Of a DNA stretch of 64,000 nucleotides, positions 1-64,000 are shown one piece after another. This DNA comes from Nostoc sp. CENA543. Its GTDB lineage: Bacteria; Cyanobacteriota; Cyanobacteriia; Cyanobacteriales; Nostocaceae. The stretch spans positions 6,013,501 to 6,077,500 of the forward strand of contig NZ_CP023278.1 in assembly GCF_002896875.1 (NCBI RefSeq), written 5' to 3'. A program made the position numbers and the translations under genes. The stretch's first letter is position 1, and each line of letters begins with the position of its first letter. The notes beneath the pieces are model-generated. The model ran no database searches and was not told the DNA's origin. It saw only the letters and a program-made list of their open reading frames with translations.

Positions 1-186
1 AGCATAAAGCTCATAGATTGCATCCCCTAAATATGCTAGAGCAGAGGGTGAGATTTGCTGTATTTGTCCCTGAGAAATTTGTTGTGTGAACTGTGCTGTG
101 TGTGCTAAGAGTGAGTCAGTCCAAGATGTATCTATTGGGGGATGTTCATCTTTACCATCTAATAACTCTTCCTCCTTTGACTTCAC
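1..186 (-). CDS. mrnC: Mini-ribonuclease III, 5' part only
   Basis: The first 62 codons of a minus-strand gene that runs off the left edge of the window. The translation contains SPSALAYLGDAIYELY, the characteristic start of the RNase III-like catalytic core of Mini-III, which matures 23S rRNA ends as a dimer and lacks a dsRNA-binding domain. The acidic D in YLGDA is a catalytic metal ligand in this family. The only in-frame start after the upstream stop is GTG at 186-184. A strong AGGAGG lies inside the reading frame just downstream, but the ATG behind it opens only an 8-codon frame. The assignment rests on about 20 conserved residues; the rest of the domain is outside the window. Confidence 0.72.
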   Translation of the reverse strand, partial: MKSKEEELLDGKDEHPPIDTSWTDSLLAHTAQFTQQISQGQIQQISPSALAYLGDAIYELYA

Positions 187-490
187 AACTTAAATATTCC
201 TTAGCTGATTGAATTTATATAGTATTTGTCTTGTAAAAATTCTCAAATCGGTTCTATTCTCTCACAACGGTGCTGTATTTATAGACTGATTATGTAGAAA
301 ACTATCAGGATTATTTGACAATTTTATCGCTATTTTTATACAGAATAAAAGTTTTCTCTTTCTGATTACATATTTCTAAATCTGCTGGCTTTTCCCTCTC
401 CCATTGGGAGGGGGAAAAGCCAGAGTATCGTAAAATTAAGCTATCCCATACATTGTTCGGAATAGCTTAATTAATTATTCGGCCAAGCGA
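187..490. other. Intergenic region with two hairpins
   Basis: AT-rich spacer between the Mini-III start and the end of the STAS gene. No coding frame is convincing. It should hold the promoter of the Mini-III gene. It contains a GC-rich near-perfect inverted repeat at 385-423 (arms CTGGCTTTTCCC... / ...GGGGAAAAGCCAG around ATT) and the terminator-like hairpin listed separately. Confidence 0.5.
438..468 (-). terminator. Probable terminator of the STAS gene
   Basis: Read on the minus strand, about 20 nt after the STAS stop codon, AAGCTATTCC pairs with GGGATAGCTT across a loop of about 11 nt, and AATTTT follows. The U-tract is short, so termination strength is uncertain. Confidence 0.5.
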
Positions 491-859
491 TCAAGACTGC
501 TTGATGTTGTCTAGAGCTGCTTCAACAGAGGTTTGCAGCGAGAGAAACTTCTCTAAGCGCACAAGCTTGACCGTTTGAGTTACACGGGCGTTAGTGACGA
601 TTTGCAAAGTTCCTTCGCCGTTTTGAGCTTGCTTGGCTAGCTGTACCAAAGCACCCAAACCAGAACTATCGACAAAATCAATTTGTGAAAGATCCAGAAT
701 GATGTGCTTTGGGCCTTCTTCAATTTTATTGCCTAGAACTTTGCGAAATGTCGGTTCAGAAAAGGCATCTAACAAACCTGTGAGGCGGAATAGCTGATAA
801 TTATCCCGTGCTTCACGAGTACCTCTCAGGCTGACGGTTAGATTTAGTGGTTCAGCAAT
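491..859 (-). CDS. STAS-domain anti-sigma factor antagonist
   Basis: Single STAS domain, about 122 aa, of the SpoIIAA/RsbV type. Such proteins bind and sequester an anti-sigma or switch-kinase partner and are controlled by phosphorylation of a Ser in the DSSGLGAL motif, which is present here after the buried strand HIILDLSQIDFVD. No partner kinase or phosphatase gene is adjacent. The start is unusual. The open frame extends upstream to 946, but that part looks non-coding. A perfect AGGAGG (865-870) sits 5 nt before an ATT codon (857-859), and homology-like sequence (AEPLNLTVSLRG) begins right there. The nearest canonical alternative is TTG at 892, with no ribosome site. The start given is the inferred ATT. 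Confidence 0.8.
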   Translation of the reverse strand: MAEPLNLTVSLRGTREARDNYQLFRLTGLLDAFSEPTFRKVLGNKIEEGPKHIILDLSQIDFVDSSGLGALVQLAKQAQNGEGTLQIVTNARVTQTVKLVRLEKFLSLQTSVEAALDNIKQS

Positions 860-938
860 AATTCCCTCCTCATGGTTAAAGTAAACGCTCAAGTATAGAT
901 GGTTTTTAGGCTTGTTGTCTATAGCCTGTTGGGGTATG

Positions 939-1011
939 AAAGGCAAAAGGCAAAAGGCAAAAATAAAAAGAGAATTCTTTTACCTTTTTACTTTTTACTT
1001 TTTACTTTTTA
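939..1011. repeat. Two heptamer (STRR-type) arrays
   Basis: About three AAAGGCA units (939-959) followed by four CTTTTTA units (984-1011), between the STAS gene and the end of carA. Degenerate tandem heptamers of this kind are typical of heterocystous cyanobacterial genomes. Confidence 0.8.
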
Positions 1012-1027
1012 CTTCTCTAGTCCTTTT

Positions 1028-2194
1028 TTAACTCACTTGAGCTGTAGTTGCTTGTCGTGCTGTTCGCATAGCTTGGACGAACTGCTCAAACAAGTAATCA
1101 GCGTCATGAGGGCCTGGACTAGCTTCTGGGTGGTACTGCACTGAGAAGATGGGCAAGGATTTGTGCTTTAATCCTGCAACAGTGCGATCGTTTAAGTTGA
1201 GGTGACTCACTTCCACAACTGCTTGCGGTAAGGAATCAGGATCAATCGCAAAGCTGTGGTTTTGGCTGGTAATCTCTATCCTTTGTGTCAACCCCGCAGG
1301 TTGGTTTAAACCCCGATGGCCGAATTTTAGCTTAAAGGTTTCTGCTCCCAAGGCATGACCCAAGATTTGGTGTCCCATACAAATACCAAAAATTGGTTTT
1401 TGACTTTGCAGCAAGGTTTTAGCTGTGGCTATACCTTCGGCAACTGCGGCTGGATCGCCAGGCCCGTTGGAAAGGAAGATACCATCTGGATTGTATTGAA
1501 GAATTTCTGCGGCTGGTGTATCGGCAGGTACAACAATCACGCGACAACCATAACTAGCCAAGCGGCGGAGAATATTGCGTTTCACACCAAAATCTAGGGC
1601 GACAACTGTCAAAGATTCTTGTTGATTGCTGGTTGTGGCTGGCTTAAATTCCCAAGCCGGGATTGTGGGATCTGACCATTCATACACTTGGCGCGTCGTC
1701 ACTTCTCGGACGAGATTTAACCCTGCCATGTTGGGGGCTGCTTGTACCTGTTCTAATAATTCTGCTTCATCTAAGATTTCTGTAGAAATACCACCATTCA
1801 TTGCGCCATACATCCGAATTTTGCGGGTGAGGGCGCGGGTGTCTATGCCATAGATCCCTGGAATTTGGTGTTGTTGCAGGTAGTCTGGTAGGGATTGTGA
1901 CGATCGCCAGTTACTCGGTTGATGACAAATATTGCGCGCGATCGCACCGCGTACCTGTGGCTTGGCTGATTCTTCGTCTTCTGGATTAACGCCAGTATTC
2001 CCCAATTCAGGATAGGTGAACACGACTATTTGACCGCAGTAACTGGGGTCAGTCAAGACTTCTTGATATCCAGTCATGCCAGTGTTAAACACGACTTCGC
2101 CGATGGTTGTTCCTGTCGCACCGAAAGACCAACCTCGGTAAGCAGTGCCATCTGCCAAAACTAGTAGAGCAGGAATTGTGTCAGACGGGGGCAT
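1028..2194 (-). CDS. carA: Carbamoyl-phosphate synthase small subunit
   Basis: Glutamine amidotransferase subunit (388 aa, normal length). It hydrolyses glutamine and passes ammonia to CarB for carbamoyl phosphate, feeding arginine and pyrimidine synthesis. The N-terminal CPSase small-chain domain ([13 protein letters not shown]) spans roughly residues 10-150. The class I amidotransferase domain follows, with Cys272 in FGICMGHQ and His355/Glu357 in YHPEASP forming the triad. carB is not in the window, as is common in cyanobacteria where the two genes are unlinked. The ATG at 2194 is well supported by the protein start but has no Shine-Dalgarno sequence: the bases before it are a heptamer repeat array. 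Confidence 0.97.
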
Positions 2195-2605
2195 ATAAAT
2201 TCAAAATTCAAAATTCAAAATTCAAAATCCACAAAGGGCAGGGGTTATGGGGCATGGGGTCAAGTTTTACTTGTTTTCCTCTGCTTTTTATCCCAACCTT
2301 GTTTTCTTCTAGTACCTAGTACAGCAGGGACTAAAAACATTGAGTTAGCTAGAAAGCTCACAAAATTAACATTCTTTCTCTGTTTTGTTTGCCTTTTTGT
2401 ACTAGTCCCCAGTCTTTATCATATATACTGCGAGTGTTAATTATCCCATAAGTTGGTGAATTATGCGTTTCCCAAGAAATTAATTAAAAATTAAAATAGG
2501 GAAATAATGCGGAACTTTTGGGTTTTAAATTCTCCAATGGGGAATTAAATCTACAATGGGAATCGGTGGCAGGAGTCCTGGGACAGTTTCAATCAAGATT
2601 AAATT
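2195..2605. other. Divergent promoter region of carA and the protease gene
   Basis: About 410 bp between two divergent genes. Four TTCAAAA heptamers lie next to the carA start. The remainder is AT-rich with no coding frame that I trust, and no regulatory motif can be assigned with confidence. Confidence 0.5.
2200..2227. repeat. Heptamer array, 4 x TTCAAAA
   Basis: Four exact tandem copies. The array ends 6 bases upstream of the carA ATG, so it occupies the position of the ribosome binding site in the carA mRNA leader. Confidence 0.9.
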
Positions 2606-3688
2606 ATGCTTCAGCCCTTTTTTTCTCGTGCGACGCTGATTTTTCTGTCTGGTGCGATCGCAGTTGCGAGTGCCGGTTGTACGACAAATCAACCAAAAAC
2701 GTCTGTTTTGCGGAATCAGCAATCTGTGGTGACTGATGATCTGGCTACAGCCAAATCTCCGGCAGAACCTACGACTGCACCCAGCATCCCGACATCAACT
2801 AACCTGCCATCATCACCCCTAGAACCCAGTGCTTTTGAAATGGGACTAGATAAGGCAGCAGGTGCGACTAGTATTAGTCAATCGGCACAATCGCCGGATG
2901 ATTGGTATTTGGTGGCGAGTCAGTATCATGATGCGATTACTTTGATGCGAAAGGTGGAACGGCAAAGTCCAGAGTTTGCGATCGCCCAAGCTAAAATCAA
3001 TGAGTTTGAGGGGCAAATGAAGTATGCTATCCGCCAAGCTAATACGGCTGCTAAACCATCGCCTCGGTCTGTAGCGGTAGCTTCTCGCCCAGTTAAGGCG
3101 GCAAAGACTCGTCAGTCTGCACCTCCCATAGCAAATGCTACACCTGAATCTAAATTCACTATTCCTGTACCACCACCTGGAACAGAAGTATCCACAGAAA
3201 CAACAGGTTTTCCGGTATCGGCTGCTATTACTCCAGAAAGGGTATACATTGCCCCCATTAGACGGCGGGTTGGTGGTACACCTGTGGTGAGTGTGACCTT
3301 CAATGGTCAGCAACAGTTTGACATGATTGTTGATACTGGGGCAAGTGGCACAGTGATTACTCAAGCAATGGCCAATGCTTTGGGAGTGATCCCAGTGGGG
3401 AAAGCCAAAGCTAACACCGCTAGTTCTAGGGCGGTAGAATTTCCGATTGGTTATTTGGACTCGATGACTTTGGGGGGTGTGACAGTGAATCGTGTACCGG
3501 TGGCGATCGCTGGGACAGAATTAGAAACGGGTTTATTGGGACATGATTTTTTTGGTAATTACGATGTCACCATTAAACGCAACGTGGTAGAGTTCCGCCC
3601 GCAATCGCACTCAGATGCTAGTTCTGGAGGAATTGAACTAAATGTTCCAGCTTTGTCCAGGCAGTACCAGTCTGTAGAATCTCCTTAG
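2606..3688 (+). CDS. Lipoprotein with retropepsin-like aspartic protease domain
   Basis: 360-aa predicted envelope protein. The N-terminus has a hydrophobic segment ending in a lipobox-like SAGC, so lipid anchoring is likely. Residues about 30-200 are low-complexity (Ser/Thr/Pro/Ala). The C-terminal third is a clan AA aspartic protease domain with the active-site motif DTGAS (Asp243) in [15 protein letters not shown], and a second hydrophobic-Gly motif ([10 protein letters not shown]). Only one DTG is present, as in retroviral-type enzymes, so it should work as a dimer. Substrates are unknown. The last 71 bases overlap the 3' end of trpD on the opposite strand. Confidence 0.8.
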
Positions 3689-4700
3689 CCGCTTTCACAC
3701 CTTGGGTATGGTCTAATAAGGGAATCGCACCCGCTACCTGTAGTGCTAAGGACGCATTGAGGGCTACAGCGTCTTGTTGTGCCTGAGTGCCTTTGCCTTG
3801 TAGCACTGCTTTTAAAATGACGGCGTTTTCTTGCACATCGCCACCTTTGAGGGCTGTAATTGGTGCAGGCGTTACGCCAACTTCTTGAGGATTAATGGTA
3901 GTTAGCTTAACTTCACCATCCGATAACACTGCTAAATCCGTTAAATCACCTAAACCCGCTTCATCTAATCTTTCCCTGCCGTGGAGAACAATCGCCTTTT
4001 CCTTGCCTAAATTTTGTAAAGCTTGGGCAACGGTTTCTAAAAGTTTGGGTGTAAATAAACCTACTACTTGCCCAGTGGGACGCAAGGGATTTACTAAGGG
4101 GCCAAGTAAATTAAACACTGTGCGAATTCTTAAAGTCCGGCGTAATTGTGCCACAGCTTTCAATGCGGGATGCCAACCAGGGGCAAATAAAAAGGTGATC
4201 CCGACTTCTTGTAGTGCAGCTTGGACTTTTTCACTAGGCGCGTTTAAATTCACGCCCAACGCCTCTAAAACATCAGCACTGCCTGTTAAACTCGATGCTG
4301 AACGATTACCATGTTTGGCAACAGGTACATCATAAGCCGCCACCACAAAAGCCACGGCTGTAGAAATGTTGAAAGTGGAAGAACCATCACCACCAGTTCC
4401 GCAAGTATCTATTACAGTGCTGAGTGCTGGGTGCTGAGTGCTGAGTGTGGAAGCGTTCCCAGTCCCCATTTTCGACTGCGATTGTAGAACTTCAGCCATA
4501 CCTGTGAGTTCTTCGGCGGAAACACCCTTAAAGTTGAGTGCAGTTAAGATTGCACCGGATAATTCTGGAGGGATGGCTTCACTCAGCCAACCTTGCATTA
4601 ATTCTGCGGCTTGAGTGCGACTGAGGGATTGACCATCAATTAGCTGTTGTAAGAGAAGATAGGGTTCTAGGGAGGCGGTGGTAGCAGCAGAAGTTGTCAT
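3618..4700 (-). CDS. trpD: Anthranilate phosphoribosyltransferase
   Basis: Second step of tryptophan synthesis: transfers phosphoribose from PRPP to anthranilate. 360 aa. The PRPP-binding loop [13 protein letters not shown] and the following [21 protein letters not shown] are intact, with a helical N-terminal dimerisation domain before them. Residues about 82-96 ([14 protein letters not shown]), just upstream of the glycine loop, are encoded by a heptamer repeat and look like a tolerated insertion between the N-terminal and catalytic domains. No other trp gene is adjacent. The ATG at 4700 is the natural start. Confidence 0.95.
4417..4451. repeat. Heptamer array inside trpD
   Basis: Five tandem units (GTGCTGA, GTGCTGG, GTGCTGA, GTGCTGA, GTGTGGA) within the trpD reading frame. 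Similar heptamers occur in non-coding DNA of this window, for example after 55742. Confidence 0.85.
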
Positions 4701-4782
4701 AATTAGAGTGATAACTGTTACAGATAATTACAAGAATTGTGTATGGCAGTTATCCTATCGAAAAATTGCACCCTCTCAAAAG

Positions 4783-5670
4783 TTAAATCAAAATATCAAG
4801 CTGCAACTGCAAAGCAGAATGAGTCTTGTTATCTTTATCTATTTTTTTCTCAGCATTACATTTAAATTTGTAGTTAGTAATGAATAACTCTTTACCTTTT
4901 GCTGCTTTTCCTTGCTTATAGTTATTCATGCCATATTGTAATTCCCATTCGTAGATATGAGCATATTTAAGGTTTTCCCTAATTTGCGGTGAATCATCGT
5001 AAGTAATTAGCCATTGATGATGGCATTGTTTTAATATTTCAGCAAATCTTTGATGGTCGAAAGATGTATGTAAATCGCCATCTTTTCCATATAATTTGGA
5101 TTTTGTAGCACTGAAATATGGTGGATCTAAAAATAAAAATACATTATCACCTTTGGCTTTTACAAGTTCACTGTAGTCCAAATTAGTTATTTGAATATCC
5201 CCATCTAAAATAGTTTCTAGTTTCTCTAATCTTTCTATAGAAGAATATGTAAATCTTTTATGAAAAGCTTCCTGGGAAAATCCTCCTGATTCTACTGTGC
5301 CAGAAAATGTAATTCGATTGAGTACAAAAAAGCGAACTGCTCTTTCTAAATCAGATAGGCTCTTAACATCCACATTAGTTAATTCTGTAAATAGTAATTT
5401 ACCATCGGTATATTTATCTTTAATTTGCTGTATTTCTTTAACTAACTGCACTAGCTCAGATTGAGCGATTTTCCAAAATAAAAATAACTCTTGATTTAAA
5501 TCATTAATCCAAAATTTTAGATGAGGAAACTTTTGCTTAAGATAAATAAAGACTGAACCACCGCCTATAAATGGTTCACGAAATTCAGTAAAACTTTCTG
5601 GTAGATATTCAACTATTTGATTGATGGCTTTTGATTTACCGCCAGGATAGCGGAGAGGGCTTTTGAGCAT
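4783..5670 (-). CDS. Dam-type adenine-N6 DNA methyltransferase
   Basis: 295 aa, D12/Dam class (alpha group). It has the order FxGxG-like SAM motif (PFIGGGSV, residues 34-40) followed by catalytic motif IV DPPY (182-185). The N-terminal SPLRYPGGKSKA and the late TYDDSPQIREN segment are also typical. It transfers a methyl group from SAM to adenine; the target sequence cannot be read from the protein, although GATC is common in this group. It lies 16 bp downstream of, and on the same strand as, a putative endonuclease gene, which suggests a type II restriction-modification unit. Both genes are richer in A+T than neighbouring housekeeping genes, consistent with acquisition. Confidence 0.9.
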   Translation of the reverse strand: MLKSPLRYPGGKSKAINQIVEYLPESFTEFREPFIGGGSVFIYLKQKFPHLKFWINDLNQELFLFWKIAQSELVQLVKEIQQIKDKYTDGKLLFTELTNVDVKSLSDLERAVRFFVLNRITFSGTVESGGFSQEAFHKRFTYSSIERLEKLETILDGDIQITNLDYSELVKAKGDNVFLFLDPPYFSATKSKLYGKDGDLHTSFDHQRFAEILKQCHHQWLITYDDSPQIRENLKYAHIYEWELQYGMNNYKQGKAAKGKELFITNYKFKCNAEKKIDKDNKTHSALQLQLDILI

Positions 5671-5686
5671 TGGTAATATTTTGTGG

Positions 5687-6823
5687 TTAAGAGTTACTAG
5701 TTATTTCTATCTTTAACTTATGGTTATTTTCAGCCTCCAAAAATAGTCTTTTAATTATTTCCTTTTGTTTGTGGCTGAAAATTTTATTGTTGAGCTTGAT
5801 AAAAGCTTCCAATTCTTGATTTGAAGCATCTGGAAATATTATAGAGCCTATAATATTTTTACCAGTTAACTTTAATTTTGCAATAAATGATACTGACACA
5901 CCATTACAAATTAAAGAATCCAAATTAGAAAATAGAATTAATTTGAACAAACCATCTTGAATATCAGGTAACTTGGGTAAAGATGATGTTGAGGAGTTTT
6001 TTGACTCTTGTATGATGTATATATTATCTTCAAATAATATTTCATCTGGAGTCAAATAATAAGTCCCTCCCAGATAGTTCTCAATGCTAAAAGTTGCTTT
6101 TAATCCATCTACTAAATGTTCAAGTTTATGAGAAGTCATTAACTCTCTTTGACTAGCAAGCTGTGATTTTCTCAGGGAAATATTTTTAAATTCTTCAAAT
6201 TCATTAATTATTCTTGTTAAATATTTGTCCAATCCAAGACGTGAATGAACGTTAACGTGAGTGCTATTAGAAATAGAATCATAAGAATCTAAAGCTTTTT
6301 CAAAAATAGCTGCAAACCTTTCTTCAAATAAATATTTATTCCAGTGTAAAGCACTTTGTTTATACGCTAATATCTCATTGATTTGAGAGTTAACTAGTTC
6401 GGAATCAAATTGTTGTCTACTGAGTTTGTCTCGATGTGACTGATTTTTCTTGTTACTCCTCTCTGCTGTTTTATAGTAAGCAAGCACGATGTAAATATTT
6501 AACAAATTCATCCAAGATATCGTAGAATATTGAATAATATCTCTATCCCCATCTTTACCCTCATCTTTGATAACAGGAATAATTGTTATTACTTTAGATG
6601 AAATATATGTATTATAAATTCTTGCAAGAGGGTAACTTCGTGTTCTCTTTGGTGATACCCATTTTGAATAAGCAATTTCTGTGGTCTGTGTCTTGATTAA
6701 TCCATAACTACTTGCTTGATTGATATCAAATACATCTAAACTAAATTCTTTTAAAGTTTCATGCAAGTATGTTTTATATATGACACCCTTAATAAACCCA
6801 GTAAAATTAAGATATTCTAGCAT
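5687..6823 (-). CDS. Putative type II restriction endonuclease (PD-(D/E)xK)
   Basis: 378 aa, family not recognised by eye. The case for an endonuclease is twofold. It is the first gene of a two-gene unit with a DNA methylase. In its C-terminal half it also contains P259-D260, then 12 residues, then E273-S-K275, which fits the PD-(D/E)xK nuclease core, with the acidic/lysine pair on a predicted beta strand (IYIIQESK). The N-terminal half (KDEGKDGDRDIIQYS near residues 87-100) and the Lys/Asn-rich middle have no function that I can assign. The gene is strikingly AT-rich. Alternatively it could be a regulatory or unrelated cargo protein. Confidence 0.65.
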   Translation of the reverse strand: MLEYLNFTGFIKGVIYKTYLHETLKEFSLDVFDINQASSYGLIKTQTTEIAYSKWVSPKRTRSYPLARIYNTYISSKVITIIPVIKDEGKDGDRDIIQYSTISWMNLLNIYIVLAYYKTAERSNKKNQSHRDKLSRQQFDSELVNSQINEILAYKQSALHWNKYLFEERFAAIFEKALDSYDSISNSTHVNVHSRLGLDKYLTRIINEFEEFKNISLRKSQLASQRELMTSHKLEHLVDGLKATFSIENYLGGTYYLTPDEILFEDNIYIIQESKNSSTSSLPKLPDIQDGLFKLILFSNLDSLICNGVSVSFIAKLKLTGKNIIGSIIFPDASNQELEAFIKLNNKIFSHKQKEIIKRLFLEAENNHKLKIEITSNS

Positions 6824-7028
6824 TCCTTTAAGCAGTTATTGACCATCATAAAATACTAATCGATATTAGCTATTAAATTATAAATATGCACGACAATCAT
6901 AAAATAGTTATTATCACGGTAGAATTGAGTGAGTGAATAACACGATTTTATAATAAGCTAAAATAGGTCGGCTTTTGCTGTAGATTTTATTTAATTAAGT
7001 GAATTAGAGTAGTTAACCTATCATATTT

Positions 7029-7730
7029 ATGTCTCGTTCTGCTCCCTATCAACCATTATTGTTGCGAATTCTGCATGGTGTGAGTGGTATTTTAGCGATC
7101 GCCGCCATCATTACCGGATTTTTAGTTTACAATACTTTCGATGGCAGATTCGGTAAAATCCTCATCCCCCGCATCAGTACCATTATCGATATTCACGGGA
7201 CTTTTGCAGTTTTTTTCTTGATTGTGTTTCCAGCGATCGCGCTGTATAGTTTTCATGCAGGAAACAAACGACTGTTGCAAGGGGATTCTTTCCAAAACTT
7301 AAGTCAGGTTGGTAGACCGATTTGGTGGGTGAGTTTGCAAAGAATTGCTAATACTCTAATGTTGCTAGCCTCTGTTTTCGCCTTAATTTCCGGCAGAATG
7401 ATGAAAGAAGAATGGCTACCAACAGGAGAGTTAAATCACGTTTGGTATTATTTGCATTTGTCAGCTTGGGTGGTGATGGTTGTCTGTTTGGCTATTCATC
7501 TTTTGATGTCTAGCAAGGTGGGTGGTGTACCTTTATTAGTTTCGATGTTTGTGTTCAAGGTGCGTCCTGAAGATAAGCCTAGTCGTTGGTGGGATGATTT
7601 GCGCGCTTGGTGGGGAAATTTATCAGCTAACTTTGGCGTAGGCAATAATTTGCTTTTGCGAGTTTTAGAGATAATTGTATTAGTGGGAATTTTGATGGCG
7701 TTTGTTTTACCTTTGGTGGCTGGGGGTTGA
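7029..7730 (+). CDS. Membrane b-type cytochrome (b561/FdnI-like)
   Basis: 233-aa integral membrane protein with about five hydrophobic segments. Histidines in or next to membrane helices are candidate haem ligands: H16 (RILHGVSG), H56 (DIHGTFAV), H76, H143 (YLHLSAW) and H157 (LAIHLLMS). The pattern fits four-helix di-haem cytochromes of the b561/formate-dehydrogenase gamma superfamily, which move electrons across or within the membrane. No partner dehydrogenase is adjacent, so donor and acceptor are unknown. It is a single-gene unit, with an IS element inserted about 10 bp beyond its stop codon. Confidence 0.75.
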   Translation: MSRSAPYQPLLLRILHGVSGILAIAAIITGFLVYNTFDGRFGKILIPRISTIIDIHGTFAVFFLIVFPAIALYSFHAGNKRLLQGDSFQNLSQVGRPIWWVSLQRIANTLMLLASVFALISGRMMKEEWLPTGELNHVWYYLHLSAWVVMVVCLAIHLLMSSKVGGVPLLVSMFVFKVRPEDKPSRWWDDLRAWWGNLSANFGVGNNLLLRVLEIIVLVGILMAFVLPLVAGG

Positions 7731-7743
7731 TAGTATTTTTTAA

Positions 7744-9139
7744 CTCACATCTTGCACCTGGAAATCTGGATGTCAAAACCATGACTACGTGCAAGGGGAG
7801 TTAGGCGTTCAATGTGAAGTAAAAGAAGATACACAACCATTTGTGGAAAAATAGACTCAAGGGCAGTTTGTGCAGCCTGACCCCAATCAGGTGGCGATGG
7901 GGACTGAAAATGCAGATAAGTCCAATGAGCAATCAGGTATGCAGCTAGAGAAAGAATTAGCCAGCGATACATCCCCTTGAGAGTTCCTTGCCCAAAACGG
8001 TGCAAGCCAAAACGATGCTTTGCGGTTTTAAACCACCCCTCAATCTGCCAACGACGCTTACCCCACCACTTAAGAGTAGAAGCTTTCATGGGACGGGTAG
8101 ACAAAACAAATCGTTTTTCTAGCTTGCCGTTATCACGCTTTAAGTAATACCACGAAACAGTAACAGGGAACTTTAAACCAAACAGATAAACCTGTTGCCC
8201 CTGCTTATGTAAACGTCTGATAAGTCTGCCATCGGCTAACTTACGACTGATAGATACACCTGTAACAGCATGATATTTAAGCTGACGTACACCCTCAAGA
8301 AACTCTACACTACCAAAAGCAGTATCTGCTAAAATAATAGTCTGAAATTGTTGAGTTAAAGATTGAGGTAAACGTTTCACAAGTTTCAATCCAAGCTGTG
8401 CTGGGGATGGCGTTCCCTTACCCCTCCAAACACGAAAATTCCAAGGAATACGCCATCTTCCTATAACTAAATAAACGACAACTATATGTAAACCACGCTT
8501 GCCGTTGTAAACTCTAATTAAGTCCCCAAATTCTGAGAACTTTCCCCGCTTTTCTAACGTTGTTAAGTCAATAATGACTTGTAAAAAAGGTTTCCTTCCT
8601 GGAGTTGATGACGATAATATCTTTAAAACTGCTTCTAATGCGTGGTGACGGATTACTTTAATCATTTTCCTTGTTGACCAAGGGTTTATGTTTAAGAATC
8701 TGCTGATTGCGCTTGAAGATTTTGTCTGACTGTGTTCGGGTAACGGGTGTCCTTGTGCCTCTAAAAATAAAGTCAGCATCGCTTCTAAATTATCTTTCTG
8801 ATACTGCGTCGGCATCAATTCTTTGAGGGTGTAAACTAGGTTTTGGGCGTGGGCAAGCATTTTTCTTGCTTTTTATCGAATCTACATTTCACGCCTTTTC
8901 TCTCATGTTTTAAGCTTCAAAAGCAACCCTGACGATTTCATGTTGGTCATCTCCTTGCTTATGACGCTCAAAGCATCATCCCAGCATTTTGTTATCTCTG
9001 CGGTTAAATACGTAAAAATGCTAGTTACTGAGTATATTTAGTTACAAAGGCATTTTCCTTATGCTTCTTCCGTTACTGTAATCTTTTGCGCTGTTTATTC
9101 ACTTTTTATGTGTTTACACAGCTAGGTGCAAGATATGAG
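7744..9139. mobile_element. Complete IS element, IS701/IS4-like
   Basis: About 1.4 kb. The outer ends are inverted repeats: CTCACATCTTGCACCT at the left (7744-7759) and its complement at the right (9124-9139), with one mismatch. TTAA flanks both ends (7740-7743 and 9140-9143). This fits the YTAR 4-bp target duplication that I recall for the IS701 family, although TTAA is palindromic and could also be part of the repeat. One transposase gene fills the left part. About 260 bp of non-coding DNA separates its start from the right end. The transposase stop codon lies within the left repeat. Confidence 0.85.
7745..8860 (-). CDS. DDE transposase, IS4/IS701 superfamily
   Basis: 371 aa, apparently intact. 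The DDE residues are readable: first Asp in IIDLTTLEKRG, second in ILADTAFGS, and the Glu in the C-terminal signature WQIEGWFKTAKHRFG, which matches the R/Y-E-K pattern of IS4-type enzymes. The middle is rich in beta-strand-like hydrophobic stretches, as expected for an RNase H fold with an inserted beta domain. It lies inside well-conserved inverted repeats, so the element could be active. The ATG at 8860 is used. Confidence 0.92.
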   Translation of the reverse strand: MLAHAQNLVYTLKELMPTQYQKDNLEAMLTLFLEAQGHPLPEHSQTKSSSAISRFLNINPWSTRKMIKVIRHHALEAVLKILSSSTPGRKPFLQVIIDLTTLEKRGKFSEFGDLIRVYNGKRGLHIVVVYLVIGRWRIPWNFRVWRGKGTPSPAQLGLKLVKRLPQSLTQQFQTIILADTAFGSVEFLEGVRQLKYHAVTGVSISRKLADGRLIRRLHKQGQQVYLFGLKFPVTVSWYYLKRDNGKLEKRFVLSTRPMKASTLKWWGKRRWQIEGWFKTAKHRFGLHRFGQGTLKGMYRWLILSLAAYLIAHWTYLHFQSPSPPDWGQAAQTALESIFPQMVVYLLLLHIERLTPLARSHGFDIQISRCKM

Positions 9140-9498
9140 TTAAGGTACTTCCAATTTAAAAAATATACTATCGCTTTTTTGGCAAGGGACAGGGGGAAGA
9201 AAGAAAATATTAGACCTATTGCATAAATATTTTTTTTGCCTCACGCATTCGCCCTTGGCGTTCCGCTTGCGGTAGGCACAAAGACGCAAAGAAAGACGCT
9301 AGAATCGGGACTTTTACAAGAGGTCTATTCTCTCCTAAATTAGATAATTTATTTTTCGGAAGTCCCTAAAACGCAGAGAGGGTTTATGCAGAGGAACGCA
9401 GAGAGGTTATCAAAAGTGCGTTAAGGTTTTTAGGGTAAGTAGATAAATCTATTAGGCGTGAAACTATTTATGACAAGTGGGGTTAAATAATATTTAGT
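9140..9498. other. Intergenic region to the right of the IS
   Basis: About 360 bp without a gene. It contains the MITE-like repeat at 9211-9327 and fragments of common cyanobacterial extragenic repeats (ACGCAAAGA/ACGCAGAG-type motifs). No toxin gene is visible downstream of the antitoxin-like ORF. Confidence 0.5.
9211..9327. repeat. MITE-like element
   Basis: About 117 bp bounded by imperfect 18-bp inverted repeats: TAGACCTATTGCATAAAT at the left, and at the right a sequence whose complement reads TAGACCTCTTGTAAAAGT. No coding capacity. The interior contains a GC-rich segment with small palindromes (TTGGCGTTCCGCTTGCGG). Confidence 0.55.
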
Positions 9499-9762
9499 TT
9501 ATGAATCGTCTCCTTGATAGCCACCTCTACGTTCTGCTTTTTCCCGTTCAACTTCTTCTGCGCTGAGGAGAGAAATACCAGAGTCAACAATTTCTTGACG
9601 AATTTGACGCAGCTTCTGCCCTAAACTAGATATTGGTTTAGATAAAGGATAGGTGGTTGGAGGTATTGGAGTAATAACTAATTCCACTTCATCACCTTCT
9701 TGGAAAGAATCTGGTAAATTTTCTAACAAAATGATGTTGCGACCTTTTATATATCCTTTCAT
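9499..9762 (-). CDS. Small antitoxin-like protein
   Basis: 87 aa from the ATG at 9762, which has AGGAAATATCAGG just upstream; the longer frame to 9855 overlaps the neighbouring gene and is unlikely. The N-terminal half (MKGYIKGRNIILLENLPDSF, then EGDEVELVI) resembles small beta-rich antitoxin-type proteins that pair with PIN toxins in cyanobacteria. The C-terminal half is a charged helix (SLGQKLRQIRQEIVDSG, then LSAEEVEREKAERRGG). No toxin gene follows it; the next 350 bp are repeats and then an IS. The antitoxin role is an inference from overall appearance. Confidence 0.5.
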   Translation of the reverse strand: MKGYIKGRNIILLENLPDSFQEGDEVELVITPIPPTTYPLSKPISSLGQKLRQIRQEIVDSGISLLSAEEVEREKAERRGGYQGDDS

Positions 9763-9796
9763 CCTGATATTTCCTGATAGTAAAGATAAATTCTTC

Positions 9797-10894
9797 CTAG
9801 CGTGATGAACGAAAGATGACGCGTCCAGGAATTCCTTCATGATTAATTCTGGCATAGACTCGCAGACAGGTTAAAACTTCGCCAGGAACTCCGCCACATT
9901 CTAGTTGTAAATCGTCTTTAGTTAAGGCACAAATATCAGCATAAAGTCCTGTGAGTTGACGTATTCTCACTTCGTGACCGGCATTATTAGCAATCTCCGC
10001 CACTTTTTTTAAAGCACGTCGGGATTCTTGTTGCAGTTTACCCCACCAGGAATATCTTTCGGCGGGAGGAACAAAGATTAGGGAATGTATCGCCTCATCC
10101 ATATCCAGCCAAGCACGTAGCATTGACAAGGGGTCTGTGCTTTCTTCGGCTTTTTTGGTACGGTGGAAGCGATCGCCTAATGCTTCCACATACTGGATTT
10201 TTTGTTCTAGTTGGGAATGTAAATGAATGACATCAAAGCTAAATACACTTTTAAAGGCATGATATAGCTCTGGTTCAATTTCAATAAATTTAGTTAATAA
10301 TACTAAAAAGCTTGCTAATAAAGTTAATTCTTCAGAAGCAGATTCAGGAAGAATTTTAGTTTTTTGTAATGCTTTTTGAGATAAACATAACCCAGGTGAA
10401 ACTACAGTTCCACTTAATCCTGGGTAGATAATTTCATCTCGAATAAAAGGCAAATAATGCAGATGAGAATTATCTGCGATCGCACCTACTTCTTGCGCCA
10501 AATCTAAAGCCCGTTGTCGCCAAAATTCCGCCAAATCTTCAGGAACTCGCAACAGCTTGCGGTGAATTTCATTCCACAAATCCGCATCTGTTTGACTACA
10601 TAAAGGCGAATTCCCCAAATATATACCGAGTTCGACATCCGCATCAAATGCCGCACGCAGATAACCCAATTTTGGTTCACTCTGGGTACAACTGACCGTA
10701 GGTTTCGCTTCTTCCTTAACCTGTAACAAATTGTGAATCTCATACAACACCTGATCACACAATTCAGCACCAGGATCATGATGATATTCCGCTTGCGCCT
10801 TCCTCAGCGTCGCCTCCAATCCATAGAGACTATACCGTAATAACTGCCCCAAAGCTGATTTTTCGATTCCCAATAACTGCTTGAGATGTTGCAT
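9797..10894 (-). CDS. Helical protein of unknown function, third gene of dynamin/Hsp70 operon
   Basis: 365 aa from the ATG at 10894 (AGGTAAAACTC precedes it). The longer TTG-started frame to 10966 runs through an extragenic repeat and is rejected. No motif is recognised. The sequence is rich in Leu, Glu and amphipathic helix-like stretches, with no signal peptide or membrane segment. A few aromatic motifs stand out (AERYSWWGKLQQESRRALKK). It starts 68 bp after the stop of the giant Hsp70-like gene, on the same strand, so it is probably cotranscribed and may be a partner of the ATPase and the GTPase. Confidence 0.8.
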   Translation of the reverse strand: MQHLKQLLGIEKSALGQLLRYSLYGLEATLRKAQAEYHHDPGAELCDQVLYEIHNLLQVKEEAKPTVSCTQSEPKLGYLRAAFDADVELGIYLGNSPLCSQTDADLWNEIHRKLLRVPEDLAEFWRQRALDLAQEVGAIADNSHLHYLPFIRDEIIYPGLSGTVVSPGLCLSQKALQKTKILPESASEELTLLASFLVLLTKFIEIEPELYHAFKSVFSFDVIHLHSQLEQKIQYVEALGDRFHRTKKAEESTDPLSMLRAWLDMDEAIHSLIFVPPAERYSWWGKLQQESRRALKKVAEIANNAGHEVRIRQLTGLYADICALTKDDLQLECGGVPGEVLTCLRVYARINHEGIPGRVIFRSSR

Positions 10895-10962
10895 GAGTTT
10901 TACCTGTTTTGATTTCACGCAAAGACCCTTAGAAAACTCTCTGCGCCTCTGCGTGAGGTTTC

Positions 10963-13900
10963 TCAATGGATACCGGAAAAAGGATCACGTTCCTTATCAA
11001 CCTCATTCGGTTGTAAGTCTAACTCACCACAATAGACACATCCTTCCTGTGTTAAACATTCTAAATCTAGTGATGTTAAATAAGGTACATCACCAGCATG
11101 GATACGCAAAATACCTTTGTCATCAATTGTTACACGATACTGACAAGGATAATCCGTATTCACATTAGGTTTAGCTAACGCGCCGATGCGTATCCATTTT
11201 TTTGTCTGAGTTGCCGCATCCGTTTGGTACATATAAAACGTATGCTGATTACTGTAGGGAAAAGGCGGCAACGGATTACTAATTAAACCGCTTCCTGATG
11301 CGGATTCACCATCATGTAAGTAATGGAATTGTTGCAGAGGTTTACTACCATCTTTGTCTACTTCAAACACCAAATGATAAGCATCTGGATAATCAACTGT
11401 CGCTGATTCAATCACATTTACAGCAATATCACCATCATTTAAATCTTTATCAGGACGTTCAACGGCGATATTCCATTGCAGTTTCCCATTGGTAAATAAT
11501 GATGTTTCTGAGACTTTTGTTAACGCTGCATTAATGTCAATTCCAGGAACATCAATTAAGTAGTGGGGGTTTCCTTGACATAACAAAACTTTAAATTGCA
11601 GTGTTTGGTCAATTTCAAACTGGACTTTAATTTTTCGCAGGAACTCAGCTTCATCCATCCGCAATTGTCCCATCAAGTTTTTACCGTCGAAGCTACCCCA
11701 CAGGCGTAAGTCTCCATCTTCGTAGTCTTGGCGGTAAATAATGTTAGTTAACTGTATCCCTACCCAATTTGTACGAACTTTGGCGACGTTTTCTGAGGCT
11801 GAGAGTTGGTAGAGTTCTTGTCCAGCTTTAAAAACGGTGAGGAGTTCGTTACTTTGGGTTTTGCGTTTGAAGTTGCAAGGTAGGTAATAAAACAGGTTTT
11901 TAACGTCTATTTCTAGTTGATTTGCGCCTTTTTGCAATAATCCTTTGGATTCTTCGGGGTCAAATCTCAGCCTGCGTAGTTTCTCGGCGTAACAAGCACC
12001 GGCGGAGGTGGCGAGTTTGGTGTACTCCAACACAAAGGTAATGCGTTCGGGATTCCAGACAAAATAAGGGGATTTGCTAAATTCTTGGTAAATTTGCCGT
12101 TGTACTAAATCGAGATTGCAGGTTTTACCGGAGAGGATTAACCAATCAACTTTATGGGTGTTCCAGGGGTCGATATTGTTGTTGTCAGGACGCAGACGAC
12201 TTTCCATTAAGCCTTTTGCAATACCAATGGCTTCTTTAATAGCGGAAGCTGCGACGCGTTCAAATTGTTGGTTATCTATGGTGACACAAATATTCTCTGA
12301 GTTTCTCACCTGGAATTTAATTGCGCTTTGGGTGAGGAGTTCTGCAATTTGCTGTTCGGAAAGGGTGAAGGTTAACAGAGAATGATCGGATTTTTGTCCT
12401 AGTTTGAGTTTAGCAGTTTCCGCATGATCCCAAAGGGTATAGAAGGTTTGCAGACGTTGGGGTGCTTGTTGCCAACGGGTGGGGATGACTTTTTCGGCGG
12501 TATCTAACGCGTCTTTATAAGCTGCGTCACCTTCGGGATTTTCCTTATCAACACATTTTAATAAACTGCCACTTTTAAATTTACCTTGTTCTAAAAAGCG
12601 TTCGTTTAATTCGGCGTTGATTAAGTCTTCTAGCTTGTCGCTTTCGATATCACCTTGAGTAACGGCTGTCAGTAAAAAATCAGCGATCGCTACTTTCAAT
12701 AGTCTAAACACTTTCAGGGTAATTAACTCACCACCTAGTTGTAAATGTCCTGAAGAACCCAATAATTTGGGAGTCAATTTATAGTATCTGCCGCCTAAAC
12801 CTCTATCTTCATGACTGGCAAAGTAGGGTGTATTATCTTCCAAGGTGAGTTCAATTAATGCTAAATCCGTCGTCCCCCCACCAATATCTAATACGAGAAC
12901 ATTTTGCGACCATTTATTATTTTCTTGGCGACAACGGGTTTTAAAAGATTCAATGCCAATATTTAAATTACCGCCAAATTCTCGCCATAAAAAGAAGATA
13001 GCCACAGATACCGCTTCATCATAGGCTGTCTGGACATCATCAATTCCCAATTGTTCGACTAAATGCTTAACTTCTTTTCTGACTACAGGCGGTGCGACGG
13101 TGGGATAGGTGACGACGGCGGTTAAAAAATCTCCTTCGGAAAATCTGCGTCTGGCGCGTTGACGATAATCTTCAGTTAATTCGATTAGATGCGCCCATGC
13201 TGCTTGAATCAGTTGACTAACATCAATAATATCTTCTTCACCTTCCAAAATAACTGGAAATTTTCTATCCTGTCCAAAGTAACGCTTGGGTGAATGATGA
13301 AAGCGACTAATAATTTCTTTTAAAGAACTACTGGTTCCCTGTGCGATCGCTTTTTTTCTATTGTCCCTAGCTTCTCTCCCCATGCGGAGTTTGATCGCTT
13401 CTAAACTCGCTACTTCTAACTCGCTGGGAATTTCTGTATCTCGACGGTCAATATCTAAAACTACAGGAATTAAATTTTGAGATTCTAATGTGGGAACGCG
13501 GAAGACTTCATGATAAATTTGATAGAGTTTTTTGCTCACAGCCCGACGAAATCTATCGCTGTTTCCTAAGCATAATTCGATTTGGCGAATCGCTTCTAAG
13601 AATCTCGATTTATTCTCACCGCTAAAAACTTCACTTAAATTACTCGGCTCAATTTCCAGATTTTTACTAATATCAACAATAAACTTATCCCATTCACTTT
13701 CGCTGACCTCCGGTAAGGCAATTATAGCCGGAGAATTCAACCACTGGGACAGGCGATCGCGCAATCTGATTTCCTGTTCTCTGGGTAAAACTTCGGCGAT
13801 AGGCACTTCTATCGGGTCGAACAGAGTCACTGTAGAATTAGATGTGCCGAAATCCACCGCTAACCATCCAGGAAATCTTTTTTTAGCTTTCCCGTTGCTG

Positions 13901-14346
13901 GGTTTTTCGCTACGAACTTCTACAGGATTGATAACTGGATTACTGATGATTTTTTCTTCCATAGGTAGTGACCACAGATGACAATAAGCTGCTACTTTTT
14001 GTCTTACAGATAATAGTGGATTTCCTGAATGGTCAGAGTCAAAATATTCCACCATTACCCGTAAATGACAGTTGATTGCTTGGTTTAAAGGGTGAGATAA
14101 TTTACACGGATATTGTTCTAGTTGACCAATTTGGGAGATTTTGGGAGTTTCAGAATCAAACTTTTTATACGCCTGTTGAATTTTAGTCGCTAATTCACTT
14201 GGTATGCCTTTAACTGTACAGGTGATACTAGAAATATGAGGTACATTATTTCCCGTAGCCAGCAGTTGAATACTGGGTAATTCTAAATACTTTCTATGAT
14301 TAACCCGCACTTGAAAGCGAGGCACAAGTTGAATCTCTACAGGCAT
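10963..14346 (-). CDS. Giant Hsp70/actin-fold ATPase (SrfB-like?)
   Basis: 1127 aa, about twice DnaK size. Residues 1-160 are an extra N-terminal domain. Then comes an actin-like ATPase core: phosphate-1 AVDFGTSNSTV (about 163-173), phosphate-2 LDIGGGTTDLAL (Asp487) and an adenosine-type motif VDWLILSGKTCN, with long insertions between them. The C-terminal 350 residues look beta-rich and have no canonical Hsp70 substrate lid; a CxxC pair (EGCVYCGE) lies near the end. The start has an AAGGAAG ribosome site. It lies between a dynamin-like GTPase (59-bp gap) and a helical protein. This organisation resembles the enterobacterial srfA-srfB-srfC set, in which SrfB is Hsp70-like and SrfC GTPase-like; that comparison is mine and untested. 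Confidence 0.85.
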   Translation of the reverse strand: MPVEIQLVPRFQVRVNHRKYLELPSIQLLATGNNVPHISSITCTVKGIPSELATKIQQAYKKFDSETPKISQIGQLEQYPCKLSHPLNQAINCHLRVMVEYFDSDHSGNPLLSVRQKVAAYCHLWSLPMEEKIISNPVINPVEVRSEKPSNGKAKKRFPGWLAVDFGTSNSTVTLFDPIEVPIAEVLPREQEIRLRDRLSQWLNSPAIIALPEVSESEWDKFIVDISKNLEIEPSNLSEVFSGENKSRFLEAIRQIELCLGNSDRFRRAVSKKLYQIYHEVFRVPTLESQNLIPVVLDIDRRDTEIPSELEVASLEAIKLRMGREARDNRKKAIAQGTSSSLKEIISRFHHSPKRYFGQDRKFPVILEGEEDIIDVSQLIQAAWAHLIELTEDYRQRARRRFSEGDFLTAVVTYPTVAPPVVRKEVKHLVEQLGIDDVQTAYDEAVSVAIFFLWREFGGNLNIGIESFKTRCRQENNKWSQNVLVLDIGGGTTDLALIELTLEDNTPYFASHEDRGLGGRYYKLTPKLLGSSGHLQLGGELITLKVFRLLKVAIADFLLTAVTQGDIESDKLEDLINAELNERFLEQGKFKSGSLLKCVDKENPEGDAAYKDALDTAEKVIPTRWQQAPQRLQTFYTLWDHAETAKLKLGQKSDHSLLTFTLSEQQIAELLTQSAIKFQVRNSENICVTIDNQQFERVAASAIKEAIGIAKGLMESRLRPDNNNIDPWNTHKVDWLILSGKTCNLDLVQRQIYQEFSKSPYFVWNPERITFVLEYTKLATSAGACYAEKLRRLRFDPEESKGLLQKGANQLEIDVKNLFYYLPCNFKRKTQSNELLTVFKAGQELYQLSASENVAKVRTNWVGIQLTNIIYRQDYEDGDLRLWGSFDGKNLMGQLRMDEAEFLRKIKVQFEIDQTLQFKVLLCQGNPHYLIDVPGIDINAALTKVSETSLFTNGKLQWNIAVERPDKDLNDGDIAVNVIESATVDYPDAYHLVFEVDKDGSKPLQQFHYLHDGESASGSGLISNPLPPFPYSNQHTFYMYQTDAATQTKKWIRIGALAKPNVNTDYPCQYRVTIDDKGILRIHAGDVPYLTSLDLECLTQEGCVYCGELDLQPNEVDKERDPFSGIH

Positions 14347-14405
14347 TTTTTATCTTCCTTTACAGGCAGAATTTAATAATCAATAAATTTATGACTAATT
14401 ACTGA

Positions 14406-16955
14406 TTACTGATTAGCTGTTAGGGAATCAGAAATGTTAGCAATTTCTGTGAGATTCTGTAGCCAAGGTGGGACTCTCCCACCAGATTGGGTATCACTAG
14501 CGGCGATAAATCTCAGCAAAGCATCTTTTTTCGAGAGGTTTTGTAAGGTGGGTATAATTTGATCTAAAATCCCCTCCAATTCGCCATTGACTTGTTGATT
14601 AACTTCGCTGACATACTGCACTAAATGCAGGCTGGCACTGGCAGTAATTTCATCACGTAAGCGTAAGATAAATAACTGATGATTAGCGGTTCTAGTTAAA
14701 CCGATATTTTTCTCTGGCGACCAATCAAAGATTTGACCAATATTGTGTTTTTCATCCTGACGCGCTAGAGGAAACATAATTTCAGGGATGAGAGATTTAT
14801 CTTGTTGATTAATCTCCTCTAAAATTACGTCTTGCCATTTATTGGGGTCGCAACCTAACAGCAATTGATAAAATAAATCGGCTTCTTCAGGGCCAAATTT
14901 GGCTTCAATTTCCTGTTCCATTTCTGGGGTCAAAATCGCCAATAGCTGATCGCGCTCTGGGGCAATCTGGTGAGATAATCTACTGAGTAAGTCTACTACA
15001 GCTTGCTGGATGCGATCGCGCGCAAATTCTTCCACTTCTTTGACTGTCTTGGCGAAGGCGGGGTAAAAGTCATCGCTTTTAGTCGGGATGCTGCTATTGG
15101 TTCTACTACCTCTATCAAATAACTTCCCGGCTGCACCTTTTGATTCGGTTAAAGTAATTGTGCCGTTATTGATTTTGTTAAATAATAAAGTCCATTGATT
15201 CCAACTAATCACTCTAAAGGTGAGTTCATCTTTAACTACATCACTCACCACTGTTCCCCGGCGGTCTTTGAGTGGTTGTTTGCCGATATCTTTTTGAAAA
15301 TGACGATAGGTTTTATCTAAACTTTCAATGGCGTTTCTTAAGTCAATTAAAGCCTCAGAATCACCGGTGGGAATACCTTGGGCGTGAATTTCGGCAATAA
15401 TAGCTTTGAGGTTTTCCTGTTGTAATTTTAAATTTTCGGCGGCGCGTCTAGTATCTTCATATAGTTGCTTGAGTCCGTGAGTCGCAACGTGATTTTGAAT
15501 TAACTCCCGCAGTTTGGCGATACCCCCATCTTGAGCAAAGTAACCCAATTTTCTGCCTAAACCGTGACGCGGATCTGATTCTAACAGGCGATCGCTCAAC
15601 TTGCGCCATTTTTGTTGCAGTCGCTTTGACCTTTCTAAATACTCTGGATAATCTAAGTTAGCTAAAAATTCTGGTGAACCAGCTTTCACACTGCTAGAAC
15701 GTTTGGCTAATTCGGCTAGTCCCAATAGGGGAGAGAGTAGTACAATGCGGTCTTGATTAATTGTGAATGCACTCGCGCCATCGATGGTGGTTTGCAACAC
15801 CTTGAGTTTTCGCAATACCGCCTCAGCTGTGAGTTGGGGGGTACGACTATCATCAATGAGTGAATCTAATTCTCTCTCGCCGCCTTCACTTTCTAAAGGT
15901 AATTGGTCAAACCGTCCTACACCCACCAAAATTAAATCCTTGAGGTCTTGTCCAGGACGCTGTTGCTGCATCATCGTGAAAATTTTGTGGGCGCGATCGC
16001 TCCCTGGTGATTTACCATTGAGCAGTACGAGAATTGTTTGCACCTCCGCCAATTCCCGCAGGGATAAAAAGGTATCCCGCGCGCCAGAATTCGCCGCACC
16101 CAAACCAGGAAAATCTAACAAAATAAATCTATCTGCACCGGTGACATCCCAAATTTCTTGAGAAATTCTCACTTCAATATCAATGCGCCGAATTAACGGG
16201 AAACTATTTTGTAATAACTTCGTGGGTAAGGTTTGGGGGGGACTCGGTAAACGAATATGCGCCGGTGGTAAGTCTTCAAAGCGTAGGGTTTGGATAGCCA
16301 TTGGCTGTTCTGCTAACTGTAACCCGTCCTTTGCTGTGACTGCATCGATGGGGTAGCGTTTCCCGCACAATACTTCGTAGGAAGCATAAGCGCGTAAAAA
16401 CACTACCAATTCCCGCACCAGATAGCGCAATTCCAAATTATTGCTACTATTCCAAGTTTCTTGACACCATCGGAGAATTTCGTTTCCAGAGTTGAGGGTG
16501 GCGGTGGGAATGGGGGGAAGTCCGGCGGCGATAGTCCGGCGGTTAGCTTCCCCCAACATGAAACGCAAGCATTCATTTACCCCTTCCCGCGTTAAATATT
16601 CCACGGTGAAATTACCAACTTGCGTCGTGGCAAAGCCCGCTTGGGGGATGATATGAATAGCCGTGACATTACCTGTAGTGGGATTTTCGCTGATGGGTAA
16701 AGCATCCCCGTAGCCGATTAAACTACCTAAAAGTAAAGTTTTGCCGCTACTAAACTCTCCCATTACACCGATTTTTACAGGAGAGGTAGCAAGACCTACG
16801 GTTTTCTCCGCACTTTCTCGGAGACGTAAAATACATTCATCTAAGCTAGTAGGCACCCAATCTTCTTGTTGAGAAGGATTTTGCGGAACAGAAGTAATTT
16901 TTTCTAAAATCAGTTCGCCGTACTCTTTAAAACATCCTATTTTTTCTAGTTCCAT
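14406..16955 (-). CDS. Dynamin-like GTPase
   Basis: 849 aa from the ATG at 16955, preceded by GGCAGG; a TTG five codons upstream is the alternative. The G domain has a P-loop GEFSSGKT (66-73), G2 Thr in NPTTGNVTA, G3 DFPGLGA (Asp281) and a degenerate G4 (VGVGRFDQL instead of NKxD). The FSSGKT form and a long helical C-terminal region (about residues 480-840) are those of bacterial dynamin-like proteins, which remodel or tether membranes. No transmembrane hairpin is obvious. First gene of the operon with the Hsp70-like ATPase; divergent from a sensor kinase about 0.8 kb away. SrfC-type GTPases are the nearest functional analogue that I can suggest. Confidence 0.85.
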   Translation of the reverse strand: MELEKIGCFKEYGELILEKITSVPQNPSQQEDWVPTSLDECILRLRESAEKTVGLATSPVKIGVMGEFSSGKTLLLGSLIGYGDALPISENPTTGNVTAIHIIPQAGFATTQVGNFTVEYLTREGVNECLRFMLGEANRRTIAAGLPPIPTATLNSGNEILRWCQETWNSSNNLELRYLVRELVVFLRAYASYEVLCGKRYPIDAVTAKDGLQLAEQPMAIQTLRFEDLPPAHIRLPSPPQTLPTKLLQNSFPLIRRIDIEVRISQEIWDVTGADRFILLDFPGLGAANSGARDTFLSLRELAEVQTILVLLNGKSPGSDRAHKIFTMMQQQRPGQDLKDLILVGVGRFDQLPLESEGGERELDSLIDDSRTPQLTAEAVLRKLKVLQTTIDGASAFTINQDRIVLLSPLLGLAELAKRSSSVKAGSPEFLANLDYPEYLERSKRLQQKWRKLSDRLLESDPRHGLGRKLGYFAQDGGIAKLRELIQNHVATHGLKQLYEDTRRAAENLKLQQENLKAIIAEIHAQGIPTGDSEALIDLRNAIESLDKTYRHFQKDIGKQPLKDRRGTVVSDVVKDELTFRVISWNQWTLLFNKINNGTITLTESKGAAGKLFDRGSRTNSSIPTKSDDFYPAFAKTVKEVEEFARDRIQQAVVDLLSRLSHQIAPERDQLLAILTPEMEQEIEAKFGPEEADLFYQLLLGCDPNKWQDVILEEINQQDKSLIPEIMFPLARQDEKHNIGQIFDWSPEKNIGLTRTANHQLFILRLRDEITASASLHLVQYVSEVNQQVNGELEGILDQIIPTLQNLSKKDALLRFIAASDTQSGGRVPPWLQNLTEIANISDSLTANQ

Positions 16956-17660
16956 AGAGTAGCCTGCCAATAAGATAATTTCTGTGAGTTTTATAACACA
17001 AAAAAAGTCTGCAACTTTTATATCTACAAGTAGTTGAGCCTATCTTTCGGAAGATTTTGCCCTAATTTCCTCTCTGATGTGAATTCTTATTGATAAATTT
17101 AAATCTTTTGCAGATCACAGTCATATATTTGTTTTATTTTCTGCATATTTCGCAATGAATTAAATTCAAAAAATTAATACATAATAGTTGATTTATCAGA
17201 TCAATAAAAATAAAATTAACTAATATTAATTTTATTCTCAGTGTTTATCCTGGTTTTGGCTATGTTCTGTGATTCAGATTTACTACAGATAATTTTGCCT
17301 ACACAATTTTAATTTTCATCTGGTTTTGACCTATTTTTCAGTAGTATCACCCATACTGTATTTGTGGTGATGATCTAGCATATTTGTAAAATATTTATCA
17401 ATCAATCAATAAATAAGTGAAATTTTTAATTCATATAAATTAAAATAGTAATTCGGTTAAATGACTTCTTGCCTATAGGATTCATTTTTGATTTAGCGGC
17501 TAAACTCCCTAAATTCCCTTGTTTGCCGTCATCTATTTGGTTGAGTATGGAAAATAGAAAATTACTGCCTGTAACAAAATTGTATCAAGCTATCTACCTG
17601 ATTTATTTGGTAAATTGATATGTAGTATTTTTGATAAAAAACATCCTCTGGAGGTATTTA
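16956..17660. other. AT-rich divergent intergenic region
   Basis: About 700 bp between the dynamin operon and the sensor kinase leader. Very AT-rich, with no convincing coding frame. It should hold the promoters of both units; no operator can be named. Confidence 0.5.
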
Positions 17661-17723
17661 ATGGAAAAAATTTCATACTTAATAACTTCTTCTGGAATAA
17701 GCAAATCAAGAAATTACTCATAA
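17661..17723 (+). CDS. Possible 20-aa leader peptide before the sensor kinase
   Basis: A short ORF with a strong Shine-Dalgarno (TGGAGG, spacing 7) and an ATG start, encoding a Ser/Ile-rich peptide that ends 37 bp before the kinase GTG. The ribosome site is better than that of most genes here, and the position suggests translational control of the kinase. No repeated regulatory codons are seen apart from several Ser codons. Translation is inferred. Confidence 0.3.
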   Translation: MEKISYLITSSGISKSRNYS

Positions 17724-17760
17724 GTTTATAAATTATCAATCACATCAGGGTGGTAAAACG

Positions 17761-20538
17761 GTGTCACTATCAAATAATGAATCTACATCAGTAGAAAATA
17801 CCATCAAACAACTACAAACAGAAGTTGGAGAACACAACCCAACTCAACAGAAACTATCCCCAAAAAGCTTAGAATTATCAGGATTACTGCAACTCATCCC
17901 AGACACATACTTACGACTAGATGCCGAAGGGAAAATTCTAGAATACAAACCAGGCGCAACAGAATATGCAGATAACTTACCCAAAATAACTTTAGATAAA
18001 CCTTTCATAGCACAATTTCCACAGCAGATTGGAGATGAATTTCAACAGGCGATCGCGAAGACATTACAAACTCAATCACCTGTGAACATAACATATGATT
18101 TATCAGTTACAGATATAGTTTATACTTTTACAGCCAAATTTTTAGCTTTATCATCCCAGGAAATTATTGTCTTAATTCGTGAAAATTATCATCGCTTAAA
18201 GACACAACTGCTCGATAAGTATCATCAATTTCAAGATATTCTCGAAAACTCCAATAATATTATTTTTGTTCTGACAACAACTGGTGAATTTGCCTATGCT
18301 TCCCCCAATTGGACAGAGATTTTAGGACATGATATAGCCGAAGTCATAGGTAAATCTTTCGTTCCCTTTGTACATCCTGATGATGTCCAAATTTGTACAG
18401 ATTATTTATCAACGGTTTTTAAAATCGGCAAAAAACAAGAACCCATTGAATATCGAGTCAAGCATAAAAATGGGGAATGGCGATGGCACACAAGTAGTGC
18501 AGGTGCGATTAAAAATGCCGACAACCAAGTCTTATATTTTGTAGGCATTTCTTACGACATTACAAAACGTAAACAACAAGAAGCAATTCTCACTCACAGA
18601 ATTCAGTTAGCAGACTTTCGGGCGGAAGTTGACGCTTGTTTGACTCAAAGTTTTACTTTACAGCAGATGATGTCTGGCTGTACCGAAGCCATCGTCAAAC
18701 ATTTAGATGCAGCTTTTGCCAGGATTTGGATATTGAATAAACAAGAAAACGTCCTAGAGTTGCAAGTCAGTTCGGGAATTTATACCCACATTGACGGCAA
18801 TTATCAACGTGTACCAGTCGGTCAATACAAAATAGGTTTAATTGCCCAAGAAGGTCAACCCCATTTAACCAACTCAGTCCAAACAGATTCCCGCATCAGT
18901 GACAAGGAATGGGCTAAACAAGAGGGAATGGTAGCGTTTGCTGGTTATCCTTTAATGGTAGAAGGAGAAAATTTAGGCGTAATTGCCATGTTTTCTCGCC
19001 ACACATTAACTGAATCAACCTTTGATATTTTAGGCATTGTCGCACACGAAATTGCCATTGGCATTAAGCGCAAACAGACTGAAGCTGCCCTGCGAGAATC
19101 GGAAGCAAAATTCCGAGAAATTGCCCAAAAAGAAGCATTGCTTAACCGTCTTGCTAGTCAGATTCGCGCCTCTTTAGAACTTAATTATATTGTAGAAACC
19201 GCAGTCACAGAAATTCACCAACTTTTCCAAATTGATCGCTGTGCTTTTTGGTGGTACAGACAAAATACAGATGTACCTAATTGGGAAATTGTCTATGAAG
19301 TCCAAAATTATCCTGAAAAATGTTTGCTATCTCCTGAAATTCAAAATACAGAAGTACAACTCATAGCCGAAAAAACATTAAATAAAGAGATTATCCGCAT
19401 CGATAATGTAGAGACATTGACAGATACTGCTGCCCAAAAGTTTTTACGAGATTTTCACCTGACAGCTTTTTTAGCTTTGCCTGTACACACACAATCAGGA
19501 GAAATTGGGGCGTTTACCTGTAGTTATTGTAGTGGTTTTCGACCTTGGTTAAATCATGAAGTGGAATTACTACAATCTGTAACAAATCAGCTAGCGATCG
19601 CCATAGACCAAGCTAAACTCTACACCCAAAGCCGCATCGCTGCTCAAACTGCCCAAGAAAAAGCCCAGCAATTAGAAGCCGCCTTACGAGAATTACAACA
19701 AACCCAAGTCCAGTTAATTCATTCTGAAAAAATGTCTAGTTTGGGGCAATTAGTAGCAGGTATTGCCCACGAAATTAATAACCCTGTAAATTTTATTTAC
19801 GGTAACATCAACCACGCCCGTGAATATGTTAAAGATTTGCTGGATTTAGTTGAACTATATAAACAAAATTATTGTCCACCAGTGGCAGAAATTCGGGAAT
19901 TTATTGATGCTATAGATTTAGATTTTCTCACACAAGATTTACTCAAAGTTTTAAATTCCATGAATTTAGGAGCAGAACGAATTCGGCAGTTAGTTCTCTC
20001 CTTAAGGAACTTCTCCCGTTTAGACGAGGACGGCATGAAGTTGGTAGATATTCATGAAGGTATTGATAGCACTTTGTTAATCTTACAAAACCGCCTGAAA
20101 GCCAAACCAGGATTTACGGAAATTCAAATTATTAAAGAATATGGTGATTTACCAAAAGTAGTCTGTCACGCTGGACAGATGAACCAAGTATTTATGAACT
20201 TATTGGCAAATGCAATTGATGCTTTAGAAGATGCCACAACAGATGACCAAGAAAATTTAACGCCACCTCAAATTCGCATTCAAACGCAATTGACTGATGA
20301 TCAGCAAGTGATGATTACCATTGCCGATAATGGCCCTGGAATGACGGAAGAAATTCGCGATCGCTTATTTGACCCCTTCTTTACCACAAAACCTGTAGGC
20401 AAAGGCACTGGGATTGGTTTGTCAATCAGCTATCAAATCATTGTCAATAAACACCAAGGGAAATTAGTATGTATCTCCACTCCAGGTAAAGGAGCAAAGT
20501 TTATCATTACCATTCCCCTATTAAAATCATCTAGTTGA
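17761..20538 (+). CDS. PAS/GAF sensor histidine kinase
   Basis: 925 aa, GTG start with AGGGTGG upstream. Domains in order: a degenerate PAS-like region (about 40-140), a PAS domain with PAC (about 155-275, ending [12 protein letters not shown]), a GAF domain (about 283-440), a second GAF (about 460-620), a coiled coil (about 625-655), then a cyanobacterial-type kinase core. This core has an H-box [13 protein letters not shown] (His670), N-box [11 protein letters not shown] and G-boxes ADNGPGM and GKGTGIGLS. No transmembrane segment, so it is a soluble sensor. No receiver domain or adjacent response regulator, so the phosphorelay partner is elsewhere. Whether it controls the divergent dynamin operon is unknown. 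Confidence 0.95.
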
Positions 20539-20628
20539 GCAACTATCCAATGTGGGAGTTTTGAGTGATTGGTAACAATTACGCTATATTGAGTGAGCAG
20601 CACACAAAACGGCTACAATCAAAATCAT

Positions 20629-21030
20629 ATGGGTTTACGATGTACAAATACAATTGTGACAATCGCTACATCAAATATTGAGCAATCAGTAAATTTCTAT
20701 AGTCACTTGTTGACCCAAAATCCGATAAATTTAATTCCCAACATCTATGCTGAATTTCAGTTTCCAGGTTTGCGGTTAGGGATTTTTCAACCGAAAAAAA
20801 CGCACAATCATGAATTTATAGACTCAGGAAAAAGTAAAATGAGTCTATGTTTAGAGGTGAGTAACCTAGAAACAGCGATCGCCCACATCAGTAATTTAGG
20901 TTATCCCCCACCTGGAAAAATCATTGTAGCCTCACACGGCAAAGAAATCTACGCCTATGACCCCGACGGCAACCGCTTGATTTTACATCAATCAGCAGAT
21001 AGTGACAAAAACACAGAAATCAGGGCGTAA
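20629..21030 (+). CDS. VOC-superfamily (glyoxalase/bleomycin-resistance-like) protein
   Basis: 133 aa from the ATG at 20629; the frame also allows a GTG at 20593, and neither has a clear ribosome site. One VOC module pair: N-terminal TIVTIATSNIEQSVNFYSHLL and C-terminal YDPDGNRLILHQ, the usual two ends of the beta-alpha-beta-beta-beta fold. The metal-ligand pattern is incomplete, so catalytic activity cannot be assumed. Function within this very broad family is unknown. Confidence 0.8.
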   Translation: MGLRCTNTIVTIATSNIEQSVNFYSHLLTQNPINLIPNIYAEFQFPGLRLGIFQPKKTHNHEFIDSGKSKMSLCLEVSNLETAIAHISNLGYPPPGKIIVASHGKEIYAYDPDGNRLILHQSADSDKNTEIRA

Positions 21031-21062
21031 GAAGAAGAGAAACAACAAAATAAAACCAATTT

Positions 21063-21147
21063 GCAATTCGCAATTCGCAATTCGCAATTTGCAATTCGCA
21101 ATAAATTTGCTTTTATCCCAATCCCCAGTCCCCAATCCCCAATCCCT
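21063..21147. repeat. Two heptamer arrays
   Basis: Six GCAATTC-type units (21063-21104) and, after a short gap, several CCCCAAT/CCCCAGT units up to about 21147, directly before the start of the YlqF-type GTPase gene. Confidence 0.9.
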
Positions 21148-21152
21148 AACCT

Positions 21153-22034
21153 ATGGGCTTAACAGATAACTACAAACTCAACCTGATTCAGTGGTATCCA
21201 GGACATATTGCCAAAGCAGAAAAGAATCTCAAAGAACAGCTATCACGAGTAGATGTAGTTTTTGAGGTACGGGATGCGCGGATACCTTTAGCGACGCGCC
21301 ATCCCCAAATCGATGAATGGGTGGGCAATAAAACACGCATATTAGTATTAAATAGATTAGATATGATCCCAACCCAAGTGCGATCGCTATGGGTGAATTA
21401 CTTTCAAAATCGGGATGAAGAACCCTATTTTACCAATGCCCAACATGGTCAAGGCGTAAATGCCCTTGCCAAAGCCGCCCAAGCCGCAGGCGTAGCACTC
21501 AATCAAAGAAGACGCGATCGCGGAATGTTACCGCGTCCCGTCCGGGCTGTAGTCATAGGTTTTCCCAACGTCGGTAAATCCGCACTCATCAACCGTTTAT
21601 TAGGTAAGCGCGTTGTCGAAAGTGCCGCCCGTCCAGGGGTAACACGCCAACTGCGCTGGGTACGGATCAGTGATCAGCTAGAATTACTCGACGCGCCAGG
21701 AGTCATCCCTGCCAAATTAGGGAATCAAGAAGCAGCCGTCAAACTCGCCATTTGTGACGATATTGGTCAAGCCTCCTACGATAATCAGCTAGTTGCAGCC
21801 GCCCTCGTAGATTTAATCAACTCCCTCCAAGAACAAGCCGGGGAATTATTACCAAAATCACCCCTATACTCACGTTATGACCTCGACCCCATCCCCCACA
21901 CCGGAGAAGCCTATTTACACGTTTTAGCCGAACATCGCCATCAAGGAGATGTCGAACGCACAGCTAGACAACTTTTGACAGACTATCGCAAAGGATTACT
22001 CGGCACAATGCCTTTAGAGTTACCACCAAGTTAA
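21153..22034 (+). CDS. ylqF: Ribosome biogenesis GTPase, YlqF/RbgA type
   Basis: 293 aa. Circularly permuted GTPase: the G4 motif (LNRLDMIP) comes first, then the P-loop GFPNVGKSALIN, then G3 (DAPGVIP). An N-terminal WYPGHIAKAEKNL is typical of YlqF, which acts late in assembly of the large ribosomal subunit, and the C-terminal helical domain is present. The ATG at 21153 follows the heptamer arrays directly and has no purine-rich ribosome site. Confidence 0.95.
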   Translation: MGLTDNYKLNLIQWYPGHIAKAEKNLKEQLSRVDVVFEVRDARIPLATRHPQIDEWVGNKTRILVLNRLDMIPTQVRSLWVNYFQNRDEEPYFTNAQHGQGVNALAKAAQAAGVALNQRRRDRGMLPRPVRAVVIGFPNVGKSALINRLLGKRVVESAARPGVTRQLRWVRISDQLELLDAPGVIPAKLGNQEAAVKLAICDDIGQASYDNQLVAAALVDLINSLQEQAGELLPKSPLYSRYDLDPIPHTGEAYLHVLAEHRHQGDVERTARQLLTDYRKGLLGTMPLELPPS

Positions 22035-22093
22035 GGGACTTCCGAGTGTAATTTCTCCATTAATTGTTGTAGTTTGTATTAACAGTTATGTAT

Positions 22094-22597
22094 TTATTTG
22101 TTAGGTAACTTGCTACGCAACAATTCTCGAAATTCATTAACTTGTTCATTAGTGCTAAAAGCTCTTTTAGGAAACATATTTAAGCAGTTGCTTGATTGAT
22201 AAACCATAAATAGGTTTGTAGATTCTCGCCAATGTGTGTAAAGTGACCATTGCGTTTTCGATTCGGACAAAGGCGTAGTAATTTTTAACTCTTCATCACT
22301 TGCTTCGACACGGATGTCTTGCCTCAAATTAGGTTGACTATCCCAGGCGCGCTTAATAGCAATCTGCTGAAAAAAGTAAATAAGACAGTATAAGAAGACA
22401 ATAGGTAAAATATTAGGTAATAAAACACTCCATAGAATTTCCTGCAAAGAAACACTCCCTTGATTTATCAAACCCAGTAAAGATATTAATACTGCAATCC
22501 CACCCACGATTAATAAATATCTTAGTATCATCCTTGTTGAGTGAACTTGATTTACTTCTTTAAAGTCGTTGAAGTTGAGGCGATATTCAAAGTTCAT
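22094..22597 (-). CDS. YcxB-like membrane protein
   Basis: 167 aa from the ATG at 22597. The longer frame to 22750 includes a repeat-derived upstream part and is not preferred. Two hydrophobic segments near the N-terminus (RYLLIVGGIAVLISLLGL, then LLPNILPIVFLYCLIYFF) are followed by a cytosolic beta-rich region with the TQWSLYTHWRES and FPKRAF motifs seen in YcxB-like proteins. Function of the family is unknown. Confidence 0.75.
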   Translation of the reverse strand: MNFEYRLNFNDFKEVNQVHSTRMILRYLLIVGGIAVLISLLGLINQGSVSLQEILWSVLLPNILPIVFLYCLIYFFQQIAIKRAWDSQPNLRQDIRVEASDEELKITTPLSESKTQWSLYTHWRESTNLFMVYQSSNCLNMFPKRAFSTNEQVNEFRELLRSKLPNK

Positions 22598-22808
22598 GGT
22601 ATGGCTCTCAATTGTTGTTAGGGATTGGATTATATAAGAATCCGCTTTGATTCGGTGAAATTGTTTGCGTGGTGTGCGACGCGTAGCGCAAGCGCGATAG
22701 GGAAGGAAAAGGGAAGAAGAAATAAAAGTGTACTGAGTCTTTTTCTCCAAATCAAATACGAGTCCATCATGTCCCCGCTACCGCTAACAGCACTCTCCAG
22801 CTAAATCC

Positions 22809-23990
22809 CTACACTACCTGTAAACTCAAAGCCTCAAACTGTTGCCAACACAGATACATGGCACGCGGAACGTGAAAACAACCCTTCCACTTTCCGCCTT
22901 TAAGATTTAATAGCACCTCTCCTTGCCGATTCAGATAACCAAACCATTCACCATATTCTGCATCAGCAAAGTGTGACCAGGTGTAATCGTGCATTTTTTG
23001 ATACCATTCCCAACATTCTGCACGACCAGTCAGACGATAACCCATTGCTAACGCCACCAAAGATTCTAAATGCACCCACCAGAGTTTTTGATCCCATTCC
23101 AACTGCTGCGGGGGATGACCATCTGCATCCATGAAGTAATACAACCCCTCATATTGACTATCCCAAGCAAAATTGAGGATATTTAACACCACATCAACAG
23201 CTTGATTAATAGTTTGGCGATCGCCATTCCGGTTGGCAATATCCATAATGAACCACATGGCCTCAATTCCATGACCAGGATTAATTAACCTCCCATCAAA
23301 ACAATCAATATGTGAACCATCGGGAGCAACATTTTCATACATTAGTCCCCGTTCCTGGTCAAGAAAATCACCCATGACCTCCTGTACAGTGCTAGCCAAG
23401 ACACCTTCTAAAGTTTCACTTTCCAATAACCAAGCCATTTCTAGCGTCAAATTAGCTAAAATCATCGGCACAGCTAAGGCTTTCATCGGGCGTGTACCAG
23501 GGTAGGCTTTGGTATACTTGCCTTTAGGGTTATCTTTGCGGCGTAGAACATTATTGTATGCTTGCAAAGCTACATCCTTTGCCCATTCTTCCCCAGAGGC
23601 TAAGGCATATTGACTAAAAGCCATTGCGGCAAAGCAATCGGAGAATATATTATATGGTTGAACTAAGGGCTGTCCTTCACGGTTAAGGGCAAAATACCAG
23701 TTACCTTCAGCGTCTCTACCGTGTTTAGCGAGAAACTTTGCGCCGTGACTGGCGATTTCTAACCAATTTGCATTTTTTTCAAGTTGATTGCAAAGTACGG
23801 AAAAAGTCCAAACTTGGCGATTTTGCAACCAAATGAACTTGTCCGTATCATAAACTTGACCTGTGCGATTGAGACAAGTGAAATATCCACCCTGTTCCCA
23901 ATCAAGAGAATGAGTCAGCCAAAATGGGAGAATATTGTTGAGGAGAGTATGTTTGTAAAGTGTTGCTAGTGCCTTAAAATCGTATCCCAT
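22809..23990 (-). CDS. AGE-family sugar 2-epimerase
   Basis: 393 aa from the ATG at 23990, which has AGGAAAGC just before it; the upstream TTG is not preferred. N-acylglucosamine 2-epimerase family, an (alpha/alpha)6 barrel. The conserved histidine motifs are visible ([26 protein letters not shown] and CFHVPRAMY near the C-terminus). The expected reaction is conversion between N-acetylglucosamine and N-acetylmannosamine, or a related sugar. Cellobiose 2-epimerase-like activity cannot be excluded. No sialic acid or other sugar gene is adjacent. Confidence 0.9.
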
Positions 23991-24227
23991 GCTTTCCTGC
24001 CTCAAAATTAACAGAGTTCATTATCGCTTTGCTAGGGATAGACTACAAGCAGTAAAGAATGTTACAGATGAAGAGATGCGATCGCCATTAAATTCACCGT
24101 GATTAATTGCACAAAACCCTGCCAATTTCCTGTTTCCTGTTCCCTGTTGAAAATAGTACGTTCGGTAATCGAATCAGATACTATGGGTAGATGTTGATTA
24201 TCGGTAGATGCAGCAACCCTGTAAAAC

Positions 24228-24647
24228 CTAATTTTTACTTCCGAGAAATCGTACAGGGTTGGGATTTTCTGTCTGATTAACGTGGCGACTGACCCACAAT
24301 TGATTAATCATGTAGACACTAAAAATTGAAGAAGCAATCAGTACCAAAGCTGAAAGTCTGACTAAAGTTTGATTAGCAGGTTTTCCCACATAAGCTTCTA
24401 TTCGTTTGATCCGACGCTTTTCTTGACCTAGTAGAAAAACTAAGTAGAATCGCTTTTTCAAAATCGGTACAGAAAGCCGAATATCTACATAATGCGGACG
24501 TTGTGCGCGAGTTTGGAAGACCCTTTTTAACTCTGCTAATTGATTATTGGTGAAACTTGCAGCTGTTCGGGGGGGAATACGAGCCAAAAAACTTTGCAAA
24601 AATGGGTCGTGTTCTAAGTTATTTTGTGCTAACTCTCTGTCATTCAT
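24228..24647 (-). CDS. Small membrane protein, paralogue of the next gene
   Basis: 139 aa, function unknown. The N-terminal half is soluble (SFLARIPPRTAASFTNNQLA), followed by a conserved-looking core (DIRLSVPILKKRFYLVFLLG) and a basic ERR-like stretch (QEKRRIKRI). One hydrophobic segment near residue 100 probably spans the membrane. It is clearly related to the protein encoded just upstream (24689-25180): both have DP-x-Q, SFT..Q, DLR/DIR-x-P-x-RFY and a basic GxE(R/K)R motif. A tandem duplication is likely. Confidence 0.75.
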   Translation of the reverse strand: MNDRELAQNNLEHDPFLQSFLARIPPRTAASFTNNQLAELKRVFQTRAQRPHYVDIRLSVPILKKRFYLVFLLGQEKRRIKRIEAYVGKPANQTLVRLSALVLIASSIFSVYMINQLWVSRHVNQTENPNPVRFLGSKN

Positions 24648-24688
24648 ATTTGTCTTGAAGTAACTCCTAATGTTTGCAAAAGAAATAT

Positions 24689-25180
24689 TTAGAATAGGGG
24701 GTTGTGTTCGTTATCCCAACATCTCCCCTCACGCCAAGTTCTTCCCGTGTCTTCACACTTAGATTGCTCAAAAATCCAAGGAATAGAAGTTGGGGACGAA
24801 GCATCACCTTGACGTGCAATAGAACTCGCCCAGGAAAAAAGAGCAGGTAAGATGGGATACATACAAATTCCAAAGGCCGCCAAAAGTCCCACCAAAAATA
24901 ACATGTTGCTCGTAGTCCAAAGAGGATGCAACACTTTACCTTCCTGTAATCGTTCTTTGGAACGTCTTTCTGGCCCACCGATTAACACCATATAAAATCT
25001 CAGACCAGGAATCGGGAGTGTAAAACGTAAGTCCAGAGGATGGCGGGAAGTCCAAGCATTATAGCCAAAGGCTCTTGTCACAGCAGCCATTTGTTCTATA
25101 GTGAAAGAGTTTTTCACTTCCGGTTGCATCTGCTCAAAAAGCTCCTGAAACACTGGATCAACTTGTTGTAAATTGCTCAT
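24689..25180 (-). CDS. Small membrane protein, paralogue of the previous gene
   Basis: 163 aa, function unknown. Shares with the downstream gene the layout SFTIEQMAAVTRAF, LDLRFTLPIPGLRFYMVL and GGPERRSKERL, followed by one or two hydrophobic segments (MLFLVGLLAAFGICMYPIL). It has an extra C-terminal tail with two Cys (SKCEDTGRTWREGRCWDNE) that the paralogue lacks. Same strand, 41-bp gap, so the two are probably cotranscribed. Confidence 0.75.
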   Translation of the reverse strand: MSNLQQVDPVFQELFEQMQPEVKNSFTIEQMAAVTRAFGYNAWTSRHPLDLRFTLPIPGLRFYMVLIGGPERRSKERLQEGKVLHPLWTTSNMLFLVGLLAAFGICMYPILPALFSWASSIARQGDASSPTSIPWIFEQSKCEDTGRTWREGRCWDNEHNPLF

Positions 25181-25882
25181 CGATATTAGATTACTGGTAT
25201 TAATTTATATAACAATAACAAATACTTTTAAGTAGTACCTTGACAAATTTACGTATTTTACTAAGAAAATCTGTACATTAAAACATCTTTAAATTCAACT
25301 AATAGTGTTTTTGATAAACACTTTTTGAGCGACTTAAAAATAAAAAAATAATGATTTTTCTGTAAATTTTTAGTTAACTAGACTGAGTCTAGTTAAAAGT
25401 CTATTTATGAAGTAGAGATTAAGAGGATTTTTGAAAAGTCCTGAATGATGTATCAAATCAGTTTATATCCTCTTAAATCCACGCCACTTGTTTTAGACCG
25501 GGAACCCATACACAGCAGTTGTCGATAGGGAAAACCCCCTACTTACCTGTCATTCATTGCCGACGCTCCTGCATCGCTACGCTAACACCGACGCAGTCCC
25601 TTTTTAAAGGGAAGCCGCTCGTTGGAAAGCTTTGCCGCACCCGATTGATTTTGACAGGTTGCGGGTGTTCAGATCCCCGACTTTTTTAAAAAAGTCGGGG
25701 ATCTATGACTTGTCATAATTTGTGTGGTGGACTAGTAGTTCCCCTCTTTTTCAATGCTAGGGGATGTGAATGTACTTCAATTCACAAATAACCGTTTTTC
25801 AAACAATGCCTAAGTAGAGTCTATTCAAGCATCTTCATGATTTGATATAGAGATTGATTCATTAAATCTGACTTAAAAGAAT
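25181..25882. other. Intergenic region left of the ISL3 element
   Basis: About 700 bp with no convincing gene. Contains GC-rich extragenic repeat material (25500-25660) and a perfect palindrome (listed separately). Confidence 0.5.
25671..25704. repeat. Perfect 34-bp palindrome
   Basis: Two 17-bp arms (AGATCCCCGACTTTTTT and its exact complement) with no loop. It would form a strong hairpin in RNA and is of the type dispersed in Nostoc-like genomes; it could also stop transcription in either direction. Confidence 0.85.
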
Positions 25883-27315
25883 GGTTCTTCAGCATCTGTT
25901 ATGCTAAACAATTAAATTTCAAGATGAAAAAATGTAATTAACTGTATCAAAATGTTGTCGTAATCCTTGCTGTACTTGACATAGAAAGAATATTTATGTT
26001 TTCTGTAGAGAGAGGCAGAAATATTTTTATACATTTATAGTCATGGTGAAGAAAAGAACAATAAAAATGCTTACAGAGATTTTGGATTTAAAAGATGTAG
26101 AAGTTATATCGCAACGCATCCATAATGGAATCGGCATTATTTTACAAACTCAATCAATTAAATCACATAGTGTTTGCCCTCATTGTGGGACAAAAAGCGA
26201 GAAATTACATCAAAACCATCGGCATATTGTTAAAGATTTACCGTTGGGAGAGAAACCAGTATTTTTAGAAATCAATAGACGACAATTCAAATGTTCTAAA
26301 TGTAGAAAGCCTTTTAGCGAAGACCTAGACTTTGTAAGTAAAAAAAGAACCTATACAAAGCGGCTAGCGCAAAAAACAATACAAGAAGTGCTAGAAAACG
26401 ATATCCACAGTGTGGCATCGAAGGGAATAGTCACAACAGAAGAAATAGAAAGAATGCTAAAAGATGCATCTCAAGAGTATGGTAATTCAAAACCTTCGGG
26501 CTTAAAAAGACTTGGAATTGATGAAATAGCTTTAGTAAAAGGAAAAGGTCATTACTGTGCTGTATTAATAGATTTAGACACATCTAAACTTCTGGCAATT
26601 CTGAATGGGCGAACACAAGAAATAATCAAGGAAGTAATGACAGGATGGGGGTTTGAGGTTTTAAATCAAATAGAAGAGGTCAGTATTGATTTGTGGCAAG
26701 GTTATAAAAAGTTAGTTACAGAATTAATGCCGAATGCTCAGGTGGTAGCAGATAGATTTCATGTGATGATGCAAATAAATAAAGAACTAGACATACAAAG
26801 GAAAAGAGAAAAGAGAAATGTAGAAGAGCTAATTAAGAAAACAAATTTAGCCGATAAAAAAGCTGAATATGAAATGATATTAGCGGGATTAAAAAACAGT
26901 AAATATCCCTTGCTTAAAAATCAAGATAAGTTAAATGAAGAGCAAGTTCAAAAACTGATACAAGTGAAAAGCGTATCTCCAACTTTGAAACTAATGCATG
27001 AGTTAAAAGAAAAAATTAGAAAAATTTTCAATTTCACAGAAGATTGGTATACGGGAGTATTTAAACTCGGTATGTGGCTATCGAGAGCCAAAAAATATTT
27101 TCCTCAGAGCAACAATACTATGATTCGTTGGTTTGATGAAATTATTGCTTACTTTGATCATGGGACAACAAGTGGTGCTGTTGAAGGTATCAACAATAAA
27201 TTGAAGCTTATTAAACGCTCTGCTTATGGATTTAGAAATTTTGAAAACTTTAGAGTCAGATGTTTATTAAACTGGACTTAACTTATTACTTTCACATAAC
27301 AGGTACTGAAGAACC
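25883..27315. mobile_element. Complete ISL3-family insertion sequence
   Basis: 1433 bp. The outer ends are 21-bp inverted repeats beginning GGTTCTTCAG and ending CTGTTATG, with two mismatches between them. A perfect 8-bp direct repeat AAAAGAAT flanks the element (25875-25882 and 27316-27323), the target duplication expected for ISL3. One intact transposase gene. The insertion lies between the paralogous membrane-protein pair and menH and disrupts no visible gene. Confidence 0.95.
26043..27281 (+). CDS. ISL3-family transposase
   Basis: 412 aa, apparently intact. An N-terminal zinc-binding region (CPHCGTKSEKLH, then FKCSKCRKPF) is followed by a helix-turn-helix-like segment. The DDE catalytic domain has Asp in LGIDEIALVKGK, Asp in EVSIDLWQGYKKL and Glu in TSGAVEGINNKLKLIKR, with the typical ISL3 ending YGFRNFENFRVRCLL. 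ATG at 26043; an in-frame ATG at 26067 (MLTEILDL) is an equally plausible start. Confidence 0.95.
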   Translation: MVKKRTIKMLTEILDLKDVEVISQRIHNGIGIILQTQSIKSHSVCPHCGTKSEKLHQNHRHIVKDLPLGEKPVFLEINRRQFKCSKCRKPFSEDLDFVSKKRTYTKRLAQKTIQEVLENDIHSVASKGIVTTEEIERMLKDASQEYGNSKPSGLKRLGIDEIALVKGKGHYCAVLIDLDTSKLLAILNGRTQEIIKEVMTGWGFEVLNQIEEVSIDLWQGYKKLVTELMPNAQVVADRFHVMMQINKELDIQRKREKRNVEELIKKTNLADKKAEYEMILAGLKNSKYPLLKNQDKLNEEQVQKLIQVKSVSPTLKLMHELKEKIRKIFNFTEDWYTGVFKLGMWLSRAKKYFPQSNNTMIRWFDEIIAYFDHGTTSGAVEGINNKLKLIKRSAYGFRNFENFRVRCLLNWT

Positions 27316-27427
27316 AAAAGAATTCGGTTATCTTGTTGCTCAAAAATCATTTATGATTGCTATATGAAAACAGTGTATTCCACTAAATAAAATATAAATT
27401 TAATAAATTGAAGAACTAAAATATTGA

Positions 27428-28246
27428 TTAGTGTTGGAGAAAATACTGAAGATAACGCACAAACTCTGAAGTATTTTCCCAATGAATATTATGTGCAGCA
27501 TTGCTAATTATTTGAAGTTGCGCTACTGGACATAGTTGAACCATATCTTGATTAATCTGGACAAACTTGTCATCCTGTTCGCCCACCACCAGGAGCAAAG
27601 GCACTTGATTTTGAGGTAATATTTCCCATAATGATGGTTGGCTGCCATTACCCATAAATTTTAGTGACTTGGCTAATTCTAGAGGATTATTTTGCAGCCG
27701 ATTCTCTAACATATAGTGAAATTCTGGGTGATGCTGAAGAGAACCAAAAATAGGTTGACGATACCAATTCGATAAAAACAGGGAAAAATCAGGTTGAGAT
27801 AGACACCTTTCTAGTTTTCTCGCTATCTGGTGATCACGTTTGATTCTTTCTGTACGTTCTGTTTCTGTCGCTAAACCTGGAGAAGCCGATTCTAAGATAA
27901 CTCTAGAAAAATACTGTGGAAAGTGGAGAGTTAAATATAAAGCTAATCTCCCACCCATTGAATAGCCAGCTAAATAACATTGATTAATCTTTAATTTTTC
28001 TATTAATTCAATAATTGCTGTAGCAGTTTTTTGTATTGTATAATATTCGTCCCCACCTAATACTTGAGTTTTGCCGTGTCCTGGTAAATCTATTAATAAA
28101 TAGGAAAAATTATCTTTTAATACTTTTGTGACTGTGTCAAATTCCTCAATGCTTCCCATGAAACCGTGCAGAAACAAAATTAAAGGCTGATTGTAATTCT
28201 TAATTAACTCATAATTAAGAATATAATTTTCTAGTTTCATAATCAT
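27428..28246 (-). CDS. menH: SHCHC synthase (alpha/beta hydrolase), phylloquinone pathway
   Basis: 272 aa. Alpha/beta-hydrolase fold with the oxyanion region FLHGFMGS and nucleophile motif AGYSMGGR (Ser96). A segment ESASPGLATETERTERIKRD is characteristic of MenH, and the late acid and His are in VVGEQDDKF and NAAHNIHWE. MenH removes pyruvate from SEPHCHC to give SHCHC; in cyanobacteria this feeds phylloquinone for photosystem I. Divergent from the DHFR-like gene with only about 40 bp between them. Confidence 0.85.
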   Translation of the reverse strand: MIMKLENYILNYELIKNYNQPLILFLHGFMGSIEEFDTVTKVLKDNFSYLLIDLPGHGKTQVLGGDEYYTIQKTATAIIELIEKLKINQCYLAGYSMGGRLALYLTLHFPQYFSRVILESASPGLATETERTERIKRDHQIARKLERCLSQPDFSLFLSNWYRQPIFGSLQHHPEFHYMLENRLQNNPLELAKSLKFMGNGSQPSLWEILPQNQVPLLLVVGEQDDKFVQINQDMVQLCPVAQLQIISNAAHNIHWENTSEFVRYLQYFLQH

Positions 28247-28287
28247 GATAAATACACTTCATGTATAATTACAAAATATAAAATATC

Positions 28288-28818
28288 ATGCGAAAAATTA
28301 TTTTATTCATAGCCTCTAGCCTCGATGGCTACATCGCCAGATCATCAGGAGCAGTAGATTGGCTATTTACAGACCAAGATTATGGTTATACAGATTTTTT
28401 CACCCAAATTGATACATTGGTGATGGGTAATAAGACATATCAACAGGTTTTAAGTTTTGGTGATTATCCTTATGCAGATAAGGAAGTATTCGTATTTTCC
28501 CAAAAACAACAAGGTAAAACAGAGAATAATGCCACATTTGTTAATCGTGATTGGGAAGAGTTTATCAATAAAATACGTCAATCAAGTGGTAGAAATATTT
28601 GGTTAGTAGGCGGTACACAGACGATATACTTCTTTTTGAAACATAAATTTATTGATGAATTGATTCTTTCTATTCATCCAATTATTTTGGGAAGTGGAAT
28701 ACCACTAATTGTGAATGATCCTAGTCTTGAATGTAGTTTAAATCTGCAGGATGTCAATAAATTTGATTCGGGACTGCTACAAGTTACTTATACCTTTAAA
28801 AACAAAAATGCAGATTAA
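28288..28818 (+). CDS. DHFR/RibD-C-like reductase
   Basis: 176 aa, dihydrofolate reductase-like superfamily (RibD C-terminal domain type; YyaP/YwjB-like). Typical features: IASSLDGYIARSSGAVDWL at the N-terminus, VMGNKTYQQVL, NIWLVGGTQ (NADPH-binding GG) and LSIHPIILGSGIPL. It probably reduces a pteridine- or flavin-like substrate with NADPH; the true substrate is unknown. Single gene, divergent from menH. Confidence 0.88.
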   Translation: MRKIILFIASSLDGYIARSSGAVDWLFTDQDYGYTDFFTQIDTLVMGNKTYQQVLSFGDYPYADKEVFVFSQKQQGKTENNATFVNRDWEEFINKIRQSSGRNIWLVGGTQTIYFFLKHKFIDELILSIHPIILGSGIPLIVNDPSLECSLNLQDVNKFDSGLLQVTYTFKNKNAD

Positions 28819-28823
28819 TATTT

Positions 28824-29198
28824 TTAAGGCATAAATCTATCTAAAGCCGCTTTAAGTTGTTTAATTTCTAGTTCTATATCACCTTCTTTTGCGGCTCTAG
28901 CGATACACTCAGTGAGATGTTCATCTAGAACAATTCTAGCTACTTTGTCTAGTGCGCCTCTCACAGCTGCAATTTGTAATAAAACATCAGGACAAGGACT
29001 ATTTTGTTGCACCATTGTTTTAATACCTCGAATATGTCCTTCAATTCGAGATAATCGGTTAACAATTCGCCGTAAAGATTCTTCACTGTGGATGTGAGGA
29101 TGAGCTATATGTTCATCTTCTAAATCGTGACTGTGTGGGTGTTCTGGGGGTAAGGATACAGGAGAAGATTCAGGAGTTAATCGGTTTGAGCCATTCAT
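28824..29198 (-). CDS. CsoR/RcnR-family metal-sensing repressor (InrS-like)
   Basis: About 124 aa from the ATG at 29198; a GTG at 29213 is the alternative. All-helical DUF156 repressor. Cys69, His94 and Cys98 have exactly the spacing (25 and 4) of the Cu/Ni ligands of CsoR/InrS. The N-terminus is rich in His (PEHPHSHDLEDEHIAHPHIH), a feature of the cyanobacterial nickel sensor InrS. It is expected to repress a metal exporter and release DNA on binding metal, but no transporter is adjacent. A small inverted repeat ACTCC-6-GGAGT at 29271-29286, upstream of the gene, could be its own operator (weak). Confidence 0.87.
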   Translation of the reverse strand: MNGSNRLTPESSPVSLPPEHPHSHDLEDEHIAHPHIHSEESLRRIVNRLSRIEGHIRGIKTMVQQNSPCPDVLLQIAAVRGALDKVARIVLDEHLTECIARAAKEGDIELEIKQLKAALDRFMP

Positions 29199-29213
29199 GG
29201 TTAATTGCAGCAC

Positions 29214-29541
29214 TGGTGATATTTAAAATCCTACCCTAAGACTGGAAACTGGAAGGAAGAGTTGTAGCCTACTCCCTAAAAGGAGTGTAAGAAACATGGG
29301 TAATACCCGAACTAGGCCAGGGGAAATTGCCAGCATAGCGATGAGATGAGATATTCATTTAACTTTAAAATACGGATAGCTTACGTTTTCGCTTGTATGA
29401 ATACTCTGGACAGACTAGAGTGAAACTTGTAGCTAAGAATTAACGTCAAGGCGCAAGGAATATTTCCCTATCTGCCACAATAATTTTAAGTAGATTTGTT
29501 GCCATCAGGTAACAATTAGGCTTCTAGATTAGGTTGTGAAT
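29214..29541. other. Divergent promoter region, metal sensor / HtrA
   Basis: About 330 bp. Contains the ACTCC-6-GGAGT repeat near 29271 and no visible coding frame. Must contain the promoters of both divergent genes; no consensus promoter could be placed with confidence. Confidence 0.5.
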
Positions 29542-30759
29542 ATGCGATTTACTAAACTCCCCCGGTCTATACGCCAACTCGGTACTCATGTATTAGCAAT
29601 AATTCTAGGAGTTGCGCTGACATTCAGTTCTCTGCGTGTGCTACCTTCCCAAGCAGAACCCGCACCTAGTGCTGTGAATCCTGAGAATACACCAGAATTA
29701 ATTGCTCAAAGACAATCACCAACAGTTGCTGCTGTAGGTAACAGTAGCTTTGTGACAGCCGCCGTGAATCGTGTTGGCCCAGCTGTAGTGAGGCTGGATA
29801 CAGAACGCACAATTACCCGTCGTGTTGATCCGTTTTTTGATGATCCTGTGTTCCGCAGATTTTTCGGTGATAGTTTGCAAGGACAAATGCCGCAGGAACA
29901 ATTACGCGGTTTAGGTTCTGGCTTCATTATTGATAAGAGTGGCTTAATTTTAACTAACGCCCATGTGGTGGATAAAGCCGATCGCGTGACGGTGAGATTA
30001 AAGGATGGTCGCACCTTTGATGGCAAAGTGCAAGGGATTGATGAAGTCACAGATTTAGCTGTGGTGAAAATCAACGCTGGTAGCAGTTTACCTGTTGCGC
30101 CTTTGGGTGTTTCTAGTAATGTACAGGTGGGAGACTGGGCGATCGCAGTTGGTAATCCTTTAGGTTTTGATAATACCGTCACCTTGGGTATTGTCAGCAC
30201 CCTCAAGCGTTCTAGCGCGCAAGTAGGTATCACTGACAAGCGGTTAGACTTTATTCAAACTGATGCAGCCATTAACCCTGGTAACTCTGGTGGCCCTTTA
30301 TTGAATGATAAAGGTGAAGTCATCGGGATTAATACAGCAATTCGTGCTGATGCTATGGGTATTGGTTTTGCTATTCCTATTGATAAGGCTAAAGCGATCG
30401 CAGATAAACTGCAACGAGATGGCAGAGTTGCTCACCCCTATCTAGGCGTGCAGATGGTAACTTTAACCCCATCCTTAGCGAAACAGAATAACACTGATCC
30501 TAACTCTGCCTTCACTATCCCAGAAGTTAGCGGTGTTTTGGTAATGCGAGTTATCCCCAATTCCCCTGCTGCTCAAGCAGGTATCCGTCGTGGCGATGTG
30601 ATTGTGCAAGTTGATGGCCAAGCTATCACCAAAGCAGAACAGTTACAGAACGTTGTCGAAAATAGTCGCCTCGGTCAAGTTTTACAGGTGAAAGTACAAC
30701 GAGGTAATCAGGTACAACAGCTATCTATACGTACAGCTGAGTTGCAAAATGCTTCTTAG
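29542..30759 (+). CDS. HtrA/Deg-family serine protease
   Basis: 405 aa from the ATG at 29542, with AGG eight bases before it; a GTG two codons upstream is possible. The N-terminal hydrophobic segment (HVLAIILGVALTFSSL) is a signal peptide or anchor, so the enzyme acts in the periplasm or thylakoid lumen. Trypsin-like catalytic triad His141 (TNAHVVD), Asp171 (EVTDLAVV) and Ser249 (NPGNSGGPL). A single PDZ domain follows (PEVSGVLVMRV, then AGIRRGDVIVQVDG). One of the HhoA/HhoB/HtrA-type quality-control proteases; which of the three cannot be decided from sequence alone. Confidence 0.96.
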   Translation: MRFTKLPRSIRQLGTHVLAIILGVALTFSSLRVLPSQAEPAPSAVNPENTPELIAQRQSPTVAAVGNSSFVTAAVNRVGPAVVRLDTERTITRRVDPFFDDPVFRRFFGDSLQGQMPQEQLRGLGSGFIIDKSGLILTNAHVVDKADRVTVRLKDGRTFDGKVQGIDEVTDLAVVKINAGSSLPVAPLGVSSNVQVGDWAIAVGNPLGFDNTVTLGIVSTLKRSSAQVGITDKRLDFIQTDAAINPGNSGGPLLNDKGEVIGINTAIRADAMGIGFAIPIDKAKAIADKLQRDGRVAHPYLGVQMVTLTPSLAKQNNTDPNSAFTIPEVSGVLVMRVIPNSPAAQAGIRRGDVIVQVDGQAITKAEQLQNVVENSRLGQVLQVKVQRGNQVQQLSIRTAELQNAS

Positions 30760-30809
30760 TTAGAGTTAAGAAAGTATCAAATACTTGTTTTATCCCCTCT
30801 TAACTCACA

Positions 30810-32021
30810 TTAATTCGAGGTTTTGGGGGGATTTTTCATGTTTTTTTGGATCAATGTTTGGATTTGAGCAGCTGTTGCTTCTGGTTTTCCTGCTAAAGAA
30901 AAAACTAAAATACTGTCAATTTTATCGTTGTCTATTAATTCTGGCAGACGCGATAATTGTTTATCAGTAATGGCAATTCCCGCATATTTTTTGGCATAAT
31001 TTAATTCTTCGGAAAAATTATCCTCATTATAAGCTTGAATAAATACTCGATCTACATTCCAGTTTTGCCAGTCAGCTGCAAAATAACGTTTAGCCCAGTA
31101 CGGATTATGATGACAAATATCAAACTTTACTTTGGAGTTGGCTTGTTTGATTGCAGTGATCATTTGCTGTAAAAATTTAGTTAAATTCGCAGTGCGATCA
31201 ACTTTTCCTGGTAATTCTGCATGATAGCCCAGATAATCATCCCATTGCACAGCATCAATTTGGGGATATTTTTTCACAAATTCCACAGAGATATTTGTAA
31301 ATAGGTTGGCAACTTCAGGAATCTGCACATCTAAAACGTAATGGTCTATCCCAGCGTAAGTTTTATCTACCCCAGGAACTAGCCAATTTCGAGACACTGC
31401 TAAATCATAAATGGGACTATTTTTATCTAATTTAATTCCTTTTTCAAAATAGGCATGAACCTGCATTCCCTGTTTATGTGCCTCATCAATCAACCAATCT
31501 AACCATTTTTCTTGAAACTGATTAGGACAACTTTTATATCCTAATGTCTGCTGCATAACTTCGCTATTGTACATTGTGCAACCATTTCCCCAAACACCAT
31601 GAATAATGGTATTAATGCCTTGAGAGTGATAGTAACGAACTCTTTGACGAATTGTTTGTTCATCAGCATTATTCGTAATTTGGTAGCGGCTTAAATAAAT
31701 TCCTCTAATGGCTTTTTTCTCCCAAGGAGTCGGAGGTAATGTTTTTGTGATAGGCAGCTGCTTTTGAGGCGTTGAACTGATAGTTACTGATGGAGAAGGA
31801 CTTGTGGGTAAACTTGTCTGAGGAGAAGGATTAGCGATCGCAGAGGTGGGAGAATTTAAAACGGGAATATTTGCTTGTGGATTTTTCGGTAAAAATTTGC
31901 TAAAGTCTAGATTGCTTTTTTGACTCAACCACCAATAACCACCCCCTAAAATCAAGACTATTAGAGATATTGGTATATTTGAGCATCCACAGCCACTCGG
32001 TTGTTTATTGTGTTTGGGCAT
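30810..32021 (-). CDS. Membrane-anchored GHL10-type glycoside hydrolase
   Basis: 403 aa. An N-terminal segment with CGCSNIPISLIVLILGGGYWW suggests an uncleaved anchor. Next comes a Ser/Thr/Pro-rich linker to about residue 95, then a TIM-barrel domain of the glycosyl-hydrolase-like 10 (YngK/DUF187) type (IRGIYLSRYQI, INTIIHGVWGNG, KQGMQVHAYFEKG, YVLDVQIPEV, AVQWDDYLGYH). Members bind or cut cell-surface polysaccharides; substrate unknown. The conserved WDDY and YFEK acidic residues are candidate catalytic groups. Confidence 0.85.
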   Translation of the reverse strand: MPKHNKQPSGCGCSNIPISLIVLILGGGYWWLSQKSNLDFSKFLPKNPQANIPVLNSPTSAIANPSPQTSLPTSPSPSVTISSTPQKQLPITKTLPPTPWEKKAIRGIYLSRYQITNNADEQTIRQRVRYYHSQGINTIIHGVWGNGCTMYNSEVMQQTLGYKSCPNQFQEKWLDWLIDEAHKQGMQVHAYFEKGIKLDKNSPIYDLAVSRNWLVPGVDKTYAGIDHYVLDVQIPEVANLFTNISVEFVKKYPQIDAVQWDDYLGYHAELPGKVDRTANLTKFLQQMITAIKQANSKVKFDICHHNPYWAKRYFAADWQNWNVDRVFIQAYNEDNFSEELNYAKKYAGIAITDKQLSRLPELIDNDKIDSILVFSLAGKPEATAAQIQTLIQKNMKNPPKTSN

Positions 32022-32216
32022 AATAATGTGATGATTGATGGGTGATTGTCAGTTGACAGGTATACTAATTTCTACAATTCACAGCTTGAATTTTCCCATT
32101 TGAATTTGCTAAAAACTGTAACTTTATTTTTTCTCAGGATTATCAGTCATCAAAATCATCATTTGATGCAGTTAATTACTTGTTTTAAACTTGAAGTAAA
32201 ACATCCAAAATAACTG

Positions 32217-33398
32217 ATGCTGTACAGACGATTCGGACGGACAGAATTACAGATGCCGGTATTCTCCTGCGGCGGAATGAGATATCAATATAAGTGGGAA
32301 GATGTAAACCCGTCAGATGTACCGGCAGATAATCAAGCTAATTTAGAAGCAACTATTCGCCGTGCAGTAGAGTTAGGAATTAATCATATTGAAACTGCGC
32401 GGGGATATGGTAGCTCGGAAATGCAGTTGGGAAAAATCTTACCCAAGTTTCCCCGTGAACAATTGATTGTGCAGACGAAAGTTTCGCCTACGGCTGACGC
32501 AAATGAGTTCCGCCAGAAATTTGCAACATCGCTGAACTATCTTCAGTTAGATTATGTAGACTTACTCGGATTACATGGAATTAACAACGCCGAATTTTTA
32601 GAACATAGCCTGCGTCCGGGTGGCTGTTTAGATGTGGCAAAACAGTTACAAGCCGAAGGTAAAGTCAGATTTATTGGCTTTTCCACTCATGGGGCAACAG
32701 ATTTTATTTTAGAAGTAATTAACACCAACGAATTTGATTATGTAAATTTGCATTGGTATTACATTAATCAATGGAATTGGTCTGCAATTACAGCAGCAAA
32801 AAATCATGATATGGGTGTGTTTATTATTAGTCCTTCTAATAAGGGAGGGCTATTATATAATCCACCACCAAAACTAGTAGATTTGTGCGCGCCTTTGAGT
32901 CCGATGGTGTTTAATGATTTATTTTGTTTAAGTCATTCACAGGTGCATACTTTGAGCTTGGGTGCAGCCAAACCCCAAGATTTTGATGAACACCTGAAAA
33001 CCTTAGAATTATTAGACCAAGCTTCGGAGATTTTACCGCCAATTTTAGCTCGTCTAGAAGAAGAAGCGATCGCAACTCTCGGCGAAGATTGGGTAAAAAC
33101 TTGGCAAACCAACCTCCCCACATGGCAAGAAACCCCTGGAGAAATCAATATTAGGATGGTTTTATGGCTGTGGAATCTAGCCACAGCCTACGACTTAGTA
33201 GAATATGGCAAAATGCGCTACAACCTGTTAGGTAATGGTAGTCATTGGTTTCCCGGCAACAAAGCCGATAAATTAGCGGGACTAGACTTAAAACAATGCC
33301 TTGCTCAAAGTCCTCACGCCGACAAAATCCCGCAAATTTTAGCTCAAGCCCATAATATGTTAGTCGGTGAAGAAGTTAAACGGTTGTCTCAGAGTTAA
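32217..33398 (+). CDS. Aldo/keto reductase
   Basis: 393 aa. TIM-barrel NAD(P)H-dependent reductase. The catalytic tetrad is readable: Asp/Tyr region HIETARGYGSSE, Lys in VQTKVSP and His in LLGLHGIN. Longer than single-domain AKRs by a C-terminal helical extension (residues about 280-393) rich in Trp and Leu, with no CxxC iron-sulfur motif. Substrate unknown. Monocistronic. Confidence 0.9.
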   Translation: MLYRRFGRTELQMPVFSCGGMRYQYKWEDVNPSDVPADNQANLEATIRRAVELGINHIETARGYGSSEMQLGKILPKFPREQLIVQTKVSPTADANEFRQKFATSLNYLQLDYVDLLGLHGINNAEFLEHSLRPGGCLDVAKQLQAEGKVRFIGFSTHGATDFILEVINTNEFDYVNLHWYYINQWNWSAITAAKNHDMGVFIISPSNKGGLLYNPPPKLVDLCAPLSPMVFNDLFCLSHSQVHTLSLGAAKPQDFDEHLKTLELLDQASEILPPILARLEEEAIATLGEDWVKTWQTNLPTWQETPGEINIRMVLWLWNLATAYDLVEYGKMRYNLLGNGSHWFPGNKADKLAGLDLKQCLAQSPHADKIPQILAQAHNMLVGEEVKRLSQS

Positions 33399-33418
33399 TT
33401 ATCAGTTGCGTTGTTGAC

Positions 33419-33760
33419 TCAGGCTACCGCATAACCTGTGTATTGACGTAACTCTGGGGGACGAAAACCCAGCACAATATGATCCTTGGGAATTCCAGCA
33501 CGTTCTAAATCTGCTGCGATTCCCTCTTCTGTTCCATCTCTTTGAATCCAAATTTTACCGTCAATTAGATCAATATGCACTAAACAGCCATGTACACGGC
33601 GTTCGCCATCCCAGCCGACATCCATCCATAAATAGCGATCGCGTGTGCGGTCAAATACCAATTCCGCTTCTATGGGAGCATAGGAATATGGTATTGCTGC
33701 ATATTCACTCAACACCGTTTCAATCACCTGACGATAATAGTCTAATTGGGAACTATCCAT
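33419..33760 (-). CDS. xisI: XisI-family protein
   Basis: 113 aa, intact. Matches the XisI family (fdxN-element excision controlling factor) throughout: LDYYRQVIETVLSEYA, DRYLWMDVGWDGERRVHG, VHIDLIDGKIWIQRDGTE and GIAADLERAGIPKDHIVLGF. XisH and XisI are usually adjacent and are widespread in filamentous cyanobacteria, well beyond the fdxN element. Here the partner xisH just upstream is truncated, so this gene may be an orphan. Its start overlaps the end of the xisH fragment by 19 bp. Confidence 0.93.
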   Translation of the reverse strand: MDSSQLDYYRQVIETVLSEYAAIPYSYAPIEAELVFDRTRDRYLWMDVGWDGERRVHGCLVHIDLIDGKIWIQRDGTEEGIAADLERAGIPKDHIVLGFRPPELRQYTGYAVA

Positions 33761-33945
33761 TGCTGAATAACCTCCTGTTTGGGGTCAAATGCAATTAATT
33801 TCAAACGACGATTTTTGAGTAATAGCTTACCTACGGGTTCTGCAAATAAATCTTCAACTACACTATTAGTAACCGCTAAATATAACTCCCTTTCTGGCTC
33901 TACCTCTGTCAATTCATTCCCCATTCCCCATTCCCAATTACCCAT
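33742..33945 (-). pseudogene. Truncated xisH (C-terminal third)
   Basis: A 67-codon frame whose last 50 residues match the end of XisH (ERELYLAVTNSVVEDLF, then LKLIAFDPKQEVIQQW). The N-terminal two thirds, which carry the PD-(D/E)xK-like nuclease core of this family, are missing. The first residues (MGNWEWGMGNE) are encoded by a heptamer repeat array, so the gene was cut and joined to repeat DNA. The ATG overlaps the stop codon of the upstream corC/hlyC-type gene (ATGGGTAA). Confidence 0.8.
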
Positions 33946-33951
33946 TCCCCT
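33914..33951. repeat. Heptamer array at the hlyC-like/xisH junction
   Basis: CCCATTC/CCCAATT-type tandem heptamers. The array encodes the last residues and the stop codon of the CorC/HlyC-type gene and the first residues of the xisH fragment. Confidence 0.85.
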
Positions 33952-35248
33952 CCTTGTGATTTAACCGAGGTACGACCAAAACCTTATCCACCCGATTACC
34001 ATCCATATCCATCACCTCGATTCGCATTCCCTCCCACTCAAAATGGTCGGCGGCGTTGGGAATGCGTCCTAGATGGGTAATCACAAAACCTCCCAAGGTT
34101 TGATAACTACCCCTTTCCTCAAATTCCAACTCCTCCAAATCAAACAATTCAAAAAATTCTTCTACCGCTAACATTCCATCTAGTAACCAAGAACCATCTT
34201 CCCTCTGTACAGCCTGTGGTTCATCTTCTTCGGGACTGGCAGGAACATCACCAACGATTTCACTCATAATGTCATTGAGAGTTAATAAACCTTGAATTAC
34301 CCCGTATTCATCCACAACTAAGGCCATATGAGTCGCAGTTTGTTTAAATAACTCTAAAACCTTTAAACCACGGGTACTTTCAGGGACAAAGACAGGCTGA
34401 CGTAAACCTACAGTTAAATCTAAAGGTTCACCGCGAAAACTCCTAGCCAGGATATCAGTTACAGGAATAATCCCCAACACATTATCTAAACCTCCCTGAC
34501 AAATGGGATAACGGGAGTAAGCATTATCAGTGATTTTCTCGCGATTTTCTTCCGCAGAATCATCCAAATCTAACCAAACTATATCAGGACGGGGAGTCAT
34601 AAAGGAATTAACGGGGCGATCGCCTAAACGAAAAACCCGTTCCACCATATCCTGTTCCGCTTCCTCAAAAGTTCCCGCTTCCGTTCCCTGTTCTATGAGG
34701 ATTTTAATTTCTTCTTCCGTCACTAGAGGTTCTTCCGAAGCCGTGATCCCCAAAAGCCTCAGTACCATTTCTGTAGAAGCACTCAACAAATGTACAGCCG
34801 GAGAAGCCAACGCTGCTAAAGCACGCATAGGAATCGCCACTGTCGAAGCAATGCGTTCTGGATTGCTTAACGCCAGACGTTTCGGCACTAGTTCACCGAT
34901 AATTAAAGATAAATACGTAATAATTAAAACTACAATTCCAAAAGATATAGGTTGACTATAAGCAGCTAAAAAAGGTACGCGTTTCACATACTTTCCTAGA
35001 CTTTCAGCAATAGTTGCTCCCCCAAAAGCACCAGTGAGGATACCAATCAGGGAAATACCGACTTGAACAGTAGACAGGAAGTGATTTGGAGATTCTGCCA
35101 GTTTCAGAGCGACTCTGGCTTTCGCATCACCTTGATTAGCCAGCTGTTGTAGCCTGACTTTGCGCGCTGAGACAATGGCCATCTCAGACATCGAGAACAC
35201 ACCATTAGCAATAATTAGTACGAGAATGATTAAAATTTCCAATGACAT
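33938..35248 (-). CDS. CNNM/CorC-HlyC family membrane protein
   Basis: 436 aa. Order: DUF21 (CNNM) transmembrane domain, residues about 1-190, with three or four hydrophobic segments and the conserved FSMSEMAIVSARKVRLQQLA and GELVPKRLALSNPERIA; two CBS domains (about 210-335; MTPRPDIVWLD, ALVVDEYGVIQGLLTLNDI); then a C-terminal CorC_HlyC domain ending in VDKVLVVPRL. Relatives take part in Mg2+ or Co2+ transport; 'hemolysin' is a historical label. The last codons and the stop arise from a heptamer array. Confidence 0.93.
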   Translation of the reverse strand: MSLEILIILVLIIANGVFSMSEMAIVSARKVRLQQLANQGDAKARVALKLAESPNHFLSTVQVGISLIGILTGAFGGATIAESLGKYVKRVPFLAAYSQPISFGIVVLIITYLSLIIGELVPKRLALSNPERIASTVAIPMRALAALASPAVHLLSASTEMVLRLLGITASEEPLVTEEEIKILIEQGTEAGTFEEAEQDMVERVFRLGDRPVNSFMTPRPDIVWLDLDDSAEENREKITDNAYSRYPICQGGLDNVLGIIPVTDILARSFRGEPLDLTVGLRQPVFVPESTRGLKVLELFKQTATHMALVVDEYGVIQGLLTLNDIMSEIVGDVPASPEEDEPQAVQREDGSWLLDGMLAVEEFFELFDLEELEFEERGSYQTLGGFVITHLGRIPNAADHFEWEGMRIEVMDMDGNRVDKVLVVPRLNHKEGNG

Positions 35249-35333
35249 TGTTATAGATTGTCGCTATTCCAAAGCGAACATAGCTTAATAATTAGTATCT
35301 AGTATTCAAGTTTCTTTGAGAAATGGCTAGAGG

Positions 35334-35442
35334 TTGGGTATGGGAATTGGGAATGGGGCATTGGGCATTGGGCATGGGGTATGGGGTGTAGGGCAAAAAA
35401 CTAATGACTATTGACTAATGACTAATGACTATTGACTAATCA
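35334..35442. repeat. Two heptamer arrays upstream of mfd
   Basis: A TTGGGCAT/ATGGGGT-type array (35334-35393) followed by six CTAATGA/CTATTGA units (35401-35442), ending about 80 bp before the mfd start. Confidence 0.9.
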
Positions 35443-35519
35443 CTCAGCACTTACAATAGTTCACATAGCCGTCACTATAGTTTCTGAATCTGGAAAGACT
35501 TCCTCCGCTAGTAGAACTT

Positions 35520-38500
35520 ATGGCATTTTCTTCTATTGTGCGTGCCTTGGGGCGATCGCCACTCACCACTGAGTTACTTTCTAAATTAAATCGTCAACAA
35601 GAGTTACGCCTTAATGGTATACCTCGTCTACCTAAAGGCCTAGTAGCTTCGGCGTTAGCTCAAAATTCTCAAAGGAATTTATTCGTAGTTTGCGCCACAT
35701 TAGAAGAAGCTGGACGCGCTTACGCACAGTTAGAGGCGATGGGTTGGCAAACTGTGCATTTTTACCCGACTTCTGAGGCTTCCCCTTACGAACCTTTTGA
35801 CCCCGAAACGGAAATGACCTGGGGACAAATGCAGGTTTTGGCAGATTTGGTAAAGAGTCAACAGTCAATAGTCAACAGTCAAGAGTCAATAGTCAACAGT
35901 CAACAGTCAATAGTCAACAGTCGAGAGTTTAATAAAATCGCGGTTGTGGCTACTGTCGGGGCTTTGCAGCCGCATTTACCACCACCAGGTGCTTTTACTC
36001 CTTTGTGTCTTACCCTGAAAAAAGGGATGGAATTTGACCTGGATGCTTTTAGTGAAAAAATCACTCTTTTGGGATATGAACGTGTACCTTTAGTAGAAAC
36101 AGAAGGACAATGGAGTCGGCGCGGTGATATTGTCGATGTTTTTCCTGTGTCTTCTGAGTTACCAGTGCGCTTGGAGTGGTTTGGCGATGAAATTGAGCAA
36201 ATTCGGGAATTTGACCCATCAACTCAACGTTCAGCCCTTGACAAAGTTACACAAATTACCCTTACCCCTACTAGCTTTACCCCAATTATCTTAGATGCAC
36301 TCAAAGGTAATGCTAAGTTTCAGGCGATGAGTTCTGATTTTAGTTCTGATTCAGAATTGGATAGTGAGTCAGGAATTATCGAAGGTAGTCGCAGATTTTT
36401 GGGTTTAGCCTATGAAAAACCCGCTTCGATACTGGATTACTTACCAGAGGATACCTTGATTGCCATCGATGAGCCAGAACAATGTCATGCTCATAGCGAT
36501 CGCTGGGTGGAAAATGCTGAGGAACAATGGTCTTTAGGAACTGGGGAATATGATTTGGGTTCGCTACAATTACCCAAGATTCATCGGTGTTTTGATGACT
36601 GTTTGGCTGATGTCACCAGATTTAAGACTATTTATTTATCGGAACTAGCAGAAGAAAATAACGGGATGAATTTGGCTAGTCGCCGTGTACCTGTGACACC
36701 GCACCAATTTGCCAAACTAGCAGATACATTACGCCAAGAACGCGATCGCAATTTCTCGATTTGGTTAATTTCGGCTCAACCTTCCCGTTCTGTTTCTCTC
36801 CTGCAAGAACATGATTGTCCGGCGCAGTTTATTCCTAACCCCCGTGACTACCAAGCTATCGACAAGCTACAAATCAACCATATCCCCGTAGCTTTGAAAT
36901 ATTCAGGACTGGCGGAATTAGAAGGTTTTATTTTACCGACTTTCCGCTTAGTAGTCGTCACCGACCGCGAATTTTACGGACAGCATTCCCTCGCCACCCC
37001 CAGCTACATCCGCAAGCGGCGCAAAGCTGCATCTAAGCAAGTTGACCCCAATAAGCTGCGTCCAGGGGATTATGTAGTTCACAAAAGTCATGGGGTGGGT
37101 AAATTCGTCAAGTTAGAAAGTCTGACAATTAATGACGAAACCCGTGATTACATTGTCGTACAGTATGCTGACGGTCTTTTAAGAGTCGCTGCTGACCAAG
37201 TCGGGTCATTGTCTCGCTTCCGCAGTACAGGCGATAAAGCCCCAGAACTGCATAAAATGACCGGTAAAGCTTGGGAAAATACCAAGAACCGCGTCCGCAA
37301 AGCTATTAAGAAATTAGCAGTAGACTTGCTGAAATTATACGCCGCGCGATCGCAACAACAAGGGTTTGCCTATCCCCAAGATATGCCTTGGCAAGAGGAA
37401 ATGGAAGATTCCTTCCCCTACCAAGCCACAACCGACCAGCTAAAAGCTGTGCAGGATGTGAAACGCGATATGGAAAGCGATCGCCCAATGGATCGGTTAG
37501 TATGTGGTGATGTGGGTTTCGGGAAAACAGAGGTAGCTATCCGTGCTATTTTCAAAGCCGTCACTTCCGGTAAACAAGTTGCTTTACTTGCACCAACCAC
37601 AATTCTCACCCAGCAACACTACCACACCCTCAAAGAACGTTTCGCCCCCTACCCCGTCAACGTCGGCTTACTTAACCGTTTCCGTACCGCCGAAGAACGC
37701 CGTGATATCCAAAAGCGTCTAGCCACAGGGGAATTAGATGTAGTAGTTGGCACACACCAACTTTTAGGCAAAGGTGTCAACTTCAAAGACTTAGGACTAT
37801 TAGTAATTGACGAAGAACAAAGATTTGGGGTGAACCAAAAAGAGAAAATTAAAACCCTGAAAACCCAAATAGACGTTCTCACACTCTCCGCCACACCCAT
37901 TCCCCGCACCTTATATATGTCCTTGTCGGGAATTCGGGAAATGAGTTTGATTACCACCCCACCTCCAACCCGCAGACCAATTCAAACTCACCTTTCACCG
38001 ATGAATCCCGAAACCATACGTAGTGCTATTCGGCAAGAATTAGACAGAGGTGGTCAGGTATTTTATGTAGTTCCACGGGTAGAGGGTATTGAAGAGACAA
38101 CAGGTAAACTGCGAGAAATGATCCCTGGGGGAAGATTTGCGATCGCTCACGGTCAAATGGACGAGAGCGAGTTAGAATCAACCATGCTCACCTTTAGTAA
38201 CGGTGAAGCAGATATCCTCGTCTGTACCACCATTATTGAATCAGGCTTAGATATTCCCCGCGTCAACACCATCTTAATTGAAGACGCGCACAAGTTTGGT
38301 TTATCGCAACTATACCAATTACGCGGACGAGTAGGACGTGCAGGTATTCAAGCTCATGCTTGGCTATTTTATCCCAAACAACGGGCGTTATCTGATGCCG
38401 CACGGCAACGTTTACGGGCGATTCAGGAATTTACGCAACTTGGTTCTGGCTATCAGTTAGCAATGCGCGACATGGAAATCAGAGGCGTGGGTAACTTGCT

Positions 38501-39071
38501 CGGTGCAGAACAATCCGGTCAAATGGAAGCGATTGGTTTTGATTTATACATGGAAATGTTAGAAGAATCAATCCGAGAAATTCGCGGTCAAGAAATACCC
38601 AAAGTTGACGACACACAAATTGACCTCAACCTCACCGCCTTTATCCCTGCTGATTATATTCCCGATATTGATCAAAAGATGAGTGCGTATCGTGCGGTAG
38701 CAGCAGCAAAATCCAAAGACGAGTTAACGCAGATTGCAGCAGAGTGGGGCGATCGCTATGGTAATTTACCAGTTCCCGCAAATCAACTATTGCGAGTTAT
38801 GGAACTCAAACAACTAGCGAAACAACTAGGATTTAGCCGCATCAAACCAGAAAACAAACAGCACGTTGTTTTAGAAACCCCAATGGAAGAACCAGCATGG
38901 AATTTATTAGCCGCGAACTTACCAGACCATCTCAAGACGCGTTTCGTTTACTCTCCTGGTAAGGTGACAGTACGCGGTTTAGCAGTGTTAAAAGCCGACC
39001 AACAATTGCAGAGTTTAATCGATGCGATGACCAAAATGCAGGGTGCGATCGTAGAAGCAGCCGTTGTTTAA
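35520..39071 (+). CDS. mfd: Transcription-repair coupling factor
   Basis: 1183 aa. Mfd displaces RNA polymerase stalled at DNA damage and recruits UvrA. Layout: UvrB-homology region (about 1-330), CarD-like RNA polymerase-interaction domain ([20 protein letters not shown], about 515-580), SF2 translocase with Walker [16 protein letters not shown] box (IDEEQRFG), [10 protein letters not shown] and [10 protein letters not shown], then a C-terminal TRCF domain. Residues about 112-136 are a repetitive Ser-Gln-Gln-Ser-Ile-Val-Asn stretch encoded by a heptamer array, so the protein carries a roughly 25-residue insert in the N-terminal module. Reading frame otherwise normal. Confidence 0.97.
35856..35925. 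repeat. In-frame heptamer array inside mfd
   Basis: Ten tandem AGTCAAN heptamers in the coding sequence. Three heptamers equal seven codons, so the array encodes a 7-residue periodic peptide (SQQSIVN). Confidence 0.95.
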
Positions 39072-39196
39072 TACTATATAGTTCTAAATTAAATAGTTTT
39101 GCATGAACATGGGATGATTTCTTTTAACATCGAATTTCATCCCTCAATTCAGCAGCAAGCCCTAAATAGTGGGGATAAAACTCCCTATTTCTTCCA

Positions 39197-40035
39197 ATGA
39201 CCACATTCTTATTTTGGAATATAAATAAAAAGCCATTAATCAAAGAAATTAGTAATCTTTGCAGAATATATGATGTTGACATTTTAATATTGGCAGAATC
39301 CAATATTTCTGATGTGGATATTTTATTAAACATAAATTCCGGCAAAGAGCGAGTTTATTTAGCGTTATTTAATATTTTATCGACAAGAATCAAATTTTAC
39401 TTTAGATATCCGTCAGAATGTGTAGAACCAGTTGCAGATGAAGGATACATATCTATTAGAAGGCTATCACCGCCTGTTGGCAATGATATTCTGGTAGCAG
39501 GGATTCATCTTTCTAGCAAACTTCGTATGACAGAAGATGATCAAAAATTCCAAGCAGCAAGAATGGCTGAAGTCATCAGAGAAGCCGAGGTAAGAGTTAA
39601 ACATGAAAGAACTATAGTCATTGGCGACTTCAACATGAATCCATTCGAGGCTGGCGTTGTTGCAGCAGACGGTTTTCATGCGGTAATGGATCAAAATATT
39701 GCTCGTCAGCGTAGCCGAACCGTACAAGGAAAAGAAAAATTATTTTTTTTACAATCCTATGTGGGGCAAAATGGGCGATACAACTCCTGAACCTCCAGGG
39801 ACGTATTTCTATCCAAGTTCTGGTTATGTCAACTACTTTTGGAACACTTTTGACCAAGTTTTATTAAGACCCGATTTATTAGACTTTTTTAGTCCAGAAA
39901 ATTTAAAAATTATCTCTGATATTGATGGCAAAAGCTTATTAACATCTAAATAATAAAATTTCAACTGCTTATTCTGATCATCTACCAATAGTTATTCAAC
40001 TTAATAATGAGAGGATTTATGATGTCTCCCAATAA
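39197..40035 (+). pseudogene. EEP-family nuclease/phosphatase gene, two frameshifts
   Basis: Endonuclease/exonuclease/phosphatase fold. The readable pieces run across three frames: residues with LAESN and GDFNMNPFE in the first (from ATG 39197), then FFYNPMWGK and NTFDQVLLRPDLLDF in the second, and the family's closing SDHLPIVIQL motif in the third (near 39973). The first shift lies in a run of 8 T (39743-39750); removing one T restores the frame. The second lies at AAA (39948-39950); removing one A joins LLTS to NNKISTAYSDHLP. Corrected length about 278 aa. All main catalytic motifs (E, D-N, D, H) would then be present. Real decay, phase variation or homopolymer sequencing errors are all possible. 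Confidence 0.8.
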
Positions 40036-40441
40036 TAAAAATCTGTGGGGCGAACTGCCGAAAAATGTAGAGGTGCGTACACCTTATTTAATTTTAAAGG
40101 AACAAGCCTCTATTCTCACACAAATGACAAAAGGATTGCTCATAGGTGAAGTTGATAGAAAACCTGTCTTACAAAATGTTTTTATTGCCAGGCTAAGAAT
40201 AAGAGTCCCAGAACTCAATAGCTATACCTACTCGGTAGTGGACGTTCAATATCCACTGAAACTTTATCCTTTGGTTATTAAAGATTACACTAGCTCTGAG
40301 CAAGAAATCCAATGTTCTTCTGAACAAGAGTTTGAAGTAACTCTTGGTAAAATATTGTCGTCAGATCAAGTAAAAAGAGTTATATCAACATTACTAGCTG
40401 AAATTCAGTCAGGTGATAAAGTGCAGGAGGAGACTTTTTAA
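40019..40441 (+). CDS. Unknown protein linked to the EEP gene
   Basis: 140 aa from the ATG at 40019, with AGAGGATTT before it; ATG 40007 and 40022 are alternatives. The start overlaps the ancestral end of the EEP gene (stop at 40033-40035), so the two were translationally coupled. The sequence has no motif that I recognise: a mixed alpha/beta pattern with beta-like stretches (VFIARLRIRVPEL, YSVVDVQYPLKLYPLVI) and a charged helix at the end. Possibly an immunity or regulatory partner of the nuclease-like protein; this is a guess from position. Confidence 0.65.
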   Translation: MMSPNNKNLWGELPKNVEVRTPYLILKEQASILTQMTKGLLIGEVDRKPVLQNVFIARLRIRVPELNSYTYSVVDVQYPLKLYPLVIKDYTSSEQEIQCSSEQEFEVTLGKILSSDQVKRVISTLLAEIQSGDKVQEETF

Positions 40442-40442
40442 T

Positions 40443-40783
40443 ATGTCTACTAAAGCGTTAGTTGATGGCAAATCGCAGAGGCGACTGCGATGGAAGGTGC
40501 TAAACGATCTACGGTAATGCCAGAAATGCCACCGCCGTTATTGGTGGTTGAAGTGGTGAGTCCCAATCAGAGTAGTCGTGATTATCGCTACAAGCGATCA
40601 GAGTATGCGGCGCGGGGTATACCTGAGTATTGGATTGTTGATTCGATACAAGAACAAGTGACGGTTCTGGAATGGGTAGAGGGTTTTTATGAAGAGAAAG
40701 TGTATGTAGGGGATAACGCGATTACTTCATTGGTATTTCCTAATCTCAAGTTGACTGCTGCTCAAGTTTTGCATTGTCATTAA
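40443..40783 (+). pseudogene. Uma2-family (DUF820) endonuclease gene, front half deleted
   Basis: A strong ribosome site (AGGAGGAG) and ATG at 40443 open a frame that ends after 24 codons. A second frame from about 40466 continues with typical Uma2 sequence (IAEATAMEGAKRSTV, LLVVEVVSPNQSSRDYRYK, EYAARGIPEYWIVD) to the stop at 40783. The N-terminal half of the usual 190-aa protein is missing and the frames do not match, so a deletion joined the start to the C-terminal part. The remaining part keeps E and K of the PD-(D/E)xK core but lacks the first acidic residue. Confidence 0.8.
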
Positions 40784-40875
40784 TGAGGATTTAATGAGTT
40801 CGTAAGGATGCTGGGGTAGTCATTACGCACTTCGGTTTATCATGGGGATCAGGACATGATTAAAGGATGAGAGTG

Positions 40876-41577
40876 ATGAAAATGACCAGTCAATTGCTGT
40901 CAGGATGTTTGAAAGCCTTTAGCTGTGTATCACTGAGTATCCTTCCCCTAGTTCTGTCAACTCCGGCTCAAGCACAAGAACAATCACCAGCAAAGTCAGC
41001 TTGTCAGTCAGCTTTAAGTACCCCCCAAAAGAAGTCACAAGTTAAACAACCACAAAAGATTGCACAGTTTCAAGATAATACATCACAGGAGCGATCGCTG
41101 CTGGTGCAACAAGCTAATAATTTATACAATCAGCGTAATTTCCCAGGCGCACAAAAAGCCCTGTGTCAACTTGTGAAAAAATATCCTAAAGATACTTTCG
41201 CACACTATCAATTAGGTAATGTCTTTGCGCGTCTCCAGCAACCAGAAGCCGCTATTAGTTCTTACCGTGAAGCTATTCGCATCAACTCTAAATATGCGTT
41301 AGCTTATAATGCGATTGGTGCAGTTTACGCTAACCAAAGTCGTTGGGATGAAGCTATTACAGAATTTAAGAAGGCTTTAGAAATTAATCCCGAATATGGT
41401 GACGCACTGATTAATTATGGTCAGGTGTTGTGGCAAATAAATCAAAGAGAGCAAGCACAAGCTTCTTTAGAAAAGGCTTTAAATATCTTTAAAAAACAAC
41501 AGCGAAACGAGAAAGTTTACCAAGTTGAGCAAATTTTGCAACGTCTGAAAACTTCAGATAATCCTGGTGTTTCATGA
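40876..41577 (+). CDS. Secreted TPR-repeat protein
   Basis: 233 aa from the ATG at 40876 (AAAGGA upstream); nearby ATGs at 40867 and 40882 are alternatives. Signal peptide with cleavage expected after TPAQA. Then a Gln/Lys-rich linker, and at least three tetratricopeptide repeats from about residue 75 (NLYNQRNFPGAQKALCQL, AHYQLGNVFARLQQPEAAI, AYNAIGAVYANQSRWDEAI, ALINYGQVLWQINQREQA). Such proteins act as scaffolds in the periplasm; the partner is unknown. Monocistronic. Confidence 0.85.
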   Translation: MKMTSQLLSGCLKAFSCVSLSILPLVLSTPAQAQEQSPAKSACQSALSTPQKKSQVKQPQKIAQFQDNTSQERSLLVQQANNLYNQRNFPGAQKALCQLVKKYPKDTFAHYQLGNVFARLQQPEAAISSYREAIRINSKYALAYNAIGAVYANQSRWDEAITEFKKALEINPEYGDALINYGQVLWQINQREQAQASLEKALNIFKKQQRNEKVYQVEQILQRLKTSDNPGVS

Positions 41578-41635
41578 TGCCGATTGATAATGGATTCTAA
41601 ACTTTTTAAAGACGCGACTTATCACGTCTCTATAA

Positions 41636-42898
41636 TTATTCAACGGCTAAAATACCTTTCTGCTCGTAAATTGGTCTGACTAATCTTGTCAATCCTGGTA
41701 ATTGTCTATGAAAAATTACAGAACCAATTATACAAACTATCCCATCAATAATTAAGGTGTTAGGCGCGCCTATATGACTAGCTAACCATCCTCCTAATAA
41801 ATTACCTACGGGTATCATGCCTAAAAATGACATGGTATACAAACTCATTAATCTACCGCGTTTGTCTTCATCGACGATGGTTTGCAAAAATGTATTACTA
41901 GCGGCTATTTGTAAAATTGTGCCTAAACCGACAAATAACATTGTAAATAGAGACAAAGGTAAGTATCGAGAAACAGCAAAGGCAATTAATCCTACACCTA
42001 AAATTGCTGGTGCGATCGCAATTAATTTCCCAATACCAACAATACTTCTACGGGTAGCTAAATAAATTCCCCCAGATAAAGCTCCCAATCCTGAAGCAGC
42101 CATCAAAAATCCCAAGGTTTCTGCTCCACCTTCTAAAATTGTCTCAGCAAAAATCGGCACTAAAATAGTGTTTTGTAACCCCATTAAACTCACTAAAGTT
42201 GATAGTAATAAAATAGCTCGGATGGGTGGAAACCTAAAAGCATAGACAAATCCTTCTGCGACTTTTTGTAGTGGATTACCTGGAGTTACTGCTATTTTTA
42301 AGGGCTTGACATTCATCGCCAATAAGCCGCCGATAACCGCAATATAGCTGAGTCCATCTACTAGAAAACAGTAAGCTACACCAATCTGAGCTATTAATAA
42401 ACCGCCAATGGCTGGGCCGATTAATCGCGCGCCGTTAATCATAGTGGAATTAATGGCGATCGCATTGGCTAAATCATCTCTGCGTTCCACTAATTCGGGA
42501 ACAAATGCTTGTCTAGCCGGTGCATCCAAGGCGTTAATAAATCCCTGCAATAAGCTTAAGGCGATGATGTGCCAGATTTGCACAACCCCTGTGAAAACTA
42601 ATACCGCTAATGCTAGAGATTGAATCATCGCTAGGATTTGGGTAGCAATTAAGGTACGATACCGTGAAAATCTATCGACGAATACCCCACCAAAGGGAGC
42701 AAGAAAGAAGTTAGGAATTTGACTAGTAAATCCCACTAGCCCCAACATCAATGCTGAGTGTGTCAAACCATACACTAGCCAAACCGTAGCTAGTTGCGTC
42801 ATCCATGTCCCAATTAGAGAAATCCCTTGTCCTACAAAAAACAGACGGTAATTTCTGGATCTAAATGCAGGTAGTTGCAGCTGTTTTTGATAATTCAT
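41636..42898 (-). CDS. MFS transporter, probable multidrug-type exporter
   Basis: 420 aa with about 12 hydrophobic segments, N-terminus FRSRNYRLFFVGQGISLIG and the loop motif GGVFVDRFSRYR between helices 2 and 3, as in EntS/MFS_3-type exporters. Substrate unknown. It lies downstream of a MarR-family regulator on the same strand; both are preceded by copies of the same TTAG-x-GTACGTAGTATT sequence, which suggests that MarR controls both. Confidence 0.9.
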   Translation of the reverse strand: MNYQKQLQLPAFRSRNYRLFFVGQGISLIGTWMTQLATVWLVYGLTHSALMLGLVGFTSQIPNFFLAPFGGVFVDRFSRYRTLIATQILAMIQSLALAVLVFTGVVQIWHIIALSLLQGFINALDAPARQAFVPELVERRDDLANAIAINSTMINGARLIGPAIGGLLIAQIGVAYCFLVDGLSYIAVIGGLLAMNVKPLKIAVTPGNPLQKVAEGFVYAFRFPPIRAILLLSTLVSLMGLQNTILVPIFAETILEGGAETLGFLMAASGLGALSGGIYLATRRSIVGIGKLIAIAPAILGVGLIAFAVSRYLPLSLFTMLFVGLGTILQIAASNTFLQTIVDEDKRGRLMSLYTMSFLGMIPVGNLLGGWLASHIGAPNTLIIDGIVCIIGSVIFHRQLPGLTRLVRPIYEQKGILAVE

Positions 42899-42997
42899 GA
42901 ATTATGTTTACTGAATCGAATTGTGGAATGGTTTCTGTATCAAAGTGAATATTTTAAATACGTAATATACAGAAACTATAGTTTTTTATGCTAAAAA

Positions 42998-43014
42998 TTA
43001 GCGTACGTAGTATT
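42998..43014. promoter_or_regulatory. Candidate MarR operator upstream of the MFS gene
   Basis: TTAGCGTACGTAGTATT, matching the copy before marR at 16 of 17 positions. A related TACGTAATAT lies at 42959-42968, closer to the MFS start. Confidence 0.5.
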
Positions 43015-43069
43015 TTCTGAAAAAAACAGTATGATTTCTTCACCCAGTTGGATGATAAAGCCGCAATAC

Positions 43070-43537
43070 TTAAGATAGGTTAGCGATCGCCTGATTGAGA
43101 ATTTGGGAAAACATTTCACGATCAGCTATGGAAACACCTTGCATAGCCTCTTCACGCACCTCTGCTGCAATTGGGGGTAAGACAGTTTCCAATTCCTTGC
43201 CAGCGTCAGTTAGCCAAATCCGCCAAATTCTGCGATCGTGCGTATCCCGTTCGCGACGCACTAAACCGCGTTCTTCCATCCTGTCTAGTACCCCCGTGAG
43301 AGTACCCCCGACTTGTTGCAATTTTTCCCCAATGCTAGAAGTCGGTAAACCATCTTCTTGCCACAAACAGCATAGAACTAACCAATGAAATGGTGTCAAT
43401 CCGAATGGTTCTAATCTTTCAGTGAATTTGCGACTTAGTAATTGTGAAAGCAGTTTAATTCTATAACCCAAGTTGTATGGCGCGAGATTTTGTTGCCATG
43501 ATGCCAATGTAGAAGAATGATCGGGTTGAGCAATCAT
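43070..43537 (-). CDS. MarR-family transcriptional regulator
   Basis: 155 aa. Winged-helix protein: recognition region LPTSSIGEKLQQVGGTLTGVLDRMEERGLVRRE followed by the wing with conserved D-R (DTHDRRIWRIWLTDAGKE), flanked by dimerisation helices. Such regulators usually repress an adjacent exporter and release DNA on binding a small molecule. A 17-bp candidate operator lies 12 bp upstream of its start and another before the downstream MFS gene, so autoregulation is likely. Confidence 0.93.
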   Translation of the reverse strand: MIAQPDHSSTLASWQQNLAPYNLGYRIKLLSQLLSRKFTERLEPFGLTPFHWLVLCCLWQEDGLPTSSIGEKLQQVGGTLTGVLDRMEERGLVRRERDTHDRRIWRIWLTDAGKELETVLPPIAAEVREEAMQGVSIADREMFSQILNQAIANLS

Positions 43538-43548
43538 TGAAAAATTAT

Positions 43549-43565
43549 TTAGTGTACGTAGTATT
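43549..43565. promoter_or_regulatory. Candidate MarR operator upstream of marR
   Basis: TTAGTGTACGTAGTATT, in the same orientation as the copy at 42998-43014 and centred on the palindrome TACGTA. Confidence 0.5.
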
Positions 43566-43613
43566 AATCATAAATTGATTTGACATTTTTAGCAATATTT
43601 TGGGAATTGGGCA

Positions 43614-45254
43614 TTATTTACTGGGTAGAACTTGAATTAATTTGTAGTCTTGGATGGAACCGATGACGCGGTGTGGTCTGCTGGATAATTGGGATGGTGT
43701 GGCTTTGTAAACCCAAGCATAGCTAGGGGTGGAGAGTTGGGTAATTGTCTCTACCCTTTGACCGTGAGTGGGGGTATAAAATCTGAGGAGGACGGCATTT
43801 TTACCACCCATATTGACGAAGTGAACCGGGTGAGTTTGTAAAATCGAGGCGATCGCGCTTTGATGTAAGAAAGTTCTGTAATTAGGGTTATAGTCACTCA
43901 ATAAGCCCAAACTCCCCACCATAGCCAAAGCTAACCAACAGGGAATTAACCAACCTGCTATCCAATAGTTAGCGGTGAGAAACGTATAACCAAAGCGGTG
44001 ACGCATATCCCAGACTATGGGCAAGATTAACCAACTTAAACCAACAATTAAACCGATGGGTGAGTATTTGCGATCGCCCCAAGCAAATACCAATATAGCT
44101 GCAACTATCGATAAAAAGCCTAGTAAAGCAGACGCATAGCTCAAAAATCGGGGAATATTAGCTTTTTGTAGTAAATGTTTTTTCTTGGTATATCCCAATT
44201 CATAAACTCTACCCAACCAGTCTAAACCAATTGCTGCGAGTAAAGCGATAAATGGGTGTAGTGGTAAACTATAGTGTGATAATCTTGTCGAAAAAATACT
44301 CAATTCCCCAAATAAAACTATAGGAAAACCAACGAGTATTAGTTGATAATTAGGGATAGGGCGGCGAATAACTAAAAATAAACCCAAAAGACTCAAAAAC
44401 ACCCAAGGGAAAGCCTTAAGCGGCACATTCCAAAAGTAGAAAATAAAGTTATTCCCCTGACGTTCTTCAGAACCCAACTCAACAACAAAGCCAAATAAAG
44501 CAGCAAAGCTATCATTACCATAACGCTGCCAATTAAACCATAACCAAAGTAAAGTCGGGATTAAGCCTACAAATAAGCCTAGATATAAGCAAGGGTTAGT
44601 GAGATGTTGATGACGACGATGTTTAATAATTAGATATGGCGATAAAGCAACAGTTGGCAGAACAATCATAAAGCTTCTCATCAAGAAGCCTAGACTTAAA
44701 CTGCACCCAGCAATAAATCCTAAAATATATTTATATTTCGGATGTTCTTCTGCTTGAATAAAACTATAAATAGCTAAAAGTATCAGAAAAATAGTTGGTA
44801 TATCAGGCGTACCTAACCGACAGTATTGCAGCCAGAGAAATTCTACACTCAAAATTGCACTAGCTAGCCAAGCTAACTTTTTACCTAGCATGATTTTGCC
44901 TATTTCATAGGTGAGCAATAGGCAAAAAATACCAAATATCATGTTAGGTAATCTGGTACTAAATTCGCTAATTCCTAATAACTTATAGAAAACTGCAACT
45001 AACCAATAGAACCCAGGTGTTTTATGATGAGCATTACCCCAAGGTGCAATCCAATCACCAGAATCATACATCTGACGGGCGCGCCACGCATATAACCCCT
45101 CATCATGCGCCATGACGCTACTTTCCCCTGAGTTGAAAACTAATAGGGGAATTGTCCAAACCAGCAAACTCCCATAGGGAAATATGGCTGACTCGCTGAT
45201 TTTCCGCCAAAGAGGTGGTAAAAATTTTAGCCTATACAACACGGGATGCTGCAT
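43614..45254 (-). CDS. GT39-family (ArnT/PMT-like) membrane glycosyltransferase
   Basis: 546 aa with about 11-12 hydrophobic segments. The first periplasmic loop has the acidic motif HDEGLYAWRARQMYDSGDW, which in GT39 enzymes holds the catalytic Asp/Glu; HHKTPGFYW and RLPNMIFG follow, as in ArnT. The enzyme should transfer a sugar from a polyprenyl-phosphate donor to a lipid, glycan or protein outside the membrane. No donor-synthesis gene is adjacent. Confidence 0.88.
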   Translation of the reverse strand: MQHPVLYRLKFLPPLWRKISESAIFPYGSLLVWTIPLLVFNSGESSVMAHDEGLYAWRARQMYDSGDWIAPWGNAHHKTPGFYWLVAVFYKLLGISEFSTRLPNMIFGIFCLLLTYEIGKIMLGKKLAWLASAILSVEFLWLQYCRLGTPDIPTIFLILLAIYSFIQAEEHPKYKYILGFIAGCSLSLGFLMRSFMIVLPTVALSPYLIIKHRRHQHLTNPCLYLGLFVGLIPTLLWLWFNWQRYGNDSFAALFGFVVELGSEERQGNNFIFYFWNVPLKAFPWVFLSLLGLFLVIRRPIPNYQLILVGFPIVLFGELSIFSTRLSHYSLPLHPFIALLAAIGLDWLGRVYELGYTKKKHLLQKANIPRFLSYASALLGFLSIVAAILVFAWGDRKYSPIGLIVGLSWLILPIVWDMRHRFGYTFLTANYWIAGWLIPCWLALAMVGSLGLLSDYNPNYRTFLHQSAIASILQTHPVHFVNMGGKNAVLLRFYTPTHGQRVETITQLSTPSYAWVYKATPSQLSSRPHRVIGSIQDYKLIQVLPSK

Positions 45255-45362
45255 AAATTGGTAGAAGTATCCAGCTTTTATTAAAATATGTTAAATATAG
45301 CCTGCTCAAAGAATACCCGAAGTTGCACAGCTTTAGTTAAAAAACTTTTCTGAATCAAAATT

Positions 45363-46013
45363 ATGTTACTAAAACCTGATCAACGGCTCAAATTAGACGA
45401 TACAGACGACAAGCTATTTTACTCCTATCCCCGCTTCGTCACCCATGTTGATGAAGGTTTTATCCAACAGCTAACAGACTTATATAGAGAAAGACTCCAA
45501 CCCAACACCCGCATACTTGATATGATGAGCAGTTGGGTGTCTCATTTACCAGATGAGATAAAATTTGCCCATGTGGAGGGACACGGACTCAACGCTGAAG
45601 AATTAGCCCGTAATCCCCGCTTAAATCATTATTTCGTCCAAAATCTTAACGAAAATCCCGCCTTACCTCTGCCAGATCAAGATTTTGATGCTGTAATTAA
45701 TTGTGTTTCCGTACAATATTTACAGTACCCAGAAGCCATTTTTTCGGAAATTCACCGCATCTTGAAACCTGGTGGTGTAGCAATTTTTAGCTTTTCTAAT
45801 CGGATGTTCTTTCAAAAAGCCATTCAAGCTTGGCGGGATAACTCCGAACAAGGGCGAGTGGAATTAGTGAAACGTTACTTTACCTCTGTACCAGGATTTA
45901 CCACACCAGAGATTATTGCCAGTAAATCTACTGCACCCAATTTCCTGCAATGGTTGGGTGTACCAGGGGGAGATCCATTTTATGCTGCGATCGCCTATCG
46001 ACAAAATTTATAA
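45363..46013 (+). CDS. SAM-dependent methyltransferase, class I-like
   Basis: 216 aa. Late motifs are typical (LPLPDQDFDAVINCVSVQYL, EIHRILKPGGVAIFSFSNRMF), but motif I is altered: ILDMMSSWVSHLP replaces the usual DxGxGxG, a form that I recall in a subgroup of cyanobacterial and plastid homologues. Target unknown. Single gene divergent from the GT39 gene. Confidence 0.82.
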   Translation: MLLKPDQRLKLDDTDDKLFYSYPRFVTHVDEGFIQQLTDLYRERLQPNTRILDMMSSWVSHLPDEIKFAHVEGHGLNAEELARNPRLNHYFVQNLNENPALPLPDQDFDAVINCVSVQYLQYPEAIFSEIHRILKPGGVAIFSFSNRMFFQKAIQAWRDNSEQGRVELVKRYFTSVPGFTTPEIIASKSTAPNFLQWLGVPGGDPFYAAIAYRQNL

Positions 46014-46065
46014 ATTCAGTATTCAATTTTAGTAGCGTGGCAAGCCTAAAATGATGCAAAAAAAT

Positions 46066-46101
46066 TGTAGGTTGGGTTGACGTAAGGAAACCCAACCTAC
46101 A
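46066..46101. repeat. Inverted repeat after the methyltransferase gene
   Basis: Perfect 13-bp arms TGTAGGTTGGGTT / AACCCAACCTACA with a 10-bp loop. A dispersed Nostoc-type palindrome that may also act as a terminator. Confidence 0.8.
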
Positions 46102-46275
46102 TCTAATACACTATTTTAGCTGTGTCAGTCCACTACTTATACTTACATTTGTTCTCCAAATCAAATCAAATTTCTATAGCAATGATTTGTAAAAAATTAT
46201 AAATATTTGCCTTGCAAGCAGTATTTATGCTGACTTGGTACCGATAGACAATTAGTGTACCAGGAGAATAAAAAT

Positions 46276-47112
46276 ATGCGTAATATTCCTAATAATTATA
46301 ACGGTAACTCTAGATATGGTTTCTACTTGGGTGGTGGGATATTGTTCCTATTTTTAGCTATAATATTTCGCCCGTTTACAATTGTAAATGCTGGTGAACG
46401 TGGTGTAGTCATGCAGTTTGGCAAAGTCCAAGACACAGTTTTAGATGAAGGACTACATACTATTATGCCGGGTGTGACATCTGTACGCAGAATTAGTGTG
46501 CGTGTACACCAAAATACTTTTCAAGCTGATGCGGCTTCTAAAGACTTGCAACAGTTGAAAACAGAATTGGCTGTTAACTGGCACATTGACCCCAGTAAAG
46601 TCAATAAGGTATTTCAACAAGTCGGAGACAAAGAACAAATAGTCACGGGTATCATTACGCCAGCCGTATCAGAGGTTTTAAAAGCTGCGACTGCTAAAAA
46701 AACGGCTGAAGAGATTATTACAAGACGCACAGAATTAAAAGCAGAAATTGATAAGAATTTAAAAGATAGGTTACAGGCTTATGGTTTGATAGTTGATGAT
46801 GTTTCTCTGGTAAATTTTGCTTTTTCACCGGAGTTTAGCAGAGCGATTGAATCTAAACAAATAGCAGAACAAGAAGCCAAGCAAGCAGAATTTATTGCCA
46901 AGAAAGCAACTCAAGAAGCTCAAGCTGAGGTTAACCGCGCTAAAGGTCAGGCTGAGGCACAACGATTACAAAGGCTAACTTTAACGCCGGAGTTGTTACA
47001 AAAGCAAGCAATCGAAAAATGGGACGGTAAATTCCCAATGGTGATGAACGGTAATGGTTCTTTACCGTTGATTAATATCAATCCTGGTAATTTGTCTAAC
47101 AATAATAATTAA
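46276..47112 (+). CDS. Prohibitin/SPFH (band 7) membrane protein
   Basis: 278 aa from the ATG at 46276, which has AGGAG eleven bases upstream; a GTG at 46255 is the only longer option. One N-terminal transmembrane segment (YLGGGILFLFLAIIF), then the SPFH domain (NAGERGVVMQFGKVQ, LDEGLHTIMPGV), then a long Glu/Lys/Ala coiled coil (about 190-240) and a Gly/Asn-rich tail. Prohibitins form ring assemblies on membranes and regulate proteases; the role in cyanobacteria is unclear. Confidence 0.93.
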   Translation: MRNIPNNYNGNSRYGFYLGGGILFLFLAIIFRPFTIVNAGERGVVMQFGKVQDTVLDEGLHTIMPGVTSVRRISVRVHQNTFQADAASKDLQQLKTELAVNWHIDPSKVNKVFQQVGDKEQIVTGIITPAVSEVLKAATAKKTAEEIITRRTELKAEIDKNLKDRLQAYGLIVDDVSLVNFAFSPEFSRAIESKQIAEQEAKQAEFIAKKATQEAQAEVNRAKGQAEAQRLQRLTLTPELLQKQAIEKWDGKFPMVMNGNGSLPLININPGNLSNNNN

Positions 47113-47261
47113 TATTCAATAATGAAAGCGATCGCCTATTTTCCATAGACACAAAACTAACCATATCAGAAATAACCGCAACCGCCGATGCACAATTATC
47201 TTAGACTATACAAAAACATAGCTCGGCGGTTCAACGTCACAAAATTACAATCATTCCTCAA

Positions 47262-48851
47262 CTAAGCAATATGTAGCACTTTTCGCAAAATAGCTTGGTC
47301 TTCTAACTTGGCTTTTAAGCGACCATTTTCAACATCTCGAATCCAACTTTGGCTTTTACCTGTGAGTTTGGCTAACTCTCTTTGGGTGAGATTTAAATTT
47401 TTGCGTGCCTGCAAAATCTGCTCACCAACTAAATCGCCTGCGCTGGATATTTTCCGTCTGACTCTGGCTGTACGCCGTTGTTTTTTCTCTGATTCCGAGA
47501 TTTGTCTTTCCCATTCTGGTGGTAATTCAAAAGCTAAAATTCTCGCGTTCATTAACAGATTCCATTTCCCACGGGGGCCAGTATCGGTGAGCCGAGTTTC
47601 CCCACCAGCATCATTAATCCAAAATTCTAAAGCCTCATCAGGGTCTTCAGGAATATCAACTAATTTCGCCCATAAAGGTTGAATTTCCAAGGGATAGGTA
47701 ATGGGATCAAATATAGGTTTAATACCCAAATTGTTGAGAACTTCTAAATCGTTTTCAAATGTTCTTAATAGGCGTTTGCGTTCTTCTCTGTGTCGGGAAG
47801 CCTGAGTAACTTTTTCTTCGCCATAGGCAATGCGGAGTAAGGTAGGAACAGTGATGCGTTGTTCCTTACCCATTTTGGTTTTAAACAACAACCACAGCAT
47901 TAATCTGACTGCACCTTCATGTTGCTGCCAAATACTCATAACTGTAGTTAAGACAGTTTTAGGCAGACTACCATACTGATAAAATGCACTACGTTCTTTA
48001 CATCCTTGTTTGTTCAGAAAGTATTGTGACCAAAGACCTGCACGAATTTTGAATGTGAGTCCGATGAGATATTTACAACCAAGGTCATCTTCTTGAAAGT
48101 GGTGTTGAATATTGACTAAGTGCCACAAGCGACTATTTTGGACAGTAAAACCTGGGACTCGGCCTTGCTGCGGCCAGTCCAGGGAAATCATCAGTGAACA
48201 GGCTTGCTGCACCAGATTCTTCATTAATGAGAGTTTAGCGGTTTTGCTGAGGTCTTTACGTTTTTCTAGTCCCAGGTATTTTTCTAGTTGTCGTTCGTCA
48301 ATGGCAAATTCTTGCTCCCAAGGTTGGTCTAAGACTGTGGCATGAGCTGCAAAAATGAGATGGAGACAAGTGGCGCGAATATCCAGGGTTTCAATTGCAC
48401 TAATATTTTTGGCGCATTCACTGACTTGAAATGGGTCTTGGATGTGAAAAGCGATCGCACCCCGTCCTTGGTTCACCTGTCTGCGGTAACATAGATAGCC
48501 TGCGTCGTCGATTTCCCAATTCAGGGATGTACGCTGCGCTAGGAGATTGCACGCTTCCCAAATGGCGATCGCCGAAGCAAATGGGTTATTCTTGCCATTA
48601 GAAAATAAGTCGGAACTGGTAGCATCTCTTGGTTCAACTTTGCATCTCCCTTTTTTCGCCTGCCACGGTATGGGAGATTTAATAGGACAAGCTATTACAC
48701 ATTGCGGTTCAGGATAATAGCCTTCACAGTTATTACAAAGACAAGGATCTATCCAATACTCATCACCTTCTAATTTGATTGCACCCGTAGGACATTGGGG
48801 ACGGCAGTTGTCACATCCAACGCAACTTTTGTTAGGAATTGTATAAGGCAT
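47262..48851 (-). CDS. patB: PatB/CnfR, nitrogen-fixation transcription regulator
   Basis: 529 aa from the ATG at 48851, the length that I recall for Anabaena PatB; the longer frame to 48935 is not supported. The N-terminal ferredoxin-like domain has C10-x2-C13-x2-C16-x3-C20-P and a second Cys set (37, 39, 42, 51, 55), so two Fe-S clusters that may sense O2 or redox state. A long middle region has no recognised domain. The C-terminal helix-turn-helix (LTQRELAKLTGKSQSWIRDVENGRLK) binds DNA. In heterocystous cyanobacteria it is needed for nif gene expression and late heterocyst function. Divergent from fdxB across about 1.1 kb. Confidence 0.95.
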   Translation of the reverse strand: MPYTIPNKSCVGCDNCRPQCPTGAIKLEGDEYWIDPCLCNNCEGYYPEPQCVIACPIKSPIPWQAKKGRCKVEPRDATSSDLFSNGKNNPFASAIAIWEACNLLAQRTSLNWEIDDAGYLCYRRQVNQGRGAIAFHIQDPFQVSECAKNISAIETLDIRATCLHLIFAAHATVLDQPWEQEFAIDERQLEKYLGLEKRKDLSKTAKLSLMKNLVQQACSLMISLDWPQQGRVPGFTVQNSRLWHLVNIQHHFQEDDLGCKYLIGLTFKIRAGLWSQYFLNKQGCKERSAFYQYGSLPKTVLTTVMSIWQQHEGAVRLMLWLLFKTKMGKEQRITVPTLLRIAYGEEKVTQASRHREERKRLLRTFENDLEVLNNLGIKPIFDPITYPLEIQPLWAKLVDIPEDPDEALEFWINDAGGETRLTDTGPRGKWNLLMNARILAFELPPEWERQISESEKKQRRTARVRRKISSAGDLVGEQILQARKNLNLTQRELAKLTGKSQSWIRDVENGRLKAKLEDQAILRKVLHIA

Positions 48852-49955
48852 ATGGCTTCCCACTTGAATCGTTGAGATGTTCGGCTTAAGTCTCCCCTGG
48901 ATGTGCCTGTACACAAGGTAAAGGTTAAAAAACAAAAATCACCAGTAGAAATTGGCAATCGTTGCTTGATTTATGCCATGTTGTACTGCTTATTTATTAA
49001 GTAAGAAAAGTTTAATTACTTAATAATTTATTCACATCCACATTTCGACTTTGCACCCAATTACAAACTAATCTAGGCTATTAATTTGAGCCTAATTTAG
49101 TTGCTTTCTTAGATAAAGATTTCATAAATATTTACGTGAATTTGTTCATAATGAGCTTAGGAAAGGTTCTTAAGAATTATAGAAATACTTAGTTTGCGAA
49201 CAATTTTATCTTGACCTCAAAAGTTTAACCTAAATGTTTTGATTGAGTTTTTGTGTACATAATTATTGGTCTTGATGGATTTATTAATAATTTTAATATT
49301 TATCTCAAAGCCATCGTCTGTTATTAGCATCACAAATCATTATTGTTATGATTTCCTAGCAATTTACTTAGGTCAATCATTTATCATCATTTACCAGAAA
49401 TTTTGAGCAAAAAAAGTATAGATTTACAAGTATCTGAAAAAGTGTTTTGTGGCGAAAACTACAATTCTGTCGGGCAAGTATGTAGTTTTTGATAACTTGC
49501 TAATAAATAGCAATGAATTTATAAGTGATTTACCGGGAATAACTTGACTTAAGATGTACTTATTCATACGAATGATAAATATCATCGCGGCAGAAGTGGT
49601 GCATAATAACTTATATTTAGTTGTTGAGCAAAACACTATACGGCTGCCTAATTCCCTATTGAATAAACTACCTGAAGTAATCAAACAATATTTTTATATG
49701 GATAGATTTACAAAAGTATTGATATTGTTTGTCCGATGAATAATTTTTATTGTGTACATAGAAAGTGATGCGATCACTAATAATAATAATTTTCATTTAA
49801 ACTTAAATACATTTTAGGAAAAATTTTTGTATCTAATTAGCATTTAAATTCCCGGCGAATTAATCTGTTGATCACAAAATAAATAGATAAAATTAAAGTA
49901 AGATGAAGATTAAATTACCAACAAGTTTATTGGCAGAATAGCCAGGAGTTTAGTG
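48852..49955. other. Long regulatory region between patB and fdxB
   Basis: 1.1 kb, very AT-rich, without a convincing gene; several short frames on both strands lack ribosome sites and protein-like composition. It must hold the divergent promoters of patB and fdxB. I looked for NtcA-type GTA-N8-TAC sites and saw no clean one. Confidence 0.5.
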
Positions 49956-50249
49956 ATGGCAGTCCTCACAGGCGTAACCTTTGGTGGCAAAACTTGGACA
50001 CCTAAATTTGCTCAAGCAATTGACAAAGACAAATGTATCGGATGTGGCAGATGTATTAAAGTATGTGGTTATTCTGTGCTGGATTTGAAAGCACTTAATG
50101 AAGAAGGTGAATTTGTTGAGGATGAAGAAGATGACGAAATCGAGCGCAAAGTCATGGTAGTAGCTCATCCAGAAAACTGCATTGGCTGTGAAGCTTGTTC
50201 TCGGATTTGTCCTAAAAATTGCTATAGCCACTCTACACTAGAGAACTAA
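49956..50249 (+). CDS. fdxB: Nif-specific ferredoxin III, 2[4Fe-4S]
   Basis: 97 aa from the ATG at 49956, with AGGAG seven bases before it; a GTG one codon upstream is the alternative. Two cluster-binding sets: C27-x2-C30-x2-C33-x3-C37 and C75-x2-C78-x2-C81-x3-C85-P, separated by an unusually long acidic insert ([15 protein letters not shown]). This layout marks the FdxB/ferredoxin III group linked to nitrogen fixation, which probably supplies electrons to nitrogenase or its maturation. A strong terminator follows at 50475. Confidence 0.95.
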
Positions 50250-50694
50250 GCTTGATGCCCCAAAAAACTGTTAGGAGGAGAATTAAATTAGTCAGCAAGG
50301 TAAATTAGGGGAATATATAAAAGTTCAATCACAACAACTGCGTAAATTATTAATTGTTCATTATTAACAAAATCAACCTTGCTATGGCAACTAACGGTTT
50401 AAATGCTGGGAGGAATCGCTGGGATTAATCTCAAAGCTTTCTGTTAATCACATTTACAATACATTGTTAAGTTTTTGGGGGATAGATATGAAGATATCTG
50501 GAAAAAATCCCCCAATTTTTGTTGGCGTGAGTTAGAAATTGAATAAGCGAAAAAACATTATCAGGTGAAAATCTTCAAACCTATAGATGGGCATAGGTAA
50601 TTTTGGATGTGAGATTTTGCGTTGAGTTCCAATCCCAAATCCCAAATCCCAAATTGGATAAGACCCTAACACCGCCAACTCAAAAGCAGGTACT
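50250..50694. other. Intergenic region fdxB-coxB
   Basis: 445 bp with the promoter of the cox operon, the fdxB terminator (50475-50520) and a short TCCCAAA heptamer array (about 50634-50660). No gene seen. Confidence 0.5.
50475..50520 (+). terminator. Rho-independent terminator downstream of fdxB
   Basis: TTGGGGGAT (50475-50483) pairs with ATCCCCCAA (50507-50515), with an inner AGATAT/ATATCT stem, followed by TTTTT. Confidence 0.8.
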
Positions 50695-51666
50695 ATGCAA
50701 CAAATTCCTGTTTCATTATGGACTCTCATTGCTGGCATAGTAATTGGAGGAGTCAGTCTTTGGATGGGTCAAAATCACAATCTATTACCAGTAGAAGCAT
50801 CAGAACAAGCACCCTTGGTAGACGGATTTTTTAATATTATGTTTACCATTGCTGTTGCCCTATTTTTGGTAGTGGAAGGCACGATTTTGATTTTTCTAGT
50901 CAAATATCGCCGTCGTCGGGGTGACAATACGGATGGTGTTCCAGTAGAAGGTAATGTTCCTCTAGAAATTTTTTGGACAGCCATTCCCTCACTAATTGTC
51001 ATTTGCTTAGGTATCTACAGTGTGGATGTCTTTAACCGGATGGGAGGTTTAGAACCTGGAAGCCATCCCCATGCTGTATCCCATGCAGATCACAGTTCTG
51101 GAAGTGCTATTGCTGCAACCCTTGATGATGCTTTAACAGCGAAAACCGCACCTAGCATTGGGATTGGTACATCCCCCACCCATCAAGCTCAAGCGGCGGA
51201 TTTGGTGGTAAATGTGACTGGTATGCAGTTTGCTTGGCTGTTTGACTATCCCAACAATGGGGTTTCGGCTGGGGAACTTCATGTTCCTGTAGGTGCGTCT
51301 GTGCAACTTAATCTCACCGCACAGGATGTAATTCACTCCTTTTGGGTTCCCCAATTCCGCATCAAACAAGACGCAATTCCTGGAATCCCGACACAACTAA
51401 GTTTTGTCGCCACTAAACCAGGTACATATCCGGTAGTATGTACAGAATTATGTGGTGGTTATCATGGTTCAATGCGGACACAGGTGATTGTCCACACGCC
51501 AGCAGAGTTTGATAGCTGGTTGATGGAAAATCAAGTGGCTCAACAGCATCATCTACAAACAACTGTAGCTGTGAATCCGGCGAATTTGTCCAAATCAGAG
51601 TTTCTTGCACCCCTTAGCCACAATTTGGGGATTGATACAGCAACTTTAGCTCAATTACAGAAGTAG
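50695..51666 (+). CDS. coxB: Cytochrome c oxidase subunit II (heterocyst Cox2 type)
   Basis: 323 aa. Two N-terminal membrane helices (LWTLIAGIVIGGVSLWMG; MFTIAVALFLVVEGTILIFL) anchor a periplasmic cupredoxin domain. The CuA site is complete: C249, E251, C253, H257 and M260 in CTELCGGYHGSM, with the earlier His in DVIHSFWVPQ. It accepts electrons from cytochrome c or plastocyanin. First gene of coxBAC. In Anabaena the copy next to patB and fdxB is a heterocyst oxidase that consumes O2 to protect nitrogenase; that role is assigned here from gene order. Confidence 0.95.
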   Translation: MQQIPVSLWTLIAGIVIGGVSLWMGQNHNLLPVEASEQAPLVDGFFNIMFTIAVALFLVVEGTILIFLVKYRRRRGDNTDGVPVEGNVPLEIFWTAIPSLIVICLGIYSVDVFNRMGGLEPGSHPHAVSHADHSSGSAIAATLDDALTAKTAPSIGIGTSPTHQAQAADLVVNVTGMQFAWLFDYPNNGVSAGELHVPVGASVQLNLTAQDVIHSFWVPQFRIKQDAIPGIPTQLSFVATKPGTYPVVCTELCGGYHGSMRTQVIVHTPAEFDSWLMENQVAQQHHLQTTVAVNPANLSKSEFLAPLSHNLGIDTATLAQLQK

Positions 51667-51667
51667 G

Positions 51668-51703
51668 GTTCAGTTGTCAATTTCCGACAAATGACAACTG
51701 AAC
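51668..51703 (+). repeat. Hairpin between coxB and coxA
   Basis: Perfect 12-bp arms GTTCAGTTGTCA / TGACAACTGAAC around a 12-bp loop, starting 1 bp after the coxB stop. No U-tract, so more likely an mRNA stability or processing element than a full terminator. Confidence 0.75.
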
Positions 51704-51722
51704 GCATTGTCACAAAACACTT

Positions 51723-53387
51723 ATGACACAAATAGAATTTCCACCGCACTCACCAGATCAAAATCCATCACAAAATCTGGTGATGAGCCACACCTTACAT
51801 TCTCCCGCTTGGAAATGGCATGACTATTTCAAGTTTAACGTAGACCATAAGGTTATAGGCATCCAATATTTGGTGACAGCCTTTGTTTTCTACCTGATTG
51901 GTGGGTTGATGGCGATCGCTATCCGCACTGAGTTAGCCACACCAGAAGCCGACTTCATCGATCCCAATCTCTACAATGCCTTCATGACGAACCACGGGAC
52001 AATCATGATTTTCCTGTGGATTGTTCCCAGTGCGATCGGGGGTTTTGGTAACTACCTCATCCCCTTGATGATTGGGGCGCGGGATATGGCGTTTCCCAAA
52101 TTAAACGCGATCGCTTTTTGGTTAAACCCACCAGCCGGATTACTCCTATTGCTGAGTTTCATCTTTGGTGGTTCACAATCTGGCTGGACTGCTTACCCAC
52201 CTTTGAGTCTTGTTACTGCACCCATCGCTCAAAGTCTGTGGATTTTGGCGATTGTGTTGGTAGGGACTTCTTCTATTCTGGGTTCTGTGAACTTCGTCGT
52301 CACCATCTTGATGATGAAAGTCCCTAGCATGAAATGGGATCAATTACCCCTATTTTGCTGGGCAATTTTAGCCACTTCTGTACTTGCACTGCTGTCTACG
52401 CCTGTATTAGCAGCTGGTTTGGTACTGTTGCTGTTTGACCTCAACTTTGGTACTTCCTTCTTTAAACCAGATGCAGGCGGTAACGTCATTATTTACCAGC
52501 ACTTATTCTGGTTCTATTCCCACCCGGCAGTATATTTAATGATTCTGCCCATCTTCGGCATTATGTCCGAAGTGATTCCCGTCCACGCACGCAAACCAAT
52601 TTTTGGTTATAAAGCGATCGCTTATTCTAGTGTCGCCATCTGCGTTGTCGGTTTGTTCGTCTGGGTACACCATATGTTTACCAGTGGCACACCAGGCTGG
52701 ATGCGGATGTTCTTCACCATCTCGACTTTGATTGTGGCTGTACCGACCGGTGTGAAAATTTTCGGTTGGGTAGCAACTCTGTGGGGTGGTAAGATTCGCT
52801 TTACTAGTGCCATGCTATTTGCGATCGGCTTGTTGTCGATGTTCGTTATGGGTGGCTTAAGCGGCGTGACAATGGGGACTGCGCCTTTTGATGTTCACGT
52901 CCACGATACTTATTATGTAGTGGCGCACTTCCACTATGTGTTATTTGGTGGTTCTGTCTTTGGGATTTACGCAGGTATCTATCACTGGTTTCCCAAAATG
53001 ACCGGACGCAAGTTAAATGAATTTTGGGGACGAGTGCATTTTCTCCTCACTTTAGTTGGCACTAACTTGACCTTCTTACCAATGCACAAGTTAGGCTTGC
53101 AAGGTATGCCTCGCAGAGTCGCCATGTATGACCCGCAATTTGTGGACTTGAATCAGTTGTGTACCATTGGGGCATTTATTTTAGGCTTATCAGTCATTCC
53201 CTTTGCCATCAACATTATTCTGAGTTGGAGTAAAGGAGAAGTAGCAGGTGATAATCCTTGGCAAGCTTTAAGTTTGGAATGGACTACTAGTTCTCCTCCT
53301 TTGGTAGAGAACTGGGAAGTTTTGCCTGTGGTAACTCATGGACCTTATGAATATGGTCATTCTGCGGAAGTCAGTTCATCAACCTAA
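51723..53387 (+). CDS. coxA: Cytochrome c oxidase subunit I (heterocyst Cox2 type)
   Basis: 554 aa with twelve membrane segments. All haem-copper ligands are visible: haem a His in TNHGTIMIF, the CuB His-Tyr pair in FYSHPAVYL, the two CuB His in WVHHMFTSG, and the haem a3 and a His in VVAHFHYVLFGG. It reduces O2 to water and pumps protons. Second gene of coxBAC, 56 bp after coxB. A 360-bp gap with a structured repeat separates it from coxC. Confidence 0.97.
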   Translation: MTQIEFPPHSPDQNPSQNLVMSHTLHSPAWKWHDYFKFNVDHKVIGIQYLVTAFVFYLIGGLMAIAIRTELATPEADFIDPNLYNAFMTNHGTIMIFLWIVPSAIGGFGNYLIPLMIGARDMAFPKLNAIAFWLNPPAGLLLLLSFIFGGSQSGWTAYPPLSLVTAPIAQSLWILAIVLVGTSSILGSVNFVVTILMMKVPSMKWDQLPLFCWAILATSVLALLSTPVLAAGLVLLLFDLNFGTSFFKPDAGGNVIIYQHLFWFYSHPAVYLMILPIFGIMSEVIPVHARKPIFGYKAIAYSSVAICVVGLFVWVHHMFTSGTPGWMRMFFTISTLIVAVPTGVKIFGWVATLWGGKIRFTSAMLFAIGLLSMFVMGGLSGVTMGTAPFDVHVHDTYYVVAHFHYVLFGGSVFGIYAGIYHWFPKMTGRKLNEFWGRVHFLLTLVGTNLTFLPMHKLGLQGMPRRVAMYDPQFVDLNQLCTIGAFILGLSVIPFAINIILSWSKGEVAGDNPWQALSLEWTTSSPPLVENWEVLPVVTHGPYEYGHSAEVSSST

Positions 53388-53747
53388 CTCTTTGTAGGTT
53401 TTTGACACTTTACTCAAAGAACACGGGTTTAGGGTGTAGGGGTGTAAGGGTGTAGGGGTTGATAAAATAAAAAACCTACGCTTGTCAAAACTCCCAACCC
53501 CTTTCTCCTATTAGGAAAGGAATAAGTATATTTCTCCTCTCCTTGTCTACAGTGTATACACAAGTTGCTGCATTGACATTATTAATGTATCGACTGGCAT
53601 TGCGAATGTATTGGCTGGCATTGCAAATGTATTGCGTGACATTGCGAATGTATCAGCTGACATTGTTAATGTATCGACTAAATTATCTTGTGTATACACA
53701 GTAGCAAAGAAGGGAAGTTAATCACCAACAATGTAAGAGAGGTAGGT
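53388..53747. other. Spacer inside the cox operon
   Basis: 360 bp between coxA and coxC. Contains G-rich AGGGTGT-type repeats (about 53427-53460) and then the hairpin array at 53547-53704. The array is open in more than one frame, but the frames have no good start site. Confidence 0.6.
53547..53704. repeat. Five 21-bp mini-hairpin units between 18-bp inverted repeats
   Basis: The outer arms are CTACAGTGTATACACAAG (53547-53564) and its complement with one mismatch (53687-53704). Between them lie five exactly 21-bp units (53575-53679), each containing ACATT or GCATT, three bases, then AATGT: a small stem in every unit. The unit length is a multiple of three and keeps all frames. Confidence 0.9.
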
Positions 53748-54335
53748 ATGACTGTTGTAACCGCGCATGATGAACATCATGAGGCGCATCCTGATTTACG
53801 GGTTTGGGGATTGTTAACGTTCCTGATTTCCGAATCTTTGATGTTTGGTGGCTTCTTCGCTACTTATCTATTTTTTCGGGGAACTACCGATGTTTGGCCG
53901 CCAGAGGGAACAGAGGTAGAGTTATTTGTCCCAACCATTAACACTATTATTCTGGTATCTAGTAGCTTCGTCATCCACTTCGGGGATATGGCGATTAAGA
54001 GGAATAGTGTTTGGGGAATGCGGTTTTGGTATTTCGTCACCGCTATTATGGGGGCAGTATTTTTAGCGGGTCAGGTGTATGAGTACCAAAATTTGGGCTA
54101 TGGTCTGACCACCAACGTCTTTGCTAACTGCTTCTATATCATGACCGGATTTCACGGTTTGCACGTATTTATCGGGCTGTTATTGATTTTAGGAGTATTA
54201 TGGCGATCGCGCCGTCCCGGTCATTATTCTGCTACTAAACATACTGGCATCGAAATGGCAGAAATTTACTGGCACTTCGTAGACATCATTTGGATTGTTC
54301 TCTTCACATTGATTTACATTCTCACACTGTTTTAA
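53748..54335 (+). CDS. coxC: Cytochrome c oxidase subunit III (heterocyst Cox2 type)
   Basis: 195 aa from the ATG at 53748, preceded by GAGGTAGGT; the longer frame from 53688 reads out of the repeat array and is rejected. Five membrane helices, as in bacterial-type short CoxC; conserved TGFHGLHVFIGLLL and EIYWHFVDIIWIVLFTLIYI at the C-terminus. Supports stability of subunit I. Third gene of coxBAC. Confidence 0.95.
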   Translation: MTVVTAHDEHHEAHPDLRVWGLLTFLISESLMFGGFFATYLFFRGTTDVWPPEGTEVELFVPTINTIILVSSSFVIHFGDMAIKRNSVWGMRFWYFVTAIMGAVFLAGQVYEYQNLGYGLTTNVFANCFYIMTGFHGLHVFIGLLLILGVLWRSRRPGHYSATKHTGIEMAEIYWHFVDIIWIVLFTLIYILTLF

Positions 54336-54438
54336 AGGTGTAGGGGTGTGGGGGTATAAGGGTGTAGGGGTGTGTAAGGAAATTTGATTGCAATACCCCA
54401 TGCCCAATGCCCCATTCCCTATTCCCAAAAATAAAATT

Positions 54439-54924
54439 ATGCAAACTAACATCAACAAATTTTCCTGGTTTCAAGTTCCTGAACAGGTCAAAGAGTTATT
54501 AATTTTAGCTGCACAAAATTGGGAAAATACTTCCGAATCTGAAAAATACATCCAAAAAGCCTTATCTCTAACTGGGGAAAATACCGATGTCTTGGTAGCA
54601 GCTTATAGATTTTTCTTTTATAAAAATAATTATTTCTTGGCATTGCAAATAACTCGCCAATTATTAGATAAAATTAAAAAATCAGAGCAGTTTCCTGATG
54701 AGTGGGAACAACTTAAACCTATCCTGGTAAATCGAAGGGAAGAACCACCAATCAGGTTATACTTAAATGCTTATGCCGCTACAGGATTGGTATTAGCAAA
54801 ATTAGGGGAAATCGAGCGTGCCAAGGAAATCAGTTTGCGTGTCCAGGAAATTGACACAAAACATGATTTCGGAGCAGGAATCCTCCTGGATGTGTTGACG
54901 CGTCCAGCCGAAGAAGATGATTAA
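54439..54924 (+). CDS. Helical repeat protein downstream of coxC
   Basis: 161 aa from the ATG at 54439; upstream codons come from repeat DNA. No enzyme motif. Composition and pattern (WENTSESEKYIQKALSLTG, NNYFLALQITRQLLDK, YAATGLVLAKLGEIERAKEI) suggest TPR-like helical repeats. It lies about 100 bp after coxC on the same strand and is probably part of the heterocyst block; function unknown. Confidence 0.75.
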   Translation: MQTNINKFSWFQVPEQVKELLILAAQNWENTSESEKYIQKALSLTGENTDVLVAAYRFFFYKNNYFLALQITRQLLDKIKKSEQFPDEWEQLKPILVNRREEPPIRLYLNAYAATGLVLAKLGEIERAKEISLRVQEIDTKHDFGAGILLDVLTRPAEEDD

Positions 54925-54958
54925 TTAGTTAGTAGTTAACAGTCAAAAGTTATCAGCC

Positions 54959-55129
54959 ATGAATAATTTTTCATTCTTTAGCGCATCTTCCTACACACCT
55001 CTGGCGACATCTTCTAATAATGACCTGTTTCCCTCAAAGGTGATTGCACCCACATTTCCCCGTGAGGAACTGCCTAACATAACTACACCAGTGTTTGTTT
55101 TTCCCCAAATATCTCAACTGAGAGTTTAA
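54959..55129 (+). CDS. Possible 56-aa protein before cysteine dioxygenase
   Basis: Short ORF that fills the gap between two clear genes, ending 5 bp before the ATG of the dioxygenase gene. The product is Ser/Pro/Phe-rich (FFSASSYTPLATSSNND, then APTFPREELPN) with no recognised motif. No ribosome site is visible at its ATG. Support comes from position and uninterrupted length only. Confidence 0.4.
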   Translation: MNNFSFFSASSYTPLATSSNNDLFPSKVIAPTFPREELPNITTPVFVFPQISQLRV

Positions 55130-55134
55130 ATATT

Positions 55135-55746
55135 ATGCAAGGTAGGGATTGGCTCTTAACAGGAGACGGTCAATATCAAGCGTGTCAATCTGCAAGAAGC
55201 TGGGATTTATTACAAGAGAATTATCGTCTATATCGGTTTTTAACTGAAATAGAAGACGTTCTCAATGGGGTAGAAAATGAATCTCTTTGTCTACCTAAAA
55301 TCCGAATGCTAGTACGCCGCTTGATTGTGAATTCTTATTGGGTGCGGAGTCAGTATTTAGAGCCTTCTCCTACAACCAAAACCTCAGTTCTGTTGTTATA
55401 TGATGAGTTAGGTTTTCCTTTAACAGTGCAAACAGTAACATTTGCACCAGGAAGCATATCCAATATTCACAATCATGGAACATGGGGAGTAGTAGCAGTA
55501 TTAAAAGGACAAGAAAAAAATACTGTTTGGCGACGTACTCAACACCCAGAATTCCCAGACAAAATTGAGCCGACGGGAGAAATTTTGCTATCTCCAGGAG
55601 ATATTGTCAGCTTTACTCCTGATGCAATTCATAGTGTAGAAGCAGTAGGTGATGAACCAACTGTGACTTTTAATATTTATGGCGAAACTGATCCCAAACA
55701 ACGCTTTGAGTTTGATGTAGTTACCCATAGCGCGAAAAAGTTTTGA
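55135..55746 (+). CDS. Cysteine dioxygenase-type cupin protein
   Basis: 203 aa, cysteine dioxygenase type I fold. The Fe ligands are readable in the cupin motifs: HNHGTWG in FAPGSISNIHNHGTWGVVAV, and the third His in FTPDAIHSVEAVG. It oxidises cysteine (or a related thiol) to the sulfinic acid using O2. Placed between cox genes and the nifO-like gene, it could help remove O2 or control cysteine in heterocysts; this is inference. The substrate is not proven by sequence. Confidence 0.85.
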   Translation: MQGRDWLLTGDGQYQACQSARSWDLLQENYRLYRFLTEIEDVLNGVENESLCLPKIRMLVRRLIVNSYWVRSQYLEPSPTTKTSVLLLYDELGFPLTVQTVTFAPGSISNIHNHGTWGVVAVLKGQEKNTVWRRTQHPEFPDKIEPTGEILLSPGDIVSFTPDAIHSVEAVGDEPTVTFNIYGETDPKQRFEFDVVTHSAKKF

Positions 55747-55885
55747 GTGCTGGTGAGTGGTGAGTAGTGAGTAGTGAGTGTTGAGTAATATTAGCGTGGC
55801 GTTTAGCAGGTGATGAGTGGAGAAAAAACTCTACCTTCTCTACCTTCCAGTCCCCAGTCCCCAGTCCCCAACCCTCAATCCCCAA
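55742..55885. repeat. Two heptamer arrays
   Basis: GTGAGTA/GTGAGTG-type units (about 55742-55785) overlap the dioxygenase stop region, and CCCCAGT/CCCCAAC units (about 55848-55885) end 18 bp before the start of the nifO-like gene. Confidence 0.85.
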
Positions 55886-55903
55886 CTAAGAGGAGAAAAT
55901 ACA

Positions 55904-56422
55904 ATGGCTAGAGTAATTTTTTATAGCAAACCTGGTTGTAAAGGTGGTACTCGTCAAAAAGTCTTGCTAACTGCGGCAGGACATGAAGTCATAGCTTATG
56001 ATTTACTGAGTGAACCTTGGACAGTGGAACGTCTGCGGTCATTTTTTGGCGATCGCCCTGTCAGTCAATGGTTTAATCCTTCTTCACCTAAAATCAAATC
56101 CGGTGAAATTGTTCCTGAAAAATTAGACGAACAAACTGCTTTATTTTTAATGTTACGCGATCCTCTGTTGATTCGTCGTCCTTTAATTCAAGTAGGCGAT
56201 CGCCGGGAAGTTGGTTTTGATGTGGAAACACTCGATGCGTGGATTGGCTTAAAACCCGTAGACGAATCTTTTCGCGCAATGGCTGAAAATCTCATGAGTC
56301 AAGATTTACAAGGCTGCGCTCACGGTGGTCACGGTCACAGTGATGCACATCACCACGATCATCAAGGTAATTGCAACCATCACTCTCAGCAAGAACATCA
56401 CCACCAAAGCTCTCATCATTAA
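55904..56422 (+). CDS. ArsC-fold nitrogenase-associated protein (NifO-like)
   Basis: 172 aa from the ATG at 55904, with AGAGGAG upstream; the longer frame is repeat-derived. Thioredoxin/ArsC-like fold: YSKPGCKGGTRQKVLL (single active-site Cys), RSFFGDRPVSQWFN and RDPLLIRRPLIQVGDRREVGFD. This is the NifO/ArsC-related group seen near nif genes. The C-terminal 35 residues are very rich in His (HGGHGHSDAHHHDHQ and further clusters), so it should bind metal ions strongly. Last gene of the plus-strand heterocyst block. Confidence 0.88.
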   Translation: MARVIFYSKPGCKGGTRQKVLLTAAGHEVIAYDLLSEPWTVERLRSFFGDRPVSQWFNPSSPKIKSGEIVPEKLDEQTALFLMLRDPLLIRRPLIQVGDRREVGFDVETLDAWIGLKPVDESFRAMAENLMSQDLQGCAHGGHGHSDAHHHDHQGNCNHHSQQEHHHQSSHH

Positions 56423-56432
56423 ATATTTATTA

Positions 56433-56479
56433 ACAACCAATGTAGAGATGTAGCAATGCTACGTCTCTACATTGGTTGT
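56433..56479. terminator. Long palindrome between convergent nifO-like and cysK genes
   Basis: 47-bp inverted repeat (ACAACCAATGTAGAGA... / ...TCTCTACATTGGTTGT) with one mismatch and almost no loop, between two convergent genes. A dispersed Nostoc-type palindrome; likely to end transcription from both sides. Confidence 0.65.
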
Positions 56480-56525
56480 GGATAAATCACAAAATAAATA
56501 ATTCCCAGTCCCCAATCCCCAGTCC

Positions 56526-57470
56526 CTAATCAATAGTCACGTTCTGAAACATCGGTGTACTCAAATAGCGTTCACCAAAAGAAGGCTGAATCATCACGAT
56601 CAGCTTTCCTTGATTTTCTGGACGTTTACCGACTTGAATAGCTGCACACAAAGCCGCACCAGAGGAAATACCGGAAAGTAAGCCTTCTTCTTTGGCTAAA
56701 CGCCGTCCATAACTTATGGCTTGGTCATCGCTGACTCTAATCACCTCATCTACCAGTTCTAAACGCAAAACATCGGGAACAAAGCCTGCGCCAATTCCTT
56801 GAATTTTATGCGAACCTGCTTCACCACCTGAAAGGACAGGACTGTTGCTAGGTTCAACTGCGATCGCCTGAAAACTGGGTTTGCGTTGTTTAATTACCTC
56901 TGCAATCCCTGTAATCGTTCCTCCAGTTCCCACCCCTGCAATTACCATATCTACTTCGCCGTCTGTATCTGTCCAAATTTCTTCGGCGGTAGTTTCTCTG
57001 TGAATTTTCGGGTTAGCTGGGTTGCGGAATTGTTGCAGCATATAAGCGTCAGGTGTATTGGCTGCAATCTCTTCAGCTTTGCGAATTGCACCCTTCATTC
57101 CTTCCGTACCAGGTGTTAACTCTAAAGTCGCACCATAAGCTTTGAGCATTGCCCGTCTTTCTTGACTCATAGTTTCTGGCATAGTCAAAATTAACTTATA
57201 ACCACGAGCTGCTGCTACCATTGCCAAAGCAATTCCTGTGTTTCCCGAAGTTGGTTCTACTAAAATCGTTTTTCCTGGTGTAATTAAACCCTCTGCTTCT
57301 GCCGAAAGGATCATACTCACCCCAATTCGGTCTTTTACAGAAGCAGCAGGATTCATACTTTCTAATTTGACCACTATTCTGGCCACTACTCCTTCAGTTT
57401 GAGGAATTTTATTTAATTGCACTAGAGGAGTTCTACCAATAAGTTCAGTTACATCCTGCGCGATTCGCAT
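56526..57470 (-). CDS. cysK: Cysteine synthase A (O-acetylserine sulfhydrylase)
   Basis: 314 aa, PLP-dependent. The Schiff-base Lys is in [11 protein letters not shown], the substrate loop is [10 protein letters not shown], and the PLP-phosphate glycine loop is [12 protein letters not shown]. It makes cysteine from O-acetylserine and sulfide. Lies tail to tail with the nifO-like gene and next to cysteine dioxygenase, so both cysteine synthesis and cysteine oxidation are encoded beside the heterocyst genes. The organism may have other cysK copies. Confidence 0.96.
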
Positions 57471-58472
57471 GAAATTACTCCCAAAAAATTACATTTAGAG
57501 ATATTTACAATACTCAGCTTATAACAATGAGCTTAGATGTATTGAATTTATTGATTAAGTCTATGTGTGAGTGTGAGGAATGTAATCTCACTAAAGCACA
57601 GTGCCAGTAAATAAAAAAGCTATTTAATGACATTTGTTTAATAATTATTTTTTTAATCTTTTTTAGTGACTTAAGTTACATTTTTGTTCTAAAATATAAG
57701 CTTAGCGATAATCATATTTTTTTTGAAATTTCAGCCTAAAAGTAAATAACTTTACTAAATAAAGTCTATAAAAAATAAAATTTTTTATTCATATTTTTAA
57801 GCTTGACAAAAAATAAAGATATCTTAACTTATTTGCTGGAAATTAATAGATTTTTATCCTAGATTGATGTATTATACTCACCAATTAAATAGATTTTTGC
57901 TTGAGTACAATTTTTTCAGTTAAACTACTCAAGCTAAATTACCTTGAAATATCCGCCCAAGTAGCTTTGCGTCTAATTATATAAATACCAGAACCCTATC
58001 TGCTTAATGCTAGTACCTCTTCCCAAAAATACTAGTACCTTTACCCAAAATTATTTTTGTAATCTTTGCTGTGTAATCATTTGAAAAATTGAGTACAAAA
58101 TTAATAAACTTAATAATCTTGATCTGTTCCTCATAAACTATGGGTAGAAACTGCAACTGATATAAAACTTATAGGATTTACGCAGAGATTCCCCTCTACC
58201 CCCCGAAATTCAATGGGTAAAACCAGAGAACAAGGGGGGACTTCTTAATCACAATAAAGTGATAAGTTAACTGCGATCGACAAATAAATCCATTTCTAAT
58301 AACGCTGAGGGTTCATATGTAATCTCAGGTATTAGCATTTTCCTCTTATGATATTTCTGTAGTTTTAGCATCTTTATTATCCAAATTATATATCGATTTT
58401 ATGACTATTAACGACTGAGATTATTACGATATTTAATTTTCTAGTGCTAACTACCTAGCAAGGGGAGCTAAG
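57471..58472. other. 1-kb AT-rich intergenic region
   Basis: No gene seen. Contains the cysK promoter at its left side. Two directly repeated 22-bp units with the core CTAGTACCT-x-T-x-CCCAAAA lie at 58008-58029 and 58030-58051, and a G/C-rich patch lies near 58190-58245. Confidence 0.5.
58008..58051. repeat. Two adjacent 22-bp direct repeats
   Basis: Core CTAGTACCTCTTCCCAAAA, then CTAGTACCTTTACCCAAAA, with a 22-bp period (about two helical turns). Possible protein-binding sites upstream of the small-gene cluster. Confidence 0.65.
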
Positions 58473-58892
58473 ATGAAACCTAAACTGTTCAATGTTCTCA
58501 CAGTTTGTCTAGTTGCTTTAGCAGTAATATCTCCTGGGCTAGTAGTATTGAGTTTAGTTTGGGAAAAACACACAGAGTTCGTTAGAACACAAAAATTAAA
58601 CCCTGAAATTAGTAAAATTATTCCAATCAATTCCCAACCAAGTAGTGATCATAAATCATCTTTATCTCAAATTGTTACCCCTCAACCTCCTCATCAAAAT
58701 ATGAATCAAGTGGTAACTATTACCGACACTTATAAACTTGCTATTATCATTCAATGGTTTATTGTCTTAATTCCTATTTTTGTCGGGTTGGGAATCATTA
58801 TTCATGACCGATATATTCTGCACCGAGCATCGATTTTAAAAGAGCAGGTGGAAATGTTAGAAAGACTTTGGCAGCAAAGTATAGAACAATAA
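58473..58892 (+). CDS. Small two-helix membrane protein, unknown
   Basis: 139 aa with GGGGAG before the ATG. Transmembrane segments near the N-terminus (LTVCLVALAVISPGLVVLSL) and at about 90-112 (IIIQWFIVLIPIFVGLGIII), separated by a Ser/Pro/Gln-rich loop. The C-terminus is a charged amphipathic helix. No recognised family. Confidence 0.7.
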   Translation: MKPKLFNVLTVCLVALAVISPGLVVLSLVWEKHTEFVRTQKLNPEISKIIPINSQPSSDHKSSLSQIVTPQPPHQNMNQVVTITDTYKLAIIIQWFIVLIPIFVGLGIIIHDRYILHRASILKEQVEMLERLWQQSIEQ

Positions 58893-58984
58893 AACCTTTA
58901 TCCAAAAACAACATTAATTTTTAACTGGGTATCGAGTTATTTCTAGACATAAATTCTTCACATCATTATTGAGGAAAAATTCCC

Positions 58985-59275
58985 ATGAGCGAACTAACAG
59001 AATCACGCCAAACCTCCTACTTTAGCCTAATAGATGAATTATTACAATGTCCCAATGGCCAAGAACCAGAAATTCTAGAAGCTCATAAGGATTTAATCGA
59101 TGCTAATTTTGTAGAAACAATCGTACAAGTAGCAACTGCATTTGCCCATCAGGGTAATCAGGACGGTTCAAAATTTTTATTTTTTCTAGCTCGTCAATTA
59201 GCAAAGAATTTAGGTTTATATCCTGATCTTCAACAATCTGAACCAATTAATTCTGAAGCGGCAAATCAGGAGTAA
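58985..59275 (+). CDS. Small helical protein, unknown
   Basis: 96 aa with GAGGAAAAA upstream of the ATG. The pattern LIDELLQCPNGQEPEILEAHKDLIDANFVETI, followed by FLFFLARQLAKNLG, resembles the N-terminal helical module that precedes TPR/CHAT regions in larger cyanobacterial proteins; here it stands alone. Stop is 2 bp before the next ATG, so the two are cotranscribed. Function unknown. Confidence 0.75.
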   Translation: MSELTESRQTSYFSLIDELLQCPNGQEPEILEAHKDLIDANFVETIVQVATAFAHQGNQDGSKFLFFLARQLAKNLGLYPDLQQSEPINSEAANQE

Positions 59276-59277
59276 TT

Positions 59278-59589
59278 ATGCTACTTACTGCAACTGATGC
59301 TGGACACATAGCATTAGAATTTTTGTTGGCAGACTGGAACATTTTAGAAGAATACAGAGATTGGTTTATCATTTTGAATTCACGCTTAGTAGGAGAGACT
59401 TGGTACATTGTCGAATTAGCTGTACCTGGTTTTCCTGACCGATGGTACATTCAAGTATATGATACAGGTGAGTGTGACCCTAATTATACTTTCAAGTCAC
59501 CCCTCAATGGTTCTGACGGATTTTTAGACTTGGGAAATGTACCTGAAATCATAGGCGAAGTATTAGTTTCAGAGCGAAAATCCCGATAA
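59278..59589 (+). CDS. Small protein, unknown
   Basis: 103 aa. Starts 2 bp after the preceding stop. Beta-rich, with several aromatic residues (DWFIILNSRLVGETWYIVEL, GFPDRWYIQVYDTGE). No family recognised. A terminator-like hairpin lies about 80 bp downstream. Confidence 0.75.
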   Translation: MLLTATDAGHIALEFLLADWNILEEYRDWFIILNSRLVGETWYIVELAVPGFPDRWYIQVYDTGECDPNYTFKSPLNGSDGFLDLGNVPEIIGEVLVSERKSR

Positions 59590-59669
59590 AAACTTTCAGT
59601 ACATAGTAAGAAATTTTTCGTACTTCAAATCAAGAATAAATATTACTTCTGTCAAAGATAGTGAATCAT

Positions 59670-59704
59670 TGAGATGTAAACAGTAAAATTACATCTCATT
59701 TTTT
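59670..59704 (+). terminator. Terminator of the 58.9-59.6 kb gene pair
   Basis: TGAGATGTAA pairs with TTACATCTCA across a 9-bp loop, followed by TTTTTT. Confidence 0.75.
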
Positions 59705-59788
59705 ACATTTTGATTCTATTTTATTTCAAATAAATTAACTATTAATATCATAATTGGATGACAATTATGTGTTATATTAAATGGAGTG

Positions 59789-60151
59789 ATGGACGCTACA
59801 AAATTATCAATAGCAATGATTGCGGAAGATATATTAGCTAAAGAATTCACAAGAGTTGTCACTCAATATTACCCAAAAATTGGGGAAATATTAGATGGGT
59901 GTTATGTGAAAGTCATCACCTGTTTTTGGGGACGACCTGCTAGACGCTTGCAATATATAGGCATTTATTGTTCTGATGATATACTCCCTCATGTGCAAGC
60001 ACACAAAGAAATACTGCGAGAACTAGCAGAAAATATGGGGCTAGTACAAGTAGTTTGTATGAATGCTAAACGATTATTGCGAGATCCGTTGTCAAAGCTT
60101 AGAGACAGTGACCCACGCTTATGGTTGGAGTTGCAAATGGTAGCAAAATAG
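59789..60151 (+). CDS. Cyanobacterial small protein, unknown
   Basis: 120 aa from the ATG at 59789; a GTG one codon earlier is possible. Mixed alpha/beta; segments KVITCFWGRPARRLQYIGIYCS and HVQAHKEILRELAENMGL look structured. No family recognised, no signal or membrane segment. Monocistronic. Confidence 0.7.
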   Translation: MDATKLSIAMIAEDILAKEFTRVVTQYYPKIGEILDGCYVKVITCFWGRPARRLQYIGIYCSDDILPHVQAHKEILRELAENMGLVQVVCMNAKRLLRDPLSKLRDSDPRLWLELQMVAK

Positions 60152-60710
60152 AGGCATTCGTTATAAACAGTACATTCTGTTTCAACTTCTCACTTGCTTA
60201 TACAACCCTTCTCACGTCTCCAAATACAATTACCTAATAGCATCTGTCTCCAAAACCCCGGATCTGAATTGTCCATACAGCAGAAGATGTATGTACATGA
60301 CACAAAGAAAAGCAGCGAAGATCGAGCCTCAAATAACTTAGTGGTGTGGAGAGTTTCATTTTGACACGCCTTCTTCTTTGCAGAAGAAAGCTACAATAAG
60401 CCGTTCAGGTTAGCAAGGCCATTCTTTATCAGCCAAAAATTCAGCCAGACAGTACCAGCCAATTCAGTAAAATCCAGGCACAACGGCACAATGGTTCTAC
60501 AGTTAATAAAGTTAATGAGTGGAACCAAATTTAGGTAAAGACCACTTAAATTGAAAACTTCATCTTTTAGCGATGTAGTTAAATCTCAGAAGTAAAATCC
60601 TAAATTTCAAGACAAATTACATCTAGGTAAATTAGCGTTAGAACCTACCTTATTGACTAATTACAAGAATCATGAGAGTTGGCCGCGCTACAACCAAGAG
60701 GTTAGAAAAT
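60152..60710. other. Intergenic region before the 61-kb small gene
   Basis: About 560 bp. No convincing gene, repeat array or terminator recognised. Confidence 0.4.
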
Positions 60711-61082
60711 ATGTCTAAAATTAACCAGCTTCCTCCCGATGATTTGCCACCCACTGGGGTGACAAAAGAGGATGGAATGCTGCATCTAGAACTTGAACAG
60801 TCTATTGGCAGATGCTTTTATCTGGCTTGCGATCGCATAACTCAAGCACTATTATCTAGCTGCCAGTGGTATCTCACCAAAAAAGACACAATGTTAATGC
60901 TAGTGATTGACTGTCCTGATATCGTCTCCTACTGGCACATAGTTAGCAACATTCCACAACTAGGTAATAGGCTAGAAAGATTTACTACTAATGCCAAGAT
61001 TCGCGTTTACCCTCCTTTCGGTAAGGGTGGCCCATTGGAAATTAGTGTCAATGAAATTTCTGCCTATCGAGATTGGTTATAG
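60711..61082 (+). CDS. Small cyanobacterial protein, unknown
   Basis: 123 aa from the ATG at 60711, preceded by AGAGG; the frame can be extended to 60672. Alpha/beta pattern with FYLACDRITQALLSSCQWYL, TMLMLVIDCPDIVSYWHIV and a C-terminal PPFGKGGPLEISVNEISAYRDWL. Unrelated by eye to its small neighbours, although also without known function. A rho-independent terminator follows. Confidence 0.7.
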   Translation: MSKINQLPPDDLPPTGVTKEDGMLHLELEQSIGRCFYLACDRITQALLSSCQWYLTKKDTMLMLVIDCPDIVSYWHIVSNIPQLGNRLERFTTNAKIRVYPPFGKGGPLEISVNEISAYRDWL

Positions 61083-61112
61083 ACCGCTAAATAATCTTGT
61101 TGGCATCATTAC

Positions 61113-61144
61113 ACCCAGTTTTCTAGTACAAGACTGGGTTTTTT
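61113..61144 (+). terminator. Rho-independent terminator
   Basis: ACCCAGT (61113-61119) pairs with ACTGGGT (61133-61139), followed by a run of six T. Confidence 0.85.
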
Positions 61145-61293
61145 GGTCTTTAACTCTATAAACAAAACCAATTACCGCGATTTTATAAGGATAACAGAAT
61201 CTGCTACTTCAGCTAAAGCTTTTATCTAGTGGTCGTTTTAGCTGTTTAACCAGTTTTGGTAAGCAGTCAAGGAAAAATTTTTCATCAAACCCC

Positions 61294-61322
61294 TTGACAG
61301 GGATAAAAAAGTTAGCTAACCT
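61294..61322 (+). promoter_or_regulatory. Probable sigma-70-type promoter of the rRNA operon
   Basis: TTGACA (61294-61299), 17-bp spacer, then TAACCT (61317-61322). About 180 bp upstream of the 16S start. The -35 box is perfect, the -10 box less so. Confidence 0.6.
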
Positions 61323-61501
61323 AGATAAAGTGATGAGTCGAGAGCGACCACACAACCGAACCGAGAAAAAAGAATACTTTGAAAGCGAAGCACAAACCAA
61401 TCCTCGTCAAACAAATTGGTTTTGGGACTTCCCAAAGACTTTAAAAATTATAGCAAGGAAAACTGAAATTCTAACTTTCAGTGAAAAACTCCGGAAATAA
61501 C

Positions 61502-62988
<1,487 letters not shown>

Positions 62989-63310
62989 TAGGGAGACCTA
63001 CCCAAATCAGAAATCGAAAGCGAAGAGCCGAAAGCCAAAAGCTAGAAGCGAAGAGCGAATAGAGACTGAGATGGTCTACTCTAGGTCGGTCGAGATTGGT
63101 GAAAGCTTTCAAAGTATTACTATTCCGGTCTAGGTTTAAGTCTAGATTGAACAATTTTAAACAGAGAAAAAATCAGCAACTAACGGGAGTTAGACTGCTG
63201 AGGAAACTCAGCCAGAACCTTGAAAACTGCATAGAAACGCGAAAAGAGCAGGCAGACACAAGAATCTTCAGGATGAAAGTGTTTGCAGGATTTGAACCAA
63301 TGTAAAAAGT
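62989..63310 (+). other. 16S-23S internal transcribed spacer without tRNA genes
   Basis: About 320 bp. Neither tRNA-Ile nor tRNA-Ala is present. The D1-D1' helix is suggested by GACCTAC near the start and GTAGACC/TAGGTC near 63075-63095. A boxA-like antiterminator (GAACCTTGAAAACTGCATAG) lies at about 63215-63235. The loop of D1 is filled by a heptamer array (listed separately). Operons with and without tRNAs coexist in many Nostocales. Confidence 0.85.
63014..63062. repeat. Heptamer array in the rRNA spacer
   Basis: Seven degenerate heptamers (TCGAAAG, CGAAGAG, CCGAAAG, CCAAAAG, CTAGAAG, CGAAGAG, CGAATAG) inside the D1 region of the spacer, in transcribed RNA. Confidence 0.85.

Positions 63311-64000
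<690 letters not shown>

Follow-up and report, generated by a model that had tools for sequence, protein, structure and literature searches.

A predicted dynamin-like GTPase, an SrfB-like ATPase of the Hsp70/actin fold and a helical protein are inherited as one unit in the Nostoc family

The window analysed here, a 64,000-nucleotide stretch of the Nostoc sp. CENA543 genome, carries three adjacent genes, p1, p2 and p3, on the minus strand (9797-16955; Table 1). As the first-pass annotation had described, the gaps between them are short, with 59 bp between p1 and p2 and 68 bp between p2 and p3. Alternative TTG starts lie 15 bp upstream for p1 (giving 854 aa) and further upstream for p3 (giving 389 aa). 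Conservation of this neighbourhood is clear among relatives: the order p1-p2-p3 on one strand is found in 77 of 82 fetched loci, the exceptions being three loci where the trio is cut by a contig end (L071, L108 and L126) and two where p3 was not found within the fetched flank (L033 and L097). Because 77 of 82 loci keep all three genes, in the same order and on one strand, the arrangement is not a chance one.

Table 1. Genes and other features at the locus, in positions of the window.
Feature	Position	Strand	Description
p1	14406-16955	minus	Predicted dynamin-like GTPase, 849 aa from ATG
p2	10963-14346	minus	Predicted SrfB-like Hsp70/actin-fold ATPase, 1127 aa
p3	9797-10894	minus	Mostly helical protein, no known family, 365 aa from ATG
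Promoter-like block TGTGTTATAAAACTCACAGAAATT	16977-17000	minus	Conserved, 22-45 bp before the p1 ATG
PAS/GAF kinase	17761-20538	plus	Confirmed as real

The block ahead of p1 has a predicted promoter role, and TGTTATAA is present in 81 of 95 full-length upstream regions, many of them from close relatives. DIF-type sites were not in excess upstream. The PAS/GAF kinase had been suggested as the sensor of the system’s signal, an idea that was not supported, since a kinase of this kind lies within the fetched flank of only 22 of the 82 loci (at least 22, as some contigs end early). In some Nostoc the gap between p1 and p2 is long, and the gaps inspected contain a gene of the DUF2887 kind.

From its sequence and structure model, p1 is predicted to be a dynamin-like large GTPase in which the phosphate-binding residues are kept. 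The P-loop GEFSSGKT and the motif DFPGLG, on which the original assignment was based, lie at residues 66-73 and 281-286, and G-E-F-S-x-G-K (G1) and DFPGLG (G3) are invariant in 39 aligned p1 sequences. In profile searches Dynamin_N matches all 15 p1 members (best E 5.6e-9), with the window’s p1 at 25.5 bits, below the cut-off of 27, and membership of an unrelated family such as the translation GTPases did not show. The structure model (pLDDT 76.9) has a helical stalk region after the G domain. Among the matches listed in a fold search against the PDB, 50 of 50 are of the dynamin superfamily, 42 of them at E<=0.001, including SynDLP (E 2.0e-14) and BDLP from Nostoc (E 7.0e-10); the TM-scores of these matches are low (0.15-0.43). 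The canonical G4 motif of the dynamin superfamily is [NT]KxD, which was not found in any of the 39 p1 sequences, all of which read GRF[DN]Q (GRFDQ in the window). Because this loop is non-canonical, the GTP specificity of p1 is only putative. Additionally, Trp585 and Trp588 are invariant across the 39 sequences, beside a weakly modelled part of the stalk region.

The second protein carries a phosphate-1 motif (DFGTSNS, residues 165-171), a phosphate-2 motif (DIGGGTTD, residues 487-494) and an adenosine-type SGK (residues 739-741). D-x-GGGTTD is invariant across an alignment of 39 p2 sequences, in which DFGTSNS is conserved to at least 90%, and these motifs bear out the earlier reading of p2 as an Hsp70/actin-fold ATPase. 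Its best Pfam match is SrfB (PF07520), seen in all 39 members at E<=1. For the window’s p2 this match reaches 24.2 bits, under the curated cut-off of 27.1, and is limited to residues 434-505, a collinear stretch of some 70 of 992 positions around the phosphate-2 motif; SrfB is over its curated cut-off in 5 of 292 genomes. HSP70 (PF00012) scores 11.1 bits against the window’s p2, under its curated cut-off of 20.6, and the YegD-type NCBIfam model PRK11678 matches weakly in 39 of 39 members. Judged by sequence, p2 is a predicted Hsp70/actin-fold ATPase, distantly related to SrfB, with its phosphate-binding residues kept. Many Nostoc have a p2 that lacks the N-terminal ~135 aa. A long p1-p2 gap as the site of this missing N-terminus was rejected by tblastn, which detected the N-terminal part in 2 of 19 loci tried, inside p2 itself in both.

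The third protein, in which no known motif had been recognized, is indeed mostly helical and of no known family. Its C-terminal part is conserved, with the motifs WWG, KDDLQL, PGEV and PGRV. The structure model of p3 is poor (pLDDT 59.8), and with this model as query no fold match was found at E<=0.001. Sequence searches for solved relatives of p1, p2 and p3 returned nothing convincing (best E 0.17-3), and a simple hydropathy scan of the three proteins found no membrane-spanning helix, the highest 19-residue means being 1.13, 1.73 and 1.51, respectively.

Co-occurrence of the three genes is very strong. Within the Nostoc family, to which the p3 search was confined, 211 of the 217 genomes carry p2 and 209 carry p3. 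In a sample of 292 cyanobacterial genomes p2 was found only in this family, as was p1, weak P-loop matches aside. In a contig scan the best 80 of 175 relatives were all cyanobacterial by title. Each of 36 selected genomes contained the three genes or their remains, even where the genes are unlinked. Three genomes (G340, G341 and G343) have two complete sets each, whereas in the shrunken genome G325 p1, p2 and p3 are all broken, at two unlinked places. The trees of p1, p2 and p3 have the same deep split (15/24). The trio is missing from five genomes of the family, one of which has a weak P-loop match, and in one further genome (G312, 89% complete) an intact p1 was found but neither p2 nor p3. 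The trio is therefore one co-inherited unit, whose genes are kept, moved, duplicated and lost together, and this shared fate points to one protein machine.

We favor, with moderate confidence, the interpretation that in the Nostoc family the trio encodes a single three-component machine, which probably acts on membranes. In such a machine p1 would use the tip of its helical stalk to assemble on the membrane, and the ATP cycle of p2 would load, position or strip p1, with p2 acting either like the Hsp70 partners of coat assemblies or like an actin-like scaffold. The p3 protein may be the adaptor that joins the two. Its likely job would be to maintain or repair the plasma membrane, thylakoids or septa of these filamentous cyanobacteria. 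In favor of this reading are the dynamin matches of p1, the SrfB match of p2, the joint inheritance of the genes and the invariant Trp585 and Trp588; weighing against it are the lone p1 of G312, the unusual G4 loop, the low TM-scores, the hydropathy scan and the poor p3 model.

Parts of this evidence could be read in other ways. The actin-fold motifs of p2, its weak matches to MreB (29 of 39 members) and FtsA (6 of 39), and the near-universal presence of the trio in a filamentous lineage would suit a cytoskeletal system, in which p2 forms actin-like filaments that p1 and p3 anchor or shape, for example at septa; we find this doubtful, as the SrfB and Hsp70/YegD-type models match p2 equally well or better. 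The Nostoc family consists of heterocyst formers, and the restriction of p1 and p2 to it in the 292-genome sample might suggest that the trio serves heterocyst formation or nitrogen fixation, as might slightly fewer absences of p2 in nifH-bearing genomes (3 of 177, versus 3 of 40 others; Fisher p = 0.078). However, the presence of the trio does not track nifH. Indeed, p2 is kept in 37 of the 40 genomes in which no nifH match exceeded the cut-off, the window’s own among them, G325 carries nifH yet has lost the trio, and NtcA-type sites are not in excess upstream of p1 (12 of 95, against 11.1 in shuffled sequences). Nitrogen fixation is not favored as the main role and is itself likely not the trio’s job, and the wider reading, with heterocyst formation included, is highly improbable. 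Anti-phage or membrane-stress defence, as proposed for some bacterial dynamins, is very unlikely. It would agree with the PADLOC LeoA profile matching 38 of 39 p1 members, a weak PDC-M61B match of the window’s p2 (E 0.019), a D12-class DNA adenine methylase near 42 of the 82 loci, and the delayed lysis after phage infection that available passages of one paper ascribe to DynA (PMC9950537). Near-universal presence in one family is nonetheless unlike the patchy occurrence of defence genes, and no relatives of p1 or p2 were found on plasmids, nor any of p2 in phages.

The resemblance to the enterobacterial srfABC genes that had been noted at the outset holds for SrfB only, because p2 matches SrfB, if weakly, and p1 does not match SrfC. 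Equating p1 with SrfC (PF10139, Virul_Fac) was rejected by profile, with no match in 15 members at E<=10, although very weak ones may escape the speed filters. It is unlikely that the trio is a cyanobacterial srfABC, in other words the enterobacterial system itself, with a role at the cell surface and perhaps in surface movement. Besides the SrfB match, this reading draws on published work as far as the accessible passages go: the Xenorhabdus srfABC genes, of 1395, 3021 and 2682 bp, form a set of three roughly similar in size to the trio, and their products make a heteromeric complex (PMC6950479), while Salmonella srfB and srfC mutants swarm poorly (PMC4219756). Against it stand the shortness of the SrfB match and its score under the cut-off for the window’s p2, the missing SrfC match and a gene order that would be reversed relative to srfA-srfB-srfC if the GTPase were SrfC. 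The function of SrfB itself is termed unclear in a passage of PMC3608642. A wider form of the membrane-machine interpretation is possible, though tentative: dynamin GTPase, SrfB-type actin-fold ATPase and adaptor would form a two-motor membrane machine that dates from the root of the Nostoc family, in which it became nearly obligatory, and proteobacterial SrfABC, called a virulence factor or toxin, would be a distant relative and also an intracellular membrane remodeller.

The locus ties a bacterial dynamin, across ~200 genomes, to an ATPase of known fold and a third protein. The role of a bacterial dynamin together with a chaperone-type or actin-type ATPase is directly testable here, since some laboratory strains of the family are easy to manipulate, and the trio offers a route to studying a relative of SrfB in a harmless organism.

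Several known systems can be set beside the trio. The available passages of a 2018 survey group certain dynamin-like proteins of cyanobacteria into a ‘chaperone clade’, whose genes are followed by a conserved gene with a DnaK domain (PMC5827413), just as p2 directly follows p1, and because of this description the p1-p2 pair is probably that gene pair and already known. The third gene and the link to SrfB were not found in the published literature and are absent from those passages. The same passages give an extended P-loop, GxxxxGKS/TxL/INALL/I, for nearly all proteins of the survey, which the P-loop of p1, GEFSSGKTLLLGSLI, does not fit. Like SynDLP, Nostoc BDLP and LeoA, p1 would combine a G domain with a long helical stalk, but it differs from them in its G4 loop and in having an ATPase, not a second dynamin, as partner. 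Hsp70 and YegD-type ATPases have the phosphate-1, phosphate-2 and adenosine-type motifs in common with p2, which differs in its length of 1127 aa and in N- and C-terminal parts that are unassigned. SrfC, which accompanies SrfB in an operon of three genes, is similar in size to p1, with 878 model positions against 849 aa. SrfABC and the trio, the latter here found to be co-inherited, are both three-gene operons, and what they share in sequence is the SrfB similarity around the phosphate-2 motif of p2.

The window carries a dynamin-like GTPase gene (p1), a gene for a SrfB-like Hsp70/actin-fold ATPase (p2) and a gene for a helical protein (p3), separated by 59 bp (p1-p2) and 68 bp (p2-p3), and the motifs quoted for them in the first-pass annotation are present. 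In its genome of 7.2 Mb, the window is part of the largest contig. Close to the trio stands a DDE-type transposase, a relative of which is present in only 1 of 20 loci compared, and a D12-class methylase adjoins an unmatched gene with which it possibly forms a restriction pair.

Features of the trio and its surroundings in the window
Feature	Position	Strand	Length
p1, dynamin-like GTPase	14406-16955	minus	849 aa
p2, SrfB-like ATPase	10963-14346	minus	1127 aa
p3, helical protein	9797-10894	minus	365 aa
DDE-type transposase	7745-8860		
Unmatched gene	5687-6823		378 aa
D12-class DNA adenine methylase	4783-5670		

Together p1, p2 and p3 form a solid module. The order p1-p2-p3 on one strand is kept in 77 of 82 loci, and in 36/36 genomes that we selected, mostly from divergent genera, within one family (f1), each gene of the trio is present, intact or as a remnant. 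The best 80 of 175 p2 relatives from a named collection come from Nostoc, Anabaena, Trichormus, Dolichospermum, Nodularia and comparable genera, from which we infer that f1 is the Nostoc family (GTDB Nostocaceae). Across the phylum, p2 was found by single-protein search in 32/292 genomes, all of f1, and the SrfB model recovers the same 32; in each phylum search, none of the 20 unmatched genomes listed by name belongs to f1. The p1 profile matches those 32 over its length, in G019 in two frames (L050, 11402-13989), a split that may be a genuine mutation or may come from faulty sequencing. Six genomes of other families match it only at the P-loop, with weak scores (E 6e-5 to 1.4e-4). Within f1, p2 is present in 211/217 genomes (202/206 high-quality) and p3 in 209/217 (201/206).

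With p3 searched within f1 and p1 in a subset of the 217 genomes, all three are absent from five (G321, G329, G448, G449, G460), one of which has a weak P-loop match to p1. The six f1 genomes lacking p2 all lack p3, with a chance probability of 2e-10 by a hypergeometric test that ignores kinship and draft gaps. In G314 and G457, p1 and part of p2 were found without p3, p1 or p2 lying near a contig end. In G312 (89% complete) p1 is intact, different genes occupy the p2 place and neither p2 nor p3 was found, which speaks against strict interdependence. In some of the 36 selected genomes the genes have come apart: p3 is distant from p2 or on another contig (G051, G174, G324, G326, G452), in G324 maybe through a draft break; p1 and p2 are separated by ~360 kb in G292 and by 4-7 kb in G458 and G364. 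In G325 (4.9 Mb; congeners 7.8-7.9 Mb), p1 and p2 share one site and p3 occupies another, all broken.

When 39 matched sets were placed in trees by a quick method (unrooted), p1, p2 and p3 each showed a deep split (support 100) that divides the same 15 members from the same 24. G340, G341 and G343 each have two complete sets, of which one was possibly acquired by transfer, and their congeners G344 and G345 have a single set. The two sets of G343 (L155, L156) fall on opposite sides of the split in all three trees. Both deep types sit side by side in 11-12 Mb genomes of one genus (G343, G340, G341).

The block TGTGTTATAAAACTCACAGAAATT is located 22-45 bp upstream of p1, and 95 of the 121 p1 upstreams found are full-length; TGTTATAA is present in 81 of these 95, many of which come from close relatives. 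NtcA-type sites occur in 12/95, versus 11.1 by shuffling. Among f1 genomes, nifH is above cut-off in 177/217, and p2 is present in 174/177 of these versus 37/40 others (Fisher p = 0.078); the window's genome is among the 40 (best E 2.1e-74) and appears to be without nitrogenase. Flanks of the 82 loci hold a D12-class methylase in 42, downstream of the trio, a cytochrome b561-like gene in 28, a PAS/GAF-type kinase in 22 and a DUF2887-type gene in 17. In several Nostoc (L087, L088, L095, L100, L106, L110) the p1-p2 gap is widened, measuring 0.5-1.6 kb, and contains a complete or partial DUF2887-type gene (PF11103; one copy tested, from L088), with p1 and p2 intact on either side; the arrangement resembles insertion of a mobile element into the operon.

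Fold, profile and motif give good support for the pairing of a dynamin-like protein with an actin-fold ATPase. Dynamin_N scores 25.5 bits on the window p1, just below its cut-off of 27, and matches 15/15 members of the first alignment (best E 5.6e-9); the PADLOC LeoA profile matches 38/39. The AlphaFold model of p1, built from 39 sequences (pLDDT 76.9), has a G domain followed by long helices. Foldseek against the PDB gave 42 matches at E<=0.001, with SynDLP ranking first (2.0e-14) and Nostoc BDLP third (7.0e-10), and the best 50 of 321 matches at E<=10 all belong to the dynamin superfamily. The low TM-scores (0.15-0.43) indicate agreement in domain order without superposition of the overall posture. 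G1 and G3 are conserved, but GRF[DN]Q stands at the G4 position in 39/39. Invariant Trp 585 and 588 adjoin a weakly modelled stretch (586-628) between the long helices; in BDLP the membrane-binding tip sits between long helices, and this region of p1 would match its place. In p2 the phosphate and adenosine-type motifs are conserved, and the N-terminal ~135 residues are absent from many Nostoc. For p3, predicted to be helical in a poor model, no known family was found beyond isolated weak matches in one or two members each, and its fold search gave no match at E<=0.001. Membrane work, with labour divided among the three proteins, is suggested.

The first-pass annotation had likened the trio to srfABC of enterobacteria. 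For p2 this is supported: SrfB (PF07520) is the top Pfam match of the window protein (E 1.1e-5; 24.2 bits versus a cut-off of 27.1; residues 434-505), above both HSP70 (11.1 bits) and MreB (10.8), and matches 39/39 members, exceeding its cut-off in 5/292 cyanobacterial genomes. For p1 it is not, SrfC (PF10139) having no match at E<=10 in the 15 members searched, and membership of the trio in SrfABC is not established. Published work states that the SrfABC proteins form a complex (PMC6950479), terms srfB and srfC function unclear (PMC3608642) and reports poor swarming of Salmonella srfB/srfC mutants (PMC4219756). By title, none of the matches listed for SrfB with dynamin, SrfB with cyanobacteria, dynamin with heterocyst and Anabaena, or wider terms describes the trio. 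Among bacterial dynamins (background in PMC6104087 and PMC9950537), PMC5827413 describes a 'chaperone' clade in cyanobacteria with a DnaK-domain gene downstream, and that pair is probably p1-p2.
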